Positions 1-64,000 of a stretch of DNA of 64,000 bases are shown here, piece by piece. Under the pieces are notes generated by a model. That model ran no database searches, was not told the origin of the DNA, and was given only the letters and a program-made list of their open reading frames with translations. Each line of letters opens with the position of its first letter. Position 1 is the stretch's first letter. The stretch is from Bradyrhizobium sp. (GTDB lineage Bacteria > Pseudomonadota > Alphaproteobacteria > Rhizobiales > Xanthobacteraceae): the NCBI GenBank assembly GCA_030681365.1, contig JAUXWH010000131.1:1-64000 (forward strand), given 5' to 3'. The position numbers and the translations under genes are program-made.

Positions 1-755
1 CGGAACACGCCGGCGGGCATGCCGCCATTGCCCCAGGTGCCGCGCCGCGGCGGGGTCTGGCCGTTGACGAGGAAGATCTGGGCGTAATGCGACAGCGAGG
101 CGATCACGGTGTCGAACAGGCAGACGTCGACATGCTGTCCCGCCCCGCCATTGGCCTTGCGGTGATAGAGTGCTGCCAGAATGCCGATCGACGAGTTCAT
201 GCCGGTCATGTAGTCGACGATGGAGGGCCCGACCTTCATCGGCCCCTCGCCGGGTTCGCCGTCGAGATGGCCGGTGACGCTCATCAGACCGCCCATCGCC
301 TGCAGGATGGCGTCGTAGCCGGCGCGCGGCGCGTAAGGTCCGGTCTGCCCGAAGCCGGTCACCGAGCAATAGATGATGCCGGGGTTGATCGCCTTAATCG
401 ATTCATAGTCCAGCCGGTAGCGCTTGAGATCGCCGACCTTGTAGTTCTCCATCATGACGTCGCAGGTTTTCGCCAGCTCGCGGACGATGTCCTGGCCTTC
501 CGGGGTCGCGATGTTGACGGTGACCGATTTCTTGTTGCGGTTGGCGCACAGATAGAACGAGTTGTTGTTGTTCGCCTTGCCGTCGGGATCGGTGAGATAG
601 GGCGGGCCGAAGGCGCGCGCGTCGTCGCCGCCGCCCGGCCGCTCGATCTTGATTACCTCGGCGCCGAGATCGCCCAGCATCTGCGCCGACAACGGCCCCG
701 CCAGCACGCGCGTCAGATCGAGAATTTTGATGCCTTGAAGCGGCAGAGCCGACAT
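1..755 (-). CDS. CaiB/BaiF-type CoA transferase family III, C-terminus beyond window edge
   Basis: Minus-strand translation from ATG at 755 reads MSALPLQGIKILDLTRVLAGPLSAQMLGDLGAEVIKIERPGGGDDAR...; typical family III CoA-transferase N-terminus; no stop before window start. Confidence 0.9.
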   Translation of the reverse strand, partial: MSALPLQGIKILDLTRVLAGPLSAQMLGDLGAEVIKIERPGGGDDARAFGPPYLTDPDGKANNNNSFYLCANRNKKSVTVNIATPEGQDIVRELAKTCDVMMENYKVGDLKRYRLDYESIKAINPGIIYCSVTGFGQTGPYAPRAGYDAILQAMGGLMSVTGHLDGEPGEGPMKVGPSIVDYMTGMNSSIGILAALYHRKANGGAGQHVDVCLFDTVIASLSHYAQIFLVNGQTPPRRGTWGNGGMPAGVF

Positions 756-913
756 AGAGATTCCTCCGGAGTTCTTGGTCTTGTCGCGCGGGAGCACGCA
801 CCCGGCGAAACGTGAATCAGCGGATACACTATTTTTCGCGCGCCAAGCACTGCGCTCAGGACATGAAGCTATCCGCCCGCTGCGGCGCGCGATTTATTGA
901 CCTGGACCATTAA

Positions 914-1210
914 ATGGTCCATTATTTTGCAGCCCGCTCAAAGGAAAAACCCGTGCGGATATCCGTCACCGAAGCCAAGGGACAATTGGCCGAACTGGTG
1001 CGGCGCGCCGAAGCCGGCGACGAGGTGATCCTGACCCGGCACGGGCACGAAGCCGTGCGACTGGTTCCGGTCATGGCCGTGCTGGAGCCCAAGGACCGAC
1101 GCGCGTTGCTCGAACAAGCGCGGAGGCGCGGTTCGGCCAAGGCAACGGTCGGCCCCGATGCGGCGCGAAGCCAGGACTTTCTCTATGGCGACGACGGCCT
1201 GCCCTCTTGA
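914..1210 (+). CDS. Phd/YefM-type antitoxin of a type II TA pair (true start may be about 953)
   Basis: ISVTEAKGQLAELVRRAEAGDEVILTRHGHEAVRLVPV motif; TTGA overlap with downstream PIN gene. Confidence 0.85.
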   Translation: MVHYFAARSKEKPVRISVTEAKGQLAELVRRAEAGDEVILTRHGHEAVRLVPVMAVLEPKDRRALLEQARRRGSAKATVGPDAARSQDFLYGDDGLPS

Positions 1211-1587
1211 TCGCCGTCGACACCTCCGCGCTGATGGCGATCGTGCTCGACGAGGCGGAGGCCGATGCCTGCATCGCCGCGCTGGAGACGGAAGACAATG
1301 TCCTGATCTCGGTCGGCACCATCGCGGAGGCGTTGATTGTAGCGGCGCGGCGCAATGTCAGCGAAGAGATTGCCAGCCTGATCGACGGCCTCGGCTTCAA
1401 CGCCGTCGCGGTCACCCCCGCTTCAGCGCGACGGATTGCATCGGCCCATGGCCGCTGGGGAAAAGGCATCGATGCCGGGCTGAATTTCGGCGACTGTTTT
1501 GCTTATGAAGTCGCGAAAGAGCACGACTGTCCCCTGCTCTATGTCGGTGATGATTTCGCAAGGACCGACGTCAAGGGCGTGTTGTGA
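1207..1587 (+). CDS. PIN-domain VapC-like toxin
   Basis: MIAVDTSALMAIVLDEAEADAC... PIN N-terminus; start overlaps antitoxin stop. Confidence 0.85.
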   Translation: MIAVDTSALMAIVLDEAEADACIAALETEDNVLISVGTIAEALIVAARRNVSEEIASLIDGLGFNAVAVTPASARRIASAHGRWGKGIDAGLNFGDCFAYEVAKEHDCPLLYVGDDFARTDVKGVL

Positions 1588-1603
1588 GTTCGCGGCTACC
1601 GCT

Positions 1604-1972
1604 TCACGGCTGATCCACGATGGTCGGACGCGATACGACGTAAGCCGCACAGGCCAGCAGCAGCGCCGCGACGCCGGCGGCCAGCAACAGCGACGGATTG
1701 GCGCTGTACCAGAACGCAAAAAATCCGAACGTCATCCCCGCGCAGGCCGTGATCTTGGCCGGACGCGAGATCGCCCCCTCGGAGCGCCAGTCGCGCAGGG
1801 GTTTGCCGAATTGGGGATGATGGAGCAGCCAGGCTTCAAGACGGGGTGACGAGCGCGCAAAACAGCCTGCGGCACCGATCAGGAAGATCGTCGTCGGCAA
1901 CAGCGGCGTCACCGCGCCAATCACGCCGAGCGCGACCAACACCCATCCCAGGCAGAAGTAGAAAACCCGCAT
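1604..1972 (-). CDS. YbaN/DUF454 family small inner-membrane protein
   Basis: LGWVLVALGVIGAVTPLLPTTIFLIGAAGCFARSSPRLEAWLLHHPQFG signature. Confidence 0.85.
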   Translation of the reverse strand: MRVFYFCLGWVLVALGVIGAVTPLLPTTIFLIGAAGCFARSSPRLEAWLLHHPQFGKPLRDWRSEGAISRPAKITACAGMTFGFFAFWYSANPSLLLAAGVAALLLACAAYVVSRPTIVDQP

Positions 1973-2018
1973 TGTCTACAGCCGAGAATACCAGCTTTGC
2001 GCGGCCCGGTGAATGGTT

Positions 2019-2092
2019 TGGAGCGGGTGAAGGGAATCGAACCCTCGTATTCAGCTTGGAAGGCTGCTGCTCTACCATTGAGCTACACCCGC
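2019..2092 (-). tRNA. tRNA-Gly(TCC), CCA encoded
   Basis: Reverse complement GCGGGTGTAGCTCAATGGTAGAGCAGCAGCCTTCCAAGCTGAATACGAGGGTTCGATTCCCTTCACCCGCTCCA folds as a cloverleaf. Confidence 0.95.
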
Positions 2093-2251
2093 ATCTGGCG
2101 ATGACCTATCACGCCGGTCCGGCAGCCTCAACCGCTGGCAGTGGATTTGGTCCGGTAAACGACATTTGTTCCGCCGGCGCCACCCCTTAACATCGGCCGA
2201 ATCCGTGCCTATACTGATGTTTCCATCAACGCAACGAAAGGAGGTGATCCA

Positions 2252-2296
2252 GTGTCTCTTACCAAGCGCTGTCACCTCGCTGGGATCGCCCGCTAG
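2252..2296 (+). CDS. Putative 14-aa peptide VSLTKRCHLAGIAR
   Basis: GTG start 7 nt after GGAGG; TAG stop at 2294-2296; below ORF-track cutoff. Confidence 0.4.
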   Translation: MSLTKRCHLAGIAR

Positions 2297-2357
2297 GCTC
2301 TAAACGGCCTGGCATCGGGGCGCTCTCAGCCCTGGACCAGCGAGTTCAAAAGTTGGA

Positions 2358-2389
2358 GCGCGACGGGAGCCATCCCGTCGCGCTTTTTT
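2358..2389 (+). terminator. Rho-independent terminator
   Basis: GCGCGACGGGA-GCCA-TCCCGTCGCGC-TTTTTT. Confidence 0.9.
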
Positions 2390-2421
2390 ATTGCCGGTTC
2401 ATCGCCTGGAATTTGCAGGGA

Positions 2422-2610
2422 TCAGAAGCCGCAGACATTGACCGATCGCGGCCGCGGCCCGCGGCGGTTTTCGATCATCCGCTCGCCGCCATTGCAGGCC
2501 GAGCTGCCATAGTAGCGGTGATGGCCGGCGACATCGTGCCAATCGCCCGCCTGAGATGTCGCAGGAGCCCGCACGCGATCGCTGATGATGGAAGCTGGCT
2601 TGCGTAACAT
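2422..2610 (-). CDS. Small hypothetical protein
   Basis: MLRKPASIISDRV...GERMIENRRGPRPRSVNVCGF; strongly GC3-biased codons. Confidence 0.35.
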   Translation of the reverse strand: MLRKPASIISDRVRAPATSQAGDWHDVAGHHRYYGSSACNGGERMIENRRGPRPRSVNVCGF

Positions 2611-2876
2611 GACCGTCTCCGTTGGTGGGCGCGCAATTGCTGCGTTCTGCTCATCAGTCGCGAGGTCCGAGAGGCGCGTTCAAGGGCGGTTTCAACTATC
2701 GTGTTTCGGGAATGTTTCGTCGCTGCCTGCCCCAACTTGCGACAAAGCCGCCGGCGGGGCAGAATTTCCTGCGAAACGCCGGTTGTCGGGATTGCCCCTG
2801 GCCAAACGTCCTCCGGCTGGACGCAACCGCGTCCAGGTGCCCCAGAACAGCCGATCCCGCAACCAAGGAAACAGCG

Positions 2877-3272
2877 ATGCTTTATGCCCTCCTGGCCTAT
2901 CACGTTGAAACCGAGGTCACGTCCTGGACGCCGGAGGAAGACGCGGCGCTGATGGTCGACTTGCATCGGGTCCATGACCGGCTGCACCAGGACGGACGGC
3001 TCGGGCCGGCGGCGCGGCTGGGGGCGACCAAAAAGGCCCGCACCCTGCGCGGCCCGGGCGCCGGAACCGTCATCGATGGTCCGTTTGCCGAGACCAAGGA
3101 GCAGTTGCTGGGCCTTTATGTCCTCGACTGCGCCAGCGAGGAAGCCGCCATCGAGGCCGCCCGCGACCTGCGTCGCGTCAATCCCAGCGCGGTTTACGAG
3201 ATCCGCCCGGTGCAGCTCTATCTGCCCGGCGTGCCGTTTCCGGTGACGGAGGCTGCGGGCGACGAGGGGTAA
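2877..3272 (+). CDS. YCII/DGPF-domain protein
   Basis: MLYALLAYHVE...GTVIDGPFAETKEQLLGLYVLDCASEEAAIEAAR, DGPF motif. Confidence 0.85.
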   Translation: MLYALLAYHVETEVTSWTPEEDAALMVDLHRVHDRLHQDGRLGPAARLGATKKARTLRGPGAGTVIDGPFAETKEQLLGLYVLDCASEEAAIEAARDLRRVNPSAVYEIRPVQLYLPGVPFPVTEAAGDEG

Positions 3273-3343
3273 TCAGGACGGCCTTGTCGCGGCGGCCGCG
3301 TGCGGTTTCAGCCGGGCAAGCCTTCCCGCTGGCGGGCTGAAGC

Positions 3344-3429
3344 TGGTGGGGGAAGAAGGACTCGAACCTTCGAAGTCGTAAGACGGCTGATTTACAGTCA
3401 GCTCCCTTTGCCACTCGGGACACTCCCCC
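3344..3429 (-). tRNA. tRNA-Tyr(GTA), CCA encoded
   Basis: Reverse complement GGGGGAGTGTCCCGAGTGGCAAAGGGAGCTGACTGTAAATCAGCCGTCTTACGACTTCGAAGGTTCGAGTCCTTCTTCCCCCACCA; class II tRNA with long variable arm. Confidence 0.95.
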
Positions 3430-3632
3430 GCTCAACAGCATCGGACCCCACCCGCCGAAACTGGCGGCAGAAAGGTCAACCGATGACGTTAAAACCGGGC
3501 GCCGATGGCGAGCTCCCGGTTGGCGCGTTTATGACGGAATCGACCCGGCAAAGTCAACCAAGGCGCCCCCCTTATTCCGGGCCGCCAGGGGCTCAAATTG
3601 CCATTATTCGGAACCCGTGACACAAGCCTGCC

Positions 3633-4463
3633 ATGAGCGATCGTGATCGAAAACCGCGCTTTCAGCGCGGAGGCGGCAAGGGACCCGACAAAGGGCGCCA
3701 ATCCGGCCGCCGGAGCGGCGGGCGCGACCGCGAGGCCAGCCCCGACGGGGCGGTCATTCTATACGGCTGGCACACCGTGGCGGCGGCGCTGGCCAACCCG
3801 CGGCGCCGGATTCGCAAGCTGTGGCTGACGGAAAACGCCGCAAGGCGGCTGGCCGACGACCGGATCGAGCTGCGCGTCACCCCGGAAATCGTGCGGCCGG
3901 ACCTGATCGACATCAAGCTTGGCCCCGACGCCGTACACCAGGGCCTGCTGGCGGAGGCCGAACCGCTGGATCAGCCCGATATCGGCGACCTGCCGCAGCA
4001 GGGAATCGTGCTGGTGCTCGACCAGATCACCGATCCGCACAATGTCGGCGCCATCCTGCGCTCGGCGGCGGCCTTCGCGGTCAAGGCCATCGTCACCACG
4101 GCGCGGCACAGCCCCGAAGCCACAGGGGTGCTGGCGAAATCCGCCTCCGGGGCGCTGGAACTGGTGCCAATGGTGACCGTGACGAACCTGGCGCGCGCCC
4201 TGAACGAGCTGAACGACCAGGGTTTCATGACCGTCGGGCTCGATAGCGAGGGCAGCGAGGATCTCGGCGCGATGACGTTGCAGCAGCCGCTGGCGCTGGT
4301 GCTGGGCGCCGAGGGTCAGGGCTTGCGGAGATTGACCCGCGAGACCTGCAGCGCGGTGGCGCGGCTCGACATGCCCGGCGAGATCAAGAGCCTCAACGTG
4401 TCGAACGCGGCGGTGCTGGCGCTTTACATCGGTGCCAGCAGGCTCGGCCTGATGGGCAAGTAA
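3633..4463 (+). CDS. rlmB: 23S rRNA (guanosine-2'-O-)-methyltransferase RlmB / TrmH family
   Basis: LVLDQITDPHNVGAILRSAAAF ... LVLGAEGQGLRRLTRETC ... SLNVSNAAVLALY SpoU motifs. Confidence 0.93.
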   Translation: MSDRDRKPRFQRGGGKGPDKGRQSGRRSGGRDREASPDGAVILYGWHTVAAALANPRRRIRKLWLTENAARRLADDRIELRVTPEIVRPDLIDIKLGPDAVHQGLLAEAEPLDQPDIGDLPQQGIVLVLDQITDPHNVGAILRSAAAFAVKAIVTTARHSPEATGVLAKSASGALELVPMVTVTNLARALNELNDQGFMTVGLDSEGSEDLGAMTLQQPLALVLGAEGQGLRRLTRETCSAVARLDMPGEIKSLNVSNAAVLALYIGASRLGLMGK

Positions 4464-4535
4464 TTTCAAAGTAATTTACAGCACAACGCCCGCTCGCGTG
4501 ATGCGAACGGGCGCCGGTATTTTTCGCTTGTCGGA

Positions 4536-5039
4536 TCAGTGGTAGCGGCGCAGCGCGTGGCCATGGTGACGGTGGCCGTAGTGACGATGCATCACCGGGC
4601 CACCGTGGTGGCGCATGCTGTGACGCGGCGCGTAGCCGTGACGCGAGGCGTAGCCAACCCGCGGAGCGTAGACACGCGGCGCGTAGCCGTAGCGGATGCC
4701 CGGGCGGACCGAATAACGGTGGCCGTAGTAGCGGTGGGTGCGATAGCCGTAATAGGGTCGACCGTAAGACACCGAGGTTTCCTGGTAGACCGGGCGCGGC
4801 GCCCAGTTGCCCGGACCGGTATAGGTCGGGCCCTGGTTGACGTAATAATACTGGTGCACCGGATCGGGCAGCCGCTCGCGGGCCCAGCCGCAGCCGGTGT
4901 AGCAACCCGAATAGACCGGCGCCGGGGCAACGTAGACCGGGGCCGGCGCGCAACCGGTGTAGCACGCCATCGCGGGCGCGGCGCCCATCGTCATCATCAC
5001 GGCAACAGCCGCTACCATTCCTGAAATCGTCTTACGCAT
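4536..5039 (-). CDS. Exported Tyr/Arg/His-rich repeat protein
   Basis: Signal peptide MRKTISGMVAAVAVMMTMGAAPAMA; repeated YAPR/GYA units. Confidence 0.7.
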   Translation of the reverse strand: MRKTISGMVAAVAVMMTMGAAPAMACYTGCAPAPVYVAPAPVYSGCYTGCGWARERLPDPVHQYYYVNQGPTYTGPGNWAPRPVYQETSVSYGRPYYGYRTHRYYGHRYSVRPGIRYGYAPRVYAPRVGYASRHGYAPRHSMRHHGGPVMHRHYGHRHHGHALRRYH

Positions 5040-5118
5040 TGCGCTCTCTCCTGTGGATCTGCTTTTTTGTTGGCGTGGACTCTTGGTGTGGAAATTCGCG
5101 TGGAAGATGCCGGCGTGA

Positions 5119-5562
5119 TCAGCGCCGGAAATCCCGCCGCGGGACGTCGATTTGCGGCGCGACGATCACCGGCGGCGGATCGAACGGCACGTCGGCCTGC
5201 GGTTGCGGCGGATTGGATTGCGCCGACCACGACTGATGATAGCTCTCCGCGGGCTGCGGCAGCTTGCGGTTGGCCGGCGGCTGAATTTCGAGGCGTCCGT
5301 AGGCCGGCAGCAGGCCGGCGCTCGGATAGTAATGGCCGACATTGGGTACGGGATCGACATAGCGGCCGCCATAGACCTTGGTCTGCACCTGCCCACCCTT
5401 GCCGAGACCCCAATCGCCTTCGACCACGGCATAGGATGCATCGACGCCGTTGATGATGATGGGTACCCCGTGGCGGCCGGGAATCACGATCTCGAAACCG
5501 CCTCCGGCAAATGCCGTCGCAGTCGTTCCGATCAAGATGGCCAGTGCGATTGCAGCGCGCAT
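5119..5562 (-). CDS. Exported hypothetical protein
   Basis: MRAAIALAILIGTTATAFAGGGFEIVIPGRHGVPIIINGVDASYAVVEGDWG; signal peptide. Confidence 0.75.
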   Translation of the reverse strand: MRAAIALAILIGTTATAFAGGGFEIVIPGRHGVPIIINGVDASYAVVEGDWGLGKGGQVQTKVYGGRYVDPVPNVGHYYPSAGLLPAYGRLEIQPPANRKLPQPAESYHQSWSAQSNPPQPQADVPFDPPPVIVAPQIDVPRRDFRR

Positions 5563-5720
5563 GGTCGCGGCTCCCTGTTATGAGGGGCAACCTATCCGAA
5601 CAAGCGAGCCCAAGGGTTAAAGCCGCCGGCCAAACTGCCAGTAAGCCTAACGCGTAAGCATCCGTAACAGTTCAAATCCGAAACAGCGCGATCAGGAAAC
5701 GTTAACGGGCGCGAACGGCC

Positions 5721-6437
5721 TCAACCGAACGCCGTTTCGACGATGGTAGTGACGCCGATGGCGATGGTGAAGGCGCCGACCGCGCCCTGCAGGCCGCGAT
5801 TGGCCCAGGTGAGCCAGCGCGCGGAGACCGCGAGCGGCACCGCGATCACCATCGACAAGACAGCCATGCCGATCATCGAACCGATTCCGAACAGCGCGAC
5901 GTAGCCGAGCCCGATGGCCGGACTGACGGCCTGCGACACCGCGAGCACCAGCAGCGCCGCCGAGCCGGCCATGCCGTGGATCAGGCCGACCAGCAGCGTG
6001 CGCCAGCGAAAGCCGTGTTCGTGGGCATGAGCCGCGCGGGAATGCGGCCGGGTTTCGCCGGCATGGCTGTGGGCGTGGATGTGGACCGTGCCGTCGTCAT
6101 GGCCGTGACGGTGAAAATGCACGCGGTCGCGCCAGAGACGCCAGAGCACGTGAGCGCCCAGCCCGACCAGCATGACGCCGACGGCGGTCTCCAGCGGACT
6201 CGCGACATGCTCGGGGATCGCGTGGCCGAGCAGCAACGCCGCGCCGGCAAAGGCGAACAGGGTCAGCGTATGGCCGAGACCCCAGGTCAGGCCATGGCGG
6301 ACGATATCGCCGACACGGCTGCGGCGCGCGGCGATGCTCGACACCGCCGCGATATGGTCGGCTTCCAGCGCGTGCTGCATGCCCAACAGAAACCCCAGCC
6401 CCAGAATTCCGAACATGTAATCCCCTACTCGCTTCAC
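5721..6437 (-). CDS. NiCoT/UreH-like nickel-cobalt transporter family membrane protein with His-rich loop
   Basis: LGFLLGMQHALEADHIAAVSS (HAxxADH motif), HFHRHGHDDGTVHIHAHSHAG loop. Confidence 0.85.
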   Translation of the reverse strand: MKRVGDYMFGILGLGFLLGMQHALEADHIAAVSSIAARRSRVGDIVRHGLTWGLGHTLTLFAFAGAALLLGHAIPEHVASPLETAVGVMLVGLGAHVLWRLWRDRVHFHRHGHDDGTVHIHAHSHAGETRPHSRAAHAHEHGFRWRTLLVGLIHGMAGSAALLVLAVSQAVSPAIGLGYVALFGIGSMIGMAVLSMVIAVPLAVSARWLTWANRGLQGAVGAFTIAIGVTTIVETAFG

Positions 6438-6438
6438 C

Positions 6439-6525
6439 CGTCATTGCGAGCGCAGCGAAGCAATCCAGCTTCTTTCTTGACATGGCAAAGCTGGATTGCT
6501 TGTCGATGCGCTCCTCGCAATGACG
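6439..6525. repeat. REP-like dispersed inverted repeat
   Basis: CGTCATTGCGAGCGCAGCGAAGCAATCCAGCTT ... AAAGCTGGATTGCTTGTCGATGCGCTCCTCGCAATGACG. Confidence 0.85.
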
Positions 6526-6594
6526 CTTTTGAAATCTCTTATGGCATCAGCCATCGCATCTGTCAGAGCAAAGTTCGGGCCGGAACACCAACCC

Positions 6595-7308
6595 TCACAG
6601 CACCTCCTCAAAAAGCCCCAGCATCGACGCCCAGGAGCGGCGGTCGGCCCGTGCGCTGTAGAGCGCGGTGCGCAGCATCGAACCGTCGGCGGCCGGATTG
6701 GTGAAACCATGCAGCGTATTGCCGTAGGAGATCAGCTGCCAGTCCGGCACCTGCGCGGCGCGCATCTCGGCCTCGAACGCGGCGACCTGCTCGGGCGGCG
6801 CCAGTGGATCGTCGGCGCCGGTCAGCACCAGCACGCTGGCTTTTACCCTGCCCGGTTCGGCGGGCATTCGGGTGGTGAGGACGCCGTGGAAGCTGACAGC
6901 GGCCGCAAGATCGGCGCCGTCGCGGGCGAGCTCCAGCACCACCGAGCCGCCGAAGCAGAAACCGATCGCCGCGATTCGCTCCGTATCGACTTGCGGCATT
7001 GCTTTGAGCGTCGCCAGCGCGGCGTGGCCGCGGGCACGGAGCGTTTCCGGCTGGCTGCGGAGGTCGCCGACCAGTTTTGCCACTTCCTGCAGGTTACGCG
7101 CCTGCCGACGCTCGCCGAACATGTCGGCGGCGAACGCGACATAGCCGAGTTCGGCCAGCATCCGTGCCCGCGCCATCGCGAACTCGCCGAGGCCCAGCCC
7201 CTCGTGAAACACCAGCACGCCAGGCCGCGGCCCGGCTTTGGCTTCATCGAAGGCGAGATAGCCGCGCATGACCGCGTCGGCGCGGTAGTCGACGTCCTGC
7301 ATCTGCAT
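6595..7308 (-). CDS. Dienelactone hydrolase family protein
   Basis: GVLVFHEGLGLGEFAM..., IGFCFGGSVVLELARDG, C-terminal HGFTNP. Confidence 0.9.
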   Translation of the reverse strand: MQMQDVDYRADAVMRGYLAFDEAKAGPRPGVLVFHEGLGLGEFAMARARMLAELGYVAFAADMFGERRQARNLQEVAKLVGDLRSQPETLRARGHAALATLKAMPQVDTERIAAIGFCFGGSVVLELARDGADLAAAVSFHGVLTTRMPAEPGRVKASVLVLTGADDPLAPPEQVAAFEAEMRAAQVPDWQLISYGNTLHGFTNPAADGSMLRTALYSARADRRSWASMLGLFEEVL

Positions 7309-7441
7309 CGGCGTTCGCTCAATCCCGGAAAAACCACAGAAGGGGAACTTCACATCGGTTTGATGCCGGCACAACCCGGATTGGAACATCCGGTCGACGA
7401 GATCGTTACGCCCGCACATCCAATGAGCGGAGAGATATCTA

Positions 7442-7825
7442 ATGACGAAATCAGGCCTTCTGGGCGCCGCGGCAGTCGTTGTCGCCATGGTCGCAACGCC
7501 CGCACTGGCGCAGCAGCGTCCGATGCATCAGCACGGCGCCTACACGCAAAATCATGGCTGGGCGAACGATCGCCATTATCGCCACGGACGCAGCGGCTTC
7601 TGGCCGGGAGCGGTCGCGGCGGGCGTGGTCGGCGGCGCCCTTGGCACCGCGGCCGCTATCGCCTCGTCGCCGTATCGCGGCGGCAATTCCTACGCCTATT
7701 ACGGCAGCGGTCCGCAGTATGACGACTCCTATGCCTATTACGGCGCCCGGCGCGGAATGACGACCTGCGGCGTGGAACCCTATGCCACCTATATGGGCCC
7801 GGACGGCCGCTGGTATCCCTGCTAG
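7442..7825 (+). CDS. Exported Gly/Tyr-rich hypothetical protein
   Basis: MTKSGLLGAAAVVVAMVATPALAQQRPMHQH...; signal peptide. Confidence 0.75.
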   Translation: MTKSGLLGAAAVVVAMVATPALAQQRPMHQHGAYTQNHGWANDRHYRHGRSGFWPGAVAAGVVGGALGTAAAIASSPYRGGNSYAYYGSGPQYDDSYAYYGARRGMTTCGVEPYATYMGPDGRWYPC

Positions 7826-7851
7826 GCGAGCAGAGGCGTCAGGATCGAAGG

Positions 7852-7875
7852 GGCGGCCGCGGGCCGCCTCTTCTT
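7852..7875 (+). terminator. Terminator-like hairpin after the 7442-7825 gene
   Basis: GGCGGCC-GCG-GGCCGCC-TCTTCTT. Confidence 0.6.
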
Positions 7876-8033
7876 GTTATGCCTTTTGCGGCGGGCCTAG
7901 CGCCTGTTGCAACGAAGGCGACCCAACTGGTCCCAAAGCTACGCCCAGGCGCAACGGCTCTCAGCCCGGGGACCTGGTTCCGCGGCGAAGACGGCCGGCA
8001 TATCTGCCAGCAAACGGCAGCATGACAGTTGCG

Positions 8034-8061
8034 AAAAAGGCGGCCGCGAGGCCGTCTTTTT
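8034..8061. terminator. Bidirectional terminator
   Basis: AAAAAGGCGGCC-GCGA-GGCCGTCTTTTT. Confidence 0.75.
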
Positions 8062-8176
8062 CGTGCTTTAGCCTGCGCGGAAAGGTCTTTCGCCGGCTGG
8101 CCCTTTGCGGGCAAGTCTGGTATTCGAGCGGCCGAACGATCAGCGGGATTTCGTCGGTCCCTGATGCTTTCAATTC

Positions 8177-8251
8177 GCCGGTTTAGCTCAGCGGTAGAGC
8201 AGCGGTTTTGTAAACCGAAGGTCGGGAGTTCAATCCTCTCAACCGGCACCA
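8177..8251 (+). tRNA. tRNA-Thr(TGT), CCA encoded
   Basis: GCCGGTTTAGCTCAGCGGTAGAGCAGCGGTTTTGTAAACCGAAGGTCGGGAGTTCAATCCTCTCAACCGGCACCA. Confidence 0.95.
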
Positions 8252-8429
8252 GGAAACCCTTGCAATAGGCTTTTTCCGCACTTCCCGCGCGCCGCCGCAA
8301 AGTCGGCCAAAACGCAACGCGCGCATCCGAAATCCGGTACCCGCAGTGTCTGCGAATCTCGCCGAAACGATCTGAAACCCGCCTCCGCATCTTGCCAAGG
8401 TGCCGAGACGCTGCCGACAGGCTGAGGCC

Positions 8430-9536
8430 TTACTGCGAGATTTCGTGGACGGGCGTGCGCATGACGGGCGCGGCCGGACTCGCTACATTCCTGTCAACAA
8501 TATAATGCGTCACAATCGCTCCCGCCCACATGGCGGCCAACGCGATCCAGGCCGTCAAGGCGAAGATCGCCCCTCCCGTGACTCCCGCACCAACGGCACA
8601 TCCCCCGGCGAGCATGCCGCCAAAACCCATCAGTGACGCGCCAAGCAAATAGCGTCGCATACCTGGGCCGTCGTGAAATCCCAGAACTTTCCATTCCCGA
8701 GCCATCAAGGCCGCAAGCATCGAACCAGCAAAGACACCCGGCACCAGGCCAGTATCGAATCCCAGCGGCATGGACGGCGAATTGATCAGGCCCATCAGCG
8801 TATCCGCCGACGGCCCGGTGAAGCTGATGCTCTTGACTTGCGGTCCGGAGAACGACACCTGGGATATACGGAATGTGAACAGCCAGCCCGCGGCGATCGA
8901 GAGCCCTACGCCAAGCGCGCTTGCTGCAACGAGACCACCGATGCGCGCGCGCCGCGCCAGCCACAGCGCCAACCCCAATCCCAATGCGCCGAGACACGCC
9001 CCCGCCACCGGTCCCGCGTTCAGCACCGAAAGCAGACTGCGCGATGCCCCGCCTTCGACTGTCCACAATTGCGAGAGTGTTTCCCTGGCCGGCGACAGCA
9101 CGCCCCTCAACGAGGCCTGGGCCACCACCGTCAGCACCAGCCCGGAAACCAGCGCGCGCAGGTTTCCCGTCGCCGACAGGACCAGGAGCCGGCTTGCGCA
9201 ACCTCGCGCCAGAATCATTCCGGCACCGAACAGCAGGCCTCCGATGATGCTGCCGGAAAGACTGCCGCGCGCAGCGAGCTGACGGGCACCGTCGACGTCA
9301 AGCAGTCCGAGGCCGATCAAGGCCTGGGTCGCCGCGACCGCCGCCGAAAACGTCAACAGCCAAATGGCAACCTTCGCGCCGAATACGCCGCCCGAGAATT
9401 CGATCACCGCGGAGCGCAGGCAGAATCGGCTCGTTTGCGCGAAGGCGCCGAACAACATTCCGATCAGCAGGCCGCCCGCCGCCAGAACCGCCGCCTCGCC
9501 GACAAACTCCATCAACGATTCGAGATTCAAGGCCAT
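8430..9536 (-). CDS. YeeE/YedE family sulfur-compound permease
   Basis: GMLFGAFAQTSRFCLRSA ... GAGMILARGCASRLLVLSATGNLRAL ... GFGGMLAGGCAVGAGVTGG. Confidence 0.9.
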   Translation of the reverse strand: MALNLESLMEFVGEAAVLAAGGLLIGMLFGAFAQTSRFCLRSAVIEFSGGVFGAKVAIWLLTFSAAVAATQALIGLGLLDVDGARQLAARGSLSGSIIGGLLFGAGMILARGCASRLLVLSATGNLRALVSGLVLTVVAQASLRGVLSPARETLSQLWTVEGGASRSLLSVLNAGPVAGACLGALGLGLALWLARRARIGGLVAASALGVGLSIAAGWLFTFRISQVSFSGPQVKSISFTGPSADTLMGLINSPSMPLGFDTGLVPGVFAGSMLAALMAREWKVLGFHDGPGMRRYLLGASLMGFGGMLAGGCAVGAGVTGGAIFALTAWIALAAMWAGAIVTHYIVDRNVASPAAPVMRTPVHEISQ

Positions 9537-9667
9537 CCGTCCCCCACGGCGATCCCGGAACCGGGCAACATGCAATACCGGAACGTCGCGAGAATCTCGT
9601 CGACCGAAACCGCGCCGTCATTGATCTCGCGCAATCGCGTCCCGTCGGGCCAGGTTTTGACCGCGGA

Positions 9668-10057
9668 TCAATTGCTCTTCTTGCCGTCGGTACCGAACTG
9701 CTTCAGGAACGCCGTGAGATCCTTGATCTCCTGCTCGTTCTTGATGCCCGCGAACGTCATTTTCGTGCCGGGAATTTTCGCCTTGGGATCCTTGATGTAA
9801 TCGGCAAACACCGCCTCGTCCCACGTGATGCCGGAATTCTTGTTGGCATCCGAGTAATTGTAGCCCGCGATCGTTCCGGATTTGCGGCCGAACAGGCCAT
9901 TGAGGACGGGGCCGACGACGTTCTTCGCCGTCTCACCCACCTGATGGCAGGCGCGGCATTTGTTGAGCGATTTCTCTCCCGCCGCGGCGTCCTGCGCGTT
10001 GGCGCCTGCCGTCATGGCCACAAGCGAGGCTGCCACCAATATCGAACGAACGATCAT
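9668..10057 (-). CDS. Class I c-type cytochrome (cytochrome c2/c550-like)
   Basis: Signal peptide; CRACHQVGE heme site; NVVGPVLNGLFGRKSGTIAGYNYSDANKNSGITWDE. Confidence 0.93.
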   Translation of the reverse strand: MIVRSILVAASLVAMTAGANAQDAAAGEKSLNKCRACHQVGETAKNVVGPVLNGLFGRKSGTIAGYNYSDANKNSGITWDEAVFADYIKDPKAKIPGTKMTFAGIKNEQEIKDLTAFLKQFGTDGKKSN

Positions 10058-10180
10058 GTTTCCTCTTCCCCGGAGTCGGTACGGATTTCACGCCCGTCAG
10101 GGCGCCGGAAGCGGCGATTGCCGCGATCGACGCTTCCGGCGGCCCCTGTCGGCTTCTGCTGATGACGATTCGCCGGTGCC

Positions 10181-11458
10181 CTACCCGAACATGTCGGCCG
10201 TGATGCCGGCATACCATCCCATATTCTCGGCCTGCTGTTGCTTGCGCATTTCCGCTGTTTCGCCCGTCTTCGAAACGAAGGTCGAGGATGCCGCGATCTT
10301 GCCGTCCTTGGCCTCGTAGGCGCCTCCGACTTTCACGCAATCGTCGGTTTCGATCAGGCTCCAGCAGGTGTTGGTGTAGCGGGCCGGAAAGGTCCGCGCA
10401 GCGACAAGCTCGCCCCTGATCATCATGGCCGCGACCTTGGCCTGGCTGTTGGCGGAGAATGCCGATTTCGGCATGTCGCCCGCGATGCAGGCGTCGCCGA
10501 GCACGTAGATATTGGCATCGACCGCCGACTTCATGCTGGTGGGATCGATGGCGCAGAATCCACTCGCATTTGCCAGCCCCGAATCCCGCGCGATCGCTCC
10601 GGCCATTTGCGCCGGGATGACGTTGACCAATGCGGCATTCTTGTAGGTCTCGAAGCCGGTCACGACGGTTCCGCTCGCCGGATCGACCGATTTCAGGCCG
10701 TCATGAACCTTCGGGCCGAGCCATTCGACCATGCCCTTGTAATGCTTTTCCCATCCCTCCTGAAACAGGCCCTGCTTGGAAAAGCTTTCCTTCGGGTCGA
10801 TCACGAAGATCTTGCTGCGATCCTTGCCGGCGGCCTTCAACGAATGAGCCATCATCGAGACACGCTCATAGGGACCCGGCGGACAGCGATAGGGATTGGG
10901 CGGGGCAATCATTACGATCACGCCGCCGTTCGGGACGGCATCGAGGCGCTTGCGCAGCAGCAGCGTCTGGGCGCCCGGCTTCCAGGCATGCGGCATCGCC
11001 TCTTCGGCCGCCTGCGACCATCCCGGAACGGAATCGTATTTCAGATCGATGCCCGGAGACACCACGAGGCGGTCGTAGGGCAGCCGCCGGCCGCCGGCGA
11101 GAACCACTTCCTTCTTGTCGCGGTCGATCATGCTGGCGCTGTCGCGCACGATCTCGATTCCGGCGATTTTGGCCAATCCGGTGTACTCGTGGGTGATGGA
11201 GGCGTAGTCGCGCACCCCCCCGAGATAGAGATTGCTGTGAAAGCAGGTCTGATACTTGGCATTGGGCTCGACCAGGGTCACCGCAATGGCGCCGGCGCTG
11301 TCCTTGGCGATGTATTTCGCCGCCGTCGCACCACCCGCTCCCCCGCCAATCACCACGACCCGTGGTTTGGCCTGGGCGAGAGTCGCGGGTGAACCCAGCA
11401 TCATCGCGCCAGTGACCGCTGCAGTTCCTGTCAGTAATTGCCTACGATTGAAGTCCAT
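10181..11458 (-). CDS. soxF: Flavocytochrome c sulfide dehydrogenase flavoprotein subunit (SoxF/FccB-like)
   Basis: Tat signal MDFNRRQLLTG; VVVIGGGAGGATAAKYIAK; SFSKQGLFQEGWEKHY; adjacent monoheme cytochrome and sox genes. Confidence 0.9.
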   Translation of the reverse strand: MDFNRRQLLTGTAAVTGAMMLGSPATLAQAKPRVVVIGGGAGGATAAKYIAKDSAGAIAVTLVEPNAKYQTCFHSNLYLGGVRDYASITHEYTGLAKIAGIEIVRDSASMIDRDKKEVVLAGGRRLPYDRLVVSPGIDLKYDSVPGWSQAAEEAMPHAWKPGAQTLLLRKRLDAVPNGGVIVMIAPPNPYRCPPGPYERVSMMAHSLKAAGKDRSKIFVIDPKESFSKQGLFQEGWEKHYKGMVEWLGPKVHDGLKSVDPASGTVVTGFETYKNAALVNVIPAQMAGAIARDSGLANASGFCAIDPTSMKSAVDANIYVLGDACIAGDMPKSAFSANSQAKVAAMMIRGELVAARTFPARYTNTCWSLIETDDCVKVGGAYEAKDGKIAASSTFVSKTGETAEMRKQQQAENMGWYAGITADMFG

Positions 11459-11603
11459 TTATCCCTCCCGCTGGTTTTGACTTTCCGACATCAGGCCCGA
11501 GCGCTGGCCGCCTTCTGCCGGGCGGATGCGCTCGCCTTCACCAAACCGATAGCTTCGTCGAATTTGCCGGCTCGACCGGACAAGATTCTCCTGAATGCGC
11601 GCG

Positions 11604-11933
11604 TCATTTTGCGCTGGATTGTGACGTCACCGCCCCGAAATAGGCCGCGAGCGCGGCAATCTCGTCGTCCGCAAGCCGGCCCGCAATGGTCTGCATGATG
11701 GGATTGTCCCGGTGCTTGTCCTTGTAGGAGTTCATCACCGCGATAAAATTTTCTTCGGGCCACCCGGTGATCCGTGGAACCCCTCCGGTGACATGGCCTG
11801 AAATTTGATGGCAGGCCACGCACTCGTTGGACAGGTATGCGCCGAGCTCGCGGTCTCCGGCACAGGCGCCAGTGAACGAACTCGCCGCCAGGAAACCGAC
11901 CGATGCTGCCAGGCGCCGGGACATGTCCATCAA
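11604..11933 (-). CDS. Monoheme c-type cytochrome, SoxE/FccA-like
   Basis: Signal peptide; CVACHQISGH; position between soxF and soxD. Confidence 0.8.
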   Translation of the reverse strand: MMDMSRRLAASVGFLAASSFTGACAGDRELGAYLSNECVACHQISGHVTGGVPRITGWPEENFIAVMNSYKDKHRDNPIMQTIAGRLADDEIAALAAYFGAVTSQSSAK

Positions 11934-12622
11934 TCCACTTTTGGTCCGGCTTTGCTGTCAGGCGTGACGTCCACCGAAACGGCGCGGCCGATCACTTTGG
12001 GTGCCGTGCGGCAATCCTTCATGCAAGGGTCCTTCTTCCAGAAGTGCTTTTCAGCGGTTTCGCGATCGTCCGGATAGAATGCCGCGGCGTTCGGCATTTT
12101 GATAGAAGTGAAATTCTTTTCGTTAAGCTCGAAGTTCTCGTCCTTGACGATGTCGTTCATGCTGAGGACATAGGCAGTGAGGGCGTAGACTTCGTCGTCC
12201 GTCAAGGATTGTGCGTTGCCAAAAGGCATTGCGCGCTTAACATAGTCGAAGAACGTCGACACGTCCGGCCAAAAAGAGCCGACGGTCTTGTCCGGCCGGT
12301 CAGCCTTCAGCGTACCTCGTCCTCCGGCAAGCACGGGGTATCGACCGGCGCCCTCGCCGAACTCGCCGTGGCAGGAGGCACATTTCTCCTGAAAAACCAC
12401 GTCTCCCTGTTTTGCCGTGCCCTTGCCGGCCGGAAGGCCCTTGCCGTCCGACCGAACATCCGTGTCCCAGGCCTTGATTTCCTCCGGCAAGGCCGGGCGG
12501 CCAAGACCGAGCTTGGCAGAGGATTTTGCGGCAACCTGCTGTGCCAAAACCTCAGCGATCGGCGTCGTGGCCAAGGTCCCGCCAAGGAGACCGGCGAACA
12601 GAAACCTAGCCAATCTCGACAT
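11930..12622 (-). CDS. soxD: SoxD c-type cytochrome subunit of sulfane dehydrogenase
   Basis: CASCHGEFGEGAGRYPVLAGG; MPFGNAQSLTDDEVYALTAYVLSMNDIV; start overlaps soxC end. Confidence 0.92.
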   Translation of the reverse strand: MSRLARFLFAGLLGGTLATTPIAEVLAQQVAAKSSAKLGLGRPALPEEIKAWDTDVRSDGKGLPAGKGTAKQGDVVFQEKCASCHGEFGEGAGRYPVLAGGRGTLKADRPDKTVGSFWPDVSTFFDYVKRAMPFGNAQSLTDDEVYALTAYVLSMNDIVKDENFELNEKNFTSIKMPNAAAFYPDDRETAEKHFWKKDPCMKDCRTAPKVIGRAVSVDVTPDSKAGPKVD

Positions 12623-13886
12623 TTTCAGTCTCCCCGTCCGCACGCACCAGCCAGGTCTGGATTCCGTTGTTGTGGTAGATCGAATTGACGCCCCTGACCT
12701 TGCGCAGTTCTTCCTTGGACGGCTGGACGTAACCGGTCGAATCGATGGCCCGGGACTGGATCATCATCTCCTGCCCATTCCAGTCGAGGTCGACGTAGAA
12801 GCGCACCAGCGATTTGTCGAGCACCGGGCCGTCGATGCGCGCGGACTGCCAGTTGCGGCCGCCGTCGAGAGTCACATCGACCCGCCTGATCGTTCCGCGG
12901 CCGGACCAGGCGACGCCGGTCAGAACGTTGCGCCCCTTGTGCCGGAGCGGCGCCTGCGGCGACGGATTCGTCACCACCGACTTCGCATCCATGGCGAATG
13001 TCAGTTTGCGCGAGCGGCCGTCGGCCATCAAGTCGGTATATTTCGACGTCTCTTCGCGGGTCTGCCAGGGCTGGTCGCCGGCCTCGATCCGCCGCAGCCA
13101 CTTCACCCACAAATTGCCTTCCCAGCCCGGGATCACCGCCCGCAACGGATAGCCCTGCTCCGGCCGCAGCGCTTCTCCGTTCATTGCAAATGCGATCAGG
13201 ACGTCGTTCAGCGCCTTCTCGATCGGCAGCGACCGGTTCATTCCGGCTGAATCCGCTCCTTCGAGCATCAGCCATTTGGCATTCGGCTTCAGTCCGGCTT
13301 CATCCAGCAAGGCCTTGAGCGGCACGCCGGTATACATGACGTTGTGGATCATGCCGTGCGTGAACTGACAGCCGTTGAGCTGCGCGCCGCGCCATTCCAT
13401 GCCGGAATTCGCCGCGCATTCGAGGAAATAGATCCTGTTCACCCGCGGCATGCGCCTGATGTCTTCCATCGTGAAGACAAGCGGCTTGTCCACGAGCCCA
13501 TTGATCATCAGCCGGTGGTCGGCAGGATCGATCTCGGCAATGCCGCCGTGATGGCGTTCGAAGCACAGGCCGGACGGCGTGATAATTCCGTCCAGTCGAT
13601 GAAGCGGCGTGAAGTTCACCGACGATTCCGGGGAGGCCGTCAGCCACGCGACGTCGCGCCGCACCACATCCTTTTCGAACTTCGATGGCGAGCCGTAGGG
13701 CCGCGATTGAACCCCGTCGCCAAGATAGCGGTTCCAGTCCTGCACCTCGGTGATCAAGGGATCGGGTTTCCCGGCCTCCGTGGCAATGGCCGGGACGGCG
13801 GCGAAAGCCGCGCCAGCGCCCGCAAGCCCCGCGGCTCCGAGAAATCGGCGACGATTGAGAATATCCGCTGAAGGCTTGTCACTCAT
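12606..13886 (-). CDS. soxC: SoxC molybdoprotein subunit of sulfane dehydrogenase
   Basis: Tat leader RRRFLGAAGL; LDGIITPSGLCFERHHGGIAEIDP; molybdopterin sulfite oxidase-type core. Confidence 0.95.
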   Translation of the reverse strand: MSDKPSADILNRRRFLGAAGLAGAGAAFAAVPAIATEAGKPDPLITEVQDWNRYLGDGVQSRPYGSPSKFEKDVVRRDVAWLTASPESSVNFTPLHRLDGIITPSGLCFERHHGGIAEIDPADHRLMINGLVDKPLVFTMEDIRRMPRVNRIYFLECAANSGMEWRGAQLNGCQFTHGMIHNVMYTGVPLKALLDEAGLKPNAKWLMLEGADSAGMNRSLPIEKALNDVLIAFAMNGEALRPEQGYPLRAVIPGWEGNLWVKWLRRIEAGDQPWQTREETSKYTDLMADGRSRKLTFAMDAKSVVTNPSPQAPLRHKGRNVLTGVAWSGRGTIRRVDVTLDGGRNWQSARIDGPVLDKSLVRFYVDLDWNGQEMMIQSRAIDSTGYVQPSKEELRKVRGVNSIYHNNGIQTWLVRADGETENVEIG

Positions 13887-13961
13887 GCGGGCATCCTTTC
13901 TTTCTATTTATTTCGATACATGAATATGTTGGAGGCAACAGTGCACCGTCATGGCAGGCTT

Positions 13962-15659
13962 TCAGGTCCCCGTGACCTTGACCGCCGTGTTCGGTTCGAT
14001 TTTCACCGAGCCAAGTTTTGACACGTGGGCCGCAACAACATCCCAGATCGGCGGTCCTTGCGTGTTCTGGTTGATGCTGGCCCAGCCCGCGACCGTATAG
14101 GCCTTCGACGCCTCGATCGGCTGGCCCGACTTCAGATGCGTGAGCTTCGAGACGCGCGAGCCCGCAGGCTTGGCGATATCGATCGCATAGCCCATGCCCC
14201 CGATCCGGACCATGTCGCCGCCGCCCTGGAAATAGGGATCCGGGTGGAAGATGTTGTCGGCGATGTCTTCCAGAATTTCCTTGAGCTGCGCGCCGGTCAT
14301 CTGGTTGCGGTAACAGTTCGGGTAGGTGATCGCGGTCGCGTTCGTCACATGCTCCCAGGTGATGGTGTCTCCCGGAACCAACGTACCGCCCCAGCGGAAG
14401 CCCGGCGACAGCGCAATTTCGACGTCGCGCTCGGCAAGCATGGCGTTGCAGATCAAATCGTCGAAGGTGCCGTTGAAGTTGCCGCGGCGGTAGAGCAGGG
14501 AGTCGGTCTTGCCGATCGTGCGCGCGAGATCCTTTGCGAAGGGCGCCCTCACCTTCTCGACCAGGGCGGTCATCGCCGGATCGGGCGCGATGGCGTCCGC
14601 GAAAACGGGCATCAGCTTGAAGCGGATACCGGCAACCTTCTTGTCCTTCACCTCGATGTCGAGACGCGAGACGAATTTGCCGTGCGAACCGGAGGCGACC
14701 AGAACGGTATCGCCGACGCGGATGAGGCCCGGCATCGCGTCATGCGTATGCGCGGTCAATATGACGTCGAGCCCTTTCACCCGGCTTGCGAGCTTGCGAT
14801 CGACGTCGAAGCCGTTATGCGAGAGAAGAACGACGATCGAGGCTCCCTCGGCCCGCGCCTCGTCAACCTGCTTTTGCATGTCCTCTTCGCGGATGCCGAA
14901 TTCCCACTTCGGGAACATCCAGCGAGGATTGGCAACGGCGGTGCGCGGCAATGCCTGGCCGATCACGGCGATCTTCGCGCCACCCCGCTCGAACGTCTTG
15001 CGGGCCTCGAAGACGGGTTCCTGCCACTCATTGTCGCGGATATTCTGGGCCAGAAATGCGAACGGCGCCTTGTCGACGATTTGCCTGACGCGGTCGGCGC
15101 CGTAGGTGAATTCCCAATGACCGACCATGGCGTCGACCTTCAGCGCCGACATGATGTCGACCATGTCCTGCGCCTTGGTCTGCAACGAAGTCCAGCTGCC
15201 CTGCCAGTTGTCGCCGCCGTCCAGCAACAGCACCTTGTCTTCGCCGCGCTCGGCTCGCACGGCCCGGATCAATGCAGCGATGCGATCCATGCCGCCCATG
15301 CGGCCATAGTTGCGGGCCAACGAAACGAAATCGTCGGACGTCAGGGCGAAGGCGTCGGCTGAACCGGTCGCGATCTTGAAGTACTTGCGGAACTCGGCAT
15401 CGGAAATATGCGGCGGAAGTCCCTTTGCTTCACCGGCGCCGAGATTGACGGAGGGCTCGCGGAAGTGCAGCGGCATCAACTGAGCGTGGATATCCGTCAC
15501 ATGCAGAATCGTGACGGTCCCCAACGGGTCGAAGCGCATGATGTCGGCCTGCGACAGGCGCTGCTGGGCAGCGACTCTTCCGAGATCGCCGAGCCCGCTG
15601 CCGAGCAGCAACGCCGACGCAGCCGACGTCGCCTGCAGGAATTCCCGCCTCGATATCAT
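13962..15659 (-). CDS. soxB: SoxB thiosulfohydrolase
   Basis: Tat leader MISRREFLQATSA; VTILHVTDIHAQLMPLHFREPSVN; DGGDNWQGSWTSLQTK; calcineurin/5'-nucleotidase architecture. Confidence 0.96.
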   Translation of the reverse strand: MISRREFLQATSAASALLLGSGLGDLGRVAAQQRLSQADIMRFDPLGTVTILHVTDIHAQLMPLHFREPSVNLGAGEAKGLPPHISDAEFRKYFKIATGSADAFALTSDDFVSLARNYGRMGGMDRIAALIRAVRAERGEDKVLLLDGGDNWQGSWTSLQTKAQDMVDIMSALKVDAMVGHWEFTYGADRVRQIVDKAPFAFLAQNIRDNEWQEPVFEARKTFERGGAKIAVIGQALPRTAVANPRWMFPKWEFGIREEDMQKQVDEARAEGASIVVLLSHNGFDVDRKLASRVKGLDVILTAHTHDAMPGLIRVGDTVLVASGSHGKFVSRLDIEVKDKKVAGIRFKLMPVFADAIAPDPAMTALVEKVRAPFAKDLARTIGKTDSLLYRRGNFNGTFDDLICNAMLAERDVEIALSPGFRWGGTLVPGDTITWEHVTNATAITYPNCYRNQMTGAQLKEILEDIADNIFHPDPYFQGGGDMVRIGGMGYAIDIAKPAGSRVSKLTHLKSGQPIEASKAYTVAGWASINQNTQGPPIWDVVAAHVSKLGSVKIEPNTAVKVTGT

Positions 15660-15749
15660 CGATCCACCCTTACTTGTCTATCGTTGGGCTCAGAACGTTA
15701 CCGGGGGCCTCGCGAGGCCCCCTTGGGCCCGACCACTCGCGCCTGCAGA

Positions 15750-16082
15750 TTACGCCGCGACGGTCAGCTTGTTCTTGGAGACGTAATCCGAACCGTCATC
15801 GTCCTTCCAGGTGAAGGTGAACTCACCGCTTTCGACAGCCTTGTAGAAAAACGACTGATAGGGATTGGCCGAAATCGCAGGATTCCAGTCGGCTTCGAAA
15901 ACCGTCTTGCCGTTGAATTGCGCGACGAACTTGTTGATGATCTTGCGCGGCACGACTTTGCCGGAGGAGTCCTTGCGCTGACCCGACTCCATCTCGTGCG
16001 AGATCAGGGTCTTGATTTCAAAGATTTCGCCGGGCTTGACCTGGGCGGGAACGCGAACACGCGGGGTTGGCTTTGTGGCCAT
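15750..16082 (-). CDS. soxZ: SoxZ sulfur carrier subunit
   Basis: PRVRVPAQVKPGEIFEIKTLISHEMESGQRKDSSGKVVPRKIINKF. Confidence 0.95.
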   Translation of the reverse strand: MATKPTPRVRVPAQVKPGEIFEIKTLISHEMESGQRKDSSGKVVPRKIINKFVAQFNGKTVFEADWNPAISANPYQSFFYKAVESGEFTFTWKDDDGSDYVSKNKLTVAA

Positions 16083-16125
16083 GGAAAACTCCTCACCTTG
16101 ATTTTATGATTCTTGCCGCGACAGA

Positions 16126-16590
16126 TCAGCCGCCGCAGCCGCCGATGGTCACCTTCACATTGGCCTTCGCCATATGCAGATTGCCGTTCGACATTTCCGC
16201 GACGCAGATGATGTTCTGGGTTTGCGCCAGCCGCATGCGCGTCGACGCTGAAGCCTTGCCGCAGGCAGGCGTGAACTTGTAGCTGACGATACCCGGCAGC
16301 GGATTGCCGTCGGCGAAGACATGCACCGCCTTGACGTAATCCGCATCCGTCATGGGGCTTTCGACCTCCACGTTGACCGGCACGACGAGGCCGTTTTCCG
16401 CGATTTCCGGCACGTCGAGCTTGATCTTGCCGCTCTCCAGCTTCTTGTCGCCGTACAATTTCTTGATTTCCGCGGCGACGGTCTGCTCGTCCGCGAAGGA
16501 CATCCTGGGGGCGAGAAGAGCCGCAAATCCCAGGATCGAGGCAAGACCGAGCGCCTCACGACGGGTCGTTTCAATCGAATTCCAAACCAT
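16126..16590 (-). CDS. soxY: SoxY sulfur carrier protein
   Basis: Tat-type leader TRREALG; C-terminal GGCGG carrier motif. Confidence 0.95.
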   Translation of the reverse strand: MVWNSIETTRREALGLASILGFAALLAPRMSFADEQTVAAEIKKLYGDKKLESGKIKLDVPEIAENGLVVPVNVEVESPMTDADYVKAVHVFADGNPLPGIVSYKFTPACGKASASTRMRLAQTQNIICVAEMSNGNLHMAKANVKVTIGGCGG

Positions 16591-16678
16591 ATGGGTATCC
16601 TCCCGCGGGATCTCTTTGCTGCATCCCTAGACGATGAAATCTCTTGACGATTCCAACTTTGATCTATCATGATCCGCA

Positions 16679-16692
16679 AATATCATTATATT
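16679..16692. promoter_or_regulatory. Candidate SoxR operator dyad in soxY-soxA divergent region
   Basis: AATAT-CATT-ATATT perfect inverted repeat. Confidence 0.35.
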
Positions 16693-16776
16693 GATTTTTT
16701 TGAATGTAAAGATACCGCGTCAAAGTTAAAGGCCTTAAGGACCGCAAAAGACGGTCGTCGAGTGGGAGGATGAGGG

Positions 16777-17598
16777 ATGAGACGAGCCGCAATCGGTTCC
16801 GTGCTGACGGTTATGTTGCTGTGCACAATTTCTTTTGGTGCTGTTGCCGAAGACAAGAGTGAGAAGGAGATCGAGCGCTATCGTGCGATGATCTCCGATC
16901 CCATGTCCAATCCGGGATTTCTCGCGGTCGATCGCGGAGAAGTCCTGTGGAGTGAAAAGCGCGGCAGCAAGAACGTGTCCCTCGAAGGATGCGACCTCGG
17001 TCTCGGCGCGGGAAAGCTGGAAGGCGCCTTTGCGAAGCTTCCCCGGTTCTTCAAGGATGCCGACAAGGTCATGGACCTGGAGCAGCGGCTGCTGTGGTGC
17101 ATGCAGAACCTCCAGGGGCTCGACACCAAGGACGTGATCGCGCGCCGGTTTTCAGGACCGGGGCGAGCCTCCGACCTGGAGGATCTGGTCGCCTATATCG
17201 CCAACAAGTCGAATGGCATGAAGATCGACGTGCAACTCAGCCATCCCAAGGAAATGGAGATGGCGGCCGTCGGCGAGGAATTGTTCTTCAGGCGTGGTGG
17301 CGTGATGGATTTCTCCTGCGCGACCTGCCATGGCGATGAAGGCAAGCGAATCCGCCTGCAGGGCCTGCCGAACCTGTCGAAGGCCGGCAAGCAGTCCCAG
17401 GAGACCATGGGTTCCTGGCCAACCTATCGCGTGTCGCAGGGTGCGTTGCGCACGATGCAGCATCGTCTTTGGGATTGCTACCGACAGCAACGCTGGCCGG
17501 TCCCGGAATATGCTTCCGACAGCATCACCGCATTGACCGTCTTCCTGAACAAGCAGGCGCTCGGCGGTGAAATCAACGTACCGTCGATCAAACGCTGA
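16777..17598 (+). CDS. soxA: SoxA c-type cytochrome (monoheme type)
   Basis: [36 protein letters not shown] active-site Cys region. Confidence 0.95.
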
Positions 17599-17609
17599 GG
17601 GAGCGCGCC

Positions 17610-18257
17610 ATGAAAACGATTCTTAAAACTGCTGCGCTTGCTCTCGTCGTTGCCGCCGGGACAGCACTACCCCTGACGGCCTCTGCGCAAACAGCGAATA
17701 CCGCCGCCATCAAACATCCGGACGCTGCCGTGGTCGACGCCTATCTGAAGTCGACCTTCGGCAAGGCGCCGCCGGAATGGCAGGCGAGAATCGAGCCCGA
17801 TGAAACCCTGAAGACCTGCAATCATTTCCGCAACGACGTGCCGTCGGCCGAAGCCGACAAGATCATCAAGCGCGAACTCGCCAAGGTCGTGTTTCCGGCC
17901 GATGGGAAGCTGCTCGGCGACTGGAAGGAAGGCAAGAAGGTCGCCAACAACGGCCGCGGCGGACAGTTCTCCGACAACGAGAAAACCGTAAGCGGCGGCA
18001 ATTGCTATGCCTGCCACCAGCTGGAGCTCGCCGAAGTCAGCTACGGCACCTTGGGACCGAGCCTCACGTCGTACGGCAAGGACCGTAAATTCGACCCGGA
18101 GGAAGCCAAACAGGCTTACACCAAGATCTACAATTCGCAGGCTGTGGTGGCATGTTCGAACATGCCGCGCTTCGGCGCGAACAAGTTCCTGACGGAAAAG
18201 CAGATCAAGGACATCGTCGCGTTGCTGTTCGATCCCGAGTCACCGGTCAACAAATAG
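17610..18257 (+). CDS. soxX: SoxX c-type cytochrome
   Basis: NCYACHQLELAEVSYGTLGPSLTSYGKDR; downstream of soxA. Confidence 0.94.
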   Translation: MKTILKTAALALVVAAGTALPLTASAQTANTAAIKHPDAAVVDAYLKSTFGKAPPEWQARIEPDETLKTCNHFRNDVPSAEADKIIKRELAKVVFPADGKLLGDWKEGKKVANNGRGGQFSDNEKTVSGGNCYACHQLELAEVSYGTLGPSLTSYGKDRKFDPEEAKQAYTKIYNSQAVVACSNMPRFGANKFLTEKQIKDIVALLFDPESPVNK

Positions 18258-18314
18258 CCGCCGCCGGGCGCTCAACCCGCTCGGGCATACGGTGGCGCGT
18301 GGAGGAGGAATGTC

Positions 18315-18815
18315 ATGGCATTGCGGAGTCTGTTGGCGGCTTCGGCCATCCTCGCGTTGACGGCCATTCCCGGCAACGCGCAGGAATCTCTCGTCACCTA
18401 TAAATTGCTGAGCCCGGAACTTGCGCTGGATTCCGCCCGTGCCGCCCTCGCTGAATGCCGCAAGCGCGGATATCAGGTGGCGGTCGCGGTGGTCGATCGC
18501 TTTGGCGTGACCCAGGTCATGCTGCGCGACCGCTTTGCCGGCGCGCACACTCCCACGACAGCCGCCGGCAAGGCCTGGACTGCGGCGTCCTTCCGCACCG
18601 GCACGACCGCGCTGATGGCGATCAGCCAGCCGGGCATGCCGCAAGCCGGCCTGCGCGATCTGCCGGGCGCCGTCATCCTCGGCGGCGGCATGGTCATCGA
18701 GGGTGGAGGTTCGATGGTCGGCGCCATCGGCGTTTCAGGCGCGCCAGGAGGCGACGCCGACGATGCCTGCGCCAAGGCCGGGATCGACGCGATCAGGGAC
18801 AAGCTGGATTTCTGA
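18315..18815 (+). CDS. GlcG/HbpS-family (DUF336) exported protein
   Basis: ALAECRKRGYQVAVAVVDRFGVTQVMLRDRFAGAHTPTTAAGKAWTAASF. Confidence 0.9.
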   Translation: MALRSLLAASAILALTAIPGNAQESLVTYKLLSPELALDSARAALAECRKRGYQVAVAVVDRFGVTQVMLRDRFAGAHTPTTAAGKAWTAASFRTGTTALMAISQPGMPQAGLRDLPGAVILGGGMVIEGGGSMVGAIGVSGAPGGDADDACAKAGIDAIRDKLDF

Positions 18816-18841
18816 ACCGCCCGCGCGGTCGGGAGCTTTGC

Positions 18842-19462
18842 TCAGGCCTGCTTCCTGAGCCAGTCGGGGAACGACAAGGTTTCATAACCCCTCTCCCGCA
18901 CATAACGGAACATGGCGAGAAACTCCGGAGGCTCGAGCAGTCCGGGCATGCGGACGACCTCTCGCGCCTGCCCGCGCAAGGCGGAAAGACCGGCCGGCTT
19001 CTCGGGAAAAAACTGGATCGTCGGCGTGAAGCGAACTCCATATGCTTCGCCGAGCGCCTTTTCACCCAGCTTGCGCCCATCGAAGTCCGTGACCATGCGC
19101 GATCCGATGTGGTTGAGATGCAGAATCTCGAAATTGTCGCGGATGTAACTTTCGATCTTCGGATCAGCCAGATGGACCTCGTGCATCTTCTTGCAGGAGG
19201 GGCATCCCTTGAGACCCCACATGATCGCGAAGCGCTTGCCCTTTTCGGCAGCGCCGGCGAGATCTTCGGAAAGATCGAGGAAGCTCTCCAGATACCAATC
19301 CATCTGATAGAGCCCGTCATCGCCCAGCCTGGCTTTCGCGTGACCGGGTGCGGCACTCGAGCCGAGCATCGCAAAACCAAAAGCAGCAATGGCGTGTCTT
19401 CGCGTAAGAGCGCCTTTTTGCGTCTTCAATGAAGCCTCCCCTTCACAATCCGTTTCAACCAA
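18842..19462 (-). CDS. soxW: SoxW-like periplasmic thioredoxin
   Basis: MWGLKGCPSCKKMHEVHLADPKIESYIRDNFEILHLNHIG, thioredoxin fold with CPSC. Confidence 0.88.
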   Translation of the reverse strand: MVETDCEGEASLKTQKGALTRRHAIAAFGFAMLGSSAAPGHAKARLGDDGLYQMDWYLESFLDLSEDLAGAAEKGKRFAIMWGLKGCPSCKKMHEVHLADPKIESYIRDNFEILHLNHIGSRMVTDFDGRKLGEKALGEAYGVRFTPTIQFFPEKPAGLSALRGQAREVVRMPGLLEPPEFLAMFRYVRERGYETLSFPDWLRKQA

Positions 19463-20198
19463 TCGATCCGAAGGCGGGGAATGTCTGCAGCAGCCAGCCC
19501 GCGATGCGCGGCATTGCGCCAGTCAAAAACAGAACACCGGTGAGCACAAGACCTGAGCCGATCACCTTCTCGACAAGGTTCATATGGTCGCGCATACGCG
19601 ACATCAATCGAACGAAGCGGCCGGCGAACAGCGCCGCGAGCACGAAGGGAATCCCGATGCCCAGCGCATAGAAGCCGAGCAGCGTGGCCCCGCGCGCCGC
19701 CGATCCTTCGACGCCGGCGACGATGAGGATTGCTGCGAGCACCGGCCCGACGCACGGGGTCCAGCCGAAGGCAAAAGCGAGACCCACCACATACGCACCG
19801 AGATGGCCGCCCCCCTTGCGCGAAGTCTGAAAACGGGCTTCGCGAAACAGCAGGCCGATCCTGAACACGCCAAGGAAATGCAGGCCAAGGATGAGGATGA
19901 CCAGGCCGGCGATCATTCCGAGCGTTTCGAAATGCGCGGTGACGGCCTTTCCAATCAGCGAGGCGGAAGCGCCGAGCGCGACAAATACGGTGGCAAAGCC
20001 GAGCACGAAGGCAATGGACAAACCCACCACGCGCCAATTCTGCCGCGCGACCTGTCCTTGTCCGGTTCGCGTCAGGTCGTCGAGGCTGATCCCTGCCAGA
20101 AAGCAAAGATAGGGCGGCACCAAGGGCAGGATGCAGGGCGAGAGAAACGACAGCAGCCCCGCTCCCAATGCGCTCACCAGGGAAATATTTGAAATCAC
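19455..20198 (-). CDS. soxV: SoxV/CcdA-family thiol transporter
   Basis: AGLLSFLSPCILPLVPPYLCFLAG; FGWTPCVGPVLAAIL. Confidence 0.93.
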   Translation of the reverse strand: MISNISLVSALGAGLLSFLSPCILPLVPPYLCFLAGISLDDLTRTGQGQVARQNWRVVGLSIAFVLGFATVFVALGASASLIGKAVTAHFETLGMIAGLVILILGLHFLGVFRIGLLFREARFQTSRKGGGHLGAYVVGLAFAFGWTPCVGPVLAAILIVAGVEGSAARGATLLGFYALGIGIPFVLAALFAGRFVRLMSRMRDHMNLVEKVIGSGLVLTGVLFLTGAMPRIAGWLLQTFPAFGSIG

Positions 20199-20236
20199 AG
20201 CGTTACCGGCTCTGGCCTATACATGCGAATTCGTCT

Positions 20237-20249
20237 ATATGTAGCATAT
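20237..20249. promoter_or_regulatory. Candidate SoxR operator dyad at soxV-soxS junction
   Basis: ATATG-TAG-CATAT perfect inverted repeat overlapping soxS start. Confidence 0.4.
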
Positions 20250-20679
20250 GTTTTCAGAAGCGCTCCTGAAATTTCTCCCCCTTCACCTGTTCGTGCTGGC
20301 GGCAGTGCTTTGGCCGGCGAGGTCGGATGCGGCCGAACTCCTGGTGTTCGGGCGCGATGGCTGCGTCTGGTGTCAAAGGTGGGATCGAGACGTCGGATCC
20401 AGCTATGGCAAGACCGCCGAAGCCAAGGTGCTTCCGCTACGTCACGTCAACATCGACAGGCAGGCGACATCCAGCGTCGCGCTCGCTTCGCCAGTGCGCT
20501 ACACGCCAACTTTCGTGGTGGTGGACAATGGCCGCGAGATCGGACGCATCACCGGCTACATCAACGACGACGCATTCTGGGGATTGCTGGGCACATTCGT
20601 GAGCCGGATTGAAGTTCCGCCGCTCAAGAACAATCCCAGCCAGGCAATTTCATCTTTGGACAAGTCGAAAGTACGCTGA
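20248..20679 (+). CDS. soxS: SoxS-like periplasmic thioredoxin
   Basis: LLVFGRDGCVWCQRWDRDVGSSYGKTAEAK; adjacent to soxR and soxV. Confidence 0.9.
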   Translation: MFSEALLKFLPLHLFVLAAVLWPARSDAAELLVFGRDGCVWCQRWDRDVGSSYGKTAEAKVLPLRHVNIDRQATSSVALASPVRYTPTFVVVDNGREIGRITGYINDDAFWGLLGTFVSRIEVPPLKNNPSQAISSLDKSKVR

Positions 20680-20683
20680 CGCC

Positions 20684-21061
20684 ATGACCTCGATCCTTCC
20701 AAGCGACCTCGAAACCGAATTTCGCGACGGTGCGGAGTATTCGCCCGAGCTCGATCAATTGATGCGCAAGGCGCGAAAGGCCAGCAATTTCCTGAAGGCG
20801 CTCTCGCACGAGAACCGCCTTCTGCTGCTTTGCCTGCTCGCAGAGCGCGAACGTTCGGTAACGGAGCTTGAGAACATTCTTTCCTTGCGGCAGTCCGCCG
20901 TTTCGCAGCAACTGGCGCGCCTCCGCTACGACGGCATGGTCGACACACGACGCGACGGCAAGACGATTTACTACAGTCTTGCCAACGAGGACGTGCGTCG
21001 CGTGATTTCGGTCGTTTACGACATCTTTTGCGCGACGGCGGTTGCCGACGCCAGGAAATAG
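20684..21061 (+). CDS. soxR: SoxR ArsR-family repressor
   Basis: FLKALSHENRLLLLCLLAERERSVTELENILSLRQSAVSQQLARLRYDGMVDTRRDGKTIYYSL. Confidence 0.93.
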   Translation: MTSILPSDLETEFRDGAEYSPELDQLMRKARKASNFLKALSHENRLLLLCLLAERERSVTELENILSLRQSAVSQQLARLRYDGMVDTRRDGKTIYYSLANEDVRRVISVVYDIFCATAVADARK

Positions 21062-21139
21062 ACTGCCGCGAAGCAGACGGGTGACATGGCAACTCGGCAA
21101 TTAGCCGGGCAAGTCCTGCGCCTGACCGGGAGAGACGCC

Positions 21140-22249
21140 ATGCAGAATCTGTCTGGCTGGATGCTCGCGCTGGCTGGCTTTGCCATCGGCGCGACCGCAG
21201 GATTTGCCGTACGGCACGCCAAACTGTGTTCGTTTGGGGCCATCGAAGACGCCCTGATGGGCGGCGACAGCCGTCGCTTGCGAATTTTCGGGCTGGCGCT
21301 CGGGATCGCGATCCTCGGAACACAGGCGCTGATCATCGGCGGCCTTCTCGACCCCGAACAAACAACCTACACGCTCCCGGCCCTTCCCCTGGTCGCGATC
21401 GTGATCGGCAGCGTGATGTTCGGGACCGGGATGGCGATGGTCGGGACCTGCGGCTTCGGTTCGCTGGTGCGGCTGGGGACGGGAGACCTGCGCAGCCTGA
21501 TTGTGATCCTGATCCTCGGCGTGTGCGCCTATGCGACGCTGCGCGGCGCATTCGCCAGCTTTCGCATCACGGTCCTGGAAAGCATCTCCATTGCCATGCC
21601 GGACGGCGTGCGATCCGACATGGCATCGCTTTCAATGCACGCTTTGGGATGGGATGTGCGCAGCGCGATCGCAGCGACCGCAGGAGGCGCGCTTTGCTGG
21701 CTCGCACTGGGCGACCAGAGACTCAGGCGCGCGCCACGCCTGCTGACGGCCGGAATCGTGCTTGGCCTCCTGACCATTGCAGGCTGGTTCGTGACATCGT
21801 CGTTTGCTGACGATTTCTCCGGCCCGGTCCGCCCGCAAAGCCTGACGTTCGTGTCGACGGTCGGAAAAGCGATCTATGCGGGACTTCTGAACGTCGCGAA
21901 TCTCGCGGATTTCGGTGTCGGCAGCGTGTTCGGCGTCGTCGCCGGCTCCTGGCTCGCGGCGTGGCGCGCAGACGAATTGCGATGGGAGGCCTTCGACGAT
22001 GACCACGAAATGCGGCGCCATCTTAGCGGCGCCGCTCTGATGGGAATTGGTGGAATCCTTGCCGGCGGCTGCACTATCGGTCAAGGCATCACGGCCGGAT
22101 CGATGCTGTCGCTGTCCTGGCCGTTTGCCGTAGGCAGCATGGTCCTCGGCGCATGGCTCGGCATCGCGACGCTGGTCGACAGCACGCCGAAAGAAATGCT
22201 TCGACGCGGCTGGGCTCACTTGCGCGGCAGAAACTATTTGCCGAAATAG
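21140..22249 (+). CDS. soxT: SoxT-like YeeE/YedE family permease
   Basis: FAVRHAKLCSFGAIEDALMGGD ... GTGMAMVGTCGFGSLVRLGTGDLRSL ... GGILAGGCTIGQGITAGS. Confidence 0.88.
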   Translation: MQNLSGWMLALAGFAIGATAGFAVRHAKLCSFGAIEDALMGGDSRRLRIFGLALGIAILGTQALIIGGLLDPEQTTYTLPALPLVAIVIGSVMFGTGMAMVGTCGFGSLVRLGTGDLRSLIVILILGVCAYATLRGAFASFRITVLESISIAMPDGVRSDMASLSMHALGWDVRSAIAATAGGALCWLALGDQRLRRAPRLLTAGIVLGLLTIAGWFVTSSFADDFSGPVRPQSLTFVSTVGKAIYAGLLNVANLADFGVGSVFGVVAGSWLAAWRADELRWEAFDDDHEMRRHLSGAALMGIGGILAGGCTIGQGITAGSMLSLSWPFAVGSMVLGAWLGIATLVDSTPKEMLRRGWAHLRGRNYLPK

Positions 22250-22346
22250 GAACTGCTCATGGCGACAGCCGGGCGTTTTCGACCAAGGCAGCGGCCCCTT
22301 CACGAAGGTCTGCCGTCTGGGCCGGCATCCTGCGTCCGAACGGCCG

Positions 22347-23492
22347 CTACAGGGAGCGCGCGATCAGCAGCTTCATGATTTCGTTGGTACCGCCGTAAAT
22401 CTTCTGAATGCGCGCGTCGACGAACATCCGCGATATCGGATATTCCTGCATGTAGCCGTATCCGCCGTGAAGTTGCAGGCACTCGTCGGCGGTCTCCACC
22501 TGCTTCTGCGAACACCACCACTTCGCCATCGACGCGGTGACGGTGTCGAGTTCACGGGCGATGAGACGCTCGATGCACCAGTCGACGAACACCCGCGCGA
22601 TGGTGGCTTCCGTCTTGCGCTCGGCGAGGGTGAAGGCGGTGTTCTGGAACTCGATGATCGGCTGACCGAATGCCTTGCGCTCTTTCGTGTAGTCGGTCGT
22701 CAGCCGCACCGCGCGCTCCATCGAGGCCACGGCGCCGATCGCGAGCAACAGCCGCTCCTGCGGCAATTGCTGCATCAGCTGGGCGAAGCCGCTTCCCTCC
22801 TCGCCGCCTAGCAAATTTTCGGGCGGAGCCACCGCGTTGTCGAAAAACAGCTCGGAGGTGTCGGACGCCTGCAGACCGATCTTGTCGAGGTTGCGCCCGC
22901 GCCGGAAGCCGTCATTGCCCGCGGTCTCGACCACGATCAGGGAAAGACCCTTGGCGCCCGGCCCGCCGGTGCGCGCCACCACGATGATGAGGTCGGCGGC
23001 CTGGCCGTTGGTGATGAAGGTCTTCTGGCCGTTGATCACATAATTGTTGCCCTGCTTCTTGGCGGTCGTCCGCACGCCCTGCAGGTCGGACCCGGTGCCG
23101 GGCTCGGTCATGGCGATGGCGCCGACGAACTCGCCGCTGGCCATTTTCGGCAGCCAGCGCAATTTCTGTTCCTCGGAACCGTAGTTCAGGATGTAGTGGG
23201 CGACGATGCCGCTGTGCACCGAAACCCCGGTTGTGGCTTCCGGCACCACGCTTTCGAGGTCCTCGATCACGGCGGCGTCGTAGGCGAAGCTGGCGCCAAG
23301 GCCGCCATAGGCTTCCGGCACGCTCGGCAGCAAGGCGCCCATCTCGCCCAGGGCCCGCCATGCCGAGCGATCGACCAATTTCTGCTGACGCCATTTGTCG
23401 GCGTGCGGAGCCAGATCCCTGGCGAGAAATCTGCGGAACTGATCGCGAAAAACGTCCAGCTCTTCGGTCATCCAGGAGGAACGGTAGGTCAT
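22347..23492 (-). CDS. Acyl-CoA dehydrogenase
   Basis: AITMTEPGTGSDLQG; LHGGYGYMQEYPISRMFVDARIQKIYGGTNEIMK. Confidence 0.95.
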   Translation of the reverse strand: MTYRSSWMTEELDVFRDQFRRFLARDLAPHADKWRQQKLVDRSAWRALGEMGALLPSVPEAYGGLGASFAYDAAVIEDLESVVPEATTGVSVHSGIVAHYILNYGSEEQKLRWLPKMASGEFVGAIAMTEPGTGSDLQGVRTTAKKQGNNYVINGQKTFITNGQAADLIIVVARTGGPGAKGLSLIVVETAGNDGFRRGRNLDKIGLQASDTSELFFDNAVAPPENLLGGEEGSGFAQLMQQLPQERLLLAIGAVASMERAVRLTTDYTKERKAFGQPIIEFQNTAFTLAERKTEATIARVFVDWCIERLIARELDTVTASMAKWWCSQKQVETADECLQLHGGYGYMQEYPISRMFVDARIQKIYGGTNEIMKLLIARSL

Positions 23493-23606
23493 TCGGTGTC
23501 GCCTCGCACGAGAGAATGGATGCAACAACGCGTTGCACGTCCGCAAGCCCATGTAGCGCCAGTATCCGGGGCGAGACCAGAGCTTACGACTGGATGCATC
23601 CCTGCC

Positions 23607-24434
23607 TTAAATCAGGAGGCCGCCGCCGGCGACCACGACCTGGCCGCTGATGTAGTTCGATTCCGGACTGCAGAACAGATAGACCGCGTCCGCCGCCTCC
23701 TCCGGCGTGCCGCCGCGGCCGAGCGGAATCATTCTGGCCATGTTCTCTAGCATCTGCGGCTGGACACCGACCTTGATGTCGCGCCCCGCGACATCGATGG
23801 TCTTTTGCTGGGCCTCGATCGGCTGGGTCAGCCGGGTGTTGATCAGGCCAAAGGCCACGCAATTGACGTTGACCTTGTAGCGTCCCCACTCCTTGCACAT
23901 CGTCCGCGTCAATCCGACCAGCGACGCCTTGGCCGACGAGTAGCTCGCCTGCCCGGCATTGCCGTAGAGCCCCGCGATCGACGAGATGTTGACGACCTTG
24001 CGGAACACCTCGCGGCCGGCCTCGGCTTCCTTCTTGGCCATGATCCGGATCGGCTCCGCCGCGGCGCGCAGGATGCGGAACGGCGCGACCAGATGCACAT
24101 CGAGCATGGCCTGGAACTGTTCGTCGGTCATCTTCTGGATCGTCGAGTCCCAAGTGTAACCGGCGTTGTTGACGATGATATCGAGGCCACCGAATGTCTC
24201 CATGGCGGCGCCGACGAAGCGATCGGCAAAGCCAGTCTCGGACACGCTGCCGTTGACCGCGACCGCCTCACCGCCGGCCGCTTTGATTTCGGCGGCGACC
24301 GCGTCGCCCGGCGCGGCATCGAGGTCGTTGACCACGATCCTTGCGCCCTCGCTTGCGAGCTTCATGGCAATGGCGCGGCCGATACCGCGCCCCGATCCGG
24401 TGACGAGCGCGACTTTTCCCTTGAGTTTTGACAT
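23607..24434 (-). CDS. SDR-family oxidoreductase
   Basis: GKVALVTGSGRGIGRAIAMKLASEGARIVVND; NNAGYTWDS; S..Y..K region. Confidence 0.93.
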   Translation of the reverse strand: MSKLKGKVALVTGSGRGIGRAIAMKLASEGARIVVNDLDAAPGDAVAAEIKAAGGEAVAVNGSVSETGFADRFVGAAMETFGGLDIIVNNAGYTWDSTIQKMTDEQFQAMLDVHLVAPFRILRAAAEPIRIMAKKEAEAGREVFRKVVNISSIAGLYGNAGQASYSSAKASLVGLTRTMCKEWGRYKVNVNCVAFGLINTRLTQPIEAQQKTIDVAGRDIKVGVQPQMLENMARMIPLGRGGTPEEAADAVYLFCSPESNYISGQVVVAGGGLLI

Positions 24435-24447
24435 TCGATGTTCCTGG

Positions 24448-24864
24448 TCAGAGCGCGATGATGGCTTCACCTGCGAGCTTGACCTCGCCGGTTTCGTCCT
24501 TGGTGGTCAGAGCGAGCCTGGCCCGCTTCTCGCCCTTGTCCTCGATCAGCTCGGTCACATGCCCCTCGCAGGTCAGGCGCGCGCCGAGTTGCGTGATCGC
24601 GGCGAAGCGCGTCGAGAAGGAGCGAATACGGTTCGGCGGAACCGAATCGGTCAGCGCCTGACCGAGATAGCCCATCACCAGCATGCCGTGCGAAAACACA
24701 TCCGGAAAACCCGCCGCCCTGGCGAAATCGATATCGACATGCATCGGATTATGATCACCGGAAGCACCGCAATACAGTGCCAGCGTATGACGCGTGACCG
24801 GCGGAAACGTCTTGTGAACCAGGCGGTCGCCGACCGCCGGATGGCTTGTTGCCGTGGCACTCAT
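24448..24864 (-). CDS. MaoC-like dehydratase
   Basis: LYCGASGDHNPMHVDIDFARAAGFPDVFSHGMLVMGYLGQAL hot-dog motif. Confidence 0.93.
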   Translation of the reverse strand: MSATATSHPAVGDRLVHKTFPPVTRHTLALYCGASGDHNPMHVDIDFARAAGFPDVFSHGMLVMGYLGQALTDSVPPNRIRSFSTRFAAITQLGARLTCEGHVTELIEDKGEKRARLALTTKDETGEVKLAGEAIIAL

Positions 24865-25316
24865 GCTGGCTCCTGGTTCCGCACGACGATGGTGCGCGCG
24901 GTATCGGCGACGCGAACGCCGTCCTGGTTGGTGACTTCGGTTTCGACCGCCACCATCGTCATCGCGCCGCCCTTCTTGTCGGTGACGCCGGTGACGCGCG
25001 ACTTGAAGGTCAGGGTGTCGCCGACGACGACGGGAGCATGGTAGGTAAAGCGCTGTTCGCCATGCAGGACGCGGGCAAGATCGATCTTCAATTCGGTCAG
25101 GAACTCGAATGGACGCTCGTTGTCCATCATCTCCAGACAGAACAGATAGGTCGGCGGCACCGGCGTGCCGGCATAGCCATGCGCCCGCGCGGCCTGCTCG
25201 TCGCGGTAGATAGGATTCTGCTCGGCGAGCGTGTTGAGGAAGTAGCGCAGGCGCCCGGGCTCGACGCGCGCGGTGACCGGCGTAAAGCTACGCCCGACGG
25301 CGGATTGATCGACCAT
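24861..25316 (-). CDS. FAS1/MaoC N-terminal-type dehydratase
   Basis: LAEQNPIYRDEQAARAHGYAGTPVPPTYLFCLEMMD; 4-nt overlap with downstream MaoC gene. Confidence 0.88.
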   Translation of the reverse strand: MVDQSAVGRSFTPVTARVEPGRLRYFLNTLAEQNPIYRDEQAARAHGYAGTPVPPTYLFCLEMMDNERPFEFLTELKIDLARVLHGEQRFTYHAPVVVGDTLTFKSRVTGVTDKKGGAMTMVAVETEVTNQDGVRVADTARTIVVRNQEPA

Positions 25317-25325
25317 GGTGCTTCC

Positions 25326-26510
25326 TTACGCGCGCTCGTACAGCGTCACCACGCAGGCGCCGCCGAGGCCGAGATTATGCTGCAATCCCAATCGCGCGCC
25401 ATCGACCTGGGTGGCGTCTGCGGTGCCCCGCAATTGACGGGTCAGCTCGTAGCATTGCGCCAATCCAGTAGCGCCCAGCGGATGCCCCTTCGACAGCAGC
25501 CCGCCGGAGGGATTGGTGACGAACCTGCCGCCATAGGTGTTGTCGCCATCCTCGATGAATTTCGCAGCGCCGCCCTCGGGACAGAGTCCCAGGGCCTCGT
25601 AGGTGATCAGCTCGTTCTGCGCGAAGCAGTCGTGCAGCTCGACCACGTCGAGATCCTGCGGGCCGACACCGGCGGCCTCGTAGACGCTGTTCGCCGCGGC
25701 GCGCGCCATGTCGAAGCCGACGACCTGCATCATGTCGCCGGCGCCGAAGGTGGAAGGCGTGTCCGTCGTCATCGCCTGGGCGGCGATGCGAACGTCTTTG
25801 CGCAACCCGTGCCGGCTGGCAAACTTCCCAGAAACGAGCACCGCGGCCGCGCCGCCGCAGGTCGGCGGACACGCCATCAGCCGCGTCATCACGCCCGGCC
25901 AGATCACCTGATCGTTCATGACGTCATCGGCTGTGACTTCCTTCCGAAACAACGCCAGCGGATTGTTCTTGGCATGGCGGCTCGCCTTGGCGCGGACCTT
26001 GGCAAAGGCCTGCAGCGGAGTGCCATGCTTCTTCATGTGACTGAGGCCGGCGCCGCCGAAATAGCGCAGGGCCAATGGAATGCCGGGCGCATCGACGAGC
26101 TGGTCGGCGGCCGCATCGAAATCATCGAACGCGCTCGGCCGGTCGGTAAAGACGGCGCCCAGCGCGCCTGGCTTCATTTGCTCGAAACCGAGCGCCAGCA
26201 CGCAATCGGCGGCGCCGGATTCGATGGCCTGCCGCGCCAGAAACAACGCCGTCGAACCGGTGGAGCAGTTGTTATTGACGTTGACGATCGGAATGCCGGT
26301 CATGCCGACCGGGTACAGCGCGCGCTGCCCGCAGGTGGAATCGCCGTAGACGTAACCGACATAGGCCTGCTGGATCAGACTGTAATCCAGTCCGGCATCG
26401 CCGAGCGCCAGCTTCACCGCCTCGGCACCCATCACATGATACGGCGCGTTGGCGCCCGGCTTGGCGAACGGGATCATGCCGACACCGGCAACATAGGCGC
26501 GAGATGACAT
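25326..26510 (-). CDS. Thiolase-family / lipid-transfer-like protein
   Basis: VNVNNNCSTGSTALFLARQAIESGAADCVLALGFEQM; NPSGGLLSKGHPLGATGLAQCYELTRQLRG. Confidence 0.93.
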   Translation of the reverse strand: MSSRAYVAGVGMIPFAKPGANAPYHVMGAEAVKLALGDAGLDYSLIQQAYVGYVYGDSTCGQRALYPVGMTGIPIVNVNNNCSTGSTALFLARQAIESGAADCVLALGFEQMKPGALGAVFTDRPSAFDDFDAAADQLVDAPGIPLALRYFGGAGLSHMKKHGTPLQAFAKVRAKASRHAKNNPLALFRKEVTADDVMNDQVIWPGVMTRLMACPPTCGGAAAVLVSGKFASRHGLRKDVRIAAQAMTTDTPSTFGAGDMMQVVGFDMARAAANSVYEAAGVGPQDLDVVELHDCFAQNELITYEALGLCPEGGAAKFIEDGDNTYGGRFVTNPSGGLLSKGHPLGATGLAQCYELTRQLRGTADATQVDGARLGLQHNLGLGGACVVTLYERA

Positions 26511-26524
26511 GGGAGCCTCCGTAC

Positions 26525-26559
26525 ATTACCAATTGGACTTTATCTTTCCGACGGGTAAT
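26525..26559. promoter_or_regulatory. Candidate TetR operator region
   Basis: ATTACC...GGTAAT inverted repeat and CCAATTGG palindrome between divergent thiolase and tetR genes. Confidence 0.35.
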
Positions 26560-26616
26560 ATACGTCGAAGCAGGCTCGAGTCAACGCAAGCCAATGCAGG
26601 ACAGACGGAAGACGAT

Positions 26617-27309
26617 ATGGATGCCCGGCCCCCCTCCTCCGATTCTTCCCCCTGGCTGCCGTTCGAAAGCCGTCGCCGCGCACGCGACGAGAAGCGCGAC
26701 GCCGTGCTGCGGACCGCGGTGCAATTGTTTCTCGAGCAGGGCTATCATCGCGCCACCCTGAACGAGGTTGCCGAGCGGCTGAACATCACCAAGCCGGCGC
26801 TCTACAATTACTTCCGCAGCAAGGAAGAAATCCTGTTCGAGTGCTGGGCCGTCGGGCAGGAGCGGGTCGACGGCTTCATCGCCGGGATCAACGCCCGCGG
26901 CGGCACCGGCCTCGTCAAGCTGCGGCAGTTGGTGCACGCCTATGCCGAGAACATGGCGACCGACCACGGCGCCAGCCTGGTGCGGTTCGACCAGCGCGAC
27001 CTCTCCGAGAAGAACCGGAAGATCGTACGCGCCGGCAAGAAAAGCATCGACCGGACATTTCGAAAATACATCGCCGACGGAATTGCCGACGGATCGATCA
27101 AACCGTGCGATCCCAAGATGACCGCTTTCGCCATTGCCGGCTCCCTGAACTGGATCGGTCACTGGTTCCAGCCCGACGGGGCGATGTCGGCAACAGCGAT
27201 CGCAGACGAATTCACCGACCGGCTCACCGAGGGGCTGGCGGCGCGACCACTGAAGAAGACGGCCTCAGCCGTCGCGAAGAAGAAACCATCACGAGAGGGA
27301 ATACGATGA
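26617..27309 (+). CDS. TetR/AcrR family transcriptional regulator
   Basis: RDAVLRTAVQLFLEQGYHRATLNEVAERLNITKPALYNYFRSKEEILFEC. Confidence 0.95.
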   Translation: MDARPPSSDSSPWLPFESRRRARDEKRDAVLRTAVQLFLEQGYHRATLNEVAERLNITKPALYNYFRSKEEILFECWAVGQERVDGFIAGINARGGTGLVKLRQLVHAYAENMATDHGASLVRFDQRDLSEKNRKIVRAGKKSIDRTFRKYIADGIADGSIKPCDPKMTAFAIAGSLNWIGHWFQPDGAMSATAIADEFTDRLTEGLAARPLKKTASAVAKKKPSREGIR

Positions 27310-28862
27310 ACACCACGCAAGGATTGCGCCGCGCTCTACAGATCAATCCAGACGGCCTCGCCACCGTGTTTGGCGACAGGCGGCGGAACTGGCGCGAGAT
27401 CGGCGAACGGGTGTCGCGGCTGGCGGCCGGCCTTCGTGCGCTCGGCGCCGGGCCCGGCGAGCGCGTCGCGATCCTGTCGCTCAACTCCGATCGGTATCTG
27501 GAACTTTATCTGGCCACCGCATGGGCCGGCGCGGTGATCGTTCCGCTCAATATCAGGTGGAGCCCGCTTGAAAACGAGGACGCCCTGCGCGATTGCCGCG
27601 CCGGCGTGCTGGTCGTGGACAAGGCGTTCGCATCGACGGGCGCCGGGCTGGCGAAATCCCTTCCCGGTTTGAAGCTGGTCTATGCCGACGACGGCGAAGT
27701 GCCGGCCGGAATGAAAAGTTACGAAGCGTTGCTGGCGCGAAGCGAGCCGATGCCGGACGCGATGCGCACAGGCGCCGACCTCGCCGGCATTTTCTACACC
27801 GGTGGCACCACCGGTCGCTCCAAAGGCGTGATGCTCAGCCATGGCAACCTGATGGCCAATGCGTTGAACGCGCTCGGCGAAGGCCTGTTTCCGGCCTCGG
27901 CGACCTATCTGCACGCCGCGCCGATGTTTCACCTCGCCAACGGCGCGGCGATGTATTCGCTGCTGCTCAGCGGCGGCTCCAACGCCATTATCCAGGCGTT
28001 CACGCCGGAAGCCGTGATGGCCGCAGTACAGAACGACCGCGTCACCGACGTACTTCTGGTCCCGACCATGATCCAGATGCTGGTCGATCACCCTGCCCTC
28101 GGGTCCTACGACATGTCGCCGCTGAGGAACGTGATCTATGGCGCGTCGCCGATCAGCGAGGCCGTGCTTGGCAGGGCCATGGCGGCACTCCCGAACGTGC
28201 AGTTCACGCAGGCTTACGGCATGACCGAATTGTCGCCGATCGCGACCCTGCTGCACTGGAATGAGCACATCGGCCAGGGCCGGGCCAAGGGACGGCATCG
28301 GGGCGCGGGCCGTCCCACGCTCGGTTGCGAAGTCCGTATCGTCGGTTCCGACGACAGGCCGGTGCCCCGCGGCACGGTCGGCGAGATCGTGGCGCGCGGC
28401 GACAACGTCATGATGGGTTACTGGGAGCGCCCAGAAGAGACCGCAAAGGCCGTTGTCGACGGCTGGATGCACACCGGCGACGGCGGCTACATGGATGAGG
28501 ATGGATTCATTTACGTCGTCGACCGGGTCAAGGACATGATCATCTCCGGCGGCGAGAATATCTATTCGGTCGAAGTCGAGAACGCGATTGCGCAGCATCC
28601 CGCGGTCGCGCAGTGCGCCGTGATCGGAATTCCGAACGAGCAATGGGGTGAACAGGTGCATGCCGTAGTGGTTTCCAGGAGCGGCGCGCAGGTCTCGGCC
28701 GCTGAACTGATCGAATTCTGCAAGACGCTGATCGCCGGCTACAAATGCCCGCGCAGCGTCGAGATCAGCGAGAGTCCATTGCCGCTCTCGGGGGCCGGCA
28801 AGATACTCAAACGCGAATTGCGCAGACCATTCTGGGAAAACCGGGAGCGGCTGGTGAGCTGA
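27306..28862 (+). CDS. AMP-dependent acyl-CoA synthetase/ligase
   Basis: GIFYTGGTTGRSKGVMLSHGNL; YGMTELSPI; GWMHTGDGGYMDEDGFIYVVDRVKDMIISGGENIYS. Confidence 0.95.
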   Translation: MNTTQGLRRALQINPDGLATVFGDRRRNWREIGERVSRLAAGLRALGAGPGERVAILSLNSDRYLELYLATAWAGAVIVPLNIRWSPLENEDALRDCRAGVLVVDKAFASTGAGLAKSLPGLKLVYADDGEVPAGMKSYEALLARSEPMPDAMRTGADLAGIFYTGGTTGRSKGVMLSHGNLMANALNALGEGLFPASATYLHAAPMFHLANGAAMYSLLLSGGSNAIIQAFTPEAVMAAVQNDRVTDVLLVPTMIQMLVDHPALGSYDMSPLRNVIYGASPISEAVLGRAMAALPNVQFTQAYGMTELSPIATLLHWNEHIGQGRAKGRHRGAGRPTLGCEVRIVGSDDRPVPRGTVGEIVARGDNVMMGYWERPEETAKAVVDGWMHTGDGGYMDEDGFIYVVDRVKDMIISGGENIYSVEVENAIAQHPAVAQCAVIGIPNEQWGEQVHAVVVSRSGAQVSAAELIEFCKTLIAGYKCPRSVEISESPLPLSGAGKILKRELRRPFWENRERLVS

Positions 28863-28959
28863 ACCGCGCGCCCCGGCAAGATGCTGGTCGGCGACATCGG
28901 AACGGCCGCCTTTTTACCCCACCGCAATCGAGGGCGGGTAACGCAGCTTCGCAATCAAG

Positions 28960-29178
28960 CTAGACACGACCATGCGACGACGCCCGCGGGATTGTCGTCA
29001 TGATTGCACTTTCCGAAGCAACGTTCAGTTCTCGCTCAGCCTGACGATAGAAGTCTTCGTCTCTGTCTTTCGGCTCGCCCGCTTGCTGCCACAGCTCGTA
29101 AGCTCGCCGCGTGACCTTCATCTTCTGCGAATCTGACACTTTGATCTCCTTCGAACTGGCTTTCGGGGAGACGACCAA
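28960..29178 (-). CDS. DUF2934-type small protein
   Basis: RRAYELWQQAGEPKDRDEDFYRQAERELN. Confidence 0.8.
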   Translation of the reverse strand: MVVSPKASSKEIKVSDSQKMKVTRRAYELWQQAGEPKDRDEDFYRQAERELNVASESAIMTTIPRASSHGRV

Positions 29179-29225
29179 AACACAAGGGTGCCTCCCAACT
29201 ACGCGGTCAACCAGAGAGTCTCCGA

Positions 29226-29253
29226 GTCGATCATATAATGTCGATCATACAAT
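29226..29253. repeat. 14-bp tandem duplication
   Basis: GTCGATCATATAAT GTCGATCATACAAT. Confidence 0.7.
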
Positions 29254-29418
29254 ATTTGCGGCTTTCAGCGTGGCCCGGGGTGTCAGGAATTTCCTTACAC
29301 GAGGAAGCAGCCCCGACTCTTCACCGTGATTGCACAGACGTCGAAAGAAGGGCCTGATTGACGCATTGTTACGGCTCCCAGGCCGGCCTGGCCACGGTGC
29401 TTAACGGGAGAGACGCCG

Positions 29419-29610
29419 ATGAATTTGTACGCCGGATTATCGATGCTGGCCCTGGCGCTTGTTTTGATCTGGGCCGGACGTCCCAACAAGGCGGGTATGC
29501 ATCCCAAGTTCCTGAGGTTCAGCGCAGCCCTCGTTCTGTATCCGCCATTGGTATTGGCGTGCTTCGCATTGGGTGTGGTGACGATCATCTCAACCTGGCC
29601 GGGGAAATAG
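29419..29610 (+). CDS. Small two-TM membrane protein
   Basis: MNLYAGLSMLALALVLIWAGRPNKAGMHPKFLRFSAALVLYPPLVLACFALGVVTIISTWPGK. Confidence 0.6.
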   Translation: MNLYAGLSMLALALVLIWAGRPNKAGMHPKFLRFSAALVLYPPLVLACFALGVVTIISTWPGK

Positions 29611-29808
29611 AGCGGCGGGCATCCGGGTTTCCCGGCGAGCAATCGAAGTCCGGCGCATCCCGGCGCTCGCTTCACGTTCGGTTCACGCCGACGTGTACGA
29701 ACAGGCGTGAATTTTCTTGGTAGCGCCGTCGAACCGGTTTCTATCTGGCACCGTCGAACTTCCGTGCGAGCCATTCCGGTTTCGCCAATCAAGGAATGGA
29801 GAGTTCGA

Positions 29809-30084
29809 ATGTCGATGAAATCAACGTTGTCTGCGGCTGCTCTGGGCACTCTCGTTGCACTGAGCGCCATGTCTCCGGCTTCTGCTGCACCGAGGATTTG
29901 CGATCAAGCCGTGTCGCGGAAGGCATGCGGAGATCATATTGCCTATGTGGCAACACTTTCGCGCCAGACCCCCTCGACGGTGAACTACATAAACAACCTC
30001 GATCCTCGCTACAATCAGTCGATGCTGGATGCCGGCGGTGGTGGAGGCGGCGGCGGTGGTGGTGGCGGCGGCGGCGGCCGGTAA
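29809..30084 (+). CDS. Exported small protein with C-terminal polyglycine tract
   Basis: Signal peptide; ends SMLDAGGGGGGGGGGGGGGGR. Confidence 0.65.
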   Translation: MSMKSTLSAAALGTLVALSAMSPASAAPRICDQAVSRKACGDHIAYVATLSRQTPSTVNYINNLDPRYNQSMLDAGGGGGGGGGGGGGGGR

Positions 30085-30254
30085 GTCACACCGACCTTGC
30101 AGATGGAGCAGGACGCCGCCGGCTGAACCCGGCGGCGTTCCCGTCACTGACTGTCTGAAGCATCAGACCGGCACCATGCTTTCAAACGATCGCATTGCGC
30201 TGATTTTGCATCGAGCCCGTTAACCCCATTCGTTTACAAAGCGTAAACAAGCCG

Positions 30255-30446
30255 ATGGCAGCCTTGGTGCGGGAGATCCCCATGCAAGTCTATCCCGTGC
30301 CCGTCGCCGTCACCCAGGCAAGAATTCAGTTGCTCGCCGAGCAAGCCGCAAAGGCTCCGCCGCGAATCATCAACGATGCCGTGCTGGACGTCTTCGCAGC
30401 CAAGAACCAGGCCGAACGCGAAGCGATCGTCGACATCAAGGTCTAG
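30255..30446 (+). CDS. Small hypothetical protein
   Basis: MAALVREIPMQVYPVPVAVTQARIQLLAEQAAKAPPRIINDAVLDVF. Confidence 0.45.
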   Translation: MAALVREIPMQVYPVPVAVTQARIQLLAEQAAKAPPRIINDAVLDVFAAKNQAEREAIVDIKV

Positions 30447-30694
30447 CCTCCGCGAGCACGAGACCTACTCCGTGCCAACCTCGCCAGGGAAGCATCGGCA
30501 GGCTGATACTGGCCGCGCGGCCCCACGACGGGCATGCACACCGGACCATCCCGCGGCGTCATCAACGCGGGACGACGGCAGAATAAATTCCCCAACGTGA
30601 CCTGGCTCACAGCTTTTACCGCCCATTGACCTAGACTGAAGCACGTCGGGAACGAAGCAATTTGCTTCAAATTATCTCGCCGGAGGCTGAGGTC

Positions 30695-30853
30695 ATGAGC
30701 AAGATTGAATACCTGCAACAGCAAGCCGCCCGCGCCGAACGGCTGGCCAGGGACGTGCTGGACAGGCTGACTGCCGAGCGCCTTCAGTCATTCGCCGCCG
30801 AATGCCGAAAGCAGGCAAAGACCATCGACGAGAACCGGACGGAAGCCGCCTGA
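30695..30853 (+). CDS. Small hypothetical helical protein
   Basis: MSKIEYLQQQAARAERLARDVLDRLTAERLQSFAAECRKQAKTIDENRTEAA. Confidence 0.6.
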   Translation: MSKIEYLQQQAARAERLARDVLDRLTAERLQSFAAECRKQAKTIDENRTEAA

Positions 30854-30901
30854 GCCGCGACATGTTTCAACGATTTGGCGCCGGGAAGGTTTGTGATGGC
30901 G

Positions 30902-30928
30902 AAAGGCCCGGCATTTGACCGGGCCTTT
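30902..30928. terminator. Bidirectional terminator
   Basis: AAAGGCCCGG-CATTTGA-CCGGGCCTTT. Confidence 0.8.
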
Positions 30929-30969
30929 CGCTGTGCCCCCGCGGGTGGTTTGCCGGGCGAGATCTTCCG

Positions 30970-32775
30970 CTACTTCGCGACGAAGAAGAAATCCTCCTTA
31001 CCCGGCAACGAGCCATAGGTGTACGGCTCCTGCCGGCCGGCGGTCGCTTCCATCACGTCATCGCGAACGAGGCGGAATACCTTGTTTATCTCGACACCCG
31101 GCGTGACGATGCGTTGAACCACCGCCACCGCAAACGGCGAATTGCCGCCTTCGCCGTCAAGCGCGACCTGCCCGTCCTTCGCGGCGAACACGACCAGGGT
31201 CGCGCCGGCAACCTTGACTTCCGCCAGGCCGCGCCCGTTGGTCGATCGCGAAGCGATCGGCGCACCGGCGGTGGACGTTCTGATGACAGCTTCCGGAGCC
31301 GCCGTCTTGCGTGGTGCAAAGGGATTGTCGCGGCACGCGTCGAGCATGACCAGCTTGATCCGTTTCGCCGCGTCGGTGGCGCGCAGCACCTGCGACAACG
31401 GAACGGCTTCGTATTCGATGTCGCGGTCGACGGCCAGCGTGGCGTCGATCGGAACGAGATAGTTGACGCCTCCGACCTCGATGCCGTGCCCGGCGTAATA
31501 GACCATCGCCCAATCGGAATTCTCGGCCTCGTTGGCGAACGTCCGCAGCGCGTCAATCAGCCTTTCGCGCGTCACGTCGCTTGCAAGCGTGACGGTTTCG
31601 AACCCGATGTTGCGAAGGGATTTCGCGATGGCTTCGGCGTCGTTGTGCGGGTTGGAGAGCGGTGGCACGCTCCGGTAAGCCGAATTGCCGATCACGAGCG
31701 CGACTCGACGACCACGCTTTTCGGCTGGCTGGGTCGCGACCGCCGCAACCAGCGCGGCCGGGGTCGGGACGGACCCGGGTGAAGCGGCTTTCACGGGCGG
31801 TGCGTGAATGATGGGCTGGACCGCACCGGAATCGAACGCCGCCAGCCGGGCCCTGGCCGTTTCGAGAGCGGACTTGCTGACGTCGGAGCGGTTCTGGCTG
31901 CGCGACGCCAGCGCCTTCTCGAATTCGGCGCGCGCGCGCTTCGGGTTTCCCAGCCGTTCGAAGGTCAGCCCCCGCCCGGTGTAGGCAGGGATGCTGTCCA
32001 GTTCGAGAGCCAGGGTCCGGTCATAGTCCGTCAGGGCCCGCTCGAACTCGCCCCTGTAGCGAAAGGTATCCCCTCGCGTCAAATAGCTGTTCGGATTTCT
32101 CGGACTGATGCGAACCTGCTTGTCCTGATCGGCAAGCGCGCGGTCGAGGTCGCCCTTCAGCCGCCAGATCTCGCCGCGATTGGCGTAGGCCCTGACATCC
32201 CTTGGGTCTCGCCGGATGGCCTCATCGTAATCCGCGATCGCCTTGTCGTAATCGCCCTTGTCTCTCCAGACCAGCGCCCTGTTGTTGTAGAAGACCGAAA
32301 AATTCGGCTCCAGCCGAATGGCTTCGCCGTAATCCGCAATGGCCTTGTCCAACTCTCCGACCAGCCACCAGGTGGAAGCGCGCACGCTGTAGACCCGGGA
32401 ATTGTTGGGATCGAGACGAGCGGCCTCTTCAAGGTCGGCAAGCGCGCGCGCCGCCTCACCCTTCCGGTACCATGCCTCCGCCCGATTGACCCAGGACCAC
32501 AGGTATTTGGGGTCGAGGCGGATCGCCTGATCGTAATCTTCAATCGCGCGGCTGAACTGTTCCTTGTTGGTGAGCGCCATGCCTCGCAGCGTATGGATTC
32601 TGGCCCGCTCATTCGGCGGTTTCATCCAGGAAAGCGCGCGGCTGCAACCGGCTATCTGACGGTCGTAATCGGTTCTCTGATTGCAATCCCGAAGATCGCC
32701 GTTGCCGGCGGCCATCGCCTGAAAAGCAGAAACTACCGAAATGGCTACGGCCAGAAAAAGCGGCCTGCTCCGCAT
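30970..32775 (-). CDS. TPR-repeat plus caspase-domain (peptidase C14) exported protein
   Basis: Signal peptide; multiple TPR units; RVALVIGNSAYRSVPPLSNPHNDAEAIAKSL; VYYAGHGIEVGGVNYLVP; LDACRDNPF. Confidence 0.93.
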   Translation of the reverse strand: MRSRPLFLAVAISVVSAFQAMAAGNGDLRDCNQRTDYDRQIAGCSRALSWMKPPNERARIHTLRGMALTNKEQFSRAIEDYDQAIRLDPKYLWSWVNRAEAWYRKGEAARALADLEEAARLDPNNSRVYSVRASTWWLVGELDKAIADYGEAIRLEPNFSVFYNNRALVWRDKGDYDKAIADYDEAIRRDPRDVRAYANRGEIWRLKGDLDRALADQDKQVRISPRNPNSYLTRGDTFRYRGEFERALTDYDRTLALELDSIPAYTGRGLTFERLGNPKRARAEFEKALASRSQNRSDVSKSALETARARLAAFDSGAVQPIIHAPPVKAASPGSVPTPAALVAAVATQPAEKRGRRVALVIGNSAYRSVPPLSNPHNDAEAIAKSLRNIGFETVTLASDVTRERLIDALRTFANEAENSDWAMVYYAGHGIEVGGVNYLVPIDATLAVDRDIEYEAVPLSQVLRATDAAKRIKLVMLDACRDNPFAPRKTAAPEAVIRTSTAGAPIASRSTNGRGLAEVKVAGATLVVFAAKDGQVALDGEGGNSPFAVAVVQRIVTPGVEINKVFRLVRDDVMEATAGRQEPYTYGSLPGKEDFFFVAK

Positions 32776-33030
32776 GATCCAATTTCCTTTGATCGGACAA
32801 TGTATGAATGATCTGCGTGTGAATGATCTTCGCAGGATTCCCGCAATTTGAACGATTAGTCCCGGATCCATGGGTTTGGTTCAATGCAGGCACCGCGGTC
32901 TTTCACGAGACCTGCGCCGCCCTGACACCTTCGTCACCAGACAATGATCCTGAACTCTGATGCGTCGGCATCGAAAGAACTGTGCGGCCGGTCACGCTCG
33001 ATTGGATTTCAGATCAGCGCATGACGGTAC

Positions 33031-33915
33031 TCAGCCGGCCCCCGCGACCTTCTCCGCCGGCCTCGTCCCCCTCTTCCCGATCTTTTCCAGCACCGGCAGC
33101 AGGTGTTTCAGGAACTCCGCCGGATTCTCGCTCATCGGGAAGTGGCCGAGGCCCTTCATGATGGCGACCTCGCAGCCTGGAATGCTGCCGGCGACGGCGA
33201 GCGTTTCCTCCGGTGTGCAGGAATAGTCGTATTCGCCCGACAGCAGAAACAGCGGGCATTTGCCGGTGTCGATCTGCGCGACGCGGTCGCGGATGTCGCC
33301 GTCGACCTTGTAGAAATGGAGGTCGCCCTTGAACACGCCGGGACCGCCCTGCATGTAATGCCATAGCGTTTCCCAGCGCTCGGCATCGGGCGCGTCGGGC
33401 CCGACCAGGCCGGAGACGATGGCGGCGGCGACCTCCCCGCCATGGACGTCGGGCCGGTGCAGGAAATTCAGGTCGTAATAGGGATCGACATGGGCGCCAG
33501 CCTGCAGGCCGATGATGGCGCGGAAGCTCTCGGGGTGTTCGAGCGCCAGATGCAGCGCGATGCGACCGCCGATCGAGCATCCCATCGCGATCGGCCGGTC
33601 GAGTTCGAGCGCGGCGACGACCTCCAGGATCATGGCGGTGTATTGCGCCGAGGTCAGCTGATATTCCTCGTTGTGCCACCCCGCGGGCGGCGACGATTTG
33701 CCGTGCCAGGGCATGTCGAAGGCGATGACGCGGTGGCGGGCCGTGACGCGTTCGTCGTTCATCAGCGCGCGGTATTGCCGGCCGTCGGAGCCGGCGGTGT
33801 GCAGGCACAGCAGCGGCGTGCCCGCGCCCGCCTCCTCGACATAGATGCGGTGAGGCCGTCCGAACAGTTCCAGATGCATGTAGCGGCCGATCACCGGCTC
33901 GAAGGTCGCGCTCAT
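33031..33915 (-). CDS. Alpha/beta hydrolase
   Basis: LLCLHTAGSDGRQYRALMND; AMGCSIGGRIALHLALEHP; KGLGHFPMSENPAEF. Confidence 0.9.
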   Translation of the reverse strand: MSATFEPVIGRYMHLELFGRPHRIYVEEAGAGTPLLCLHTAGSDGRQYRALMNDERVTARHRVIAFDMPWHGKSSPPAGWHNEEYQLTSAQYTAMILEVVAALELDRPIAMGCSIGGRIALHLALEHPESFRAIIGLQAGAHVDPYYDLNFLHRPDVHGGEVAAAIVSGLVGPDAPDAERWETLWHYMQGGPGVFKGDLHFYKVDGDIRDRVAQIDTGKCPLFLLSGEYDYSCTPEETLAVAGSIPGCEVAIMKGLGHFPMSENPAEFLKHLLPVLEKIGKRGTRPAEKVAGAG

Positions 33916-34286
33916 GCGGCCGCTCCGGTTTGGCGCGGCTTCGCCAGCACTTCCTTGAAGTAGCGGAGATTGGCCATGAAGACCTGAAGGTTGCCTTCGG
34001 CCTTCAGGACCCGCCGCTTGATCAGCGCCATCAGGTCGTTGGAGCCGGGTGGCGGCCGGCTCAGCCAGAACTTTTGCCACTCTTCTTCCGCCGCGCGCAA
34101 CGCGAAGGACGACGACGGCATCACGAACGGCCCGCGGAGCACCGACACCACCCTGCCCTCGAAAATCTGTATCAGCCAGGCGGTCGAACCGACCTCGATG
34201 AGGAAGGTGGTGGTGAGAAACCGCCCGCGCCGGACCAGCGCTTCATCCTCATTGACCCGCGCCTTAAGCGTCTCGATCATCCCCAA
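33912..34286 (-). CDS. Hypothetical protein, SCP2-like
   Basis: FLIEVGSTAWLIQIFEGRVVSVLRGPFVMPSSSFALRAAEEEW; 4-nt overlap with hydrolase. Confidence 0.7.
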   Translation of the reverse strand: MGMIETLKARVNEDEALVRRGRFLTTTFLIEVGSTAWLIQIFEGRVVSVLRGPFVMPSSSFALRAAEEEWQKFWLSRPPPGSNDLMALIKRRVLKAEGNLQVFMANLRYFKEVLAKPRQTGAAA

Positions 34287-34374
34287 GTCTCCCCCACGCT
34301 TGCGAAAGCCGGCACGTCGCCCGGCCCGGCCATTTGCCTCGCATGATCAGGGGTTTCGCCGCGGCGTCAACCGG

Positions 34375-34482
34375 CTACAGCCAGGCGCATACCAGCACCA
34401 GATTGGCCGCACAGGCCGCCAGCAGCGCGACGGTGAGCGTGACATGCACGCGCTCGCAGGAGGTTTGCAGGGTCATCTTCAT
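34375..34482 (-). CDS. Possible 35-aa membrane peptide (not in ORF track)
   Basis: MKMTLQTSCERVHVTLTVALLAACAANLVLVCAWL. Confidence 0.3.
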   Translation of the reverse strand: MKMTLQTSCERVHVTLTVALLAACAANLVLVCAWL

Positions 34483-34623
34483 GGCCCGCAAAACATCCGG
34501 CGATTCTACCCCGGGAGTCTCGCACGATATTTTTCCCGGGATTCAGGACTCGTTTACGACTCAGGGACTCCCGCCGGAACGGCCCGATTCACCCCGAATC
34601 GGGTCTGCGGCGCGGGTACGCGT

Positions 34624-34887
34624 TCACAGGCCTGAGAGTGCCTCGACGGGTGGCGCAGCCACCGTCAGCGAGGCCTGATCACCGGTCCACGCCACGCAAA
34701 CCCTCTTGCGGTTCAGGCCCCTGATGGCGCCGGTTACCTTGAGGACCCTGCCTGCCGCGCAGGAGGGGTCCTGCACGTAGGCGATCTCATAGGGAGCAAG
34801 TACGAGGGGTTCGGATTTCAGGACGGTCTGGGCAATGCACGGCGCCGAAGCGGCCGAAAAAGCAAGTCCTAACAGAAAAGCACGCAT
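34624..34887 (-). CDS. Exported small hypothetical protein
   Basis: MRAFLLGLAFSAASAPCIAQTVLKSEPLVLAPYEIAYVQDPSCAAGRVLKVTGAIRG. Confidence 0.7.
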   Translation of the reverse strand: MRAFLLGLAFSAASAPCIAQTVLKSEPLVLAPYEIAYVQDPSCAAGRVLKVTGAIRGLNRKRVCVAWTGDQASLTVAAPPVEALSGL

Positions 34888-35036
34888 GTTCGTTGTCCAC
34901 CAACCGACGAAATTCATAATAACCCATTGCGCGGTCAAGTTCCGCTGCCGGCAACATTTATTTTCAGCGGCCGCGAGGACTGCCAAGCCTTGTCCTCGCT
35001 TGCTTGTTTCAGACCCCATTGAGATGGTCGAGCATC

Positions 35037-35537
35037 ATGACAGTCGTAAAACAGCTTGTTGAATTTGTGGTTTATCCCATTGCTATGGGCGCGGGCGCCG
35101 CCCTTTGCCTTTGGGTATTGCTTGGACCCCTTCGTATCGACCGGCTTGCTGTCGCGGGACAAGGCGGCACCCCGGCAACGCCGGACCCGCCTCCCGTTGC
35201 CGGCCAGCCGCTTGCCGATGTCCCCCAACAGGGCACCGCTGCAACGGAGGACCTCTCCCCCGTTCCCGGCGACCAGCCCGCTCGCCGCTCCGGACGGGTT
35301 ACCTCTTCCATGGAAGACCTCCCCCTCGGGAGCGGTGACAGCGGTCCCTTGGTGACCCAGTTGCGGGGCGCGCTGATCAAAAATGGTTATTCGGTCGGTC
35401 TCGCCGGCGCCGATGGCAAACTCAATGACGACACGCTTGCTGCATTGGAGGCATTTCAGGACAACAATGCGTTGCCGGTGCAACCGTCCTGCGATCGGCG
35501 GTGCTGGACCGCGCTCGGCCTGTCGCGCCCGGAGTAG
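35037..35537 (+). CDS. Membrane-anchored peptidoglycan-binding domain protein
   Basis: N-terminal TM; LPLGSGDSGPLVTQLRGALIKNGYSVGLAGADGKLNDDTLAALEAFQ. Confidence 0.8.
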   Translation: MTVVKQLVEFVVYPIAMGAGAALCLWVLLGPLRIDRLAVAGQGGTPATPDPPPVAGQPLADVPQQGTAATEDLSPVPGDQPARRSGRVTSSMEDLPLGSGDSGPLVTQLRGALIKNGYSVGLAGADGKLNDDTLAALEAFQDNNALPVQPSCDRRCWTALGLSRPE

Positions 35538-35591
35538 CGCGCGGGCGCAATAAAGGCCCCGATGGCCTGTTCGGCCGGTACCAAACAAAAG

Positions 35592-35615
35592 GCCGGCGCT
35601 TGGCCGGCCTTTTCT
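35592..35615 (+). terminator. Terminator
   Basis: GGCCGGCGCTTGGCCGGCCTTTTCT hairpin. Confidence 0.6.
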
Positions 35616-35647
35616 CATTTTGATACGAAACCTGCCTCTGTACTTTC

Positions 35648-36367
35648 TCAGTACTTGGCGACGACCGGTCCGCCCCAACCGAAGCGGTAGTTCAGGCCGA
35701 CCTTGACGGTGTGGTCGTCGTTGCGAAACCCGGCACCGACAACGTCGGCTGGGCCGGCGGTGATGGTGGTTTTGCCGAAGTCATAATACTGGTATTCGGC
35801 CTTGGCGGACCAGTTCGGCGCAAACATGTATTCGAGGCCGGCACCGACGGTGTAGCCGTCTTTGCGGTTGCCGCTGGTGGCGAAGGGCTGCGGTACACCG
35901 GCAATGCTCACGCCGATATTGTTATTGTCGCGCCAGGCGTAACCGCCCTTGGCGTAGAGGAGCGCCGGCCCCCAAGTGTAGCCGATCCGGCCGGTGACCG
36001 AGCCGAGCTGGTCATTATTGCTGCCGGTGACCAGCGTGCCGGCCGGGAACAGCACGCCATTGCTGTTATTGCCGCCGCCAAGCCAGCTGTACTGGGCCTC
36101 GGCGCCGAGCACCCAGTTCGGATGGAACTGGTAGTCAAAGCCGCCCTGTACGCCACCCATGAAACGGGCGTCGCTGCTCTGCAGGCTGTTGTCGCCCGCA
36201 AACGCGCCGCCGACATGGCCGCCGATATAGAAGCCGGTCCAGTTGTAGACCACCGCGGGGGCGGTGTAGGCCGGAGCCTTCGTATAGGGGCGTGGGGGCA
36301 TGTCAGCCGCGACCGCGGGTGCGGCAAACGCGATCAAAGTGGCTGCGCCGAGCAAAAACTTCTTCAT
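35648..36367 (-). CDS. Outer-membrane beta-barrel protein (Omp25/RopB-like)
   Basis: NWTGFYIGGHVGGAFAGDN ... GYTVGAGLEYMFAPNWSAKAEYQYYDFG ... VKVGLNYRFGWGGPVVAKY. Confidence 0.93.
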   Translation of the reverse strand: MKKFLLGAATLIAFAAPAVAADMPPRPYTKAPAYTAPAVVYNWTGFYIGGHVGGAFAGDNSLQSSDARFMGGVQGGFDYQFHPNWVLGAEAQYSWLGGGNNSNGVLFPAGTLVTGSNNDQLGSVTGRIGYTWGPALLYAKGGYAWRDNNNIGVSIAGVPQPFATSGNRKDGYTVGAGLEYMFAPNWSAKAEYQYYDFGKTTITAGPADVVGAGFRNDDHTVKVGLNYRFGWGGPVVAKY

Positions 36368-36660
36368 GACTGGTTCCCCGTAATTGTCGCCATCGACATC
36401 AATCAAACAACGTGGCCTCAATTAGGTTGCTTAACGGCAAAGCCGGAGCGGCGATCGTGTTTAACTGTGACGGCGTGGCAACAAGGCCTTTTGGTTCCTG
36501 GGCCATCCCGGTTTATTTGCGGTAAAAGCCTTCGCTCGCAGCTATAGGCTGCGTCTCGGGAGGTTAGGGGCAGGTTCAAATCCTCGCTAAAATGTGATCG
36601 GTCGGCCCGCCAGCCGGCGGCGGAGCAGCGAGGCAGCCGGGGCGCAGCGGCGGGAGGCCG

Positions 36661-37107
36661 CTATCGCGTCATCTTCCCCAGTTCCGGAAACGGCGCATAG
36701 GCCACGCCGGCGCAGGGCTCTCCCGCGTTCTCGATGAGGCGATCGAGCCGGCCATCGACAAAGAGCACGGCGCGTTCGCGCGCCTCCTGATAGGAACCGG
36801 CGGAATCCCGCGCAGCAAAGCGCAGGCAGCTGACGTAACGCAGCCGGCCGCCGACGGTGCGCTGCACCGGCTCCGCCATGACCGCTTCGCGGACCCCGAC
36901 GGGATTGTTGAGGTAGGTCTTCATGAACGCCAGGATTTCGGCGCGGTGATTGGTGGGGTATGGCTGGTTGGCGACGCCGCGATCGTCCGTATAGGTGATG
37001 CTCCTGCTCTCCTCGCCGCCCGCGCAGGCCGCAAGCACGAGCGGCAACAGCAGGATCGCCGCGTGCTTTGCCGAGATCCCCAAGTATTTCTCCAAGTAAT
37101 TCCCCAA
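36661..37107 (-). CDS. Putative lipoprotein
   Basis: LLPLVLAACAGGEES lipobox. Confidence 0.65.
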   Translation of the reverse strand: MGNYLEKYLGISAKHAAILLLPLVLAACAGGEESRSITYTDDRGVANQPYPTNHRAEILAFMKTYLNNPVGVREAVMAEPVQRTVGGRLRYVSCLRFAARDSAGSYQEARERAVLFVDGRLDRLIENAGEPCAGVAYAPFPELGKMTR

Positions 37108-37123
37108 CTAATTCCCCAAGGAC
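37076..37123. repeat. Degenerate 12-bp tandem repeat, about 4 copies
   Basis: TCCCCAAGTATT TCTCCAAGTAAT TCCCCAACTAAT TCCCCAAGGACA. Confidence 0.75.
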
Positions 37124-37348
37124 ACCCGTCATTCCCGGCTGTGACGAGCCGTTCTAGCCCTTCCCCGCGCCAATTGGAATTCGCCTCTGGCTCGACCGGG
37201 CGGCCCGGACCCGCGCTCGCCATCAAGGCTTGCCGCAAAAGCGTACCGGCCCGCCCGCCATTGGGGAAGCAATGGCGTGCGGGCCGGGGCTGATATCCGC
37301 GAAGCGCGGCGGGGGCAATGTGGATGAAGCCGCGCCCCGCGGATCAGT

Positions 37349-37576
37349 TCAGTGATATCGGTGGAAGCGATGATGATGACGGAAATGCTTGTGATGATGG
37401 CGGTGATGATAACGGTAGTGGTGGCGACCCATCCTGGCATTGGCATTGAACACCGGGTTCACGTGCACAATGCCGACGCTCGGGCCATGTGCGGTCCGGC
37501 CCGGGCCGTGGGCCATCGCGGGCGCCACCACAAGCACGGAAGCCGCAAGCAGCGCGGCGGAAATGGTCTTCAGCAT
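37349..37576 (-). CDS. Exported His-rich small protein
   Basis: Signal peptide; C-terminal HHYRYHHRHHHKHFRHHHRFHRYH. Confidence 0.7.
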   Translation of the reverse strand: MLKTISAALLAASVLVVAPAMAHGPGRTAHGPSVGIVHVNPVFNANARMGRHHYRYHHRHHHKHFRHHHRFHRYH

Positions 37577-37815
37577 GGTCGTATCCCCTCCTGAAATCGC
37601 AAGGTGTCCGGTCGGTTGACCGGGCCCGTCGATCATGGCTTTGAACCTAATGGCCGCGCGCTGAACCAAATCTGAAGCGCGCTCGCGGACTCCGTTCATG
37701 TCGATGACAACTTCGTCATGTCGGATGTGGCGGCTCCGGGGGAATGTAACCGCGAGGCAGGTGTTCAAATCAACAGGCCGGTGTAGGATCGCCTGCTGGA
37801 GATGAGGAGAGATAC

Positions 37816-38361
37816 ATGAGCAAATTTGCGGCCAGGTTCTTGACGCTGGCAATATTCGCGATGGCACTGGTCGCAGCGCCCGTCGTCACAAAGGTTTACG
37901 CCGCGCCCGACGAGTCGCCGCCGCCTCCATCGTCGGACAAGGGCAAGAAGAAAAAATCCAGCGAGGTCAAACCCGGCATCGAGGACACCACCTTCGCCAA
38001 GGGTTATCGCGCGGCCTACGCCACGATCTACGATCGCGGCGACTATGCCGCCGCGATCCCGCAGTTGAAGGCGCTCGGCCGCGACGACAGAGCCGCCGTC
38101 GCCAACCTGATCGGCTACGCCTATCGCAAGCTCGGCGACTACAAGGTGGCGCAGATCTGGTACGAGCGCGCGCTGAAGGCGGACCCGAACCACGTCAAGA
38201 CCTGGCAGTATTACGGCCTGTGGCAGGTCGAGCAGGGCAACCGCGATTCCGCGCAATATCACCTGAACCGGATCGCCGCCCTGAGCGGCACCGGCAGCGA
38301 GGAATATCGCTCGCTGGCCGCGGCGCTCGAACAGGCGCCCGGCAGCGGCCCCGCTTACTGA
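37816..38361 (+). CDS. Exported TPR-repeat protein
   Basis: Signal peptide; YRKLGDYKVAQIWYERALKADPNHVKTWQYYGLWQVEQGN. Confidence 0.85.
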   Translation: MSKFAARFLTLAIFAMALVAAPVVTKVYAAPDESPPPPSSDKGKKKKSSEVKPGIEDTTFAKGYRAAYATIYDRGDYAAAIPQLKALGRDDRAAVANLIGYAYRKLGDYKVAQIWYERALKADPNHVKTWQYYGLWQVEQGNRDSAQYHLNRIAALSGTGSEEYRSLAAALEQAPGSGPAY

Positions 38362-38381
38362 GCGACGCTAAATTCAATCAG

Positions 38382-38416
38382 CCGGCGCAATCCATAGGTT
38401 GCGCCGGTTTTGTTTT
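38382..38416. terminator. Terminator between converging genes
   Basis: CCGGCGCAA-TCCATAGG-TTGCGCCGG-TTTTGTTTT. Confidence 0.8.
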
Positions 38417-38425
38417 GTCGGGTCG

Positions 38426-39997
38426 TCACTTCGTCAGCGCCTCGACCTCGCTTCGGAACGCCTGGCGCGCGCCGTCGCGCGAATAGAACATGTGGCCGCC
38501 GGGATAGACCATCAGCTTAACGCGTTCGGGCGAGGCATAGGCCGGCAACTGGTCGAGCAGGATTCTCGAACCGAAATACGGCGTCGCCAGATCGAACAGC
38601 CCGTGCGCCACCAACAGTTTCAGCTTTGGATCGAGCGCCAGGATCTGCCGCAGCTGGGACAGCGACTCCGGCGGATTGATGCCGCGGCCGAAATCCCAGG
38701 CGCCCTGCACCGCGCCATTCAGCAACTGGTAGGAACCGTCCGGCCGCCAGTTCAGCTTGCGTCTCGTGAGGTCGACCGCCGCACTGGTCAGCGGCGCCAG
38801 CAAGGGCTCGCCCGAGGGATCGCCGAAACGATAGGAGCTGGAATCCGGATAGGGATCGAAGCCGGAGACCGAGCCGTCGTAGCGGCCGGTCACCCTGCCG
38901 TTGCGCCGATCGAATTCGCGGCGAAATTCGCCGACGCTCAGGCGCCCGGCCAGCCGGCGGCTCACCGCCCGGTCAATCCCGGTCAGCGCAGCCACCCTGT
39001 CGGCGAGCCGCGTCGTCGCCTCGGCGTCAGCCGATCCCTTGATCAGATCGGCCAGGAATTCGCCTGCCGCATAAGCTTCAACATCGGCGAGGTCGGCCCG
39101 CGTCACCTCACCCTCGCCGGCTTTGGCCTCCCGCGCCACCGCCGCCATCGAGGGAAGGCTCCAGACATATTGCAGCAGGCTGGAGCCGGTGAATTCGCGG
39201 TAGTCGAACAGCGGCGACACCAGAATGAGCCCCTTCACCCCGACGCCCTGATCGACTTGCAGTTTGTGCACGATCTTCGGCCCGCGAATGCCGCCATAGC
39301 TTTCGCCGGCGACGAATTTCGGCGACAGCAGCCGGTCGGATTGCTCCAGCCAGCGGCGGATTACGAGCGCGATCGCGTTGGCGTCGCCGTCGACCGAATA
39401 GAACCGTTTGCGCACCTCATCGCCGGTCGCGACGAAACGGCTGTAGCCGGTGCCGACGGGATCGATGAAGACCAGATCGGTAAAGTCGAGCCAGGTCTCG
39501 GCATTGGGCATCAGATCGGGCGACGCGGAGGACGTCACCGCGTCGGCGTTGATGGCGAGCCGCCACGGCCCGGCCGCGCCGAATTGCAGCCAGGCCGAGG
39601 ACGCACCCGGCCCGCCGTTGAAAAGAAAGGTCACGGGCCGGGTCCGCGGATCGGCGCCGGTGAGCTGGTAGGCGGTGAAGGCTATGTCGGCCTGCGGCTC
39701 GCGCTTGTCGTTGAACAGTGGAATTGAACCGGCGGTGGCGGTGAAGTCGAGCGTCCGCCCCGGTAGCGCGAGCGTATGTCGGGTGATCGAATCAGGCGGC
39801 AGCCGGTGTGGTTCGGCGTCCGGCTGATTCGAAGCGCTGCCGCGCGTGCCGGCGGCGCCCCCCTTCTGCTCCTGCGGCGTTGCCGCCTGATGTTGCCGAG
39901 GCTGCGCATCCTGGGCACGCGCGCCCGTCACCACCGAGAATGTCAGAAATACAAGTACGAAGCGCAGATGGCGCGGCGCGACGAGGCGAATGGCCAT
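38426..39997 (-). CDS. S10 family serine carboxypeptidase-like protein
   Basis: FLFNGGPGASSAWLQFGAAGP; VAGESYGGIRGPKI; HGLFDLATPY. Confidence 0.92.
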   Translation of the reverse strand: MAIRLVAPRHLRFVLVFLTFSVVTGARAQDAQPRQHQAATPQEQKGGAAGTRGSASNQPDAEPHRLPPDSITRHTLALPGRTLDFTATAGSIPLFNDKREPQADIAFTAYQLTGADPRTRPVTFLFNGGPGASSAWLQFGAAGPWRLAINADAVTSSASPDLMPNAETWLDFTDLVFIDPVGTGYSRFVATGDEVRKRFYSVDGDANAIALVIRRWLEQSDRLLSPKFVAGESYGGIRGPKIVHKLQVDQGVGVKGLILVSPLFDYREFTGSSLLQYVWSLPSMAAVAREAKAGEGEVTRADLADVEAYAAGEFLADLIKGSADAEATTRLADRVAALTGIDRAVSRRLAGRLSVGEFRREFDRRNGRVTGRYDGSVSGFDPYPDSSSYRFGDPSGEPLLAPLTSAAVDLTRRKLNWRPDGSYQLLNGAVQGAWDFGRGINPPESLSQLRQILALDPKLKLLVAHGLFDLATPYFGSRILLDQLPAYASPERVKLMVYPGGHMFYSRDGARQAFRSEVEALTK

Positions 39998-40105
39998 GTC
40001 CGTTGCTCTCCCTGCCCCCGCAACCAGTCCGCATACTGTTCGCAACAAAGGCAGGGCGATGACAATCACGATTCCGCTAACGCCCCGGAACCGCGTGGCA
40101 ACCGA

Positions 40106-40237
40106 TCAATGCTGCGGCTCGCGCTCGTGCCGGAGCTGCGCCTGCAGCGTGGACATCCAGAAACGCAAGACCATGCGCGTGATGACGACGTCGATCGCCA
40201 GCAGCGCAGGCTTGACCGCTGTGTAGATCTTGCGCAT
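40106..40237 (-). CDS. Putative 43-aa protein (not in ORF track)
   Basis: MRKIYTAVKPALLAIDVVITRMVLRFWMSTLQAQLRHEREPQH with GAGG upstream of ATG. Confidence 0.45.
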   Translation of the reverse strand: MRKIYTAVKPALLAIDVVITRMVLRFWMSTLQAQLRHEREPQH

Positions 40238-40306
40238 CGCAAACCTCATCAAGGACATCAATTGCCGGTGAACGATGAAAGTTTACGCCGGATCGGCCGC
40301 CGCCAA

Positions 40307-40322
40307 CGTGATCCATCTCACA
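40307..40322. promoter_or_regulatory. CRP-like site, one mismatch
   Basis: CGTGATCCATCTCACA. Confidence 0.45.
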
Positions 40323-40423
40323 CATCTTGCGTTGCGCGCCCCTGCACCTATCAGGGCCAAGCTCGATTTGAGTCGGTTGATGTACTAGGAGTTCGATCCC
40401 GCGGCTACGCAGCTGGACGATTA

Positions 40424-40439
40424 TGTGATTTAGATCACA
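40424..40439. promoter_or_regulatory. Perfect CRP/FNR-superfamily palindrome
   Basis: TGTGATTTAGATCACA = TGTGA-N6-TCACA. Confidence 0.7.
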
Positions 40440-40602
40440 CTTTCCTGAGAGCGATCAAGCTAGCGATGTGATACTTCCTTCGTCCCCTGCGGGTGGCGAA
40501 GCGGAATAACGGGGACCGTCGGTTTTCGATGTCTGGCTTGCGAGGCGATCGGCTCAATTCACCGTTGAGTCCGACTTCGCCTCCTGGAATGAGGTTTTTG
40601 GG

Positions 40603-41268
40603 ATGAAGAAGGCGATTGTCGTGGTTGTCGGCGTATTGGGGTTTGCGGGATCCGCAAACGCCCAGGCGCCGGTTGCAGTCGTGGAAGAAGTTCAGGGCAA
40701 CGTCACTGGCGCCGAGTTCATGGACTATGTGGTGCCGGGGAAAATCATCAAGCTCGGACAGGACGCTTCGATCGTGGTCGGCTACATGAAATCCTGCCGG
40801 CGCGAAACCATCAGCGGCACCGGCACGGTCATCGTCGGCGAGGATGAGAGCAAGGTCCACCTCGCCCAGGTCGACGCCACCAGGACGAACTGCGACCCCG
40901 CCCAGGCGCATGCGACGACAAGGGCAACCAGCGACGTCGCCGCCAGCGTCGTCCGCAGCCTGACCAAAGGCGCCGCGCCGGCTGGCCCGCCATTGACGCT
41001 TTACGGCACCTCGCCGCTCGTCGAAGCCAAGGGACGCGGCGCGCTGGTGTTCGAACGGCTCGACCAGAAGGGCGAACGCCAGCAATTTGATCTCACCGGC
41101 AATCAGCTCAAGGGCAGGTTCTACGATCTTGCCGGCACCAGCAAATCGCTCACGCCCGGCGCGACCTATGCGGCAACGTTCGCATCCCGCAGGATCGTGT
41201 TCCAGGTCGATCCCCAGGCCAAGGCCGGTCCGACGCCGATCGTCGGCCGCCTGCTGCGCATGGAATAG
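40603..41268 (+). CDS. Exported FecR-like protein upstream of the cyclase
   Basis: Signal peptide; VEEVQGNVTGAEFMDYVVPGKIIKLGQDASIVVGYMKSCRRETISG. Confidence 0.7.
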   Translation: MKKAIVVVVGVLGFAGSANAQAPVAVVEEVQGNVTGAEFMDYVVPGKIIKLGQDASIVVGYMKSCRRETISGTGTVIVGEDESKVHLAQVDATRTNCDPAQAHATTRATSDVAASVVRSLTKGAAPAGPPLTLYGTSPLVEAKGRGALVFERLDQKGERQQFDLTGNQLKGRFYDLAGTSKSLTPGATYAATFASRRIVFQVDPQAKAGPTPIVGRLLRME

Positions 41269-41288
41269 GCCTTGCCGGGCATCAGACC

Positions 41289-43448
41289 TTGAACATCGGG
41301 CGCAAGACGCGGGACGCCATTGCCTTCGCCGCCATCGTATTGGTTTGCGCCGCAGTCTCGGTCTCGCCCGTGTTCAACATCGCGCACGGGCTGTCGATCG
41401 ACATTCTCACCGCGCTGCGCTGGGAGATGTTCGGCAGCAGGCAGGATCCCGCCGCCTCGCCGGCGGTCGTGGTCGCGATCGACGAAGAAACCTACCAGGC
41501 CCCGCCGTTCAAGGGCTCGCCGTTGCTGACATGGACCGGCGAGATCGGCCGCGTTCTGACCGCGATCGTCGAGGGCGGCGCCAGGGTCGTCGGCTTTGAC
41601 ATCGTGTTCGAGAAGTCGATCGAGCAGTCCGAGATCCCGTTCGGCGGCGGCCTGTTCGGCGAGAAGGTCCGCGGGTTCGACCGCGATTTCCTGCGGGCGC
41701 TCTCGACGGCTTCCTCCGGCGGCAAGGTGGTGTTGGGAGAAGTTCTGCGCGGCGACCGGCCGATCCGCCCCTCCCCCGGGCAGCGCATCGCGGTTCGCCA
41801 GCAGCAGAACGTGCGGGCGCTCAACGTCTATACCGACGGCGACGATGTCGTCCGCCGGCTGCCGCTGACGTTTACGGTGGACGGCAAGCCGGTGCCCTCG
41901 ATGGCGCTCGAACTGGCGTCGCGCGCGCTTGGCGCCAAACCGGAATTGAAGGCCGACGGAGCGGGCGCCCTCGCCGGCTACCGGATTCCCGGCGCGGTGC
42001 GCAACACGATGACGCTCAATTTCGAGGGCGGCGCGGACGACATCCCGACCTATTCGCTGGCCGACCTGACGGCCTGCGCCGCGAAAGGCGACAAGGAGTT
42101 CTTTCGGCGCCAGTTCGAAGGCAAGGTGGTCATCATCGGGACGGTGCTTGGGTCGGAGGATCGCCAGCGGACGTCGAAGCGATTCACCACCGGGATCGAG
42201 GGCGCGCGGGCGCCACGTTGCGCGCTGGCGGAGCAGCCGGTCGGCGGCCGCTTCCAGCGCCGCGACATCGCCGGCGTCTATATTCATGCCACCGCCGTCA
42301 ACAACCTGATCGCCCGCAACGCGGCCGTCGAACTCGGCCGGCTGCCGATCGCGCTGATTGCGGCACTGGTCGCGGCGCTTGCGGCGATCGCCGGGCGAAC
42401 GCTCAAGCCGGCCGGCGCCATGCTGGCGTTTCTCGGGGCGATCGCGGTTTACGCGATCGGCGCCACCGCGGCATTCAACCACGCGCTGGTGCTGCCGCTC
42501 AGCGAGCCGTTCATTGCCGGCTTCGCCGCGCTGGCCGCCATGGTCGGCTATCGTTTCCGGATTGCCGACAAGGACCGACGGCTGTTGCAGAAGAGCTTCG
42601 CGCTGTACCTCGCCCCCGACGTGATCGACCGCATGCTGGCGTCGAACAAGCTTCCGGTGCTGGGCGGCGAAACCCGCCATGTGACGGTGCTGTTTTCCGA
42701 TCTCGAGGGCTTTTCGCGGATCGCGGAAACGATGTCGCCCGAAGCGCTGATGGCGCTGATGAACGAATACCTGTCTGAAATGACCGACATCATCGAAGGC
42801 CATGGCGGCTACGTCGACAAGTATATCGGCGATTCCATCGTCGCGGTGTTCGGCGCGCCGGCCGACGATCACGACCATGCCGGCAATGCGGTGCGCGCCG
42901 CGCTGGATTGCTGCACACGCCTCGACGAGCTCAATCGCAGCGCGGCTGCGTTCGGCGGCAGCAAGGTGGCCCAGCGCATCGGAATCAACTCCGGAGACGC
43001 GCTGGTCGGCAATTTCGGATCGCGGCGACGCTTCAACTATTCGGTCATGAGCGACGCGGTGAACCTCGCCTCGCGGCTGGAGGGCGCCAACAAGTTCTAC
43101 GGCACCACCGTGATCGCCTCCGAGACCACGGTCGCGCTCGCAGGCGAAACATTCGCCTGGCGCGAGCTCGACACCATCCGCGTCAAGGGGCGCACCAATC
43201 AGTTGAAAATCTACCAATTGCTGGCGCTGACGGCGGATTTGACGCCAGCACAGGCCGCGATCGCGGCGGACTATGCCAAAGGCCTCGCGCATTGGCGCGC
43301 CGGCAAGTTTGCGCGCGCAGAAGAATGCTTCGAGCAGGCCGCCGAGATCGACGCGCCGTCCCGGATGTTTCTCGAGCGGGCGAGGATTCAGGCGCAGCAG
43401 CAGCCTTCAGGCGAATGGGACCCGGTCCGGACGCTGCAGGAAAAGTAG
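41289..43448 (+). CDS. CHASE2-domain class III adenylate/guanylate cyclase
   Basis: CHASE2-like extracytoplasmic part; VTVLFSDLEGFSRIAETMSPEALMALMNEYLSEMTDIIEGHGGYVDKYIGDSIVAVFGAP. Confidence 0.95.
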   Translation: MNIGRKTRDAIAFAAIVLVCAAVSVSPVFNIAHGLSIDILTALRWEMFGSRQDPAASPAVVVAIDEETYQAPPFKGSPLLTWTGEIGRVLTAIVEGGARVVGFDIVFEKSIEQSEIPFGGGLFGEKVRGFDRDFLRALSTASSGGKVVLGEVLRGDRPIRPSPGQRIAVRQQQNVRALNVYTDGDDVVRRLPLTFTVDGKPVPSMALELASRALGAKPELKADGAGALAGYRIPGAVRNTMTLNFEGGADDIPTYSLADLTACAAKGDKEFFRRQFEGKVVIIGTVLGSEDRQRTSKRFTTGIEGARAPRCALAEQPVGGRFQRRDIAGVYIHATAVNNLIARNAAVELGRLPIALIAALVAALAAIAGRTLKPAGAMLAFLGAIAVYAIGATAAFNHALVLPLSEPFIAGFAALAAMVGYRFRIADKDRRLLQKSFALYLAPDVIDRMLASNKLPVLGGETRHVTVLFSDLEGFSRIAETMSPEALMALMNEYLSEMTDIIEGHGGYVDKYIGDSIVAVFGAPADDHDHAGNAVRAALDCCTRLDELNRSAAAFGGSKVAQRIGINSGDALVGNFGSRRRFNYSVMSDAVNLASRLEGANKFYGTTVIASETTVALAGETFAWRELDTIRVKGRTNQLKIYQLLALTADLTPAQAAIAADYAKGLAHWRAGKFARAEECFEQAAEIDAPSRMFLERARIQAQQQPSGEWDPVRTLQEK

Positions 43449-43734
43449 CTGGCTCAGCGATCGAGGCGGGGCAAGGCCACCACCCACACGCCTTCGATCA
43501 GAACCCGACGCCGATCATCGGACTTGCACCGCCTCTGTCGTCGTCAAATTCTGATCGCTCATTTCGCGGCGAATTCGTTGGCGGGAAGGCATCCCGGGCG
43601 GTCGCGTCAAGCGGCCGCCCGCAGGTTTTTGTGACCCCCGGCAAGCCCCCTCGTCTCGACAAGTCCGGCCAAGGTCGTATAGACGACCTTGCGCGCACCC
43701 GCTCCCGCCGGCGCCGAGATGAGCCAGAAATCCC

Positions 43735-44514
43735 ATGACCAGCCCCAAGCGATATGACCGGATCGCCTTCGTCGCGAGCCCTGGAGCGGAGGCGCAGGCG
43801 GCGCTGGCCCAGCTGACGGAGCTGTACGGCAACCACGACCCCCATGACGCCGACGTCGTGGTCGCGCTCGGCGGCGACGGCTTGATGCTGCAGACGCTGC
43901 ACCAGCACATGCGCTCGAACAAGCCGATCTATGGCATGCATCGCGGTACCATCGGTTTTCTGATGAACGAGTTCAGCACCGTCGACCTGCACGCGCGCCT
44001 TGCGGCCGCGCGGGAAACCGTCATCCACCCGCTGCTGATGCGCGCCACCGATGTGCACGGCGTGGTGCACCTGCATCATGCCATCAACGAAGTCTCGCTG
44101 TTTCGCCAGACCCACCAGGCGGCGCGCCTGAGAATCCTGATCGACGAGCACCAGCGCATGGCCGAATTGATCGCCGACGGCATCATGGTGGCGACGCCGG
44201 CCGGGTCCACCGCCTACAATCTTTCCGCGCAGGGACCGATCCTGCCGATCAACGCGGCGCTGCTGGCGCTGACCCCGATCAGCGCGTTCCGGCCGCGGCG
44301 CTGGCGCGGCGCCCTGCTCCCCAACACCGCCTATGTCGTCATCGAGGTGCTCGAGGGCGACAAGCGCCCGGTCGCAGCGGTGGCCGACCACGACGAGGCG
44401 CGCGACGTCCGCCGGGTCGAGGTGCTGTCCGACAAGACCATCTCGATGCGGATGCTGTTCGACCCCGGCCACAGCCTGGAAGAGCGCATTCTGAGCGAGC
44501 AGTTCAACTATTAG
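43735..44514 (+). CDS. nadK: NAD kinase
   Basis: [52 protein letters not shown]. Confidence 0.95.
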
Positions 44515-44586
44515 AACAGCGCATCGTCGTCCCGGTGAACGCCGGGAAGACGAGAGACGGTCATAGGGCCACCAATCGCAACCATT

Positions 44587-44615
44587 CGTTAACCGGCGCC
44601 GCGATATGGTTAACG
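44587..44615. promoter_or_regulatory. Inverted repeat upstream of response regulator
   Basis: CGTTAACC-N13-GGTTAACG. Confidence 0.5.
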
Positions 44616-44654
44616 CCGGGTATACCGTTGCTGGTCTGCCCCCAGGGCCGCGCC

Positions 44655-45200
44655 ATGTTTCGCATCGATTTCAACAAGCTGCGCTTTCTCGTGTGCGACG
44701 ACAATCCGCACATGCGCCGCATCCTGCGGACGCTGCTGCATTCGTTCGGCGCCCGCGAGGTCTATGAGGCCGAGGACGGCGCGACCGCGCTGGAAATGTA
44801 TAGCCATTACGTTCCCGACATCGTCATCACCGACTGGTCGATGCCGATTTTCGACGGTCTGGAACTGGCGCAGATGATCCGGCAGCCGGAATCCAAGGGC
44901 AATCCCTACGCCCCCATCATCATGCTGACCGGGCACTCCGAGAAGCGGCGCGTCACCGTGGCGCGCGACGCCGGCGTCACCGAATTCCTGGCCAAACCGA
45001 TTTCGGCCAAGGGGCTCTATCAGCGCATCCTCAACGTCGTCGCCAACCCGCGCCCGTTCATCAAGACCAAGACCTATTTCGGCCCGGACCGCCGCCGCAA
45101 CACCACCAACACCTATATCGGCCCGGAGCGCCGCCTCGGCGGCGAGGTCGAAGTGATGACGCAGCCGTCGCTGCTCGACAAGGCGCGGTCCACGGTCTAG
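44655..45200 (+). CDS. Single-domain (REC) response regulator
   Basis: FLVCDDNPHMRRILRTLLHSFGAREVYEAEDG; DIVITDWSMPIFDGLEL; FLAKPIS. Confidence 0.93.
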   Translation: MFRIDFNKLRFLVCDDNPHMRRILRTLLHSFGAREVYEAEDGATALEMYSHYVPDIVITDWSMPIFDGLELAQMIRQPESKGNPYAPIIMLTGHSEKRRVTVARDAGVTEFLAKPISAKGLYQRILNVVANPRPFIKTKTYFGPDRRRNTTNTYIGPERRLGGEVEVMTQPSLLDKARSTV

Positions 45201-45233
45201 CGCGAGGCCCGGGAGGCCCCAGGGGAAACCAAC

Positions 45234-45812
45234 ATGGCGAGAGAAAAGCCCGCGACGGTGCAGATCGAAAGCTTCGCCGACCATCACGTCATCACGCAGC
45301 CCAATCCGCTGCGAAAGGTGCTGCGGCGCATCGCCCCGCGGGACCTCGACGATCCGGTGGCCCGTGCGGAAAAGGCGCTCGCCGGCCTGTCGGGTGAATT
45401 CAAGAACTGGATGACGATCGAAGCCGACCGGCTGTCGGACGCCCACGCCGCCATCCTCCGGGATGGCTTTACCGACGTCACCCGCGCGGAGCTGTTTCGC
45501 GCCGCCCACGACATCAAGGGCGACGCCGCCACGTTCGGATTTCCCTCCGCCGCCGCCGCCGCCGAAAGCCTGTGCCGGATCATCGAGCACGCGCCCGATC
45601 TCGACGAGGTGCCGTCCAACCTGATCGCGCATCACATCAACGCCATCCAGGCCATCGTGCGCGAACGCACCAAGCTCGACACCGCCGCCACCGCCGGCGA
45701 ATTGAGCAAGCAGCTGCGTGACATCGCGGATGTCTTTCTCACCCAGGCCAACCGCGACCGTCCCGAGCATCTCGAGGCGGTGCTGGCCCCGAGTATCGCG
45801 CCGGCGGAGTGA
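45234..45812 (+). CDS. Hpt-domain protein
   Basis: ELFRAAHDIKGDAATFGFPSAAAAAESLCRIIE (HxxKG Hpt motif). Confidence 0.85.
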   Translation: MAREKPATVQIESFADHHVITQPNPLRKVLRRIAPRDLDDPVARAEKALAGLSGEFKNWMTIEADRLSDAHAAILRDGFTDVTRAELFRAAHDIKGDAATFGFPSAAAAAESLCRIIEHAPDLDEVPSNLIAHHINAIQAIVRERTKLDTAATAGELSKQLRDIADVFLTQANRDRPEHLEAVLAPSIAPAE

Positions 45813-45976
45813 GAGCTTACCAACTCTTGCGTTGCGCACGCAGGAAGTGTGAATCACTGTTCAGCAGCCGTTTCAACATTCCCCGCCGCAGCGCTTGTCG
45901 TCTCCGTCAACCCGAAGGCGGACCCGTTACACGCACGATGAATTTTATCGCATCTGACCGCGAAGCGGACTTCAGG

Positions 45977-46780
45977 TTAGACGGACTTATGTCCGCGCAG
46001 CTCGGCCACGATCTCTTCCGCTGCAGCACGAAGATCCGGCAAGCAATCCCTGACCAGGTCCTCGATCGGGCGGGCTGCCCGCGGCCAGATGATGTTGATG
46101 ACACCGTGCACGCGACTGCCGTCCCGCAGTGGCACAGCCATGCCTGCCAGACCATCGGGCGCTTGCGTTCCATAGGGGCCGCCGACGAAAGCCGGATCGC
46201 GCAGGCCGTATCCGCGCTCGCGCGTTTCCGACAAGACTTCGTCCAGCCGCTTCTGGTCGCGCGCCAGCCAGTTTTCCTGACGGTCCGACTTGCGCAGGAG
46301 ACTGATCACTTTCTTTCGCTCGTGCTCAGGGCAATAGGCAAGGTACGCCCGCCCCACGGCCGACAGCAGCCAATTCACCGGCATGCCCACTCTGTCCTTG
46401 CTGTAGTAGGTCATGAATGGGCTTTGAGTCCGACTCGTTTCCCGGACTTCGAGATGATCACCCGCCGGGACCATCAGATCCGACGGCCATGACACTTTCT
46501 GGCACAGCCGATCGAGCACAGGCGCCGCGGCCTCCGCGACGCGGTCGTACCGGTCGGGCTTGCGGGTAAGGCGCGTCAGACCGGAGCTGACGCGATAGCG
46601 TCCGTCGGCCAAACGTCGCGAAACGATGCCGGACTGTTCAAGCGTCAACAGAATGCGCAGCAGCGTCGGCTTGGGAATTCGAGTCAGGCGATGGACGTCC
46701 TGCAGCGACGAGATCGGCGCGGCATTAAGCGCCTTCAGCACCTGCAGGCCGCGCTCCAGACTCCTGATCGTCTTCGTCAT
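45977..46780 (-). CDS. IclR-family transcriptional regulator
   Basis: SLERGLQVLKALNAAPISSLQDVHRLTRIPKPTLLRILLTLEQSGIVSRR. Confidence 0.93.
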   Translation of the reverse strand: MTKTIRSLERGLQVLKALNAAPISSLQDVHRLTRIPKPTLLRILLTLEQSGIVSRRLADGRYRVSSGLTRLTRKPDRYDRVAEAAAPVLDRLCQKVSWPSDLMVPAGDHLEVRETSRTQSPFMTYYSKDRVGMPVNWLLSAVGRAYLAYCPEHERKKVISLLRKSDRQENWLARDQKRLDEVLSETRERGYGLRDPAFVGGPYGTQAPDGLAGMAVPLRDGSRVHGVINIIWPRAARPIEDLVRDCLPDLRAAAEEIVAELRGHKSV

Positions 46781-46843
46781 CGGGCCGCCCCTCCCGCAGC
46801 GCGAAAACCCGCACCGCTGCAGCGGATTCGAGCGATCCTACCG

Positions 46844-46858
46844 TTTCATTCCGTGAAA
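46844..46858. promoter_or_regulatory. Candidate IclR-family operator
   Basis: TTTCA-TTCCG-TGAAA. Confidence 0.4.
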
Positions 46859-47016
46859 GAAAGTGTTTCTCAGGGTGGAATCCTGCATTTCATCTGGTGG
46901 AAGGCATGCGTTTTTCGGTTCTCGGATTGGCGGTCGCGCCGCATCATGGCGACGCAAGACACCGGAGAAGCCGTACGATTCCCCAAGTTCACCGCCCGTC
47001 ACGGAGGACAAGGATC

Positions 47017-47334
47017 ATGTCTCGACACCACGGACGCCATCAGATTCGCTTTCGGCTTATTCAATCTGCTTCGGCTTGCTTCCTACCCTCCGCAGAACGT
47101 CGCCGGAGCGCGCACGATCATGGCGCCCACGCCATCTCCCTCACCTCCTGGACGATCTGGATCGGCGCGAATGCGACCACCGCTCTCTACGCATGGGTGC
47201 GGCTCACCGATGTCGCGCTCGCATCGGTCAGCGCGTTCAACACGGCCTGTTGTGTGCTCGTCTTCTGCATCGCTGGATACAAGCGCCTCGTCTTCACAAG
47301 GTCACCGACCATTCAACGGCTGGAGGCCGCATGA
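47017..47334 (+). pseudogene. PQ-loop/MtN3-like small membrane protein with apparent compensating frameshifts
   Basis: Frame of ATG 47017 gives MSRHH; next frame gives DAIRFAFGLFNLLRLASYPPQNVAGAR; original frame resumes DHGAHAISLTSWTIWIGANATTALYAWVRLTDVALASVSAFNTACCVLVFCIAGYKR. Confidence 0.5.
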
Positions 47335-47399
47335 GACGTTTGTCGCCGGTGCTTCGCAACCGAGAGAAATTGAACCCAACCCCGACAAGGAGAAATCGA

Positions 47400-48392
47400 A
47401 TGAGCATGGTTCGATACGTCCGGGCATCGTTGCTTGCTTCCCTCCCGCTGGCCGCGGCGACCCTTGCCCCGGGGTGGCCGGCAGCGGCGCAGCCGTTCCC
47501 CTCGAAGGTCATCACCATCGTCGTTCCGACCGCGCCGGCCACGCCGCCGGATATCATCAGCCGGGTTGTCGCGGCCGAACTTTCGGAAAGCGACGGCTGG
47601 CGCGTCGTGGTCGAGAACAAGCCGGGCGCCGTCCTGACAATCGGTGGATCCGAAGTCCTCAAGCATGCTGCCGACGGCCATACCATCTATGCGATGGCGC
47701 TGCCGGTCAGCGCAGCGCCGGCCTTCCTGCCCAACATGCCGTTCCGGCTGGAAACGGACTTCGCGCCCGTGATCAAGATATCCACGTCATACAACGTGCT
47801 CGTTGTGAACCCGTCTGTGCCGGCGAAATCGGTGTCCGAACTTGTCACGCTGGTGAAGAGCCAGCCGGACAGGCTCAATTTCTCCTCAGGCGGGTTCGGT
47901 ACCCCTGCCCATCTGATCGGAGAGATGTTCAAGCTCGAGACCGGCGCGCGCGTCACGCACGTGCCGTACAACCAGTTTCCCCAGGCCATAGGCGATCTGC
48001 TCAACGGCACCAACCAGTTCATGTTCATTACGACGCTGCCGGTTGTTGACCTGATCACCAGCGGCAAGCTGCGGGCGCTTGCGGTGACCGGGCCGAAGCG
48101 GATCGCGGCGCTCGCCGACGTGCCCACGATTGTGGAGCAGGGCTTTCCGAATCTCGTGGTCGAAGATTGGGTCGGCTTCGCGGTGAAAAGCGGCACGCCG
48201 AACGAGGCCGTGACCCGGCTGAACACGGCGATCAATAAAGCGCTGAGCAAGCCGAAGGTACGTGAGGCATTCGCGCGGGTCGGCGCTGAACCCGCGGGCG
48301 GCACGCCGACGGCCTATGGCGATCTCGTCAAGTCGCAGGTCGCGCACTGGGCGAAGGTAGTGAAGGACGCAGGCATCAAGATGGGGCAATGA
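47400..48392 (+). CDS. TctC/Bug-family tripartite tricarboxylate-type solute-binding protein
   Basis: Signal peptide; KVITIVVPTAPATPPDIISRVVAAELSE; GLMKLETG-like LIGEMFKLETGARVTHVPYN. Confidence 0.93.
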   Translation: MSMVRYVRASLLASLPLAAATLAPGWPAAAQPFPSKVITIVVPTAPATPPDIISRVVAAELSESDGWRVVVENKPGAVLTIGGSEVLKHAADGHTIYAMALPVSAAPAFLPNMPFRLETDFAPVIKISTSYNVLVVNPSVPAKSVSELVTLVKSQPDRLNFSSGGFGTPAHLIGEMFKLETGARVTHVPYNQFPQAIGDLLNGTNQFMFITTLPVVDLITSGKLRALAVTGPKRIAALADVPTIVEQGFPNLVVEDWVGFAVKSGTPNEAVTRLNTAINKALSKPKVREAFARVGAEPAGGTPTAYGDLVKSQVAHWAKVVKDAGIKMGQ

Positions 48393-49291
48393 TGAGTGAT
48401 TTCAGAGTAACGCTGCTGGGCACCGGGACACCGATCCCGGTGCCCGACCGTTTCGGGCCGAGTACGCTGGTCGAGGCGGGAGATCAGAAGCTGCTGTTCG
48501 ACGCGGGCCGCGGCGCGTCGATCAGGCTGCATCAGCTTGGCGTGCCGATCGGCAGTATTGATGCGCTGCTGCTGACGCACTTTCATTCCGATCACACCGT
48601 CGGCATTCCGGACCTGTGGCTGACCGGGTGGCTTCAGGCGTATTTCGGAACACGCACGGCGCCGCTGCGCGTGATCGGGCCGGAGGGAGCCAGGACCCTG
48701 TTAAACCATCTCGAGCAGGCCTATGCGCTCGACGTCAGCATCCCCATCGTAGACGAGAAGCTCCCGCCGCAGGGTGCCGCGATCGACGTGAGCGAGTTCG
48801 CTGCCGACGGCGTCGTATTCAAAAGAAATGGCGTGCGGGTGATCGCCTTCGAGGTTGACCACGGGGCTGCGATCAAACCCGCCTACGGATACCGCATCGA
48901 ATACAACGGCCGCTCGGTCGTGATCTCGGGCGATACACGGTTCAACCAAAACGTCATCAGGTATGGCGCCGGTGTTGATCTCTTGATTCACGAGGTTGCG
49001 ATAGTGCGGCCAGAGTTGCGCGCGGAACCCTTTATTCAGCGTATCATGGCGCACCATACGACCGCCCGAGAAGCCGGGACCGTGTTCGCACAGACGCGCC
49101 CCGGGCTCGGCGCCTATACACACATAGTCTTTCTTGCCAGCGAAAAGGTACCCCGCGCCACCGTGGACGAACTCATCGCGGAAACGCGACTGACCTACGA
49201 CGGCCCCTTGGTAGTCGGAGAGGATCTGATGTGCTTCGAGATTGGCCAGCAGGTGTCGGTGCGGCGGTTCACAGACCCGCCGCACACATAG
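48389..49291 (+). CDS. MBL-fold metallohydrolase (RNase Z-like)
   Basis: VTLLGTGTPIPVPDRFGPSTLVEAG; LLTHFHSDHTVGIPDL; SGDTRFNQNVI. Confidence 0.93.
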   Translation: MMSDFRVTLLGTGTPIPVPDRFGPSTLVEAGDQKLLFDAGRGASIRLHQLGVPIGSIDALLLTHFHSDHTVGIPDLWLTGWLQAYFGTRTAPLRVIGPEGARTLLNHLEQAYALDVSIPIVDEKLPPQGAAIDVSEFAADGVVFKRNGVRVIAFEVDHGAAIKPAYGYRIEYNGRSVVISGDTRFNQNVIRYGAGVDLLIHEVAIVRPELRAEPFIQRIMAHHTTAREAGTVFAQTRPGLGAYTHIVFLASEKVPRATVDELIAETRLTYDGPLVVGEDLMCFEIGQQVSVRRFTDPPHT

Positions 49292-49428
49292 GCGCAGCAG
49301 GTTGAAGCTCTGGCTGGCCTCCTGGGGCCTGGGCGGCGATCTGGAATGTCCTCTCTGGCACGCTGCTGGGACGTAGCCGTCATGTTGGTCGGCACTTCGC
49401 TTTGCCCACCCTACGATTCCCGGGATAA

Positions 49429-50604
49429 TTACGCCGCGATCAGTTCGTGTGGGAGCGGCGCAATCGCCTGCTCGGCGATCAGTTCGTCGCAGAACAGGCG
49501 GGCTTCTTCCCGCGCCGACTCCGTGGCGAAACGGCGCAGCAGGATCAACAGCGGCTCGGCGGCCTGCGGGTCGGTTTCGCAATGCGTCAGCACGCGCTCC
49601 ACCATGCGGCGCCGCAATCTGGCCGCGCCACCGATGCTGTCGACGAACCCGGTCTCCTGGCAGACCTCAAGCGCCATCTGGAATGCCGCGAAGGTCGATG
49701 GCGGCAGGCCGGCGCGACGCAGCAGCGCCTGCAGGCTGGCAGCGCCGCGATCATGCAGCAGCGCGGAGACGCGCGCCAGCGGCAGTTCGGACAATTCCGC
49801 CAGTGCGGCATCGAACAGATCGAGATTGCCCGACAGCAGCGCGCGCAGGATCAGCCCGGCGGTCAGCTGGCCGGTGGCGCGCAGATGCCGCACCAGGCCG
49901 CAGATGTCGTCGCCGCGCGAACGTGCCGCGATGTTGACGGTGGAACGCTCGCGCGCCTCGCTCGCGATCCGCCCTGCCCGGTCCGCGCTCAGCCAGTTGC
50001 GGGCGACCACGAACCGCGCCAGCGTGTCCGACAGTTTGGCGACCAGGGCAACCCGCGTCGCCGCCGGCAAATCCTCCAGCACCAGCATGGATTCCCGGAT
50101 CGCGGCGAGATGGCCGTGGCGTTCGACGATGCGGTCCCATGAGAATGGCGCGAGTTCGGCATAGGCATTCTCGATCAGCTCGAGCGCCGCGGCGGCACTC
50201 CCTACTTCGGCGATCGCGGCGCACACCGAGGGCGGCAGATTAATGCGGCGGGCGATGGCGCATTGCATCTGGCAATTGCCGGTCGCGACGATGTCGACGA
50301 GATCGGCGTCGATCAGCAGCGGTGAATGTTCCAGCACCGGAAGTGCCACCGACGCCTGGTCGAGCGACAGCGCCTGCACGATGCCGGCGGGCGCCTCGAA
50401 GCTGCGCGCAAACACTTCGGCCATGGCTTGGCGCACCAGCGGCGATGTGTCGTCGAGCATCATCAGCAGCGCGCCTTCGGCGGCGGCGCGATCGTCCTCG
50501 GACAAATCCGAAATCAGCCAGGCCCGCGCCAGCGACCGCGTTGCCTCTGCCCGCTCGCCTGCCGGAGCGGTACGTATCCAACTAATGAACTGCCGAACAA
50601 TCAT
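49429..50604 (-). CDS. DUF2336 family protein
   Basis: RAWLISDLSEDDRAAAEGALLMMLDDTSPLVRQAMAEVFA; FVVARNWLSADRAGRIASEARERSTVNIA. Confidence 0.85.
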   Translation of the reverse strand: MIVRQFISWIRTAPAGERAEATRSLARAWLISDLSEDDRAAAEGALLMMLDDTSPLVRQAMAEVFARSFEAPAGIVQALSLDQASVALPVLEHSPLLIDADLVDIVATGNCQMQCAIARRINLPPSVCAAIAEVGSAAAALELIENAYAELAPFSWDRIVERHGHLAAIRESMLVLEDLPAATRVALVAKLSDTLARFVVARNWLSADRAGRIASEARERSTVNIAARSRGDDICGLVRHLRATGQLTAGLILRALLSGNLDLFDAALAELSELPLARVSALLHDRGAASLQALLRRAGLPPSTFAAFQMALEVCQETGFVDSIGGAARLRRRMVERVLTHCETDPQAAEPLLILLRRFATESAREEARLFCDELIAEQAIAPLPHELIAA

Positions 50605-50675
50605 GACCCTGGAGGCCTACGCAACCCGACGACACCGTGACGCGATGCCACTGCAATAGAAAATAAACCACGCCG

Positions 50676-50726
50676 CTTAACAAAGGGTTCACCATAAACG
50701 GCTGGTTTTGTTGACGTTTTGTTAAG
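50676..50726. promoter_or_regulatory. 9-bp inverted repeat upstream of DUF2336 gene
   Basis: CTTAACAAA ... TTTGTTAAG. Confidence 0.4.
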
Positions 50727-50840
50727 GGAGCCAAGCCGGATGCCCAGGCATCGTTTCCCGGAGGCCGCGCAGCACCACAAGCGCGTTCACGCGCGTCTTC
50801 GACGCATTATGGTGATGCGCTGCAGATCCGAGGTCCAGAT

Positions 50841-50917
50841 GGGTCCCGGCTCTGCGGAGCAGCGTGCCGGACGATGCTTCGCATCGCCGGGAGAACGCTG
50901 CACCGCGTCCGGGACAC
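50841..50917. repeat. REP-like inverted repeat
   Basis: GGGTCCCGGCTCTGCGGAGCAGCG ... CGCTGCACCGCGTCCGGGAC. Confidence 0.65.
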
Positions 50918-50923
50918 GATGAA

Positions 50924-51979
50924 TTAGCTGAAGATGCCGAAGCGATCGCTGAAGAGATCGAGCCGCCCTGGCGGACGGACTTCGGGTTTGCGTGCCGACA
51001 GCGATTGCGCCGCGTTCGCTGAGGAAGTCTCGGTCACAGACGCAACCGAAGTCAGCGACGAGGAATTGCCCCACAATTCCTGAACCGCCGGCGAGAGTGG
51101 TTGCGCGCGCTCGCCGGCCTGGAACAAGGAACGAAAGATCGGGTCGGTCGGCTGCGGCGGCGTCTGCGCCGATGCGAATGACATTGTCGCCGGCGTCACG
51201 GCGCGGGAGTCCGGAAAGCTCGAGAGGTACGCGGCGTTGTCCACCGGCGCGGTGGCCGGCGTGGCGCTGGCCAGCATGACGCGCCGCGGCGCGTCGCCCC
51301 CGGCTGACGCCATCGCGGTACGCGTCGCCTGCGAATTGGCCGCGCTGGCATAGCGCGCGTTCAGCACCGAATAGACCTCGGAGACGCTGCGCGCACTCCC
51401 TGTCTTGTCATAGAAGATCGAGCGATTGGCGGCGGCGGCATTGGGAAACAACGCCGCGCCGGAGGCGTTCGGATTGTTTTCGGCGTTCGAGATCAGCTTA
51501 CCGGCGCCGTTGGCGCCCATGAAATGCGCCATATAGAGTTCGCCGTCGGTCGGGCGGCGCCCGATCCTGCCGGTGAGCTTGAAGCTGTTGGACTGGGCAA
51601 ACACCGCCGCCATCGTGGAGGCTGCCTCGGGATCGTTGCGCAGCTTCATGATCGCGTCGCGGGCGGCGGGATCGCTGACGAAATAGCCGCCGGAGGGGTT
51701 TTTCGTGATGGCGTCGGCATATTTGCCGTAGCCGAGCTGGCTGCCGGCTTCCTTCACGGTGCCGAGCCAGGTCTGGTCGATGAACTGGTAAAGCCCGCGC
51801 GCCGACGAGGTGGTGGCGGCGGCTTTCGGGTTGAAGTTGGACTCCATCTTGGCGGTGGCGAGCATGTATTCGAAGCTGGTGCCGGTGGTAACGGCGGCCT
51901 GCTTGATCGCGCCGGCAATCCGGGCGCGCGAGGATTCGACACCTGCCGTGGCCCTGGCGCTTGACGTGTCGACCGACAT
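50924..51979 (-). CDS. SLT-domain lytic transglycosylase
   Basis: TGTSFEYMLATAKMESNFNPKAAATTSSARGLYQFIDQTWLGTVKEAG; AHFMGANGAGKLI. Confidence 0.9.
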   Translation of the reverse strand: MSVDTSSARATAGVESSRARIAGAIKQAAVTTGTSFEYMLATAKMESNFNPKAAATTSSARGLYQFIDQTWLGTVKEAGSQLGYGKYADAITKNPSGGYFVSDPAARDAIMKLRNDPEAASTMAAVFAQSNSFKLTGRIGRRPTDGELYMAHFMGANGAGKLISNAENNPNASGAALFPNAAAANRSIFYDKTGSARSVSEVYSVLNARYASAANSQATRTAMASAGGDAPRRVMLASATPATAPVDNAAYLSSFPDSRAVTPATMSFASAQTPPQPTDPIFRSLFQAGERAQPLSPAVQELWGNSSSLTSVASVTETSSANAAQSLSARKPEVRPPGRLDLFSDRFGIFS

Positions 51980-52072
51980 TTCTTGGTGCCCCGCTCCTCG
52001 CGAAACGACCGCCCGGCCTTCTCGGCACGACAGGCGGCGCTCAGGCCTCCTGCAACCCTGCGTCGGTTATGG

Positions 52073-52088
52073 TTAATGGCGGGTTAAC
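52073..52088. promoter_or_regulatory. Perfect CtrA-box match
   Basis: TTAA-TGGCGGG-TTAAC. Confidence 0.55.
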
Positions 52089-52098
52089 CGGAAGGCCG

Positions 52099-52558
52099 CT
52101 AACCGCTCACATCGACGGCGTGAGTTTCCTTCGAGGTCGACAGCACGATCACGGTCTCGGTGCGCTGGATCCCTTCGATGCCTTTCATGGCCGCGAGGAA
52201 GGCTTCGAGGTCCCGTGTGGTCCGTACCCGCACCTTCATCAGGTAATTCCAGGCGCCGGTGACGTGGTGGCATTCGAGCACGGCGGGCATCCGCGCGATC
52301 GCGTCAAGGAACGCCGGCTCGGTTTTCGGATCGCTCCAGCCGACATAGACGAAGGCCAGGAGGTTGAGACCCAGCACTTCGGGCGAAAGCCTGGCATGAA
52401 AACCGCTGATGATGCCCTGCCGCATCAGCCGCTTCAGGCGATCGTTCAGCGTCGAGGTCGCCACGCCCGATCGCCTTGCCGAGTTCGGCGAGCGGCAGAC
52501 GGTCGTTCTCCTGCAGCGAGGCCAGCAGTTTTCGGTCGATGTCGTCGAATTAACCCAT
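52099..52558 (-). pseudogene. Lrp/AsnC-family regulator disrupted by stop at codon 3 and a 1-nt frameshift
   Basis: ATG GGT TAA TTC GAC GAC ATC GAC CGA AAA CTG CTG... then frameshift at GCGATCGGGCGTGGCG into VATSTLNDRLKRLMRQGIISGFHARLSPEVLG. Confidence 0.75.
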
Positions 52559-52562
52559 GGCT

Positions 52563-53003
52563 CTACCGATAGACCTTCGCCGGATCGAACAGCCTGTCCG
52601 CATCCACGAACGACAATCGCGCCCCGCTCTCTCCCGCGTCGACCTTGCGGTAGAAGCAGGAGCGGCGGCCGGTGTGGCAGGCGGCACCTGCCTGCTCTAC
52701 CCGGATCCAGATCGCGTCCTGATCGCAATCCAGCCGCATCTCGACCACGCGCTGGGTGTGGCCGGAACTCTCGCCCTTGCGCCACAACGATTTCCGGGAG
52801 CGGCTGAAGTACCAGGCTTCGCCGCTGGCGATGGTCTTGCGCAGGGCCTCGTCGTTCATGTGCGCGACCATGAGCACCTCGCCGCTGCCGGCGTCGGTGG
52901 CGACGCAGGTGACGAGGCCCGACGCATCGAATTTGGGCTGAAACATCAGCCCTTCCTCGATGTCGTCGCTGTCTGCGGATGTGGTCACGGGCCGCCCTCG
53001 CAT
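52563..53003 (-). CDS. hisI: Phosphoribosyl-AMP cyclohydrolase
   Basis: [69 protein letters not shown]. Confidence 0.97.
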
Positions 53004-53016
53004 TGATTGGGCGAGG

Positions 53017-53712
53017 TCAGCGCTGCGGCCCGCGCACCATGGACATGAAACGCGCCTGCTCCGCCGGATTGTCGCGGAACATGCCGGTAAAGCGGCTGGT
53101 GAACGTCATTGCGCCATGCTTGGCGACGCCACGCACCGACATGCACGTATGCTCCGCTTCGATCATCACTGCAACGCCGCGGGGTTTCAGGACTTCATCG
53201 ATCGCGGCCGCGATCTGGGCGGTCAGATGCTCCTGGGTCTGCAGGCGGCGCGCGAAAATGTCGGTCAGGCGCGCCAGCTTCGACAGCCCCACCACCCGCT
53301 CGACCGGCGTATAGGCGATATGCGCCCTGCCGTAGAACGGCATCATGTGATGCTCGCATTGCGAGGTGACTTCAATGTCGCGGATCAGCACGAAGTCGTC
53401 ATAGCCCGCGGTCTCGCCAAAGGTGCGGTCGAGCACCTCCGCCGGACACTGGTGATAGCCCTGATAGAGTTCGTCATAGGCTTCGACCACCCGGCGCGGC
53501 GTATCGATCAGACCCTCCCGGCCAGGGTTTTCCCCGATATAGCCGAGCAGGGTTTGCACCGCCGCTTCGGCCTCGGCGCGCGACGGACGCGGCTGGTCGG
53601 CGCGGACGGCGGCGGCCAGAAATTCGGCAGGATCGAGTTCGGCCGGGCGCACTTCCGGGCTTTTTACATCGGAAGGCTTGCCGGGGCGGAGGGATTTGAT
53701 CAAAGCGTCCAT
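53017..53712 (-). CDS. folE: GTP cyclohydrolase I
   Basis: [60 protein letters not shown]. Confidence 0.97.
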
Positions 53713-53908
53713 GTCAACTCCGTTCGACCGGTCATCAAGACCGGAGTGTCACCGGGCAGACGGGGCGGTTGGCCGCCGGGCGCCTGAGTCCCACTATAGC
53801 AACACCACCGCTGCTGGATGAGTTTCCATTCCGGGCAGCGGGGATGCAACGGCCGGACTGTATTTCCGCCGTCTGCGACCATATATAGGACCACAGCGTG
53901 CTGCCGCC

Positions 53909-53950
53909 AAGGGCAGTCAAAGGGCAGTCAAGCGCGGTCAAGGGCGGTCG
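53909..53950. repeat. 10-11 bp imperfect tandem repeat, 4 copies
   Basis: AAGGGCAGTC AAAGGGCAGTC AAGCGCGGTC AAGGGCGGTC. Confidence 0.75.
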
Positions 53951-53977
53951 CCGCCCGGGAAGCCGAGGCCACGATCT

Positions 53978-54427
53978 ATGCTGAACGACATTTACAACAA
54001 GCGGATCATCGAACTCGCGGGCAATATTCCCCGGATCGGCCGCCTTCCCGACCCCGACGCCAGCGCCACCGCGCATTCCAAGCTGTGCGGCTCCACCGTC
54101 AAGATCGACCTCAAGATGGACGGGCCTGTCGTCACCGACTTCGCCCATGACGTGAAGGCCTGCGCGCTAGGCCAGGCCTCGTCCTCGATCATGGCGCGCC
54201 ACGTGGTCGGCTCGACCGCGGACGAAATGCGCGAACTGCGCGAGACCGTGCGCAGAATGCTGAAGGAAAACGGCTCCCCCCCGCAAGGCAAGTGGGCCGA
54301 CATCGCTTTGCTCGAGCCGGTGCGCGACTACAAGGCACGGCACGCCTCGACCATGCTGACCTTCGATGCCGTGGTTGACGCGATCGGCCAGATCGAGGCC
54401 AGGGCGAAACAGCCGGCTTCGGCCTGA
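53978..54427 (+). CDS. IscU/NifU-N-like iron-sulfur scaffold family protein
   Basis: HSKLCGSTVKIDLKMDGPVVTDFAHDVKACALGQASSSIMARHVVG. Confidence 0.88.
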   Translation: MLNDIYNKRIIELAGNIPRIGRLPDPDASATAHSKLCGSTVKIDLKMDGPVVTDFAHDVKACALGQASSSIMARHVVGSTADEMRELRETVRRMLKENGSPPQGKWADIALLEPVRDYKARHASTMLTFDAVVDAIGQIEARAKQPASA

Positions 54428-54501
54428 GCCGACCGGCTGTCATACGCCGCTTATCGCCGCCGCGCTGCGGCAAACCGGCCGCCCGTCATCGCTTCGGTCC
54501 A

Positions 54502-54906
54502 CTATCTGGGCGTCTTCGTCGTCGCCTTTGCGATCGCATCGACGAGGTCGACGAGGGAATGGCGGATTTTGCCATGCGCGATGCCCCCGAACGCGTTCAA
54601 CAGTTTGAGTGTGCTGCGGTCGGGGATGAGCTTGACCGGAGCGGACCCCTTGCTCTCGCCGGCGGACGTAACGGCATTGGCGTCGAACAAGGCGCCCACC
54701 GGGATGCCGAATATCTTGGCGATCTGGGGAAGCCGCCCGGCGCCGACCCGGTTCATGCCTTTCTCATATTTCTGTATCTGCTGGAACGAGACGCCGAGCC
54801 GGCGGCCCAGGTCGCCTTGCGACATGCCCACGATCAGTCGATGAGCGCGTATGGATTCTCCGATCTGGATGTCCGCGGAATTCGGCCGCCGCCCTTTTTT
54901 CTTCAT
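54502..54906 (-). CDS. XRE-family HTH regulator
   Basis: IGESIRAHRLIVGMSQGDLGRRLGVSFQQIQKYEKGMNRVGAGRL. Confidence 0.93.
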   Translation of the reverse strand: MKKKGRRPNSADIQIGESIRAHRLIVGMSQGDLGRRLGVSFQQIQKYEKGMNRVGAGRLPQIAKIFGIPVGALFDANAVTSAGESKGSAPVKLIPDRSTLKLLNAFGGIAHGKIRHSLVDLVDAIAKATTKTPR

Positions 54907-55216
54907 TTCTGAATGTTGCTACCTTCGGAGGATGATTCACCGAGTACAATTCTAGATACGTTATCTCCCGGTTCGTTCTGTTGTTTTGTAGATGGAGCAT
55001 TCGGCCAGTGGTCTGGGAGCTTCCCTAGCCATAGGTGTTTCGTTGCGGATTCCCCGACGATTCCAGTAATCGGCCTGCGGGATCGCGACAGCTCCGGGGA
55101 CTACGACGCTCGGTCAGTTCAACGCTGGCGTAGAACGGTGGCACGTTTTGCCCTCTTCCGCAGCGCCGGCCGGAGCGCTCTAGTCGATACTACGTCAGGT
55201 AGCAGGAGTCTGGACT

Positions 55217-55795
55217 ATGCAGAATAACGTGCGGACCATCGCCTCCAGTCATAATCAGATTCGCACGGAGGTCGTAACGACATACCAGCAGCTGTTACAT
55301 GCCTACGCCATCCGCAGCATCTGCTTCATGGAGGAGCACGGCGTCCCGGCCCGGCACGAATTCGATGGCAACGATTACCAGGCCACACATATGATCGTCT
55401 ACGCGGGTGACGAACCCGTCGGCACCCTGCGTATTCGATGGTTCAAGGACTTCGCCAAACTCGAACGCACGGCCTTTCGCGAGGCTTATCGCAATACCCA
55501 TGTCCTGAAAGCGTTTGCGTATTTCGTATTCGACCACGTCGCCCGCAAGGGATACGACAAGGTCATCACCCATGCCCAACCGAAATACGCGCGGCTGTGG
55601 CGAATAATCCTCGGATTCAAGAAGGCCGAAGGCAAGGCGCCGCTCTACTTCGACGGTCACCCGGAGCCGTACATCGAACTCGTCAAGGAACTCACTCCGC
55701 CGCTCAATGCAATCTCGGCAAGCACGGACGCGGCCATTCTGTTTCGAACCGAGGGCTTCTGGGATGCGCCATCAGAGTACGAAGCGGTCGCATAA
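55217..55795 (+). CDS. GNAT / LuxI-FeeM-like acyltransferase
   Basis: AYAIRSICFMEEHGVPARHEFDGNDYQATHMIVYAGDEPVGTLRIRWFKDFAKLER; THAQPKYARLWRIILGFKK. Confidence 0.7.
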   Translation: MQNNVRTIASSHNQIRTEVVTTYQQLLHAYAIRSICFMEEHGVPARHEFDGNDYQATHMIVYAGDEPVGTLRIRWFKDFAKLERTAFREAYRNTHVLKAFAYFVFDHVARKGYDKVITHAQPKYARLWRIILGFKKAEGKAPLYFDGHPEPYIELVKELTPPLNAISASTDAAILFRTEGFWDAPSEYEAVA

Positions 55796-55849
55796 TCAGC
55801 TTCAGTATCGACCAGAGAACATCTTGCGCAGCCGCAACCCGACGAAAAC

Positions 55850-56056
55850 ATGGGCACCGCCGTGGAATTCTCCCGGACCTATATGAAGCAGGTGGTCGCG
55901 ATCCACCAGGCGATGTTCGAAAAGCTCCTGTTCGACGAGAAAGCGGGCGTGAGCCTGGAACTGGCCGAGCTATTCCACGACGCCGGCCGGACCTACCTGC
56001 AAATTTCGGAACGGATCAACGCAACGTACTTGTCTCATCACTCCCTTCAAGATTGA
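55850..56056 (+). CDS. Small hypothetical protein
   Basis: MGTAVEFSRTYMKQVVAIHQAMFEKLLFDEKAGVSLELAELFHDAGRTYLQISERINATYLSHHSLQD. Confidence 0.5.
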   Translation: MGTAVEFSRTYMKQVVAIHQAMFEKLLFDEKAGVSLELAELFHDAGRTYLQISERINATYLSHHSLQD

Positions 56057-57074
56057 ACATCTTCCTGAAACCGGCGTCGTACACGCTCGGCGGATTGTTC
56101 AACCTGAACTCGTCGCTGAACCACGGATTGTTGCTGCCGAACACCTCGCTCAGCCAGTCGAATACGAGACGAACCGGCCGGGCGTTCAGACGGTCGGTGA
56201 GCGCGATCAGGTAAAGAGGAACCGAAATCCTCAAGTCGATTTCCAGCGGCACGAAGCAAGGCTCCACCAGCGTGTAGCTGCCAAGCATTCCAATTCCCTG
56301 CCCGGCCTTGACCAGCATGCCGTAGGCGAAGGAATTGTCGCAGTAATGCGCGATACGTCCGCGCGCCGCGGCCTGCTGCCAGCCGTCCCACAGCCCGGTC
56401 TTGGCGAGGTAGTATTCCGACTGCAGGAAGAGATGCTGTTCCAGATTATTGCGGGTCGGCAGGCCGTGCTTTCGGATGTAGTCCTTGGCGACGACGGGAA
56501 TGAAATGAAGCTGCCCGAGCTTTCGAAACCGGATGTCGGATGACTCGGCCGGACTGATGCCGATCATCATGTCAGTCTGGTTTTCCCGCAGGCTCATGAT
56601 GTTGATCGGGTTCTTCAGATGCAGCTGGATTTTGGGATACTGCGCGGAAAACCGATCGAGAGCCGGCGCAGCAAACAGCGCATTCAGCCCGTCCGTGATA
56701 CTGACGCTCACAGTGCCTTCTGCCTCGCGGGTCTCCGCCCTCAGGTCGCTGGTGATTGAATAGAGCGTGTGATCCAGCCGGCATAACGCCTGCGCCAGCG
56801 CCTCCCCCCTTTGTGTCAGCTTGACCCCGCGGGCGGTCGCGATGAACAGCTGCGAGCCGACCAGGTCCTGCAGGCGCTTGACCTGGCGGCTCACCCTCGG
56901 CTGGCTGGTGTTGGTGATCTCAGCGGCGCGGTTGAACGATTTGGTCTTCGCCACCGCGAGAAAGACCCGCAGTTCGCCCCAGAACTGGCCGCTCAGAAGG
57001 TTCTCGTCGTCCAGCGGGCTCCCGTTGAATGCCTGCTGTTCCTCGTCGAATGCATCCATGGTGTTTACAGTCAA
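56016..57074 (-). CDS. LysR-family transcriptional regulator
   Basis: LRVFLAVAKTKSFNRAAEITNTSQPRVSRQVKRLQDLVGSQLFIATARGVKLTQRGEAL. Confidence 0.95.
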   Translation of the reverse strand: MTVNTMDAFDEEQQAFNGSPLDDENLLSGQFWGELRVFLAVAKTKSFNRAAEITNTSQPRVSRQVKRLQDLVGSQLFIATARGVKLTQRGEALAQALCRLDHTLYSITSDLRAETREAEGTVSVSITDGLNALFAAPALDRFSAQYPKIQLHLKNPINIMSLRENQTDMMIGISPAESSDIRFRKLGQLHFIPVVAKDYIRKHGLPTRNNLEQHLFLQSEYYLAKTGLWDGWQQAAARGRIAHYCDNSFAYGMLVKAGQGIGMLGSYTLVEPCFVPLEIDLRISVPLYLIALTDRLNARPVRLVFDWLSEVFGSNNPWFSDEFRLNNPPSVYDAGFRKMFNLEGSDETSTLR

Positions 57075-57167
57075 GTAGAGGTGGCGACCACCTGCAGCTT
57101 AACCGTGTTCCCGGGCCGGAGTCCACGACCGGGCGAACTCGACGAAAGGGTGCTTTTCGTCCCGCCG

Positions 57168-58160
57168 CTACTGCGTCGGCGCGGCCACCGCGACGCCGCC
57201 GGTCGGCGCCGTCGCTTCCGCGGTCTTGGTCGACCTGGGCGGAACAACCTGCAGGTGCGACTTCTCGGCGCTGACCGTTTCGCTTGCAAAACGATCCTGG
57301 ATCGGCTTGACCGCCGCCTCGGCCATCGGCGTTGCGCGCGTATCCGGAAGCAGCACCTCGGCAACCGCGTCGGTCGTGACCAGATTGGTCAGCCGCAATT
57401 CGTCCCGGGACAATTCGTGCAGATCTTCCCACGGCGGCACGCTCAGCGACAGCGACAGCAGGTCGCCGGTGCCGCCCATGTCGAAGGTGTATTTGGCGAG
57501 ACGGCCGATATCGCGTTCCACGATCATCAGGTCCTGCGCGGTGTAGCTCGCGGCCCTGGGGTCGTCGGCGCGGTCGCCCATCCAGATCTGATGCACCCTG
57601 ACATGCGCGCCGTCAGGCACGTAACGCGTCTTGCCGGACAGCAGCAGGAACACGCACATCGACTCGCAATAGGCTTCCGGCACGACGCGGCCGTGCTCGC
57701 CCTGCCCGGTTCGGGTCTGGACACTGGTGCCGACGGTCGTCAGCGCACCGAGAGCGCGCCATCGCCGTCCGAGCGCAATGGAATCGTTGACCGAGCCGCC
57801 GCTGGAATCCAGCACGATCGTGGCGCCGGCGAGCTGGCGGCCCCGCGCGAATTCGTCGAAAGCCCTGGGGCTGTCCGCGGTGACGATGCCGACCGCGCTG
57901 ACCCAGCCGCGGCAATTCGGCTCGCAGGCGACCCAGCTGAACTTCATTGGCTGTTTGCGTTCCTCGAGGCTAACGCCGGCATGTGCCGGGCCGCCATCGC
58001 CGGCCAGGATGGCAGGCAATGCGATGCAAACGGCGGCGGCGCAGGCAAGCGCCCAGTCGCCTATTCGAAACGACCTCACGAGCCTCAATTTGGTTCCTTC
58101 CCCAAAACCCACTGTCAGGCGGTGGTAACGGCCCCACTTCAACGCCAATGATTCCGTCAC
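57168..58160 (-). CDS. Exported ClpP/crotonase-like (COG3904-type) protein
   Basis: ATIVLDSSGGSVNDSIALGRRWRALGALTTVGTSV ... AYCESMCVFLLLSGKTRYVPDGAHVRVHQIWMG. Confidence 0.8.
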   Translation of the reverse strand: MTESLALKWGRYHRLTVGFGEGTKLRLVRSFRIGDWALACAAAVCIALPAILAGDGGPAHAGVSLEERKQPMKFSWVACEPNCRGWVSAVGIVTADSPRAFDEFARGRQLAGATIVLDSSGGSVNDSIALGRRWRALGALTTVGTSVQTRTGQGEHGRVVPEAYCESMCVFLLLSGKTRYVPDGAHVRVHQIWMGDRADDPRAASYTAQDLMIVERDIGRLAKYTFDMGGTGDLLSLSLSVPPWEDLHELSRDELRLTNLVTTDAVAEVLLPDTRATPMAEAAVKPIQDRFASETVSAEKSHLQVVPPRSTKTAEATAPTGGVAVAAPTQ

Positions 58161-58341
58161 ACCGGCGTTGTGAAAAAGCTAACCGCGCGTCACATAAGCG
58201 TCTATTAACATTTGCTGCATCGCGACGGAATAGGTGCGGTATTTTGCCCGGTGTGACTCAATTGCATATCCGTAGCTTTCCGGGGTCGGTTCCCTGCAAA
58301 GGAACCGCGCATACCATTGCTCATCGATAAGCCAAACGCCC

Positions 58342-58674
58342 ATGAAACATTCAGCAGATTGTTCGGCCTGTTCGGGAACCCTGCAACGCCTGCCGCGCCA
58401 GTTCGGCCGGGCGCTGATCTGGATTTACCGGCATACGTTTTCGCTGCTGGTCGGATACAATTGCCGCCATCTGCCGACCTGTTCGGTCTATGGCGACGAG
58501 GCGATCGAGCGTTTCGGGCTGTGGGCCGGCGGCTGGATGACGCTGGCGCGGATGCTGCGCTGCCAGCCCTGGGGCACGTCGGGTATCGATAACGTGCCGG
58601 CGACGGCGCCGCCGGGCGCGCGCTGGTACCTGCCGTGGCGATATGGCCGCTGGCGCGGCGTCAATTCGCCGTAG
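58342..58674 (+). CDS. yidD: Membrane protein insertion efficiency factor YidD
   Basis: ALIWIYRHTFSLLVGYNCRHLPTCSVYGDEAIERFGLWAGGWMTLARMLRCQPWG. Confidence 0.95.
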   Translation: MKHSADCSACSGTLQRLPRQFGRALIWIYRHTFSLLVGYNCRHLPTCSVYGDEAIERFGLWAGGWMTLARMLRCQPWGTSGIDNVPATAPPGARWYLPWRYGRWRGVNSP

Positions 58675-58714
58675 AATTTCCTTCGCTGCCTCCAATCGAG
58701 AGGCCGCCTCGACC

Positions 58715-59083
58715 TCACGACGGCCGGCTCAGGCCAGGACGGCGTGACCAAAGCTCGAGACGGTCCAGGATCGCAACCAGCGCCTCACCGTCTGTCGACA
58801 ACGAGTAGCAGACGCTTCGCGGAAACGTCGCAATCGGCGAGCGTATGACGAGGCCCCGCATCTCAAGTCCGTGCAATCGCTCCGAGAGTACTTTCGCCGA
58901 CACGCCCGGCAAAAGGATCGCAAGCTCGCCATGCCGTTTCGCGCTTGCCTGCAGATGCCACAGAATAAGAGCGTTCCAACGGTGCCCCAGAAAGCCAAGC
59001 CAGTCCTCAACCGGGCACTCGATCGGCCGGCGCGGCTGAGGCTCGTCCAGACCGCCAACACCTGCAAGCGCACTTCCCGTCAT
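58715..59083 (-). CDS. HxlR-family transcriptional regulator
   Basis: CPVEDWLGFLGHRWNALILWHLQASAKRHGELAILLPGVSAKVLSERLHGLEMRGLV. Confidence 0.92.
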   Translation of the reverse strand: MTGSALAGVGGLDEPQPRRPIECPVEDWLGFLGHRWNALILWHLQASAKRHGELAILLPGVSAKVLSERLHGLEMRGLVIRSPIATFPRSVCYSLSTDGEALVAILDRLELWSRRPGLSRPS

Positions 59084-59153
59084 GGCGCAGTCCTTCCCGT
59101 TTGGTGAGCCCTGAACGGGCATGCTTCTTCTCACAGCTCCAGTGGCCAGGAGA

Positions 59154-59540
59154 ATGAACATGAGCGTTATCGAACCACGTCAGATGAACGAGGCGTTCGC
59201 GCGAGCCTTCAACAGCCGCAATAGAGAAAACCTTCTGGCCCTCTACGAGCCCGGAGCGGTGCTTAGAGTGGACGGAAGCGAAAAGAGCCTGACAGGTCTT
59301 GCAGCCATCGCACGAGAACTCGAGCAGTTCCTGGAGGCACCGGGAATCATGACGTCGAGGAACAACTTCTGCATCGAGCACGGCGATCTCGCCCTGCTTC
59401 GAGCCGATTGGGAACTCGTCACCGACGGTGTGACCGTGGCGTCCGGCAGCTCCGCCGAACTTGTCCGCCGGCAGCCGGACGGTTGCTGGCTCTACGTGAT
59501 CGATCATGCGGCCGGCGCCGGTCTCCCGCGCGTCGTCTGA
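59154..59540 (+). CDS. SnoaL/NTF2-like domain protein
   Basis: MNEAFARAFNSRNRENLLALYEPGAVLRVDGSEKSLTGLAAIARELEQFL. Confidence 0.85.
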   Translation: MNMSVIEPRQMNEAFARAFNSRNRENLLALYEPGAVLRVDGSEKSLTGLAAIARELEQFLEAPGIMTSRNNFCIEHGDLALLRADWELVTDGVTVASGSSAELVRRQPDGCWLYVIDHAAGAGLPRVV

Positions 59541-59609
59541 GTCGCGTGGATGAGAACGGAGACCTTTTACCGAACTGACAAGCGGGACAGCTTCGGCTCC
59601 GACTGACCT

Positions 59610-60824
59610 TCAGCGAAACCACAACCCCCTGGGCGGTGGAATCGGTTCCGGTGGTCGCGGCGCTCGCCTGGCGCGCGGCCGCGGCCGTGGACGCTCCTCG
59701 GCCGATGGCATGGCGTCGGCGCTGCCTGAACCGTCCGGGGGCAGCTTGACCGACAGCAGCAGGTTGGATTCATGCGTGCGCCAGCGATAGCCGATACCGA
59801 AATCCATCGGCTGGCTGCGCCTGAACAGATCCGCATAGGCCGGCTGGTATCTGCCGGGGAATTCGTCGATCGGGCCGGCATAGCGGCCGAACGGAAAGAA
59901 CCGCCATTGCTTGCGATCGTAATGGGCCAGCGGCACGCCGGAATCATCCTGGATGATGGTGGCTGAGTTGGCGAGGATGAAGTCGCGAACGGTGGTGAAG
60001 TTGCCGGAGTGCAGGAGATAGGACGCGCTCTTGAGCAGGCTGTTACCGGGCGCCAGCGTCGCGCAGAACTTCAGAAAGCCGGAGACCCTGACGCCAGAGT
60101 TCGACAGATCGGTCGAGAAATAATACAGCGTCTTCTCCGCGCCATCGCTGCCGGCGAACAGGATGCGGACGCCCCGCGTCGCGTTGGGGCCCGGATTCTC
60201 GTTGGCGAAATACGCAGCCCCCTTGTCGTCGAGCGCGATCGGGCTGACGTCGCGGATGGTTTTTCCCGACCGCGCCAGAAAAACATAGAGGATCGGCAGG
60301 GTGCCCGAGAGCTGGCCAGCCTTCAGATCGGTCTTCATCTGCTTGGTGATGAAGAAGCTGAAGCTCAGGATGGAGCCGAGCGACCGCTCGATATTGTACA
60401 GCGCTGACCCGATGCCGCCGGACGACAATCGCGTCAGGTCAGGCACCGAGCCGACCGGCTCGAGCGCGCTCAGCACATAGGTCGAAGCCTTCGAATAGAA
60501 CGCGTCCGCGTAGAGGAAGTCCGGCCCGCTGAACATGTAGAACATGGTCGGCCGCGGCGCCGCCAGATTGGTCTCGGTCCAGTTGCGGATTTTCGAAAGC
60601 TGGCGCTGCTCGAGCTGTGCGAACGCGTTATCGAAGAATTTGGCGTGCCGCCGCCACGTGGGAGTTCCGGTCAAGGGCGTCAGCGGGGAATCGGCCGATG
60701 GCGCCATGCCCGCGAGAAAGCGCGCGGTGTCATTGGCGGTCACGGTATCGGCGGCGCGCGCGGGCAGCGCGGCCGCGAGCAACACGACGGCAGCCAGCGC
60801 CGCTATTTTCACGGGCTGAAGCAT
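59610..60824 (-). CDS. Exported hypothetical protein
   Basis: MLQPVKIAALAAVVLLAAALPARAADTVTANDTARFLAGM...; signal peptide. Confidence 0.8.
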   Translation of the reverse strand: MLQPVKIAALAAVVLLAAALPARAADTVTANDTARFLAGMAPSADSPLTPLTGTPTWRRHAKFFDNAFAQLEQRQLSKIRNWTETNLAAPRPTMFYMFSGPDFLYADAFYSKASTYVLSALEPVGSVPDLTRLSSGGIGSALYNIERSLGSILSFSFFITKQMKTDLKAGQLSGTLPILYVFLARSGKTIRDVSPIALDDKGAAYFANENPGPNATRGVRILFAGSDGAEKTLYYFSTDLSNSGVRVSGFLKFCATLAPGNSLLKSASYLLHSGNFTTVRDFILANSATIIQDDSGVPLAHYDRKQWRFFPFGRYAGPIDEFPGRYQPAYADLFRRSQPMDFGIGYRWRTHESNLLLSVKLPPDGSGSADAMPSAEERPRPRPRARRAPRPPEPIPPPRGLWFR

Positions 60825-60826
60825 CG

Positions 60827-62194
60827 CTACTCGCGGTTCGGGGATGCGGCGCCGCGACCGGCCCGCTTGCGGAAAACGGCGTAAATCACCAGGCCCGAAA
60901 CCATGATCAAGACACCCAGGAACGACTGCAGCGGCCGTTCCGTCAAGAGATAATACATCATGAAGCCGGTCACGAGCAGGAAAACCAGTGGCGTGACCGG
61001 GTATCCCCAGGCCCGGTAGGGCCGCGGCAAATCGGGCCGGGTGATGCGCAGCTTGATAACGCCGAGCACGGTGAAGAACGAGCAGAACAACAGGCTGAAC
61101 TGGATGAGGTCGAGCACGGCCTCGAAGCTGCGGGTGAACAGCATCAGGCTGGCGATCGCGAGCTGGAGCAGGATCGCCCAGGCTGGCGCTCCCTGGGTCG
61201 ATTTGCGCGCGAACACCCGCAACGACGGAATGTCCTCGCCCATCGTCATCATCACGCGCGGGCCGATCCACATCATCGCGCTGATCGAGGATATCAGTCC
61301 GATACAGATCATGGCGCCGACGATCCGCCCGCCGAGCTCGCCGAAGATGTGGTTGCCGGAGATGCGGGCGACATCGAGTTGCCCGGCCAGTTCGCCTGCC
61401 GGCGCGGTATAGAGGAAGACCGCATTCAGCGCGACATACAGCACCAGCACGATCAACGTCCCCGCCAGCATTGCGCGCGGCAGGTTCTGCTCGGGGTTGC
61501 GCATCTCGCCGATGATGTAGGTCGCAGCGTTCCAGCCCGAGAACGAATACATCACGAATACGAGGCCGATCGCGAACGGCGCACTGGCGATGTGGGAGAA
61601 GTCGGAGACCGAGGGCGTGAACGACACCGGCTGCGGCGTGCCGATGACAAATCCCGCCACCAGGAACGCGACGATCAGCACCACTTTCAGGATGGTCGCG
61701 ATCAATTGAAAGGTGCTGGAATGTTTGACCCCGCCGAGTTGCACCAGCGACACCAGCCAGACCACGCCGAGGGCAAGCGCCAGCGGCGGGGCGTCCGGCA
61801 GCACCGATTTGCCGTATTCGCCGAATGCCATCGCAGCCAGCGCTACCGGGGCCGCGAAACCGATCGTCGCCGAGACCCAGCCCGCGACAAATCCGAACGC
61901 CGGGTGATAGGCCCGGGTCAGGAAGTTGTATTCACCGCTGGAGCGCGGAAACATCGCGCCGAGTTCGCTGTAGGCAAACACCCCGCACAGCGCCACGACG
62001 CCACCGACCACCCATAGCAACAGGATCGAAAAGCCCGACGGGATGTCCTTGACCTGAAAGCCGAGGCTGGTGAAGACCCCGACGCCGACCATGTCGGCCA
62101 CCACGATGGCGGTCGCCACAAGGACCGAAACGCTCGAACCGCCAGCGGGCAGCCGGCCAGGCAAAGCCGCGCTTCCCGTCTCTGATGCCGCCAT
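60827..62194 (-). CDS. APC-family amino-acid permease
   Basis: IVVADMVGVGVFTSLGFQVKDIPSGFSILLLWVVGGVVALCGVFAYSELGAMFPRSSGEYNFLTRAYHP. Confidence 0.94.
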   Translation of the reverse strand: MAASETGSAALPGRLPAGGSSVSVLVATAIVVADMVGVGVFTSLGFQVKDIPSGFSILLLWVVGGVVALCGVFAYSELGAMFPRSSGEYNFLTRAYHPAFGFVAGWVSATIGFAAPVALAAMAFGEYGKSVLPDAPPLALALGVVWLVSLVQLGGVKHSSTFQLIATILKVVLIVAFLVAGFVIGTPQPVSFTPSVSDFSHIASAPFAIGLVFVMYSFSGWNAATYIIGEMRNPEQNLPRAMLAGTLIVLVLYVALNAVFLYTAPAGELAGQLDVARISGNHIFGELGGRIVGAMICIGLISSISAMMWIGPRVMMTMGEDIPSLRVFARKSTQGAPAWAILLQLAIASLMLFTRSFEAVLDLIQFSLLFCSFFTVLGVIKLRITRPDLPRPYRAWGYPVTPLVFLLVTGFMMYYLLTERPLQSFLGVLIMVSGLVIYAVFRKRAGRGAASPNRE

Positions 62195-62497
62195 GTCGGT
62201 CCACGCCCCTGGCCCAGCCGCCCTTGATTTTTCATCGTGCAGGCTGCCCCCCGTCAATTCAAGCAGGGTTAACAATGGTTAAAACATGCAGTAAAATCGG
62301 TATTTGAGCACCTGTGGCGACATCTCACCGTCCGCAGCCCGTGGCCGTGCGCAGAGCGGATACCGCCCCACAATCGCGACACGATTTCGTGTTCTTTTGG
62401 GGCGTCTGGGAGTGGGGGAATTGCCCCGGAAGCTTAACGTCACCTCAACGCGAACGGAATACGCCAAAGACAGGCGGATATTGGGGCAAGTGGGTGG

Positions 62498-63805
62498 ATG
62501 GTCGGGGCGGATCCGAAACGGCATGATCGCGCGGGCCAAGCGATTTCACAGGATGTGATTTCACAGGGTGTGATTTCACCTGACGCGTATCGATGGCGCT
62601 GGATTGCCCTCCTCCTGGCGTTCGTTCCGCTGTCATTCCTGCTGGTTCAGTGCGGCAAGGCGCCGAGCGCCGGAATGCTCGCCGCCAATGCCCATACAAA
62701 TACCAATGCCTCGGCGGCGGATACTTTCGAAGACCGGTTTCCGGCGCCGACCTTCCGGGATCGCTTCCCGGAGACCAGCGAGAGCCTGGCGTCGCGGCAA
62801 CCGCCCGCCGCCGCCCGCGAGCGCAGCGTACAGGCCGCGCCCGCGCCCTATCGCGTGGCGTCGCTGGCGCCGACGGTGCCCTATCGGCGACCGGCCCGCG
62901 AAGAGCAGACCATGCTGGTCGGACTAAAATCCTCGGCCTTTCCCTATCTCGGCAACAATCCACGCACCGACGAGCCGTTCCTGAACATTTCCCAAGGCGA
63001 GCGCCGCGGCCATCGCAGCAATCGCGGCCGGGTCTTCTGGCAGGACGAAACCTACAGCGACAACCGCACGCTGATGCATGTGCCGGAGCATTTCGACGCC
63101 GGCAAGCCGGGCGTCATCGTGGTGTTCTTCCACGGCAACGGCGCGACGCTGGAACGCGACGTGCGCGACCGTCAGCTGGTGCCGCGGCAGATTTCGGACT
63201 CCGGCGTCAATGCCGTGCTCCTGGCGCCGCAACTCGCGGTCGACGCCGCCGATTCCAGCGCCGGCAAGTTCTGGCAGCCCGGCGGCCTCAAGCGTTTTGT
63301 CGCGGAGTCGGCCGATCATCTCGCCCGGCTCTACGGCGATCCCAGCTCAGCCAAAACCTTCGCCAGCATGCCCGTCATCATCGTCGGCTACAGCGGCGGC
63401 TTCATGCCGGCGGCGTGGAGCCTGGAGGTCGGCGGCCTCGGCAATCGCGTGCGCGGCGTGTTCCTGCTCGACGCGGTGTATGGCGAACTCGACAAGTTCG
63501 CATCCTGGATCGTCAACAACCGCACCGGCTTCTTCGTCAGCGCCTATACCCGTTCCACCCGGCGGCACGAAAAGGAACTGATCGCGATGCTGAAGGAAAA
63601 GAACATCGCGATTTCGGAGGATATGGACGGACCCTTGCGGCCCGGCAGCGTGGTTTTCCTCGAGACGCCCGAGGGCGTGACGCATCGCGATTACGTCACC
63701 CGCGCCTGGACCGACCACCCCATCAAGGACATGCTGGTCAAGATGGCGGCAACACCCGCGCTGACGCGGGTGGCGGCTGGTGCGTCGTCAACGGCGAGGC
63801 GCTGA
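62498..63805 (+). CDS. Membrane-anchored alpha/beta-hydrolase-like protein (start uncertain)
   Basis: VIVVFFHGNGATLERDVRDRQL; VIIVGYSGGFMPAAWSLEVGG. Confidence 0.8.
   Translation: MVGADPKRHDRAGQAISQDVISQGVISPDAYRWRWIALLLAFVPLSFLLVQCGKAPSAGMLAANAHTNTNASAADTFEDRFPAPTFRDRFPETSESLASRQPPAAARERSVQAAPAPYRVASLAPTVPYRRPAREEQTMLVGLKSSAFPYLGNNPRTDEPFLNISQGERRGHRSNRGRVFWQDETYSDNRTLMHVPEHFDAGKPGVIVVFFHGNGATLERDVRDRQLVPRQISDSGVNAVLLAPQLAVDAADSSAGKFWQPGGLKRFVAESADHLARLYGDPSSAKTFASMPVIIVGYSGGFMPAAWSLEVGGLGNRVRGVFLLDAVYGELDKFASWIVNNRTGFFVSAYTRSTRRHEKELIAMLKEKNIAISEDMDGPLRPGSVVFLETPEGVTHRDYVTRAWTDHPIKDMLVKMAATPALTRVAAGASSTARR
62542..62580. repeat. 15-bp tandem repeat (2.6 copies)
   Basis: GATTTCACAGGATGT GATTTCACAGGGTGT GATTTCACC. 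Confidence 0.85.
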
Positions 63806-64000
63806 CGCTCCCGCATCCCCTCGACCTGCCGCTGCTCAAAATGCGGTGTTGATGGCCGCATCATTTTCGATGCGCGGGATTGTCCGGCACTGGCCACCGC
63901 CATACGGTGCCGCCACAACATGGTCGACTTCGAAGGCAGCGCGCTGCAATTGCCCGGCGTCGCCTTCAAGGCGATCCTGACGCGGATCGGCGACTGAAGC

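Follow-up and report, generated by a model that had tools for sequence, protein, structure and literature searches.

The window, a stretch of 64,000 nucleotides from a Bradyrhizobium sp. draft genome, carries a compact transcription unit at 2187-2390 on the forward strand. A DUF454 protein gene (1604-1972, reverse strand) and a SpoU-family rRNA methyltransferase gene (3633-4463, forward strand) flank it, a YCII-like protein gene named from the scan of relatives' copy lies at 2877-3272 (+), and a Phd/YefM-type antitoxin gene (PF02604) followed by a PIN-domain gene (PF01850), that is, a toxin-antitoxin pair, occupies 914-1587. An earlier note had described a free-standing transcript unit with an exceptionally long Shine-Dalgarno (SD) sequence, a plausible -10 (TATACT near 2210), a GTG-initiated 14-codon ORF and a very strong intrinsic terminator. 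This description holds throughout, with promoter, ORF and terminator predicted as follows:

2187-2215 (+): promoter, TTAACA-17-TATACT, equivalently CTTAAC (-35, 2186-2191)-18-TATACT
2222-2390 (+): predicted transcript of ~165-170 nt, its start inferred from the -10 and its ends from promoter and terminator
2236-2252 (+): extended SD of 17 nt, complement of the 16S tail, invariant in 40/40 aligned copies
2241-2278 (+): predicted SD-masking hairpin, GAGGUGA (SD):UCACCUC (ORF) and CAGUGU (start codon):GCGCUG
2252-2296 (+): 14-codon ORF VSLTKRCHLAGIAR, GTG start, TAG stop at 2294-2296
2276-2283 (+): CUCGCUGG, invariant, complementary to 2337-2344
2334-2344 (+): GGACCAGCGAG, invariant in 40/40 copies, most of it left unpaired by the consensus fold
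2358-2389 (+): intrinsic terminator with a GCGCGACGGG stem at 2358-2383 (2355-2386 by the scan) and T's at 2384-2389; stem pairs covary

The centre of the unit is GAAAGGAGGTGATCCAG at 2236-2252 (+), which over 17 nt is the exact complement of the 16S tail CTGGATCACCTCCTTTC, as had been claimed. Such a complement is expected by chance 7e-6 times in the window and 5e-4 times in the genome, and the second-longest match to the 16S tail complement in the rest of the window is 11 nt. The draft genome from which the window comes (68% complete) has a single copy of the 17-mer, and no 16S end was seen in it; the reference end, ...GCGGCTGGATCACCTCCTTTCTAAGG, is taken from the 16S gene of another genome of the same genus, and the 17-mer is exactly complementary to it. 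The GTG at 2252 lies 7 nt past GGAGG and its G is base 17 of the complement, so that SD duplex and start codon overlap. From promoter to terminator the unit spans ~168 nt, as read from sequence only, and the promoter pattern CTTAAC...CTATATT is found again in most Bradyrhizobium copies.

The element recurs across the genus. The SD plus NTG start motif GAAAGGAGGTGATCCANTG is present in 166 of 196 Bradyrhizobium genomes, with GTG in all copies listed, while a reversed-pattern control gave 0 matches in the same 196 genomes; the conservation is thus beyond chance. A tRNA-Gly gene lies 103-232 nt upstream on the opposite strand in 39 of the 41 loci examined, and the terminator is present in all 41. 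This recurrence, together with the near-constant tRNA-Gly neighbour, argues that the unit is not a product of chance. Among 38 Bradyrhizobium copies the 17-mer is 100% identical and codons 5-14 are invariant (30/30 positions, including all ten third positions), whereas codons 3-4 show amino-acid changes; identity is 61% in the loop past the stop and 62% in the pre-terminator spacer. GGACCAGCGAG is likewise kept in the two less closely related copies, L002 and L003. Since codons 5-14 are without any base change and codons 3-4 change residues, the alignment indicates that in Bradyrhizobium it is the RNA, and not the peptide, that is under selection.

The earlier note had implied that the unit was unrecognised, which proved wrong: it is an already described element, the Bradyrhizobium copy of rreB. 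The rreB transcript is reportedly a 165-nt mRNA of the Bradyrhizobiaceae with a 17-nt SD, a GTG start and a 14-aa polypeptide; its RNA is said to co-sediment with 30S subunits, to be weakly translated and to be stabilised upon loss of the start codon. A counterpart of 18 aa, rreR, reportedly occurs in the Rhodobacter/Roseobacter group, and additional sORFs complementary over 16 nt or more are said to exist in Caulobacterales, Rhizobiales, Rhodobacterales and Rhodospirillales. The title and citation of the rreB study (Hahn et al. 2017, RNA Biol 14:1353, doi 10.1080/15476286.2016.1256534) stand in the reference list of PMC7298713, and a table in PMC7217052, which cites Hahn et al., has a 14-aa, 1.6-kDa B. 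japonicum peptide (SP-1) and an 18-aa Dinoroseobacter shibae peptide, both unstructured. The window unit has the 17-nt SD complementary to the 16S 3' end, the 14-aa GTG ORF, a predicted stand-alone mRNA of ~168 nt from promoter to terminator and the conservation in 166/196 genomes of the Bradyrhizobiaceae genus Bradyrhizobium; no difference from rreB was found except the strain.

The unit also has a relative in Rfam. At gathering thresholds a scan of the window returned tRNAs only and no rRNA, and a lax scan aligned 2228-2384 with the full length (1-159 of 159) of RF01867, the Caulobacter sRNA CC2171, at 51.7 bits (E 2.7e-10). As this is below the gathering cut-off of 75 bits, the unit is not filed as a curated RF01867 member; it is a distant, below-cut-off relative. 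Identity with a catalogued Rfam family is what the earlier note had said would refute it, and the result comes close to that: the relationship stands, but the score stops short of the cut-off. VSHC-type relatives can exceed the cut-off (L004, 93.0 bits; L060, 75.5 bits), and Rhodobacterales relatives match weakly (L069, 32.6 bits; L088, 30.9 bits). When antisense 16S ends that include this 17-mer were searched at E up to 1, CC2171 was not matched, so the RF01867 match does not come from the SD alone; the SD and GUGUCUC probably supply much of the score. At E up to 0.001, RF01867 was found in 34 of 143 genomes of the class, and Caulobacter vibrioides was the sole positive among 14 control genomes. 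An RF01867 sRNA is also listed in a study of Mesorhizobium huakuii (PMC5596092).

Like the window unit, the RF01867 consensus starts with the same SD and GTG (cAAcaAucGAAAGGAGGUGAUCCAGUGUCUCAU) and, aligned over its full length, ends in a terminator. It is typed as an sRNA though the consensus opens VSHCH..., and its closer members have ORFs of 21-25 codons, compared with 14 in the window unit. The consensus points to an SD and a start codon of the rre type in CC2171. On this comparison CC2171 may be a small mRNA rather than an sRNA, and it probably belongs with the published small mRNA.

How far does the family extend? A scan of named genomes for the SD followed by GTG returned at least 119 stretches; the majority of those listed come from Alphaproteobacteria and have ORFs of 14-26 codons, and a terminator is usual, typically ending ~145-200 nt from the SD start. 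Nearly all relatives have an ORF of 11-39 codons 3' of the SD, and VS(H/R/D) N-termini recur. The exact motif (start codon GTG, ATG or TTG) is present in 44 of 389 genomes of the class, and in a scan of the phylum all 53 positive genomes fell in the window's own class, with no positives among genomes of other classes. By these scans, relatives are common within Alphaproteobacteria and seldom occur outside this class. A few MAGs labelled Betaproteobacteria, Deltaproteobacteria, Acidobacteria or Phycisphaerales also bear the motif, and some of these copies may reflect chance, misbinning or transfer. Three Betaproteobacteria-labelled loci (L078, L135, L142) and two labelled Phycisphaerales (L039, L089) combine an extended SD and a short ORF (VRD...G, VI...); a terminator-like hairpin follows in two of the former and one of the latter, and L135 gives a weak RF01867 match (33.7 bits).

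In Rhodobacterales the element sits between a Vut_1 (PF02592) transporter gene and a gene for an RF-1-domain (ArfB-like) protein, for example in L038, L066, L108 and L123. Of 25 measured loci, 21 have the start of the ArfB-like gene 17-139 nt past the terminator stem (<60 nt in 13); in some loci the start is just 17-36 nt behind the stem, which leaves scant space for a promoter of its own. A downstream gene common to all lineages was sought and not found, the neighbour being YCII, DUF188 or ArfB-like by lineage. The rreR element of the Rhodobacter/Roseobacter group shares the extended SD, the small ORF and a terminator at a similar distance with the window unit, but encodes an 18-aa peptide of the VSRVILERGVGT type, shows little complementarity to the SD within its ORF and, unlike the window unit, lies near an ArfB-like gene.

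The predicted fold of the free RNA has a z-score of -6.8, with an unpaired probability near 0 in the SD core. Within it, GAGGUGA of the SD is masked by UCACCUC, an anti-SD copy inside the ORF. The consensus fold contains 48 pairs, 11 of which are changed on both sides, these lying in the apical hairpin and the terminator; no covariation is possible in the SD stem because both strands are invariant in Bradyrhizobium. The 3' end of the 16S rRNA extends ~14 nt beyond helix 45, so the 17-mer spans the entire free tail plus three helix bases. Opening the 17-mer costs a computed 13.3 kcal/mol, and the duplexes are worth -9.5 (7-nt SD), -24.3 (14-nt single-stranded tail) and -31.0 kcal/mol (full 17 nt), comparisons that leave aside ribosomal proteins and co-transcriptional folding. 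Among 82 dereplicated loci, 34% show complementarity of the SD to the next 78 nt at p<0.05, versus 13% with a reversed SD, a signal due mainly to VSHC-type relatives. Compared with shuffled sequences, the complementarity within the ORF is of marginal significance in Bradyrhizobium (p 0.045-0.08); it is strong in many relatives and missing in most Rhodobacterales copies.

A second pairing was considered on account of strict conservation: CCAGCGAG, part of GGACCAGCGAG, is the perfect complement of the invariant CUCGCUGG. This alternative is energetically disfavoured, with a pairing probability of 0.00 in the free RNA, 0.007 with the SD blocked and 0.06 with the 30S footprint blocked, and this two-state switch is thus without thermodynamic support.

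In light of these properties, what might the unit do? The likeliest reading is a small mRNA under ribosome control, which docks tightly on the 30S subunit and initiates poorly. The free RNA would hide its SD in the strong hairpin, and pairing along the entire single-stranded 16S tail would pay both for opening that hairpin and for docking; we infer that the SD is over-long since it must open its own mask. The duplex, reaching into the GTG, would hinder entry of the start codon into the P site, so that initiation would be slow and the mRNA would stay in 30S complexes, and its stability and small translational output would then follow the state of the ribosome. The main function would lie in the RNA and its 30S binding, not in the peptide sequence. 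As a whole, we think it highly probable that the unit is an rreB ortholog, distantly related to CC2171, acting as an mRNA with a masked SD that docks on the 30S subunit and with an RNA-borne function. The earlier note was also right about a leader-peptide-like ORF and about a possible dual mRNA/sRNA role. More tentatively, and with a rather low likelihood in our estimation, rreB, rreR and CC2171 would form one alphaproteobacterial class of small mRNAs sensing 30S availability through a masked SD complementary to the full 16S tail; the RNA would change between two folds on 30S docking and, in Rhodobacterales, possibly tune an ArfB-like ribosome-rescue gene through read-through.

The peptide could instead be the product, with the extended SD merely serving expression of a functional 14-aa protein. 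The short ORF behind the SD in nearly all relatives and the recurring N-termini speak for this, but codons 5-14 contain no synonymous change in the 38 copies, codons 3-4 change amino acids and the peptides differ strongly between orders, and we regard it as improbable. Slightly harder to credit is a role as a sponge for 30S subunits, by which the RNA would reduce the free 30S pool or buffer initiation throughout the cell. The SD covers the whole free 16S tail in a duplex of about -24 to -31 kcal/mol, and putative trapping of individual 30S subunits is plausible; with one copy per genome, however, titration needs transcripts near the number of 30S subunits, and the predicted fold of the free RNA masks the SD. 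A single gene is unlikely to titrate the 30S pool in bulk.

Control of a downstream gene by terminator read-through has in its favour the short distance to the ArfB-like gene in Rhodobacterales, and trpL-type leader-peptide attenuators likewise have a short ORF followed by a terminator. In the window, however, the next recognisable gene (YCII-like, ATG 2877) lies almost 490 nt past the very strong terminator, and no regulated gene stands directly behind the unit; its SD is far longer than in trpL-type attenuators, and downstream genes vary by lineage. We therefore consider such a leader very improbable. That the 17-mer is a chance match or an antisense remnant of a 16S gene end might be supposed from the minus strand, which reads as a 16S tail. 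The identity stops at 17 nt, the window contains no Rfam rRNA, and the genus-wide recurrence of promoter, ORF and terminator as a unit rules this reading out, leaving it a negligible likelihood.

Thus, the element is real, conserved and already known. To rreB, the present analysis adds the link to CC2171, the RNA-level constraint indicated in Bradyrhizobium and the predicted masking of the SD by an anti-SD within the ORF. These may serve better annotation of the family and yield testable predictions for the control of initiation by an over-long SD.
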